Shown here in pieces: positions 1 to 23,161 of a stretch of 23,161 nt of DNA; positions within the stretch are counted from its first letter, which is position 1; each line of letters begins with the position of its first letter. The DNA is from a virus. Both the position numbers and the translations under genes were made by a program. Below the pieces are notes generated by a model. It did not search any database. It was not told where the DNA came from and saw only the letters and a program-made list of their open reading frames with translations. The stretch covers positions 1 to 23,161 of the IMG/VR virus record IMGVR_UViG_3300029994_000021; one strand, written 5' to 3'.

Positions 1-2
1 CT

Positions 3-50
3 GATAAGCACGGGGTTGAGTTTCGTATTCGGGCAGAAATAGCGAGATAA
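3..50 (+). CDS. C-terminal end of an upstream gene (partial)
   Basis: An open frame enters from the left edge and ends at a TAA at 48-50. It gives the tail DKHGVEFRIRAEIAR. The charged, protein-like composition suggests the 3' end of a real gene, but only 15 residues are visible and no function can be assigned. The other two forward frames are closed by stops at 2-4 and 40-42. In P22-type genomes the genes before the terminase often belong to lysis or late regulation, so this could be one of those. That is inference from position only. Confidence 0.35.
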   Translation, partial: DKHGVEFRIRAEIAR

Positions 51-70
51 CCAAGGCCGAACCTGGCCAT

Positions 71-160
71 ATGAAGCCTGAGAAGTTGGCTGCTTGCAAA
101 TTGTCCACGGCGATCCGTGGTGAGCTGGCGAGGTACAGGCAAACGGGCGGCGCTGAGTAG
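71..160 (+). CDS. possible 29-aa small protein
   Basis: An ATG at 71 opens a 29-residue frame ending with TAG at 158-160. The product starts MKPEKLAACK and is basic, with no membrane segment. It begins 20 nt after the stop of the upstream partial gene. The ribosome binding site is weak (AAGG about 16 nt before the ATG). It may be a small phage gene or chance. Nothing in it is recognisable. The 77 nt from its stop to the hydrolase gene contain only a GC-rich leader with a GGGGAGA ribosome binding site at the end. Confidence 0.25.
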   Translation: MKPEKLAACKLSTAIRGELARYRQTGGAE

Positions 161-237
161 CAAAAGTATCCCCACTGACCAAGACCTGTCATTGGGGCCC
201 CGAGCGAAAGGCGCCGCCGGCGTGTTGGGGAGACGTA

Positions 238-678
238 ATGCGGATTCAAGATCAGTTCATGCTGGCGCTGACGGTGTGGCGTGAGAACCGCGGTGGCGGG
301 ATATCGGGAATGCAGAGCGTGGCGAACGTGATCGCGAATCGCGCGGCGCGGCGCAACACGGATGCTTATACGGAATGCGTGCGGCCGCTTCAGTTCTCGA
401 GCATCACCGCCAAGGGCGATCCAGAGTTATCGTTCTGGCCGAACGATGAAGATCCGCAATGGCAGGCGGCGCTGGGGATCGCTGGTCAGGCCGCGGTGGG
501 GGCGCTCGAAGATATCACGCACGGGGCCACGCTCTACTATGCGCCTCTTGGCCAGGCGTGGAAAGCTCGACTGAAGCTGCCGGATGGAGCGGTGGTCAAG
601 TTCCCGGACGATTGGGATGCGAGCGCGGTTGAGTATGCGGGGACGATCGCGAGTCAGCTGTTCTTTAGACAACGGTGA
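238..678 (+). CDS. SleB-type cell wall hydrolase (probable endolysin)
   Basis: This 146-aa protein resembles the Hydrolase_2/SleB family, which cleaves peptidoglycan. Residues 9-31 carry the family signature: LALTVWRENRGG, then GMQSVANVIANRA. The putative catalytic glutamate is E16 in the W-x-E context. It is followed by the Y..CV.P.QFSS block that closes the active site. There is no signal peptide, so a phage enzyme of this type would need a holin or another export route to reach the wall. It is preceded by GGGGAGA, 6 nt upstream of the ATG. Its position directly before the terminase genes matches the lysis-then-packaging order of P22, which supports a role as endolysin. No holin or spanin is visible beside it. 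Family assignment is firm; the role in lysis is inferred. Confidence 0.82.
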   Translation: MRIQDQFMLALTVWRENRGGGISGMQSVANVIANRAARRNTDAYTECVRPLQFSSITAKGDPELSFWPNDEDPQWQAALGIAGQAAVGALEDITHGATLYYAPLGQAWKARLKLPDGAVVKFPDDWDASAVEYAGTIASQLFFRQR

Positions 679-935
679 TGGAAGAGGACGAAGCTGCGGC
701 CGAAGTAGCGGCGATGCAGTTTGCGGGCGGGATCTCGATCGCGCGTGTCGCTGAGTTGTGGGAGAGAGACGTGGAGTGGGTTGAGGGAGCGATCCGGCGG
801 GCGTTGCTTGAATCGATCCCTCGCAGGGATGGCGGAACGAAGCTATCGCGAACTGAGGCGCGAGCGATGCGGCATTGCATGGAGCAGCCGGTCGAAAGCG
901 TCCAGGGGCAACTGGAGTTTAAGGAGGTCGCATGA
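678..935 (+). CDS. small helical protein, possible helix-turn-helix
   Basis: This 85-aa protein starts at the ATG overlapping the hydrolase stop (TGATG at 676-680). A GTG at 675 would add one residue. The N-terminus is acidic. The middle, GISIARVAELWERDVEWVEG, has the spacing of a helix-turn-helix (helix, short turn, then a W-rich second helix), followed by a basic stretch RRDGGTKLSRTEARAMR. That suggests a small DNA-binding protein, perhaps a packaging or late-gene accessory factor. It overlaps the next gene, the small terminase, by ATGA. I do not recognise a named family. It is probably expressed from the same transcript as its neighbours. Confidence 0.6.
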   Translation: MEEDEAAAEVAAMQFAGGISIARVAELWERDVEWVEGAIRRALLESIPRRDGGTKLSRTEARAMRHCMEQPVESVQGQLEFKEVA

Positions 936-1468
936 GCGGAAAACTAACTCCAAAGCAGGCGATCTTTGTTGCCGAGTATCAGATCGATTTCAATGCGACG
1001 CGAGCTGCTCGCGCAGCGGGATTTGAGGCATCGAGCGCTCATGTAACGGGCGCTCGATTGCTCAAGAATGCTAAGGTGGCCGCGGCGATTTCCGATGGAC
1101 AGGCGCGACGCGCTGAAAAGCTGGGTTTCACCGCTGAACGCTGGGATCGCGAGCTGGCGAAGTTGGCTAACTTCGATCCGGGAAAGCTGTATGACGAGTA
1201 TGGCGAGCGAATTCCGGTGCACAGACTCGATCCGGATACACGGGCCGCGGTGGCGGTGGTGGAGGACGAGGTAGAGGATGGGCCTGGCCGGGTGCGCGTG
1301 GTGAAGCAGCGGGTGAAGATGGCCGACAAGCTGCGGGCACTCGAGATGCAGGGCAAGCGGCAGGGTCTGTTTGGAGACGGCGGTGCGTTCAGCGCGACGG
1401 TGACGCCTGGGCCTGGAGGGTTGCCTGCTGACTCGGAAATCAAGATCGTGCTTGTGCGTCCGGCATGA
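932..1468 (+). CDS. terS: terminase small subunit
   Basis: This 178-aa protein matches the Terminase_2 family. Residues 5-60 carry the hallmark LTPKQAIFVAEYQIDFNATR, followed by AARAAGF and the G.RLLKN..V...I block. These form the N-terminal DNA-binding helical domain that recognises the packaging site. A middle region around 80-130 (AERWDRELAKLANFDP and AVVEDEV) is typical of the central oligomerisation part. The C-terminal tail is probably what contacts the large subunit. Length is close to P22 gp3 (162 aa). It overlaps its neighbours by ATGA at both ends (932-935 and 1465-1468), so translation is likely coupled to the large subunit. Confidence 0.9.
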   Translation: MSGKLTPKQAIFVAEYQIDFNATRAARAAGFEASSAHVTGARLLKNAKVAAAISDGQARRAEKLGFTAERWDRELAKLANFDPGKLYDEYGERIPVHRLDPDTRAAVAVVEDEVEDGPGRVRVVKQRVKMADKLRALEMQGKRQGLFGDGGAFSATVTPGPGGLPADSEIKIVLVRPA

Positions 1469-2727
1469 TCATCGAGATTCCGGAAAAGGCGGGGGTTCTG
1501 TTTGAGCCTGCGCGGTTCAAGTTTTTCTGGGGCGGACGGGCAGGGATCAAGAGTTGGAGCTTTGCGCGGGCGCTGCTGGCGATGGCCAGGTCTCGGACGC
1601 TGCGCATTGCCTGCGCGCGCGAGACCATGAAGTCGATCGACGACAGCGTCCATCAATTGCTGCAAGACCAGATTCTGGCGATGGGGATGGGCGATTTCTT
1701 CCATCCGCAGAAGAAGATCATTCGCGGTTTGAATGGATCGACCTTTACGTACCACGGTCTGCGTGACCGTAGCGTGCATAACATCAAGTCGCTCGAGAGC
1801 GTGGACATCCTTTGGATGGAAGAAGCGCAGAACGTCTCGAAGAAGTCGTGGAATATCGTCATCCCCACGATTCGCAAGCCGGGCTCAGAGATATGGGCGA
1901 GCTTTAACCCGGAGCTGGAGTCGGACGAGACTTATCAGCGCTGCGTAGCGCATCCGCCGCAAGGCGCGGTGGTGGTGAAGACGAGTTACCGGGACAACCC
2001 GTATTTATCCGATGAAATACGGCAGGACATGGCCGACTTGAAAGCGAGAGATCCGGAGGAGTTTGAACACGTCTACGAGGGCGTGTGCAGGCCTGCGGTG
2101 ACGGGCGCGGTTTACAAGGAACAGTTGATTGCTGCCGAGAAAGAGGGGCGCATCACGCGCGTGCCGTACGATGCTTCGCGGCCGGTGGATACGTTCTGGG
2201 ATCTGGGGTTTGGCGACAACACGTCGATCTGGTTTGCGCAGAGCATCGGGTTTGAGTTCCGGCTGATCGACTTCGTCTCCGACTCGCTTAAGGATGTGGG
2301 CCATTACCTCGGCGAGATGGGCAAGCGCCCGTACAACTACGGCACAGCTTATCTTCCTCACGATGCGCGGGCGAAGACGCTGGCAGCGGGTGGGCGCAGC
2401 GTGCAGCAGTTGGTGGAGGCGGGTGGCTACAAGGTGCGCATTGCGCCGAGCCTGAGCATTGTGGACGTAATGGCGGCGGTACGCACGATCTTCAATCGCT
2501 GCTGGTTTGACGCGGAGAAGTGCGCTGAGGGCGTCCAGGCGCTGAAGCACTATCGCTATGAATTCGATGAGGCGCTGGGAACGTTCAAGCGCGAACCGCT
2601 GCATGACTGGGCATCGCATCCGGCGGATGCCTTCCGTATGTTCGCGGTGGTGATTCGCGAGCCGGTACGGGAAAAGGCCCGCGTTGAAGCGCAAACGCCA
2701 CCTGTGAGGGTGGGGGTATGGAGCTGA
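1465..2727 (+). CDS. terL: terminase large subunit (ATPase-nuclease)
   Basis: This 420-aa protein is the DNA-packaging motor. Residues 23-30 form an unusual Walker A, GGRAGIKS, with Ile where glycine usually precedes the lysine (K29). Walker B is ILWMEEA at 115-121, with E119/E120 as the acidic pair. The coupling motif is SFNPE at 146-150. The C-terminal RNase H-like nuclease has its acidic residues at D246 (FWDLG), D300 (LPHDA) and D388 (SHPADAFRMF). It is shorter than P22 gp2 (499 aa) and resembles the PBSX/Terminase_3-like group. It starts at an ATGA overlap with the small subunit and ends inside the start region of the next small gene. Function is certain; the Walker A variant is noted under findings. 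Confidence 0.95.
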   Translation: MIIEIPEKAGVLFEPARFKFFWGGRAGIKSWSFARALLAMARSRTLRIACARETMKSIDDSVHQLLQDQILAMGMGDFFHPQKKIIRGLNGSTFTYHGLRDRSVHNIKSLESVDILWMEEAQNVSKKSWNIVIPTIRKPGSEIWASFNPELESDETYQRCVAHPPQGAVVVKTSYRDNPYLSDEIRQDMADLKARDPEEFEHVYEGVCRPAVTGAVYKEQLIAAEKEGRITRVPYDASRPVDTFWDLGFGDNTSIWFAQSIGFEFRLIDFVSDSLKDVGHYLGEMGKRPYNYGTAYLPHDARAKTLAAGGRSVQQLVEAGGYKVRIAPSLSIVDVMAAVRTIFNRCWFDAEKCAEGVQALKHYRYEFDEALGTFKREPLHDWASHPADAFRMFAVVIREPVREKARVEAQTPPVRVGVWS

Positions 2728-2942
2728 GCATGACGAACGAGCAACTTGACAACTGGTTTAGCTATCATTCGCCCTCTTTGGATGATCTGCATAGATACCA
2801 GGAGATACGCGAAGCAGCGCGGACGTTTGCGCGGACCATCAACCTTCTTGTTCCTGAAAGCGCCGACAAGACTGCGGCGATGCGCAAACTCCGTGAGTGC
2901 GTTATGACGGCTAACGCTGCAGTCGCGTGTGGGGGGAAGTGA
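2718..2942 (+). CDS. acb2: Acb2/Tad1 hairpin-domain protein, predicted cyclic-nucleotide sponge
   Basis: This 74-aa protein has the pattern of the Acb2/Tad1 hairpin family: FSYHSP near residue 14, RYQEIREAA at 26-34, then PESADKTAAMRKLRE and VMTANAAVA at the C-terminus. Known members form small helical-hairpin oligomers that bind CBASS cyclic oligonucleotides, and in Tad1 also Thoeris signals, so the immune effector is not activated. From memory, Tyr11 and Lys26 of Acb2 contact ligand. Here Y16 and R31 have the same 15-residue spacing. The ATG at 2718 has GAGGG 7 nt upstream. An ATG at 2730 preceded by GGAG is an equally good start and gives 70 aa. The gene overlaps terL by 10 nt and the next gene by TGATG. 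Family is recognised from sequence pattern only; ligand and target defence are inferred. Confidence 0.75.
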   Translation: MELSMTNEQLDNWFSYHSPSLDDLHRYQEIREAARTFARTINLLVPESADKTAAMRKLRECVMTANAAVACGGK

Positions 2943-3145
2943 TGTCAAAGCTGAAAGCGGAGACGCGGAACAATCTGCCGGCGAGCAAGTTTGGCTTGCC
3001 GGGCGCGCGCAAGTATCCGATGCCGGACAAGGCGCATGCGGCGGATGCGAAGGGGCGCGCGACGCAGCAGGTGAAGCAGGGCAGTCTGAGTGAGTCGGCC
3101 GCGGCGCGGATCAGGGCGAAGGCCAACCGAATGTTGGGAGAGTGA
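2942..3145 (+). CDS. small basic phage protein (LPxSxFG...YPMPD motif)
   Basis: This 67-aa protein begins at the ATG overlapping the previous stop (TGATG, 2940-2944). A GTG at 2927 would extend it by five residues but has no advantage. The sequence has a basic start, then NLPASKFGLPG, RKYPMPDKAHA, and a helical RIRAKANRML near the end. The P-A-S-x-F-G...Y-P-M-P-D pattern recurs in small phage proteins of unknown role, often near structural genes. It has no signal peptide, membrane segment or cysteine. It lies in a coupled string of small genes between terL and portal. No function can be assigned. Confidence 0.65.
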   Translation: MSKLKAETRNNLPASKFGLPGARKYPMPDKAHAADAKGRATQQVKQGSLSESAAARIRAKANRMLGE

Positions 3146-3149
3146 AGCG

Positions 3150-3467
3150 ATGAACCAATCCGAAGTGATGGACGTAAACGCGAAGTCGCGGGAGAAGAAG
3201 AAGGAGTTTCAACTGCATCATGTGGAGATCCACCCGGAGCGCGACGTGAAGGGAAACGTCGTGAAGGGCGGCGGCCACACGGTGCATACGATCATGCAGG
3301 AGAAGGGCGAGGAGTATGGCCGCCGGCGCGAGGCGGAGAAGCCCTTTAGCGCGGGCGAGCATGAAGAGATGCTGGCGCATGTGGCGAACGAGTTGAAGCT
3401 GCCGCAGCCCAAAGGTGGAGACGGCGACGCGGATGACGCGGACAGCGCGGCTGGGGCGGCGAACTGA
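3150..3467 (+). CDS. hypothetical charged protein
   Basis: The start is placed at the ATG at 3150, which follows GGGAGAG by about 7 nt and lies 4 nt after the upstream stop; this gives 105 aa. The frame is open upstream but only through the neighbouring gene. The product is highly charged: a KSREKKKEF stretch, a histidine-rich HHVEIHPERDVKG, then KGGGHTVHTIMQEKGEEY, and an acidic tail rich in D, G and A. The middle looks like a compact domain and the last 20 residues look disordered. I do not recognise it. It may be a small virion or accessory protein judging from its place just before the portal block. Confidence 0.6.
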   Translation: MNQSEVMDVNAKSREKKKEFQLHHVEIHPERDVKGNVVKGGGHTVHTIMQEKGEEYGRRREAEKPFSAGEHEEMLAHVANELKLPQPKGGDGDADDADSAAGAAN

Positions 3468-3625
3468 TGGCGTGGACACCACCGATGATTCATGCGCTGC
3501 TACTGCGCACGCCTGCGCCAAAGCCCGCGACGCCGCTGCGCGTGCCCATGGCGAACCGGCCGGCGCGCAGCCCTTCCCCGCGCGGCGTGAGTGCCGAGAC
3601 GGGCAGCGGCTACAAGAGAGGTTGA
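3467..3625 (+). CDS. small proline-rich protein
   Basis: A 52-aa frame starts at an ATG that overlaps the previous stop (TGATG, 3465-3469). It ends at TGA 3623-3625, six nt before the next start, so it fits the tight gene packing exactly. The product is rich in Pro, Ala and Arg (for example LLLRTPAPKPATPLRVP) and ends in GSGYKRG. A longer frame across the same bases (3415-3642) lacks such a fit and gives an Arg/Ala-rich shadow sequence, so this frame is preferred. No domain is visible. The composition is what GC-rich DNA can produce by chance, so confidence is moderate. Confidence 0.45.
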   Translation: MAWTPPMIHALLLRTPAPKPATPLRVPMANRPARSPSPRGVSAETGSGYKRG

Positions 3626-3631
3626 GCCGAT

Positions 3632-3838
3632 ATGGCAATTGACATGGTTCCCGTAGACTCGTCAGCTATCAAGGCCGTAGGGCATGATCCATCCACAAAC
3701 ACCATCCATGTTGAGTTTCACTCTGGTGGGAAGCATCCTTTCGGACCATTCACGAAGACAGAGTTTGAGCGGTTCCGCAATGCGGATTCGATCGGCCAAC
3801 ATTTTCACGCGAACATCCGCAAAAAGGCAATCAAGTGA
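3632..3838 (+). CDS. KTSC-domain protein
   Basis: This 68-aa protein is almost entirely one KTSC domain. It shows VDSSAIKAVGHD, TNTIHVEFHSGGK, F.KTEFERF, then ADSIGQHFHANIR, matching the family's pattern of two to three strands and a helix. The domain is known from the C-terminus of some lysyl-tRNA synthetases and as stand-alone small phage and bacterial proteins; its biochemical role is not established. GAGAGG lies about 10 nt upstream of the ATG. Its stop overlaps a GTG start of the following gene (GTGA, 3835-3838). It sits in the small-gene string before the portal. Confidence 0.75.
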   Translation: MAIDMVPVDSSAIKAVGHDPSTNTIHVEFHSGGKHPFGPFTKTEFERFRNADSIGQHFHANIRKKAIK

Positions 3839-4365
3839 TCCAAGACGAGAAGCGGCAACTTGAGAACGAACTGACGGTGATGGGGCTGCCGGGGCTGGAC
3901 GATCCGGCACTGGTGCAGGTGATGGCCGACATTGTGAACGGATACCCGATGCCGGCGGAACGCGTCGGCTTTTTCTGCGACATGCTGAACGAGTGCGAGG
4001 GCGCGCGGCGGCGGGAGATGTATGAGGCGATGCGGCCGCGGCTGGCTTTCGACGTTCCGTCGCTCGATGCGTGCGAGGCGCAGATCGCGGCGAAGGCGGA
4101 GCGCATGATTCGGCCGAAGGGATTGCATGCACCGTTGAAGGATGACGGCCTGGTCGAGCGAACCGTCGAGCTCGAGTGTGGCGGCTGTGGGAACACGGAG
4201 CTGTTCACGGGGCTGACCACGGCGGATGCGGTGTTGCAAGCGCGGAAAGCGGGCTGGGGACGTGGGTCCAAGCAGGGTCTGGAGTACTGCGTAAACTGCC
4301 GGCTGGTAACGATGCCGGTGAAGGTGTTTGGCAGCTCGTTCACGAAGAGGCTTGCGCATGTCTAA
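3835..4365 (+). CDS. hypothetical protein with C-terminal zinc ribbon
   Basis: This 176-aa protein starts with GTG at 3835, overlapping the KTSC gene stop. The N-terminal 100 residues are mostly helical and acidic (PALVQVMADIVNGYPMP, RREMYEAMRPRL). The C-terminal part has two CxxC pairs: C115/C118 in ECGGCGN and C152/C155 in YCVNC, about 33 residues apart. That is the layout of a zinc ribbon, suggesting nucleic-acid or protein binding. The stop lies inside the start of the portal gene, with the portal ribosome binding site GAAGAGG inside its last codons. The family is unknown to me. It is the last of the small genes between terL and portal. Confidence 0.65.
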   Translation: MIQDEKRQLENELTVMGLPGLDDPALVQVMADIVNGYPMPAERVGFFCDMLNECEGARRREMYEAMRPRLAFDVPSLDACEAQIAAKAERMIRPKGLHAPLKDDGLVERTVELECGGCGNTELFTGLTTADAVLQARKAGWGRGSKQGLEYCVNCRLVTMPVKVFGSSFTKRLAHV

Positions 4366-6469
4366 AGACAGCGAGAACGGCCAGGCGAACAAGGGCGCGG
4401 ACGAGGCGCTGCTTAAGGAGTTGCGGGAGGACTTTGCGTATGCGAAGTCTTACTGGCGGGAGAATTACGAAGAGGCGGAGAAGGACATGGATTGCGTCCT
4501 GTGCGTTCCGCCTGAGGACTTCCGCAATGACCGCGCGGGGCGTCCGTGCCTGTGGCCTGACGAAGTCTCGCAGTACGTGAACCAGACCAACAACAACCTA
4601 CGCCAGACCAAGCGCGCGATCAAGGTTTCACCGCGCAGCGAGGACGCGAAGGACGAGGACGCCGAGCACCGGCAGGCGTACATCCAGGGGATCGAGTATG
4701 CGTCGAAGGCGCAGTCGATCTACGCGACGGCTTTTGAGAGCTGCGTGGAATGCGGCTTCGGCTACTGGCGCGTGCACCTGGTGGTGACGGGCAAGAACGG
4801 CGAGCAGGAGCCGCGGATTCGCCGTATTCCGAACTGGGCGACGGTGCTGCCCGATCCGGATGCGCGGGAATCTGACTTCTCCGACGCGAACATGTATTTC
4901 GTTACCGACTCGATGCGGCAATCGACCTTTGCGGCGCGCTATCCGAAGGCGAAGAAACGCAGCTTCGACGGCGCGGACATCGAAAAGGCTCCGGGGTGGC
5001 TCGATAGCGACAACATCACCGTGGCGGAGTGGTGGAAGCGGGAAGAGAGAGTCGGCGAAGATGGTGTGAAGCACCACACCGTTACGCAGCGCATCACGAA
5101 CGGCCTGGAGATCCTGGAGACGAACGAGTGGATCGGATCGTGGATCCCGATCATCGGGTGCTTTGGCCTCGAGAAGTACAAGCGCGCCGGCGGCACGTCA
5201 AAGCGCGTGTTTCTGTCGCTTGTGCGGCGGGCGCGTGGGTCGCAGCAGATGCTGGCCTATATTGCGTCGCAGGAGGCGGAAGAGTTTGGCATGGCTCCGC
5301 GCGCTCCGCTGCAGGGCTACAAGGGGCAGTTTGATTCGACGATGCATAAGTACCTGAATAAGGTGCCTCAGGCTTACGTCGAGTTCCTGATTCCCACGGA
5401 CTGGGAGCCGCAATGGGGTCCACCGCCGCTGCCAACGCGGCCGCAGTTTATCCCTAACGCGCAGGCCTATGAGATCGCCTTCGAACGGTGGCGGCGGTCG
5501 ATCCAGGCTTCGATGGGCGTGATGCCGCTGCCGACTTCAGCGCAGAGGCAGAACGAGAAGTCCGGAATTGCGCTGACGAAGATCCAGAGCCAGGAGTCGA
5601 TTGGCAGCTTTCACTTCACGGACAACTTTGTGCGTGCGCTGACGAACACGGGCATCCAGTTGAACGAGTTGATTACTGAGCTGGCGAAGCTCGATTCCCT
5701 TCCCTCGCAGGTGCTGGGCCTGGACCAGAAGGGGCAGGACACGACGCTGCATATCGCCCCGCAGGTTGCGCCCGAAGCGCAACAGGGATTAGGGGCAGGG
5801 GATCAGGGGTCAGAAGCTGCTGCAGATTCGCAGCATCTGCCGGAGGCGGACCTGTTCTTTGCGCATCGCGGGGAGTTTGAAGTGGCGATCTCGGACGGGC
5901 CGAGCGATATGTCGCAGCGTGACGAGGTTAGCGAGTTTGTGGACACGCTGCTGTCGACGCTTCCCTCTCTGGGGCTGCCGCCGCAACTGATGCAGCAGAT
6001 TATCGCGATCGCGATTCGCCTCAAGAATGTTGGCACGTATGGGGATGAGATCGCCGATCTGTTAGCACCTCCGAACCAGCAGGACATTCCGCCGCAGGCG
6101 CGGGCGATGGTGATGCAAGCGCAGTCGCAACTGCAGATGGCCATGGGCGAGATCCAGCAACTGAAGCTGGAGAAGCAGGGCAAGGTGGTGGAGATGCAGG
6201 GCCGGATGGCCCAGGCGGACAAGGACAACGAAACCAAGGTCCTGATCGCCGAGATCGAAACCAAGGCGCAGAACCTGCAGGAGCGCATGTCGGCATGGGA
6301 AGACATGATGAGCCAGTTCCACGAACAGGCTCACGAACAGGCCATGCAGGTGCAACAGACTCAGGCTGCCCAACAACAGCAAGCGCAAGCGGCAAGTCAG
6401 CAGGCCAGCCAGTCGGCGAGTCAGCCGCAGGCGGCGCAATCAACCACAGATGTGCAACCGAACGCTTAG
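4358..6469 (+). CDS. P22-type portal protein
   Basis: This 703-aa protein is the dodecameric portal at the capsid vertex, through which DNA is packaged and ejected. The start is the ATG at 4358, with GAAGAGG 7 nt upstream; an in-frame start at 4328 lies within the previous gene and is not used. The first 130 residues hold the QTNNNLRQTKRAIKVSP region typical of P22 gp1-like portals, followed by CVECGFGYWRVHL and IPNWATVLPDPDARE. The C-terminal 140 residues are a long Q/M-rich coiled coil (for example MQAQSQLQMAMGEIQQLKLE), as in the barrel of P22 gp1 (725 aa). Around residues 476-484 a G-rich DNA repeat is read through in frame (see findings). Confidence 0.92.
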   Translation: MSKDSENGQANKGADEALLKELREDFAYAKSYWRENYEEAEKDMDCVLCVPPEDFRNDRAGRPCLWPDEVSQYVNQTNNNLRQTKRAIKVSPRSEDAKDEDAEHRQAYIQGIEYASKAQSIYATAFESCVECGFGYWRVHLVVTGKNGEQEPRIRRIPNWATVLPDPDARESDFSDANMYFVTDSMRQSTFAARYPKAKKRSFDGADIEKAPGWLDSDNITVAEWWKREERVGEDGVKHHTVTQRITNGLEILETNEWIGSWIPIIGCFGLEKYKRAGGTSKRVFLSLVRRARGSQQMLAYIASQEAEEFGMAPRAPLQGYKGQFDSTMHKYLNKVPQAYVEFLIPTDWEPQWGPPPLPTRPQFIPNAQAYEIAFERWRRSIQASMGVMPLPTSAQRQNEKSGIALTKIQSQESIGSFHFTDNFVRALTNTGIQLNELITELAKLDSLPSQVLGLDQKGQDTTLHIAPQVAPEAQQGLGAGDQGSEAAADSQHLPEADLFFAHRGEFEVAISDGPSDMSQRDEVSEFVDTLLSTLPSLGLPPQLMQQIIAIAIRLKNVGTYGDEIADLLAPPNQQDIPPQARAMVMQAQSQLQMAMGEIQQLKLEKQGKVVEMQGRMAQADKDNETKVLIAEIETKAQNLQERMSAWEDMMSQFHEQAHEQAMQVQQTQAAQQQQAQAASQQASQSASQPQAAQSTTDVQPNA
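5785..5812 (+). repeat. G-rich repeat inside the portal gene (quadruplex motif)
   Basis: Four G-runs (5785-5787, 5792-5795, 5798-5801, 5806-5809) are separated by ATTA, CA and ATCA, followed by TCAG. This satisfies the standard quadruplex pattern on the + strand. The unit resembles GGGATTAGGGG / GGGATCAGGGG and reappears at 13111. It is read in frame as G-L-G-A-G-D-Q-G-S, in a linker before the last structured part of the portal. It looks like a copy of a dispersed repeat tolerated in a flexible loop. Confidence 0.7.
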
Positions 6470-6477
6470 GAGGCGTC

Positions 6478-6777
6478 ATGGATAACCCCGTGTATTCCCA
6501 GCTCTTTCAGAATCAGGAGCGGGCAGCCAAGGCACAGTATGCCGAGGCCGCAAAGGCAACGCGTGAAACCGCCGACAAGCCCATCTGTGGCATGGGCATG
6601 GCAACTGAGGCAGTCACCTCTAGACGGTCTCACACGCTGGCCGAGGAAGCCGAAAAGAATATGCGACATCACGCGGAGGCCCACGGCAGGCATTCGGCCG
6701 CGTATGAGTTTCTGAGCAGGCACCCGGAATTTGATGAGTTTGTGCGATTGGTCCGCTCGGGATCGATCCAGTTCTAA
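6478..6777 (+). CDS. small hypothetical phage protein
   Basis: This 99-aa protein has one of the best ribosome binding sites in the window, AGGAGG at 6468-6473, overlapping the portal stop codon, with the ATG at 6478. The first half is helical and Ala/Lys rich with a central ICGMGM; the second half has HAEAHGRHSAAYEFLSRHP followed by EFDEFVRLVRSGSI. The latter block is seen in small proteins next to portal genes in other podoviruses, but no function is known to me. The frame is open further upstream but only through the portal gene, so the later ATG is chosen. After it comes a 216-nt gap without an ordinary gene. Confidence 0.7.
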   Translation: MDNPVYSQLFQNQERAAKAQYAEAAKATRETADKPICGMGMATEAVTSRRSHTLAEEAEKNMRHHAEAHGRHSAAYEFLSRHPEFDEFVRLVRSGSIQF

Positions 6778-6781
6778 CGGG

Positions 6782-6842
6782 TTTGCGCGGCCAAGGAGGC
6801 CAATGCCTAGCAAGATGGGCAGACTCCGAGGAGCCGCGCAAA
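6782..6842 (+). other. 10-bp inverted repeat enclosing a Shine-Dalgarno (structured leader)
   Basis: TTTGCGCGGC at 6782-6791 pairs perfectly with GCCGCGCAAA at 6833-6842. Inside, GGAG 6795-6798 can pair with CTCC 6824-6827 and GCC 6805-6807 with GGC 6818-6820, forming a stacked three-part hairpin. The strong Shine-Dalgarno AAGGAGG (6793-6799) lies in the folded part, so the structure could hide or present the start of the short ORF at 6803. No T-tract follows, so a simple terminator is unlikely. Confidence 0.5.
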
Positions 6843-6883
6843 GAGTTTGGTCGTCGGTCTACCGGGGCGCTCGATTCGCCTGA
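6803..6883 (+). CDS. possible 26-aa basic leader peptide
   Basis: An ATG at 6803 lies 3 nt after the Shine-Dalgarno AAGGAGG and opens 26 codons, ending TGA at 6881-6883. The product is strongly basic (MPSKMGRLRGAAQRV at the start, six Arg/Lys in all) and could form an amphipathic helix. A second ATG at 6815 is in the same frame but too far from the Shine-Dalgarno. The ORF lies inside the hairpin described at 6782 and runs into the tRNA-like element that follows, so it may be a regulatory leader peptide rather than a protein with its own job. Alternatively the Shine-Dalgarno match may be chance. Confidence 0.35.
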   Translation: MPSKMGRLRGAAQRVWSSVYRGARFA

Positions 6884-6930
6884 ACGCATAGGACCGGCCC
6901 GGCGATGGAGGTTCGATTCCTTCCGCTCCG
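6863..6930 (+). ncRNA. tRNA-like RNA element lacking a D arm (candidate)
   Basis: CGGGGCG (6863-6869) can pair over 7 bp with CGCTCCG (6924-6930), with one G-U. Directly inside the 3' strand is a T-arm: GGAGG, loop TTCGATT, CCTTC (6907-6923). It contains GTTCGATTC, a perfect match to the tRNA consensus GTTCRANYC. A further stem TCGCC/GGCGA (6876-6880 with 6901-6905) takes the place of an anticodon arm. No D arm fits in the 37 nt between, there is no plausible 7-nt anticodon loop and no CCA. It is therefore not a normal tRNA, but acceptor and T-arm have the correct geometry. An alternative fold pairs CGCTCC with GGAGCG around a GAAA tetraloop (6924-6939). Confidence 0.35.
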
Positions 6931-6993
6931 AAAGGAGCGCACTGGGTTTGTAGTAATCTCGCTGGCCCGGCGTAAGGGCGGAAGGAAAACACC

Positions 6994-8007
6994 ATGGAAG
7001 TTGAGACGGTAGTCGCGGAGTCGTCGGCCGCAGCGGCAGCAGAACCGAAGTTCACGCAGTTTGACGGCTGGGACGAAGAGGGGACCCCGGTGGTCAGCAA
7101 GAAAGCAGAAGCTGGCAATCAGAACAAGCCGAAGAAGGCGGAACCGGCAGCCGCTGACGCGTCGAAAGAGACGGAATCCGAAGACGAGCCCGAGGCGGAA
7201 GCGGGCAAGAAACCTACGCAGGAGACGCACCGCAAGCCGGGCGCAGAGGCTCGCATCAAGGAGCTGGCCGCGCGCGCCAAGCAACTGGAGAGAGAGCTGG
7301 AAGAGGCTCGGAAGCCAAAAGAGACGAAAGCGGACTCGTCGACCGCAAAGGCTGCCGAAGAGAAGCCAGCAACTGAGTCAGCAACGCGACCCAAGCCCAC
7401 CCAGGCAGACAAGGGAGCCGACGGAAAGGCCAAGTACGCATCGTACGAGGAGTGGGTCGAGGACCTGGCCGACTGGAAGGCTGAACAGCGGTTGGCCACG
7501 CAGCAGCGCGAGGCTCAGACGGCTCAGATGTTTGAGAAGGTCAAGCAGCAGCTCACGGAGGCACGGGAGCGCTACGAGGATTTCGACTCGAAGGCGAACC
7601 CTGTACATCAAGAGCTGATGAAGCCGGGCATTTCGCGCGAAGTGTTTGCGGTGATCAACGAGTCGCCTGTGCTGCCTGACCTGCTTTACACGATCGGCGG
7701 CACAGAGGCCACCAAGGCTGATTTTCTAGACGCCTGCCGCAACAACCCCGGGAAGGCCCTGCGCGTGGCCCTGCTGATGGAGCAGGAGATCGTGAAGGAG
7801 CTGGGCAAGGGGAAGGGCGCGGCGGCTCAGGACGGCAAAGCGGAAGCGGCTACTACAACCCCAAAACCACGTGCGCCGAAACCTCCCGCTGAGGTGGGAG
7901 GGCGCGGAGCGCCTGGCGAAGACGCTCTGATGGCGGCGGCAAAAACGGGCGACTTTCGCAGCTTTGACGCGGAACAGACCCGGCGCGCAATAGCCTCGCG
8001 CAGATAA
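6994..8007 (+). CDS. scaffolding protein
   Basis: This 337-aa protein is assigned as the assembly scaffold from composition and position just before the coat gene. The N-terminal 160 residues are low-complexity, rich in Lys, Glu and Ala, with a short coiled coil near 85-108 (EARIKELAARAKQLERELEE). The middle, YASYEEWVEDLADWKAEQRL to about residue 265, is a more ordered helical region (TKADFLDACRNNPGKALRVA). The C-terminus has PAEVGGRGAPGEDALMAAA and a basic tail ending RRAIASRR, which by analogy with P22 gp8 could contact the coat. P22 gp8 is 303 aa. GGAAGGAAA lies upstream of the ATG. Low primary conservation is normal for scaffolds. Confidence 0.82.
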   Translation: MEVETVVAESSAAAAAEPKFTQFDGWDEEGTPVVSKKAEAGNQNKPKKAEPAAADASKETESEDEPEAEAGKKPTQETHRKPGAEARIKELAARAKQLERELEEARKPKETKADSSTAKAAEEKPATESATRPKPTQADKGADGKAKYASYEEWVEDLADWKAEQRLATQQREAQTAQMFEKVKQQLTEARERYEDFDSKANPVHQELMKPGISREVFAVINESPVLPDLLYTIGGTEATKADFLDACRNNPGKALRVALLMEQEIVKELGKGKGAAAQDGKAEAATTTPKPRAPKPPAEVGGRGAPGEDALMAAAKTGDFRSFDAEQTRRAIASRR

Positions 8008-8025
8008 GGCTAGGAAAGAAGCGAA

Positions 8026-9267
8026 GTGCCAAACAATTTTGCAACAACCAATTGGGTCTCGATGAAGATCCTGTGGTTCTTGAAGAATTCCTACGAGATC
8101 GCCTCGATGTTCAACAGCGATTGGGAGTCGGAATTCGGCAAGAGCTTTCCGGTGGGATCTTCAGTCCAGATCAAGATGCCGCAGAGCTGGCTGGTCACAA
8201 GCGGCCTGGCTTACCAGGAGCAGGGCATTTCGCGCCTGGTGACCACGGTCAACCTTGACCAGATCCGCGGCATTCACTTCGGATGGGATTCGTACGAGCG
8301 CCTGGTGAAGATGGAACGCACCGAGAAGGAACTCGAGGAATCGTATCTCTACCCTGCCGGTCAGCAACTGGCGCAACAGGTGGATTCGGACGCGGCCAAC
8401 TGGGCGGCGAACTGGACCAACAATGTGGTGGGCACGCTGGGCACGGACGCGACGACCATTGATTTCGCGTTGGCAGCCGAGCAGGTGCTGTTCTCGCTCT
8501 CCTGCCCGCAGGAAGGCGTGAAACATCTCTGCCTGAGCAGCAGCCTGAACCGCAGTTACGTGAAGAACAACGTGACGCAGTTCAATCCGGCGCCGGAGAT
8601 CAGCCGCATGTTCCGCAAGGGCGTGATCGGCACGGCCGGCGGGTGGGAATGGTATCGCTCAAACTCGCTGGTTTCGCATACCTGCGGCACAGCGCCAACG
8701 GGCGGCGTGACCGTGGTGGGTGCGGGCCAGTCGGGCGCCGCGCTGGTGGTAACCGGCACAAATGGCCAGACGATCAACCCGGGAGATAAGTTCGCGATTG
8801 CCGCAGTGAATGCGGTTAACCCGCGGACCCGCGTCAAGAGCGCGCTGGGACTGAAGCAGTTTGTGTATGCCGGCGGCGCTCCCTGGGTGCTGACGGGCGG
8901 GAACGACACGATCCCGATTTCGCCGGCGATCTTTGGGCCAGGCTCGCAATACCAGAACGTGGATGCACTGCCCGCGAATGCGGCCGCCTTCACCTTCTTC
9001 CCTGGAACCACGACACCGTCGGGCCTGACCGGTACGGTCAGCCTGGGACTTTCGAAGTATGCCTTCGCGAAGGCGTTCGGCAAGTTCGAGAATCCGGAGG
9101 CGGTGGAGCGGGCAGAGCATGCGGAGGATCCGGAGACGGGTGCTTCGATTGCGTTTGTTCGCGCCTGGGATCAGTACAACCGAAAGATGACCAACCGCTT
9201 CGACATCTGCTACGGATTCGGAAACCTGTATCCCGACGCCGGTGCGGTTGCGGTGGTGGGAGCCTAG
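8026..9267 (+). CDS. P22-type major capsid (coat) protein
   Basis: This 413-aa protein resembles the P22 gp5 coat family, an HK97-fold shell protein (P22 gp5 is 430 aa). It starts with GTG at 8026 after AGGAAAGAAG. The N-terminus (SMKILWFLKNSYEIASMFN, then FPVGSSVQIKMPQ) corresponds to the N-arm and first strands. LEESYLYPAGQQLAQQVD and NVDALPANAAAF mark later core regions, and the end LYPDAGAVAVVGA is typical. Residues near 220-330 are richer in Gly, Thr and Val and hold the inserted beta domain seen in this family. The scaffold gene precedes it by 18 nt. It should be the most abundant virion protein. Confidence 0.9.
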   Translation: MPNNFATTNWVSMKILWFLKNSYEIASMFNSDWESEFGKSFPVGSSVQIKMPQSWLVTSGLAYQEQGISRLVTTVNLDQIRGIHFGWDSYERLVKMERTEKELEESYLYPAGQQLAQQVDSDAANWAANWTNNVVGTLGTDATTIDFALAAEQVLFSLSCPQEGVKHLCLSSSLNRSYVKNNVTQFNPAPEISRMFRKGVIGTAGGWEWYRSNSLVSHTCGTAPTGGVTVVGAGQSGAALVVTGTNGQTINPGDKFAIAAVNAVNPRTRVKSALGLKQFVYAGGAPWVLTGGNDTIPISPAIFGPGSQYQNVDALPANAAAFTFFPGTTTPSGLTGTVSLGLSKYAFAKAFGKFENPEAVERAEHAEDPETGASIAFVRAWDQYNRKMTNRFDICYGFGNLYPDAGAVAVVGA

Positions 9268-9314
9268 AGCAGACCCAGAGTCCCTGTGTCATGCCATAAC
9301 CGACCCGAACTGCC

Positions 9315-9345
9315 GCGGCGTGTGGAACTACTTATCCCACGCCGC
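9315..9345 (+). other. strong hairpin downstream of the coat gene
   Basis: GCGGCGTG (9315-9322) pairs over 8 bp with CACGCCGC (9338-9345). Two more G-C pairs follow across a bulged T, leaving a 10-nt A/T-rich loop (AACTACTTAT). No U-tract follows, so it is not a classical intrinsic terminator. It could stabilise the 3' end of the coat message or lower read-through into the following genes. The rest of 9268-9376 shows no gene. Confidence 0.5.
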
Positions 9346-9376
9346 AGCGATCGCGGGAATTGGGGAGTACAAGAGC

Positions 9377-10102
9377 ATGCGGAAAACGCTGAAAGCACTT
9401 CTCTCACTGTCCGCACTGGCCCTGGCGCTGCCACTTTGCGCTCAGACCAGTCTGACCTCAACCACGCTCTCGAGCGCCGTCACCTCGGCCTCGGCGAGCA
9501 GTATTGTGCTGGCCTCCGCAACGGGTATCAGCGCGCCTGCACCGGTCTCGGGGAACGTCACCGCGGGACCGACTTATACCGAGCTGTTCGTGGACCAGGA
9601 AGCGATGCTGGTGACCGCGGTCAACGGCAAGACCATCAACGTGGTGCGTGGGGTGAGCTCTACCTCCGGAGCGACGCACGCTTCCGGCTCAGTGGTCTGG
9701 GTGGCAACGCCGAGCCAGCTTTACACTGTGCAGCCCACGGGGTCGTGCACGGCGGCTAACACTGTGAACCCGTACATCAATGTGCAGACAGGCCAGTTTT
9801 GGTTCTGCGATACGGGGACAGGCAACTGGCAGCCGGTCTTTTCGACCGGCACGATCACTCCAGTGGCAACCGCGGCCGCGATCCAGACCGTCGCGCAGAC
9901 GTTCACGGTGGCCGGACTTGCAGTGGGCGAACCGGTGGCCGTTATCGGCCAGCCTGCTCCCAGTTCGCTCTGCCCTTTGGTGGCAGCACGGGTGACCGCG
10001 GCCAACACGGTGTCGCTTTACTTTACGACGCTCACCGCAGCGGCCTGTACGCCAACGTCGGGAACCTACTTCCTGATGGCGCCACGCCTCAATATCCCCT
10101 AG
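9377..10102 (+). CDS. exported hypothetical protein following the coat gene
   Basis: This 241-aa protein starts at the ATG at 9377, preceded by GGGGAG about 9 nt upstream; in-frame codons further upstream have no ribosome binding site. Residues 1-22 form a clear Sec signal peptide: RK at 2-3, a Leu/Ala core, and the junction LPLCAQ. After it come Ser/Thr-rich strands (TTLSSAVTSASASSIVLASA) and LFVDQEAMLVTAVNG..INVVRGV, a beta module known from phage and bacterial proteins of unknown role. A second part, PYINVQTGQFWFCDTGTGNW, looks like a C-terminal beta domain. A signal peptide is unexpected this close to capsid genes. It could be a decoration protein, a host-envelope protein, or a captured host gene. 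Confidence 0.72.
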   Translation: MRKTLKALLSLSALALALPLCAQTSLTSTTLSSAVTSASASSIVLASATGISAPAPVSGNVTAGPTYTELFVDQEAMLVTAVNGKTINVVRGVSSTSGATHASGSVVWVATPSQLYTVQPTGSCTAANTVNPYINVQTGQFWFCDTGTGNWQPVFSTGTITPVATAAAIQTVAQTFTVAGLAVGEPVAVIGQPAPSSLCPLVAARVTAANTVSLYFTTLTAAACTPTSGTYFLMAPRLNIP

Positions 10103-10144
10103 CCAGGCTGAACGCCCTTCAACCCAATTGACTGTTTAACCAAC

Positions 10145-10168
10145 GGGGCGGCTTTCGGGCCGCCCTTT
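10145..10168 (+). terminator. terminator-like hairpin
   Basis: GGGCGGC (10146-10152) pairs with GCCGCCC (10159-10165) around TTTCGG, followed by TTT. The stem is strong but the T-run is only three bases before G, so termination may be partial. It lies 43 nt after the exported protein's stop and 23 nt before the next start. That position could separate capsid from tail-gene transcription. Confidence 0.5.
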
Positions 10169-10190
10169 GCCTGCACGGGAGACAAGAGAT

Positions 10191-10739
10191 ATGCCGACAA
10201 CGATTGACGAAGAGAGATTTGCCAGCCAGGAAACGCTGGACCTGAGCAAGCCGCAGGGTACTGCGCAAGGCCTGCCGGTGAAGCAAATTGCGCATCAGGA
10301 GTATCCGCGGTGCGTCTACAGGCACCCGGTGGAGCCCTACCGCGAAGTGCTGCACCGTAACACCAATCACGAGGTTGTGGAGCGCGAGTTGGTGGCAACA
10401 GAGCACCTGGTGCATGTTTGCCAGCATGAGCAGGAGTTCAAGAAGAAGCTGGGCGAGGGATGGGTCGCGGAGCCGTACATTCCGCAGGCTCCGCCCGATC
10501 TGACCGAGCATCTCTACATCAAGGTCACCGAGGAGGTAGCCAAGAGGATCGGCGAAAAACAGACCTCTGATCTCGACTTCGATCTTGTGGATGCTCAGAA
10601 ATTCCTGCTCTCGCGTGGCTACCCATGCGCCAAGCCGGAGGATGCCCTCGTCGCTGTGAAGGCGATGGCAGCGAAGGACCGTCGGAGTTTCTTCAAAGAA
10701 CTCGCGGAGTTTGTGTCCGCTGAAGGCGAAGGCAAGTAG
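10191..10739 (+). CDS. hypothetical protein between coat and adaptor genes
   Basis: This 182-aa protein starts at the ATG at 10191, with GGGAGACAAGAG just before it; a TTG at 10167 would add eight residues but overlaps the terminator hairpin. The sequence is charged and His-rich in the middle (HPVEPYREVLHRNTNHEVVE, HLVHVCQHEQEFKKK), followed by GEGWVAEPYIPQAPP. A helical C-terminus follows, with KFLLSRGYPCAKPEDA and FFKELAEFVSAEG. It lies where accessory head-completion genes occur. No P22 equivalent is apparent, and I do not recognise a family. Its stop directly abuts the adaptor start, so the two are likely co-translated. Confidence 0.65.
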   Translation: MPTTIDEERFASQETLDLSKPQGTAQGLPVKQIAHQEYPRCVYRHPVEPYREVLHRNTNHEVVERELVATEHLVHVCQHEQEFKKKLGEGWVAEPYIPQAPPDLTEHLYIKVTEEVAKRIGEKQTSDLDFDLVDAQKFLLSRGYPCAKPEDALVAVKAMAAKDRRSFFKELAEFVSAEGEGK

Positions 10740-11516
10740 ATGGCAGTCACCTTCAGCGGATCGAGCGTGACCGCGCTGGCCGCCGACCTGATTCAGTCGG
10801 CGGCCTACGAGATTGGCGCGTTCGCGCCGGGTGAGCCGGTGGCGGCGGCCGAGGCCCAGTGGGCGCTGGAAGTGCTGCAGAGGATCATCGACCAGTGGAA
10901 CGCCAAGCGGTCGATGATCTTCTCGGTAGGCTTCACGACGTATAACCTCACAGCGAACCATCAGCCGCACACCATCGGGCCGACGGGCGACTTTAAGACT
11001 GGGCCCGCGGCCAATTACCGGCCGGTGCGCATCGCGTCGGCCAGCTTTGTGCTGAATCCCGGCGGGAACAATGCTGTGGATCTGCCGATTCAGATGCGGG
11101 ACAAGGATTGGTGGGCGGCGAATCCGCTGAAGTCGCAGACGTCGAGCATTATCACCGACTGCTATTACGAGCCGGCGCAGCCGAACGGCAATCTGAATTT
11201 CTTCCCGATCTGCAACGCCAACGGAGTGGTACGGCTGGAGCAGTGGAGTTCGCTGGCGCAGGCGCTTACGCTGCGGACAGCGCTTGGCCTGGTGCAAGGG
11301 TACTGGGAAGCACTGGTGACCACGCTGGCATTGGCGCTGTGCCCGAGCTTCGAGAAGCAGCCTTCGGCTGTGCTGGCGGCGCGGCAATCGGCGGCCATCA
11401 AGGTCATTTTCGAGAACAACGATCCGGCTCCGCGGATCGACACGGCGAGCGGAATGCCTGGGACTGCGGGCACGGGGCGGCCTGACTTCAACTTCTTGAC
11501 GGGGATGCGGAACTAA
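10740..11516 (+). CDS. P22 gp4-like head completion / adaptor protein
   Basis: This 258-aa protein resembles the gp4 family, the ring that attaches below the portal and closes the filled head. Supporting features: an N-terminal helical region with LIQSAAYEIGAFAPGEPVAA and EAQWALEVLQRIIDQWN; FTTYNLTANHQPHTIG; PVRIASASFV; then LPIQMRDKDWWAANP, the usual family order. The C-terminus, GYWEALVTTLALALCPSFEK, matches the closing helices. It is longer than P22 gp4 (166 aa) but similar to gp4-like proteins of other podoviruses. The ATG lies immediately after the upstream TAG. The order before a gp10-like gene matches P22. Confidence 0.8.
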   Translation: MAVTFSGSSVTALAADLIQSAAYEIGAFAPGEPVAAAEAQWALEVLQRIIDQWNAKRSMIFSVGFTTYNLTANHQPHTIGPTGDFKTGPAANYRPVRIASASFVLNPGGNNAVDLPIQMRDKDWWAANPLKSQTSSIITDCYYEPAQPNGNLNFFPICNANGVVRLEQWSSLAQALTLRTALGLVQGYWEALVTTLALALCPSFEKQPSAVLAARQSAAIKVIFENNDPAPRIDTASGMPGTAGTGRPDFNFLTGMRN

Positions 11517-13103
11517 ATGGCGCGCTTTGGATTTGTGGGGCCGACGTATTCGTTGCAGTCGGGGATCGCAGATTCCCAGCGCTGCATGAACTTTTATCCC
11601 GAGATGGTCGAGAGCGGGCAAGGCCAGTCGCAGATGACTCTCAATCGCACGCCGGGGTTGAAGCGCTTCGCGGCGATTGCGAGCCCGGTGCGCGGCTGCC
11701 TGGACTTCATCGGTACCGACGCTGCCGGACAGGCGGCTCCGCTGGCATATTTTGTGGGCGCCGGGAACCTCTACGAGGTGACGGCGGCTGGTGTGGCAAC
11801 ACTTATCGGACCGGTGGGAAATGACTTCAAGCGGGTATCGATGGCGGTAAATGGTAGCGCGGGAAACCAGCTCTGCATCTGCTCTGCAGGGAAGCTCTAC
11901 ATTTACAACCTGAGTGCTACGAAACCAACCGGCAGCATCCAGCTCGCGCCGAACGCGCTGAGCGGCACCATAGGCGGCCTGCAGGGCTTTGCTTCGAAGG
12001 TGGTGTTTTGCGATGGCTACTTTGTGGCGACCCTGGCCAACAGCAACAAATTTCAGGTTTCCGCGCTGGAGGACGGATCGAGCTGGAACCCGCTTTCGGT
12101 TCAGCAGGTATCGGTTTTCCCGGAGAGTATTGGCGGGATGGCGACGGCCTACAGGCAGTTGTGGATCTTCGGCCAGGACGGGCATGCGCAGGTGTACTAC
12201 AACAGCGGCGCGAATGCCTACACACCGTTCGATGTGATCGGCGCCGGGGGCGTGGGTTACATGGAAGAGGGCATCGACGCACCCGATTCGCTGGTGGTGC
12301 TCGATAATGCACCCTTCTGGCTCGGCGGCAGTGCGAATGGCGCCGGGATGGCTTGGCGGGCGAACGGATACACGCCGCTGCGCATCTCGACCCATGCGGA
12401 AGAGACGGCGTGGGCGGCCTACCCCAAAAAGTGCAGCGACGCGGTGGCCTACAGCTACAGGGACCAGGGGCACACCTTCTGGGTGGTGCGCTTTCCGAGT
12501 GCGAACAACGGCTATGGAGCGACCTGGGTTTACGACACGGCCACGCAGATGTGGCACGAGCGCGGCTACTGGTCGCAGAAAGGCCTCACCGGCTACAGTG
12601 CGCATCTGTCCACCTGCCACTGTTTCGCGTTTAACACGCACCTGGTGGGCGACTGGAACAGCGGCAATATCTACGCGATGGACATCGCCAACCTGGATGA
12701 CGACGGGCAGCCGCTCCGGCGCTTTCGGCGCGCTCCGCATGTCTCGACTGAGCGGCAGTGGATCTACTTTCACGAATTGGAAGTGGTGATGAACGTCGGC
12801 GATGGGCCGATGCCGCCGCTTTTGGATGGGGAAGGAAACCGACGCGGACCGCAGGCGATGCTGCGCTGGTCGAACGACGGCGGCCGCACCTGGGGCAATG
12901 AACACTGGGTGGATGTGGGACAGGCCGGAGATTATGACGCCCGGGCGCGGTGGCAGCGGATGGGCCGGGCCCGCGATCGCGTCTTCGAACTCGCAGTAAC
13001 AGACCCGATTCCCTGGCAGATCATCGAGGCCGATCTGCGAGCGACGCCGGGCTTCGACGTTCCAACCGAGCGACTGAGCAAGATGTACGGAAAGATGACG
13101 TAG
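11517..13103 (+). CDS. P22 gp10-like packaged-DNA stabilisation protein
   Basis: This 528-aa protein is the tail hub that plugs the head after packaging (P22 gp10, 472 aa). The N-terminus GPTYSLQSGIADSQRCMNFY and LNRTPGLKRFA are typical. The centre is a run of beta strands with aromatic positions (FGQDGHAQVYYNSG, APFWLGGS). The strongest signature is near the C-terminus: LRWSNDGGRTWGNEHWVDVG, followed by RARWQRMGRARDRVFELAV and TDPIPW. The gene abuts the adaptor gene and is followed within 10 nt by a G-rich repeat. No tail-needle gene like P22 gp26 follows it. Confidence 0.88.
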   Translation: MARFGFVGPTYSLQSGIADSQRCMNFYPEMVESGQGQSQMTLNRTPGLKRFAAIASPVRGCLDFIGTDAAGQAAPLAYFVGAGNLYEVTAAGVATLIGPVGNDFKRVSMAVNGSAGNQLCICSAGKLYIYNLSATKPTGSIQLAPNALSGTIGGLQGFASKVVFCDGYFVATLANSNKFQVSALEDGSSWNPLSVQQVSVFPESIGGMATAYRQLWIFGQDGHAQVYYNSGANAYTPFDVIGAGGVGYMEEGIDAPDSLVVLDNAPFWLGGSANGAGMAWRANGYTPLRISTHAEETAWAAYPKKCSDAVAYSYRDQGHTFWVVRFPSANNGYGATWVYDTATQMWHERGYWSQKGLTGYSAHLSTCHCFAFNTHLVGDWNSGNIYAMDIANLDDDGQPLRRFRRAPHVSTERQWIYFHELEVVMNVGDGPMPPLLDGEGNRRGPQAMLRWSNDGGRTWGNEHWVDVGQAGDYDARARWQRMGRARDRVFELAVTDPIPWQIIEADLRATPGFDVPTERLSKMYGKMT

Positions 13104-13110
13104 AAAAACA

Positions 13111-13140
13111 GGGGTCAGGGATCAGGGATTAGGGGTTAGG
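13111..13140 (+). repeat. G-rich quadruplex-forming repeat
   Basis: Four G-runs (13111-13114, 13118-13120, 13125-13127, 13132-13135) are separated by TCA, ATCA and ATTA, followed by TTAGG. The unit, roughly GGGATYA, matches the repeat at 5785 inside the portal gene. It fills the space between the gp10-like gene and the gene at 13149, and its last bases overlap the GGAG (13139-13142) that serves as that gene's ribosome binding site. An RNA quadruplex here could affect translation. Confidence 0.75.
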
Positions 13141-13148
13141 AGCGCTGG

Positions 13149-13493
13149 ATGGCAATTGCAGCAAAACCAGTTTATGCGGCAATGGGATACACGGACCCTA
13201 AGACGGGCGTGCTGACAACCGGCGGACAGCAGGCGCTGGCGCAGTGGCACAAGGCGATCAACTCGATCCCGGTATCGGTATCGGGCGAAAGTGCGAGCGG
13301 CGCTGCCAAGGCGTGGACGCTAGCCAACACGCCAAGCGGGAATGCGTCGCTGCTGGGCGTCACGAAGAGCGGTACGGTTCCGCTGACGCCTGGCAAGGGC
13401 AACGCGTGGAACTACAGCATCGACGGCGGCAACATCACAACCGAACAAGAGTTTGAGGAGCTGATAGCGTCCTATGAATATGCGCAGAGTTAG
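13149..13493 (+). CDS. small hypothetical protein, tail region
   Basis: This 114-aa protein starts at ATG 13149. Its GGAG ribosome binding site at 13139-13142 abuts the G-rich repeat. The sequence has an N-terminal segment with MGYTDPKTGVLTTGGQQALA, a G/A/S-rich middle, and an acidic end (ITTEQEFEELIASYEYAQS). It has no coiled coil, so it is not an obvious tail needle, although it occupies the position of P22 gp26. Its last 20 nt overlap the start of the tail-fibre gene, which suggests coupled expression. It may be a fibre chaperone or a connector. That is inference from position. Confidence 0.6.
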   Translation: MAIAAKPVYAAMGYTDPKTGVLTTGGQQALAQWHKAINSIPVSVSGESASGAAKAWTLANTPSGNASLLGVTKSGTVPLTPGKGNAWNYSIDGGNITTEQEFEELIASYEYAQS

Positions 13494-15624
13494 TTTTTGG
13501 GTGATGAGCGCCGTGATGGCTGCGGCGAGCTCGGCAAGCGCCTGGGCGCAGGTAGCTGTGTCGCCTTTCAAGAGCCCGCATGTGACTTTCACCGATTCCA
13601 ACGGCGTGTCGCTCGCTGGCGGATGTGTGTTCACCTACACGGGTGGTACGTCTACGCCACTGGCCACCTATACCGATTCGACCGGCGGGACACAGAATCC
13701 AAATCCGGTGCCGTTGGATGCGACGGGCTCGGCCAATATCTGGTTGGGGCCGTCTACTTACAAGTTCGTGATCTGGAGCACGGGCGGCACCAACTGCGCG
13801 AGCGGAGCACTGCAATGGACCGTTGACCAGGTGCCCGGGAACATCTTCAACAACACGACGGTGACTGGGGGCACGTGGAGCGGGGGCACCATCACGGGCG
13901 CGGCGGTAAGTGGCGGAACGATCAGCAACGCGGCGATTACGAACAGCACGATCGACTCCACGCCCATCGGCCAGACCACGCCGGCTTCCGGATCGTTCAC
14001 AAGCGTGGCCAGCGCCCTGAATTCCATGACGTTCAGCTCGACGCCGGTGTTTGCGGCGGGTTCGTATGGATACTTCACGATGACGCTGACGAACAACGTC
14101 ACCTCTTCGAGCATCACCGGAGGTACGGCTGGCCAGCTCATCACCTTTAACCTGTGTCAGAACGGGACCGGGCAGACGGTGGGGGGCATTACGACCGGGT
14201 TCACCTTTGCGTGGCCGTCCAACTATCTCAGTCCGCCTACGATTAATCCGATTCTCAGTTCCTGCACCATCGTCACTGCGTTCTACGACGGCGCGTACTG
14301 GAACACGGTTTCGACGACGCCGCAGATTCTTTTTGGAAACTTCGATACGGTGCCCTACAGCGCGACGCCGATCTTCCCCGCGGCAAGCTACTCGAACTTC
14401 GCTATCACTTTGACCGGGGCCGTCACTTCAAGCACCCTCACTGGCGGCGTGACCGGACAAGTTGTCACGATCGATGTTTGCCAGAATGCCACTGGAACTT
14501 ACACGTTCGTCTGGCCCACCAACCTGCTGCAGGTGCCAGGGGTTTCAACCAGCGCAAACACATGCACAGGGATTTCGGCGGTATACAACGGATCGAACTG
14601 GGTGACTGTCTCCAGTTCTACCGTATCGAGTACGACACCGCTTACCGGAAACCTAGATGTGATCCCGTTCACGGCGACTCCCATTTACTCCGCGGCTAAC
14701 TATAGCGCGTTCGAGATGACGCTCTCAGGCAACGTGACCTCCAGCTCGATCAGCGGGGGGACTCCCGGACAGCTCATCTCGATTGCGCTCAGGCAGGGGT
14801 CGTCGACCACGGCCGCGCCGGCCTCCGCGCCTACCTTCTCGACCCTCACCACGGGCGGCGCGGTCCCTGCAACGACAGCCTATTACGCCAAGTGCTCCTA
14901 CCTGCAGGGAACGGTGGAGTCTTTGCCCAGCGCGGAGGCTACCGAGACTACGGGATCTGGCGCGACGAACACGATTACCTGGAATTGCCCAGTGGCTACG
15001 GGTGTAACCAGCTACAAGTTCTATCTGGGAACGGGGACGGGAGCGGAGAATTACTACTTCACCACCTCCAGCGCATCGTACATTCAAATTGGAGTCCCGA
15101 GCACGGGAACCCCCGGAATCCCGCTGACCGGCAGCATCTACACCGTTTCGTGGCCTGCAAACCTCATCAACGCTCCCATCATGTCGAACGGAATCGGGTC
15201 AACGACCGCGCTGGACGCCTTCTATGACGGTACAAACTGGATGACGGTGGGGACCACTGGAAGTGGCTCGACCGGCGTTGTTTGCAGCGGCGGTAACTGC
15301 TATCGACAGAACCCAGATGGAAGCTACGAAGAGTGGGGGACGACGCCCACTTTCGGCGGCCAGACTGGCGGCAGTTTCTCGATGACCTTCCCGCATGCTT
15401 TCACCAATCTTGCGAGCATCACCGTAGTATTCAGCCCCAATGGGTGCGATTCCGGCGGTGGAGGTTCAGGCGCTGCTTGCGCGGCAAACCCAGGCGGCTC
15501 CGGCAACAACATCTACGCCTGCGGCATCATGACGGAGAGCTTGACGGCCCCTACCGGATTCTATTCGTCTGCGAACACGGTGCAAACCAGCTCGTCGTGC
15601 TCCTGGCACGCGTGGGGCTACTGA
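13474..15624 (+). CDS. tail fibre/spike with signal peptide and repeated beta domains
   Basis: This 716-aa protein starts at ATG 13474 with GAGGAG upstream. Residues 1-26 are a Sec signal peptide ending AWAQ. Residues 30-125 resemble phage fibre N-terminal attachment domains (VTFTDSNGVSLAGGCVFTY, NPVPLDATGSANIWL). A collagen-like Gly/Thr stretch follows. Three beta repeats of about 95 residues follow: 188-282, 289-383 and 393-593. The third is split by an FN3-like insert at about 443-552. The C-terminus (611-716) has NPDGSYEEWGTTP, FPHAF and a final HAWGY, as in gp53-like fibre tips that bind receptors. It probably sets host specificity. The signal peptide is unusual for a protein that assembles onto a cytoplasmic virion. 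Confidence 0.82.
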   Translation: MNMRRVSFWVMSAVMAAASSASAWAQVAVSPFKSPHVTFTDSNGVSLAGGCVFTYTGGTSTPLATYTDSTGGTQNPNPVPLDATGSANIWLGPSTYKFVIWSTGGTNCASGALQWTVDQVPGNIFNNTTVTGGTWSGGTITGAAVSGGTISNAAITNSTIDSTPIGQTTPASGSFTSVASALNSMTFSSTPVFAAGSYGYFTMTLTNNVTSSSITGGTAGQLITFNLCQNGTGQTVGGITTGFTFAWPSNYLSPPTINPILSSCTIVTAFYDGAYWNTVSTTPQILFGNFDTVPYSATPIFPAASYSNFAITLTGAVTSSTLTGGVTGQVVTIDVCQNATGTYTFVWPTNLLQVPGVSTSANTCTGISAVYNGSNWVTVSSSTVSSTTPLTGNLDVIPFTATPIYSAANYSAFEMTLSGNVTSSSISGGTPGQLISIALRQGSSTTAAPASAPTFSTLTTGGAVPATTAYYAKCSYLQGTVESLPSAEATETTGSGATNTITWNCPVATGVTSYKFYLGTGTGAENYYFTTSSASYIQIGVPSTGTPGIPLTGSIYTVSWPANLINAPIMSNGIGSTTALDAFYDGTNWMTVGTTGSGSTGVVCSGGNCYRQNPDGSYEEWGTTPTFGGQTGGSFSMTFPHAFTNLASITVVFSPNGCDSGGGGSGAACAANPGGSGNNIYACGIMTESLTAPTGFYSSANTVQTSSSCSWHAWGY

Positions 15625-16079
15625 TGCCTCTGATTCGGGCGATCTCTTATCGCGACATTCTTGAGGCGCCGAACGCGGCCGCGCTGCTGGACGAATACAC
15701 GGCCGAGTGTTCCCTGCCGGAGCTGGGCCCGACCTGCCCGCAGTCTCACCTCTATGAGGCGATGGAACGCTCTGGCGGGCTGCAGGCCTTCGGCGTCTAC
15801 GACAGTAGAACGCTCATCGGCTTTGCAAATGTGCTGAGTTGGGTAGTGCCGCACTACGGCACAAAGATAGCGAGCACCGAGAGCATCTTTCTCGCTGGGG
15901 AGTATCGCAAGAGAGGGATCGGCGCGGGGATGCTTGACTTCGTCGAACAGTACGCGAAAGACAATGCCTGCAAGGCGTTTCAATACACTGCGCCTGTGGG
16001 CAGCCGGTTCGCGAAGATGCTTGCGATGAACGTTGGGCGATATAGGCGCACGAACAGCGTCTTTCTGAGGAGCTTATGA
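15624..16079 (+). CDS. GNAT-family N-acetyltransferase
   Basis: This 151-aa protein begins at the ATG overlapping the fibre stop (TGATG, 15622-15626). It contains motif A of the GNAT fold: TESIFLAGEYRKRGIGAGML, where R-x-x-G-I-G-A binds the pyrophosphate of acetyl-CoA. It is preceded by the strand FANVLSWVV and followed by FVEQYAKDNACKAFQY. The substrate is unknown. Similar genes occur in tail modules of other podoviruses, often beside a cupin-like gene as here. Possible roles are modification of a virion protein or of a host protein. The next gene starts in an ATGA overlap. The frame is open upstream, but only through the fibre gene. Confidence 0.78.
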   Translation: MPLIRAISYRDILEAPNAAALLDEYTAECSLPELGPTCPQSHLYEAMERSGGLQAFGVYDSRTLIGFANVLSWVVPHYGTKIASTESIFLAGEYRKRGIGAGMLDFVEQYAKDNACKAFQYTAPVGSRFAKMLAMNVGRYRRTNSVFLRSL

Positions 16080-16555
16080 ACGCGCTTTCCATCCCAGGCC
16101 AAGCGCTGCCGCCCACACCGCCGGAGATGGAAGCTAGGATCAGGGATGCGGCGGCGAAGATCAAGCCGCACGAAGACAGTTTCAGGGTGCGCATGGAGCA
16201 CGTTCTGCATGGCGGCATGTATGCGCGGACCTGCCGGGTTCCGGGAGGTATGGCATTCACGAGCGTAATGATCAAGATCCCGACAGTGCTTACCATCCAC
16301 GGTAATTGCTGCGTCTGCGCCGGGGACCGCTGGTATGAGCTGACTGGTTACAACGTGCTTGCGGCGAGCGCTCATCGCATCCAGGCCTACGTGACGCTCG
16401 GCGATACCGAGATCACGATGTTTTTCCCCTCGGATGCCAAGACAGTGGAGGACGCCGAAAAGCAGTTCACCGATCAATGGGCGAATCTGCTATCGAGGCG
16501 GCGGCATGACAACGATTTGACCTGGATCACGGGGGTGGAAGCATGTCGGGAATAG
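16076..16555 (+). CDS. cupin-like phage protein
   Basis: This 159-aa protein has helical N-terminal residues, then a beta-rich core: HVLHGGMYARTCRVPGGMAF, IKIPTVLTIHGNC, YELTGYNVLAAS and ITMFFPSDAKTVEDAE. Alternating strands with a G-x-x-x-x-V-P pattern suggest a small cupin-type barrel. The usual metal-binding histidines are not all evident. The same protein type is found next to GNAT genes in other phages, but its role is unknown to me. It overlaps the acetyltransferase by ATGA and the following ejection-protein gene by 13 nt. Transcription is probably with the rest of the late operon. Confidence 0.6.
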   Translation: MNALSIPGQALPPTPPEMEARIRDAAAKIKPHEDSFRVRMEHVLHGGMYARTCRVPGGMAFTSVMIKIPTVLTIHGNCCVCAGDRWYELTGYNVLAASAHRIQAYVTLGDTEITMFFPSDAKTVEDAEKQFTDQWANLLSRRRHDNDLTWITGVEACRE

Positions 16556-17574
16556 GAACGGGGGCGGCGCTCATGATCGGGGCCGGGGTCAGTGCTGCCG
16601 GAGCGGTGGGAACTGGCATCATGGAGTCCAGCGCGGCAAAGAAGGCCGCGGAGACGCAGGCGAATGCGGCCGATCGCGCTGCTACGCTGCAGGGCGATCT
16701 GGGGCAGGAGTCGCTAGCCAACGAAGTGCAGACGCAGGAGCAGAATCAGGCGAACGAGGAGCCTTTCCTACAGACGGGCGCGAATAGCCTGGCGTCCCTC
16801 GGGTACCTGCTGGGCGTTACGCCGAGCGGCACCATCGGGGGTGGCACCTCGACACCGGGGCAGACGATGAGTATCCCTGGCGTCACCGGCTCAGTGACGA
16901 CGCCTGGCGTGACGCCGCTGACTGGCACAGCCAACACCAATCTGGGCGCAATGGGCTCGCTGATGGAAGCCTACCCGGGCGGTGCATTCACGGCGCCGAC
17001 GGCTGCTGAGGCCGCGGCCTCGCCAGGCGAGCAGTTTGCGCTGAACCAGGGCGAGGCCGCGGTGCAGGCTGGAGCCTCGGCGAATGGGTCGCTGCTGACC
17101 GGCGGCACTCTGAACGCTGAACAGCAGTATGGACAGGGTGTGGCCAGCACTAACTACAACAACGTGTATAACCGCGCGCTGCAAACTTACGGCACGAACT
17201 ACAACACTTGGAGCAATAACCAAACCAATCAGTTCAACCGGCTGGCGGCGATGGCCAATATGGGCCAGACTAGCGCGCAGACACTCGGATCCCAAGGTGT
17301 GCAGTCGGCGGGGCAGGTGGCGAGCACGCTGAACAACACGGGGGCGCAGGTGGGACAGGACTACCAGAATGCTGGGGCCGCGACGGCCTCCGGGTACGTT
17401 GGCAGTGCAGACGCGCTGGGAAGCGGCATTACGGGGGCGACCAACAGCCTCTCGCAGATGATGATGCTGAGTCAGCTTATGAACGCCGGTTCCAGCAACC
17501 CATGGAACACCTCGAATACGAATCAGCTGAACTCGATGATTAGCAATAACAACAACACAGCAGGTTTGTTCTAA
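16543..17574 (+). CDS. DNA-ejection protein, P22 gp7-like position
   Basis: This 343-aa protein is the first of three consecutive ejection proteins. Residues 4-27 form a Gly/Ala-rich hydrophobic segment (GAALMIGAGVSAAGAV), followed by a helical AAKKAAETQANAADRAATLQ and Q/E-rich stretches. This is the usual start of podovirus ejection proteins that insert into the host envelope. The middle is Gly/Thr-rich. The C-terminus is low complexity, rich in Asn, Ser and Gln, and ends SMISNNNNTAGLF. It is longer than P22 gp7 (229 aa). It is assigned by composition and order, not by a specific motif. It starts inside the preceding gene. Confidence 0.75.
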   Translation: MSGIGTGAALMIGAGVSAAGAVGTGIMESSAAKKAAETQANAADRAATLQGDLGQESLANEVQTQEQNQANEEPFLQTGANSLASLGYLLGVTPSGTIGGGTSTPGQTMSIPGVTGSVTTPGVTPLTGTANTNLGAMGSLMEAYPGGAFTAPTAAEAAASPGEQFALNQGEAAVQAGASANGSLLTGGTLNAEQQYGQGVASTNYNNVYNRALQTYGTNYNTWSNNQTNQFNRLAAMANMGQTSAQTLGSQGVQSAGQVASTLNNTGAQVGQDYQNAGAATASGYVGSADALGSGITGATNSLSQMMMLSQLMNAGSSNPWNTSNTNQLNSMISNNNNTAGLF

Positions 17575-17593
17575 GGCTAAGGAAAGAGACAAA

Positions 17594-19270
17594 ATGGCGA
17601 CGATTCCGCTTCCCGCACTTCATACCGCACCTATCGCGCAACCGACAAGCGCGCTGGAGATGTACGGGCAGTTGATGGGCATCAAGAATGCGCAGCAGGA
17701 GCAGCAGGCGCGCGCGCAGCAGATGCAGCAGCAGCAGGCGATGGCTCCGCTGCAGCAGCAGCAGGCTCAACAGACAGTGCAGAGCGGCCAGATGGATATA
17801 GAGGCGAAGCAGCGCGCCGCCAATGACCAGAAGGCTATGAGCGCGGTGATGCAGCAATGGGGCAAGGCTCCAAGCGCAGCGCCGTCCGTCGCTGCAAAGA
17901 CCGGATCTATTCCCGATCCGCAAACCGGCGAGGCGCTGGGCGGCTCGGCTGCAACCGTCAATGGTCCGGCGGCCGCTGGCGTACGGCAGGGGACGTCCGC
18001 GAACCCCATGCCAAGCTATGATGACCTGGTTCCGCTGGCGATCAAGAACGGCGCATCTTTCACGGCTGTCCAGGGCCTTCAGGCTCATATTCTGGACATG
18101 AAAGCAAAGGCCTCCACGATAGCGAAGGATGATGCTCAGGCGGGAACAGCCAACGCTGACGCCATGAGAACCAAGAATGGCATGATCTCCGATGCCATGA
18201 CCGGAGTGATGAGTCTGCCGGACGATCAGCTGCAGGTCGGCATTCTCAGAGCTGCGCAGGAGCTATATGGGAAGGGCCTCTTCGATCCGCAACACCTGCA
18301 GCAGGCGCAACAGCTTGCGCAGCTCGCTTACACCGACCCGAAGCAGGCGCGTCAACAACTGAATATTCAAAACCTGAGTCTGGGTGCGTTCTCAAAAGAA
18401 CTCGAGAACCAGCAAAAGCAGCTCGCTAATCAAAAAGAGGCGGGATCGATGGATCCGCAAAGCCCCTTCTATGCGCCGTCGCCGGCGGCCGTGGCCATGG
18501 GGACAGCTCCGGGGGCTGCGCAGATTAACGCAGGAGAGGTAAAGCAGGCGGCGCGCAAGGCTGGGGCAGAGGAGTCCGCGCGAATGCCGGGAGAAATGGC
18601 CCTGGCAGCCCAAAGGCAGGCGCTCTCGCAGGGTGATCCAAATGCGGCGGCTCAGCTGTTGGTGAACGGTGACGCGACTCTATCCGAGCTGAAATCTCGC
18701 GGCGCCACGCCTGATTTTATTGAGAAATCCTTGACGGCCGCCCATAGGTTGAGTGGTGGGCAATACAACGCTCAGTCGGCAGACGCGCAGTTCAGCGTGG
18801 CCAAGTCGCCGGCAAACGTCCAGTTCTTCGGCTCGGCCAAGTCGCTCACCGATAAGGGCGGAACGCTGGATCAACTGGCGCAAGCTGCGCAAGGCATCCC
18901 CGCTCACCAACTGCAGGTGCTGAACAGCGTGGCGGACTGGCAAAAAGCGCAGACAGGCAGCGGTCCAATTGCGAAGTACGCCGCGCTTACTCTCGGCGTT
19001 GCCGATGATTATTCCAAGGTAATGGGCGGTGGACAAGGAAGCGACGCATCGCGCCTGCAGGCGCAGGTTCTGGCCGCCGCAAAACAGAGCCCGGAGCAGC
19101 GCGCCGGGAGCATCGAGGGCATTCGGGGAGCCGTTTCCTCTCAGATGAACTCACGCATCGGAAGCAATCGGGTGCTGCAGAGGATGTATGGGCAGAGCGG
19201 TGGGCAGCAGCCCGGGCAACAACAGAACAGTAATGACCCGTTCGCACAGTTTGGGGGAAAGGCTCACTAA
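17594..19270 (+). CDS. DNA-ejection protein, P22 gp20-like position
   Basis: This 558-aa protein is preceded by AAGGAAAGAG 7 nt from the ATG. Residues 25-75 are a Gln-rich coiled coil (KNAQQEQQARAQQMQQQQAM). Long helical and Ala/Gln-rich segments follow (LGAFSKELENQQKQLANQ, AAGVRQGTSANP). The C-terminus is again Gln-rich. Composition and position match the second internal virion protein of P22-like phages (gp20, 471 aa), which leaves the head with the DNA and helps form a conduit across the host envelope. No catalytic motif is visible. Its stop overlaps the start of the next gene (TAATG), so the two are probably co-translated. Confidence 0.72.
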   Translation: MATIPLPALHTAPIAQPTSALEMYGQLMGIKNAQQEQQARAQQMQQQQAMAPLQQQQAQQTVQSGQMDIEAKQRAANDQKAMSAVMQQWGKAPSAAPSVAAKTGSIPDPQTGEALGGSAATVNGPAAAGVRQGTSANPMPSYDDLVPLAIKNGASFTAVQGLQAHILDMKAKASTIAKDDAQAGTANADAMRTKNGMISDAMTGVMSLPDDQLQVGILRAAQELYGKGLFDPQHLQQAQQLAQLAYTDPKQARQQLNIQNLSLGAFSKELENQQKQLANQKEAGSMDPQSPFYAPSPAAVAMGTAPGAAQINAGEVKQAARKAGAEESARMPGEMALAAQRQALSQGDPNAAAQLLVNGDATLSELKSRGATPDFIEKSLTAAHRLSGGQYNAQSADAQFSVAKSPANVQFFGSAKSLTDKGGTLDQLAQAAQGIPAHQLQVLNSVADWQKAQTGSGPIAKYAALTLGVADDYSKVMGGGQGSDASRLQAQVLAAAKQSPEQRAGSIEGIRGAVSSQMNSRIGSNRVLQRMYGQSGGQQPGQQQNSNDPFAQFGGKAH

Positions 19271-21582
19271 TGGCAACCTCTTCATGGGTACATACAGGGA
19301 CCTCGGCGAGCGCTCGCCCCTCTATCGATCCGGCGCTTGAGGGGGTATCTACTCCTCCGAATGGCGGTGAAGTTTCAGATGTTGGGCCTGCTTCTGATAC
19401 TGTGCCGATGCTTTCTCCTGACGGAAGGTCCGGGGACATCCCGTTTAAAAATGTGGACGCGGCAAAAGCGGCCGGGTTCAAGGTTGCGGTGACGATGCGC
19501 TCGCCGGACGGGCTGAACGGATACATTCCAGCGGAGAATGTGCAGGCCGCTGCCGCCAAGGGCTTCACGATGGTACCGATGGACGTGCCTGACGCCGCCA
19601 AGGCGAGCTATTGGGATGCGCTCACCAACCCGGTGGGCTCGGGCGGTCGCGACCAAGGGCTGCTGGGCGGCGCGCTGCAGGTGGGCGGCCAAGCCGTCAA
19701 GGCGATGGCGCAGCCTTTTCTGCACCCGATCGACACGCTGAAAGGGGCGGCGAAGGTCGCATCGGATGCGGTGATTAATGGCCCTGCTGCGGCTATCGGG
19801 ACAGACTTGGTGGATCCGGCTGTTCAGCAATATATGCAGGATAAGCAGCAGGGCGGCAACGCGCTCGCAGCTGAGAACCTGGGCGGCCAGTTGCTTGGGA
19901 ACATCGAGGGCGGCCGGGTGATGGGCGCGGCGGTGTCGGGGATCAAGCCCTCGGCCGCACTGGGGCCTGCTGGAGAAGCGCCCGTGGCTGGCGCAGAGGG
20001 TCCAGTCAACACGGTGGGCGGCGTGAACCGGCTGATCCCCGAGGCGGTCCGCAATGGCACGCTTCCCTCAGCGTGGGATTTTGTGAATAACCGGTGGCAC
20101 CCGAAGTCGGTGCTGACCGGGGACGTGAATGCGCCGATCCCGGGAACCACAGATCTGACGCCAGCGGCGCGATACGCGTCGATGAAGAGTGTGGGCGTGC
20201 AACCGGATGCGGCAGAGGCAACAAACTCGACACCTTTGAACGCGGCCAAGTGGCTCAATGAGAATAGCCTCACGTCTCAGGCGAACTACACGAGGGCGCA
20301 TGCCTCGAACCTCGCGGCGCTTAACCGCTTCACGGATCGCCTCCTGGACACTATGTCTCCGGTAGGTTCGGAAGAAGGCGGCGCGGCGGTGCAGCAGGGG
20401 CTGCTGGCGAGCCATGCTGACTTGAAGGCGGCCGCAACTGAGGCTTTCAAGGATCTCGATAGCCAGGTGGGAAACCAGCCACTGCCGGGAGCGGCTGGTT
20501 TGCGGCAGCAGGCGCAGGCGATTCTCGATGAGAACGCTCCGTATTACAAACTGCATCCCGAGCTCGAGCCGACGAAGGCGATGGCGATCGTGCGCGACCT
20601 GGCGGACGCGAAAGGGACTGGTAAAGCGGCTCCCGCAGTGGTTTCCGGCTTTGGACCAGCATCCGCTGCCCCGGAGGCTGTGCCCCCTCGCGTGCCAACC
20701 TATAGCGAACTTCATCGGCTCCGGTCCGATTTGCTTGACTTCAACAACACGAACCCCGATTTGGTGAAGAACCAGGCGAACGGATGGATTTCTCAGCTTG
20801 CTGGCGCAGCAGACAACGCGATCACTTCCGGAGAAAGTGCTTTGACGCCGGACCAGGTCGAGACCTTCCGCAATGCAAACGACGCCTGGAAGTACATGAA
20901 GGCCACCTACGATAACCCGCAGCATCCGTTTTATAACGCCGTGCGCACGCCCGACGCCTCCACGCTGGTCAAGGGTATCCGGCAGACTCCCGAAATGGCG
21001 AAGGCGCTTCAGGCAGCGCTGGGGCCGGATGGGATTGGACCGATCCAGCGCGGCGTGGCGGAAAATCTGCTCGCCACGACGAAAGAGGGCGGATACAACT
21101 TCAAGACATTTCAAGGGCGGTGGAACAAGCTGCCCGAAGCGTACCGAAACGCGCTGTTTACGCCGGAGCAGGTCCAGCAGTTTGAGGACATCGGGAATGC
21201 TGGGACGGTGCTCCACGAGGACCTGAACCCAAGCGGATCGGCAAAGATGGGGCTGAAATATGGGGAGATGGGCGAGGCTGGCGCGGCAATACCAGCGGCG
21301 GTGACGGGCCACCCGTTAGCCTTAGGCGCCACTGCGGCCTACCATGCCACGCAGTATGCCCTGGGCAAGTTTATGAACAGCCCTATTTTTGTTGATTGGC
21401 TGATGCGGGATCAGGGCGTGGCAGCGGGTGCGCACACACCGGCGGTGAACCCGACAGGTCCGGCGGCGGCCGCGGGAGCGGCGATGGGCAGCAGGACCGG
21501 GCCGCTCGGACAGCCTAACTACTATTCAGATGAGTATCTGCGCTCAAAGGCGGCGTTCGATGCCACCCGGGTCAACCCTTAG
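19270..21582 (+). CDS. DNA-ejection protein, P22 gp16-like position
   Basis: This 770-aa protein is the largest of the ejection set (P22 gp16 is 609 aa). Near the N-terminus are two tandem repeats, residues 48-71 and 77-100, sharing SPDG..G.IP..NV.AA...GF. Next comes a hydrophobic/Gly-rich stretch with GGALQVGGQAVKAMAQPF and VINGPAAAIGTDL, possibly membrane-active. The centre is helical (LRQQAQAILDENAPYYKLHP, TYSELHRLRSDLLDF). Near the end, AGAAIPAAVTGHPLALGATA is another hydrophobic stretch, followed by a low-complexity tail. No lytic transglycosylase motif is visible. It overlaps the preceding gene by TAATG and the opposite-strand gene downstream by 11 nt. Confidence 0.75.
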   Translation: MATSSWVHTGTSASARPSIDPALEGVSTPPNGGEVSDVGPASDTVPMLSPDGRSGDIPFKNVDAAKAAGFKVAVTMRSPDGLNGYIPAENVQAAAAKGFTMVPMDVPDAAKASYWDALTNPVGSGGRDQGLLGGALQVGGQAVKAMAQPFLHPIDTLKGAAKVASDAVINGPAAAIGTDLVDPAVQQYMQDKQQGGNALAAENLGGQLLGNIEGGRVMGAAVSGIKPSAALGPAGEAPVAGAEGPVNTVGGVNRLIPEAVRNGTLPSAWDFVNNRWHPKSVLTGDVNAPIPGTTDLTPAARYASMKSVGVQPDAAEATNSTPLNAAKWLNENSLTSQANYTRAHASNLAALNRFTDRLLDTMSPVGSEEGGAAVQQGLLASHADLKAAATEAFKDLDSQVGNQPLPGAAGLRQQAQAILDENAPYYKLHPELEPTKAMAIVRDLADAKGTGKAAPAVVSGFGPASAAPEAVPPRVPTYSELHRLRSDLLDFNNTNPDLVKNQANGWISQLAGAADNAITSGESALTPDQVETFRNANDAWKYMKATYDNPQHPFYNAVRTPDASTLVKGIRQTPEMAKALQAALGPDGIGPIQRGVAENLLATTKEGGYNFKTFQGRWNKLPEAYRNALFTPEQVQQFEDIGNAGTVLHEDLNPSGSAKMGLKYGEMGEAGAAIPAAVTGHPLALGATAAYHATQYALGKFMNSPIFVDWLMRDQGVAAGAHTPAVNPTGPAAAAGAAMGSRTGPLGQPNYYSDEYLRSKAAFDATRVNP

Positions 21583-21775
21583 CGGCGGAGTTCAGCTTGT
21601 CCTGAAGCGCGCGGTCACGGAGCAGTTCGCCATCGAGGTCGCGCGCTGCTTTTTCATCCTCGCGCTGCTGCCGTATCTTTTCGGCCCACCGCTTCTCCCG
21701 GTCTTCGAGAATGGGACGCGCAGCGATGACCGTGAGCAGGCCGATAACGATGGATTGAAACCAGTAGTCGTGCAT
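21572..21775 (-). CDS. small single-span membrane protein
   Basis: This 67-aa protein on the minus strand starts 8 nt after the stop of the exported protein gene, with AAGGTGG upstream. Residues 7-22 (QSIVIGLLTVIAARPI) form one transmembrane helix. A long, highly charged helix follows (EDREKRWAEKIRQQREDEK, then DLDGELLRDRALQDKLN). The layout fits an inner-membrane protein with a coiled-coil tail, such as a spanin-like or holin-associated protein, but it is too short to decide. It converges with, and overlaps by 11 nt, the stop of the ejection protein gene. No convergent terminator is seen there. Confidence 0.6.
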   Translation of the reverse strand: MHDYWFQSIVIGLLTVIAARPILEDREKRWAEKIRQQREDEKAARDLDGELLRDRALQDKLNSAAKG

Positions 21776-21783
21776 GGTCCACC

Positions 21784-22434
21784 TTAGTTGCAGTTCGTGT
21801 ACGAGGTGTCTCCGATATGTTGCGTTGTGCAGTTTATGTTCGGATTGGCGCGGTAGGGAGCGATCTGCATAGGTGCCGGCAGGGGCATCGGTTGGAATGC
21901 TGGCCTAGCAGTTTGCAGCGTCATCCACGCCTGGAGCAATTGTTGCCTGCGCGCGGCTTTCTCGGCTGTCGCTTGTGCTCGCCGCTGCTCCTCTGCCTGC
22001 GCACGTTGCTGGGTCTCAAATTCGGCCTGAGAGCGCATTGCGGAAAGCGACGGAACAGCCGCCTGTGCAGGCTGAGACAGTCTCAACCTTTCATTTAAAT
22101 ACCTGAGGCGAAAGATCTCCTCGTTGAGGCCGGTAATCAGCTCGCTGATCTCAGCAGTTCGGAATGGCACATATCCGGCAGCGAAAGCCTCCTTGGTTTT
22201 GGCGACGTCGACGTATTCCAGCCCATTTTTGGGGTTGTGCATGAGCACGACAGCGCCTCCGGCCGGATTAACCAGCATGATCGAGAAATTCGCGTAATTG
22301 GGTGGCTCTGATTGAGCCGGCGCGACCGCAGACGGCTGCTGCTGCGGAGGCGGGATCAAGGTCACCGGTGCCGAGGTCTGAGCGCACGCAGAGCAACTCA
22401 ATATGCAAACAGCGACAAGCGCAACTTTCATCAT
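21784..22434 (-). CDS. exported Gln/Ala-rich protein, possible lipoprotein
   Basis: This 216-aa protein starts at the minus-strand ATG at 22434, after GTGAGG. The frame is open 26 codons further upstream without a ribosome binding site. Residues 1-19 are a signal peptide (MMKVALVAVCILSCSACAQ). Either C14 (ILSC) or an Ala-x-Ala-type site ending CAQ could be the cleavage point. A Pro/Gln-rich linker follows, then a small domain (NFSIMLVNPAGGAVVLMHNP, GLEYVDVAKTKEAF), a coiled coil at about 95-175 (ISELITGLNEEIFRLRYLN, EQRRAQATAEKAARRQQ), a Pro-rich stretch and a C-terminal NCTTQHIGDTSYTNCN with two cysteines. It may be an outer-membrane or periplasmic factor. It is first in a two-gene operon. 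Confidence 0.68.
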   Translation of the reverse strand: MMKVALVAVCILSCSACAQTSAPVTLIPPPQQQPSAVAPAQSEPPNYANFSIMLVNPAGGAVVLMHNPKNGLEYVDVAKTKEAFAAGYVPFRTAEISELITGLNEEIFRLRYLNERLRLSQPAQAAVPSLSAMRSQAEFETQQRAQAEEQRRAQATAEKAARRQQLLQAWMTLQTARPAFQPMPLPAPMQIAPYRANPNINCTTQHIGDTSYTNCN

Positions 22435-22502
22435 TTTCAACCTCACAGAGAAGCCCACGGCCGCAACTGAGGGCTCTCCGGGTGTGTGGATTACTCGCCA
22501 AA

Positions 22503-22511
22503 ATGATACCA
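22503..22511 (-). promoter_or_regulatory. candidate extended -10 promoter for the minus-strand cassette
   Basis: On the minus strand the sequence reads TGGTATCAT, an extended -10 (TGn plus TATCAT). No good -35 lies 17 nt upstream (CGGTAC); TTGCCG lies 21 nt upstream. Initiation here would leave a leader of roughly 60 nt before the start at 22434. The rest of the 135-nt divergent gap (22435-22569) shows no clear promoter for the plus-strand gene. Confidence 0.35.
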
Positions 22512-22569
22512 CCCCGTAGGTAGATGTACCGGCAAATCAAGCATTTGAACCAATAACAAAGGAAAAACC

Positions 22570-23161
22570 ATGATCAAGCGGTTGTTTGTAACCGTCGCGC
22601 TGCTGTGCGCGATGGCGGGCTCTCTTTGCGGTCAAAACACGACGACCTTTGGAAATATCACGGCGCTGGGCGTGCCCTGCGGGGCCGCGAACTGTGTGTA
22701 TTACCAACTGCCGCAGGGAACACCCTGGGTTTTAGTGACCGTTTCAGGCACGTGGACGGGCGTTCTGGAGACGGCTACGACCAGTGCGCCTAACGCGAAC
22801 TATTCGAATTTGGACACGGTTGCCTGGACGGCGCTGGCAACGGAAACGGCAAATGGGACCTGGTCGCCGGCGACCAGTGGCGCGACCTATCTGCGCGTGC
22901 GGGCAACGGCGTGGACGAGCGGAACCGCGCAGGTAAATATGGCCGCATCGGAAGTGCTGACGCCGATGATGAACCCGATCTTTCCGGGAAGTGCCGGCGC
23001 TGGAGGAACACAGATTGGATCGGCCGGCGTGACTTTTCCTGACGGCAGCGTGCAGGCAAGCGCGGCGGCGCCAGCGATCGCAGGTTTGAGCGGCGACGGC
23101 ACCGGCAATGTGACCGTCCAAAAGCAATTGTCGGCAAGCACCGTCGCGGCTACCGGTCCGG
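22570..23161 (+). CDS. fibre-like protein with signal peptide (3' truncated by window edge)
   Basis: An ATG at 22570, preceded by AAAGGA 8 nt upstream, opens a frame that stays open to the window end (197 codons seen). Residues 1-21 are a Sec signal peptide (MIKRLFVTVALLCAMAG, junction SLCGQ). The mature part is Thr/Ala/Gly-rich with beta-type strands: NCVYYQLPQGTPWVLVTVSG, ATYLRVRATAWTSG, then GVTFPDGSVQASAA, a motif common in phage fibre proteins, and a second Ser/Gly/Val-rich stretch (GLSGDGTGNVTVQKQ). It is probably a second tail fibre or secreted fibre-like protein. The missing C-terminus holds the evidence needed to decide. Confidence 0.7.
   Translation, partial: MIKRLFVTVALLCAMAGSLCGQNTTTFGNITALGVPCGAANCVYYQLPQGTPWVLVTVSGTWTGVLETATTSAPNANYSNLDTVAWTALATETANGTWSPATSGATYLRVRATAWTSGTAQVNMAASEVLTPMMNPIFPGSAGAGGTQIGSAGVTFPDGSVQASAAAPAIAGLSGDGTGNVTVQKQLSASTVAATGP

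Follow-up and report, generated by a model that had tools for sequence, protein, structure and literature searches.

We find Sec-type signal peptides on four proteins encoded by the late genes of a P22-like podovirus that infects Acidobacteriota, among them the protein that carries the tailspike head-binding domain. In textbooks the assembly of tailed phages is wholly cytoplasmic, and an export signal that is conserved throughout a clade on exactly the receptor-facing proteins implies a different assembly route. We favor, with some reservation, a two-compartment account in which peripheral, receptor-facing proteins are exported, mature in the periplasm and dock at lysis. Judged from sequence, the signal peptides, the cleavage site, their conservation in the clade, the head-binding domain and the paired cysteines are well supported.

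Signal peptides in the late region

The window, that is, the whole stretch of DNA analyzed (23,161 bases), is an entire IMG/VR record. It covers the late genes of a P22-like podovirus, in the order endolysin, terminase, portal, scaffold, coat, connectors, head-closure protein, fiber and ejection proteins. We took an ordered set of coat, portal, scaffold, gp4/gp10-like connector and ejection proteins as the mark of a P22-like virion module, and matches to PHROGs 156, 8865, 283, 578 and 598 occur in order. The compared proteins of a second record, IMGVR_UViG_3300029953_000113 (31,965 bases), are identical to those of the window. The features discussed here are listed below, with a slash at each predicted cleavage point.

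8026..9267, plus strand: major coat protein (PHROG 283, E=5.9e-49), the anchor for finding relatives
9377..10102, plus strand: SP1, all-beta protein of virion type with predicted export, encoded behind the coat gene; MRKTLKALLSLSALALALPLCA/QTSL
9377..9442, plus strand: SP1 signal peptide, 22 aa, junction LCA/Q (rule scan; Q at +1 in relatives)
11517..13103, plus strand: head closure or packaged-DNA stabilization protein (gp10-like), without signal peptide (PHROG 578, E=7.1e-97)
13474..15624, plus strand: SP2, predicted exported tail fiber or tailspike, 716 aa with 14 mature cysteines; MNMRRVSFWVMSAVMAAASSASAWA/QVAV
13474..13548, plus strand: SP2 signal peptide, 25 aa, junction AWA/QVAVSP (rule scan and relatives)
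13579..13836, plus strand: SP2 tailspike head-binding domain, directly behind the signal peptide (7eeq_A, E=1.7e-11; 9vyg/9vyh, E down to 4.6e-10)
21572..21775, minus strand: small protein with one apparent membrane segment (by eye), downstream of the SPinv gene
21784..22434, minus strand: SPinv, predicted exported 216-aa protein of the inverted cassette; MMKVALVAVCILSCSACA/QTSA
22570..23160, plus strand: SP3, first 197 aa of a predicted exported fiber in the tailspike slot, cut by the contig end; MIKRLFVTVALLCAMAGSLCG/QNTT
22570..22632, plus strand: SP3 signal peptide, 21 aa, junction LCG/Q (rule scan; Acidicapsa comparison)

A first-pass annotation had placed N-terminal signal peptides on four ORFs, which we call SP1 (gene at 9377), SP2 (13474), SP3 (22570) and SPinv (22434, minus strand), and had remarked that Sec-type signals on fiber-like proteins are abnormal for a podovirus. 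All four ORFs exist with the starts given there, and the signals on the fiber-like proteins are real. Signal peptide prediction with a rule of our own (not SignalP), in which all start codons were tested, was positive for all four and flagged exactly these among 28 non-overlapping ORFs of the window. The same rule flagged none of 384 distinct core virion and packaging ORFs of relatives. When whole proteins were shuffled 2000 times, the observed score was reached by 17 shuffles for SP1, 2 for SP2, 1 for SP3 and 0 for SPinv. By this rule the sequence features of Sec export and signal peptidase I cleavage are present: a charged n-region, a hydrophobic h-region and small residues at -3 and -1. On these sequence grounds, export and cleavage of the SP proteins are very likely.

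The starts are themselves predictions, and if the true start codons lay downstream of the hydrophobic segments the signals would be an artefact, a possibility to which we give almost no weight. In the SP1 family a Shine-Dalgarno-like motif precedes 32 of 49 starts, compared with 13% of random positions, and none of the SP1 relatives has an ATG or GTG with such a motif just past the cleavage site. This placement makes a downstream start very unlikely. In addition, the depositors of the Tunturi_2 genome (see below) picked the same kind of start.

The junction C-[AG]-Q, which the first-pass annotation had described as shared, is present in the window, but relatives do not share its C at -2. What is conserved among them is [AG]/Q. 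Host signal peptides, too, most often have this junction; Q occupies +1 in 14 of 42 signal peptides of the Acidicapsa host. Given the variable C and the host habit of Q at +1, the motif is not specific to the phage. It is the ordinary preference of the host signal peptidase.

Relatives and host

Searches with the coat protein yielded 80 viral relatives that were kept, and a scan of bacterial genomes yielded six more. One of the six is integrated in an isolate, Acidicapsa dinghuensis 4GSKX, on a 1.16-Mb scaffold; four are in MAGs whose names place them in Acidobacteriota (Acidobacteria, Acidiferrales or Bryobacterales); and the last is in a MAG with the label Betaproteobacteria, where the contig may have been mis-binned. 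The virus of the window is a P22-like podovirus of Acidobacteriota. The Acidicapsa prophage extends from the terminase as far as a phage integrase (PF00589). All four SP genes are retained in it, each with a signal peptide, and its SP3 is full-length. No large fiber without a signal peptide was seen in its late block.

The signal peptides are host-like, with Q at +1, as might be expected if host secreted-protein modules had been captured by the phage, one of the meanings that the earlier annotation had offered. However, homologues of SP1, SP2 and SP3 are confined to the phage or prophage contig in the six host genomes and MAGs, and the solved structures that the domains match are those of phage tail proteins. 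Capture is therefore very improbable, and we drop that suggestion.

Scans of the exported proteins against Pfam, PHROGs and NCBIfam gave almost no matches, and the proteins P0001 and P0004 had no match in INPHARED.

SP1, the gene behind the coat gene

The SP1 gene lies directly behind the coat gene in most coat-protein relatives. Its distribution on the coat-protein tree needs four state changes, and a 21-row clade has unrelated, signal-less genes at this position. In all 49 distinct SP1 relatives the residue at +1 is Q and that at -1 is A, G, S or C, although mean identity among them is 20% in the signal peptide and 39% in the first 25 mature residues. A signal peptide that drifts around a fixed cleavage site bears the mark of a signal that is used and cleaved.

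It is also conceivable that the hydrophobic N-terminus serves another purpose, for example by anchoring the protein in the membrane without being cleaved or by acting as an inefficient signal, and that assembly is cytoplasmic for most of the protein, as it is for podoviruses in the well-studied cases. Three further SP1 copies (L018, L030 and L063), with atypical long segments that contain an acidic residue, would fit such a role. We consider it improbable, since the cleavage site is constant in the 49 relatives as the rest drifts, the paired cysteines described below point toward an oxidizing compartment, and homologues from phages of Proteobacteria manage without the segment.

Mature SP1 has four cysteines. 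Its N-domain contains a nearly invariant pair, of which C124 is nearly invariant and C144 invariant. The C-terminal part has been swapped among four modules with no detectable similarity to one another, in each of which the typical number of cysteines is even. The N-domain resembles a tail tip domain of phage chi (8vjh, E=9e-12) and the tip protein of JBD30 (8rk3, E=1e-4), and SP1 has weak PHROG tail matches. AlphaFold2 models the mature protein as all-beta (mean pLDDT 77; blocks 31-50 and 71-100 above 90). A Foldseek search with this model gave no match at E<=0.001, and several of the best weak matches were phage tail or spike parts. SP1 might not be part of the virion.

SP2, a tailspike or fiber with a signal peptide

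The mature N-terminus of SP2 is a head-binding domain that matches solved structures of P22-type tailspikes and fibers. Because this is the head-binding domain of solved tailspikes, the exported protein would retain the part that docks on the virion. All 13 clade homologues of SP2 on our initial list have an export signal, and the junction QVAVSP is unchanged in the close ones (L094, L095, L004, L008 and L011) despite drifting signal peptides. One further homologue, L140, was negative by the rule; by eye, it has a signal peptide with the junction AEA/QTP. The head-binding domain of SP2 contains the cysteine pair C51 and C108 (precursor numbering), and such a pair is found in 12 of 13 homologues with a signal peptide compared with none of six without.

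P22-like podoviruses of Proteobacteria have a coat protein related to that of the window, and their tailspikes or fibers (PBR31, P26218, VvAW1 and Podoviridae sp. ctNMl277; structures 7eeq and 9vyg/9vyh) share the head-binding N-domain of SP2. In contrast to SP2, these proteins have neither a signal peptide nor the conserved cysteine pair in the domain. The signal peptide was absent from all the Proteobacteria-phage homologues checked (Xanthomonas PBR31, Rhodoferax P26218, ctNMl277, ctn9Y15, DSL-LC05, VvAW1 and further Vibrio and Shewanella phages), in which the N-terminus lies 8-15 aa ahead of the domain. In ctNMl277 the gene order is that of the window (head-closure protein, small protein, fiber, ejection proteins), with a signal-less SP2 homologue in the same place. 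In PAE2, no CDS is annotated where the SP2 homologue falls.

The AlphaFold2 prediction for SP2 (pLDDT 48) was too poor for use, and the SP2 C-terminus had no match in INPHARED.

SP3 and the inverted cassette

The full-length homologue of SP3 in Acidicapsa has 982 aa. The SPinv homologue in the same prophage is identical in position and orientation. SPinv has a charged, helical-looking middle and a C-terminal cysteine pair (NCTTQ..YTNC). Compared with the lipobox [LVI][ASTVI][GAS]C, the window sequence ILSC is a loose fit, and the Acidicapsa homologue has no lipobox (SFS/QTP). When the inverted cassette was read as lysis genes, no family match was found.

The main rival to docking at lysis is export without a role in the particle, the proteins serving as free receptor-binding proteins that coat or modify the infected cell, block superinfection or re-adsorption to debris, or bind outside surfaces. 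Such a free role (receptor masking, superinfection exclusion) would also fit conserved signal peptides and paired cysteines. It is most open for SP1, whose place in the virion is putative and whose C-terminal modules are swapped as in a ligand-binding protein, and for SPinv, which lies in an inverted, moron-like cassette. Nevertheless, the tailspike head-binding domain of SP2 has no evident use outside the virion, SP2 and SP3 fill the fiber or spike slots of signal-less proteobacterial relatives, and no other large fiber was seen in the Acidicapsa prophage. We regard an off-virion role as unlikely overall, though not remote.

A 159-aa gene at 16076 has weak short-tail-fiber matches (PHROG 12032, E=3.7e-5) and no signal peptide, so that a signal-less receptor-binding protein is not strictly absent; this gene is possibly an ordinary receptor-binding protein.

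Cysteine content

The number of mature cysteines is even in 51 of 53 proteins of the three SP families, compared with 110 of 221 core proteins. The Fisher value for this difference (1.7e-11) is too strong because family members are related and counts within a family are not independent. Host exported proteins in general have an even number in 16 of 31 cases. Even parity is thus a property of these fibers and not of every exported protein. From the sequences, even and conserved mature cysteines fit what is expected of disulfide-bonded periplasmic proteins.

A proposed assembly route

We propose that the peripheral, receptor-facing virion proteins would be made as Sec precursors, which the host would export and signal peptidase I would cut at [AG]/Q. 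The exported proteins would then fold and probably gain disulfide bonds in the oxidizing periplasm, while DNA-filled heads and the core tail would be built in the cytoplasm from signal-less proteins. Lysis would bring the two pools together, and spikes and fibers could dock through their N-terminal head-binding domains. The particle would thus reach its final form during lysis or later. Three of these steps are ones that we infer, namely export itself, the formation of disulfides, and docking once the cell has lysed.

Among the possible meanings listed in the first-pass annotation was fiber maturation in the periplasm, which is favored both by the paired cysteines and by conservation of the head-binding domain. 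Since SP2 keeps its docking domain, and no other large fiber candidates than SP2 and SP3 are visible among the late genes, it is simplest to suppose that both reach the particle, which would be possible only after the inner membrane is broken. The tailspikes of P22 attach last and can be added to spike-less heads in vitro, which makes late docking plausible.

Export would give fibers a disulfide chemistry for survival in soil and peat, and released spikes could act on cells before or during lysis. Exported fibers in other phages may be missed by annotation pipelines. We found no discussion of signal peptides on phage fibers in the literature searched, which is weak evidence of novelty because few subscription journals or preprints were covered.

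Comparison with other phages

Phage proteins are known to use the host Sec pathway, for example SAR endolysins, Rz1 lipoproteins and the coat proteins of filamentous phages. Those proteins function in the envelope or are assembled within the membrane, unlike the spikes of a tailed phage whose particles form in the cytoplasm. The SAR endolysin is a published example of host Sec use (PMC3765740).

A closer parallel is Tunturi_2, a cultured podovirus of Tunturiibacter psychrotolerans X5P2 (PP885685) with particles imaged by its authors, whose paper does not mention an export-signal trait (PMC11924767). At the depositors' starts, export signals are found on gp12, gp13 (tail fiber), gp14 (pectin lyase), gp16 and gp17 (virion structural protein), and the whole precursors contain 20, 10, 21, 2 and 34 cysteines, respectively. 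gp14 has a sub-threshold pectate-lyase match. Like the virus of the window, Tunturi_2 is an acidobacterial podovirus with export signals in its tail region, and its large fibers are cysteine-rich. In contrast to it, Tunturi_2 has a genome of 63 kb and was not found by the coat-protein searches. No export signals were found on the tail genes checked in Tunturi_3, which shares its host strain with Tunturi_2, or in the siphovirus Tunturi_4, and the fibers of both are mostly cysteine-poor. Because these phages infect the same genus without the trait, export is a phage strategy and not a host requirement. Whether two-compartment assembly of tailed phages, with spikes and fibers stabilized by disulfides, has arisen or been acquired in at least two lineages of Acidobacteriota podoviruses is in our judgment evenly balanced. 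Tunturi_2 with its host, and the Acidicapsa prophage, make the idea directly testable.

Signal peptides also occur on fiber-like podovirus proteins annotated as tail fiber or putative structural protein in Burkholderia phage BcepC6B (gp19) and Xanthomonas phage PBR31 (orf035). These are second fiber-like genes of Proteobacteria phages, for which we found no sequence link to SP1-SP3, and the tailspike of PBR31 itself, unlike SP2, has no signal peptide. The signal of PBR31 orf035 was found by the rule and that of BcepC6B gp19 by eye, with the junctions MKKLIALFSLFCTSAFG/A and MKKLIAILLAVPALALG/A.

Signal-bearing genes of the window and its relatives

SP3, the signal-peptide-bearing fibre protein in the tailspike slot, is separated from the ejection genes by an inverted cassette of two genes, and it is possible that this cassette is a moron:

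21572-22434, minus strand, exported protein and small membrane protein

The gene for the exported protein has the same place and orientation in the Acidicapsa prophage. The SP3 of that prophage (982 aa; L113:10547-13495, minus strand) contains a GMSMG motif of the GXSXG type, a hint that an esterase or alpha/beta-hydrolase domain is present. The protein gave no match to a family.

SP1, the signal-bearing protein encoded behind the coat gene, is replaced in one clade (21 coat-protein rows, L031-L052) by unrelated signal-less genes (for example, MATGGPNQTATPFPVVDF...). The window also encodes a protein that has no signal peptide and weakly resembles short tail fibre proteins:

16076-16555, plus strand, 159 aa, weak matches to PHROGs 12032 and 24280

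Signal peptides in other podoviruses

Tunturi_2, an acidobacterial podovirus in culture, has five signal-bearing genes in its tail region (gp12, gp13, gp14, gp16 and gp17; L133, PP885685, 9802-22744), which are not mentioned in the paper on this phage. An acidobacterial-type phage with SP1 and a fibre like SP2, the window's fibre/tailspike protein, lies on a contig binned as Betaproteobacteria (L098, JAHFRL010000053.1). This label may reflect mis-binning, or else the clade may infect a broader set of hosts.

Two podoviruses of Proteobacteria each encode a second fibre-like protein with a signal peptide:

L107:12001-13074, BcepC6B gp19
L088:17124-17933, PBR31 orf035

These two proteins are homologues (55% identity), and we saw no link between them and SP1-SP3. 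PBR31 also encodes, on the minus strand and adjoining the lysis genes, a deacetylase/esterase with a signal peptide (orf040, L088 19380-20027), as described by its authors (PMC10975493).
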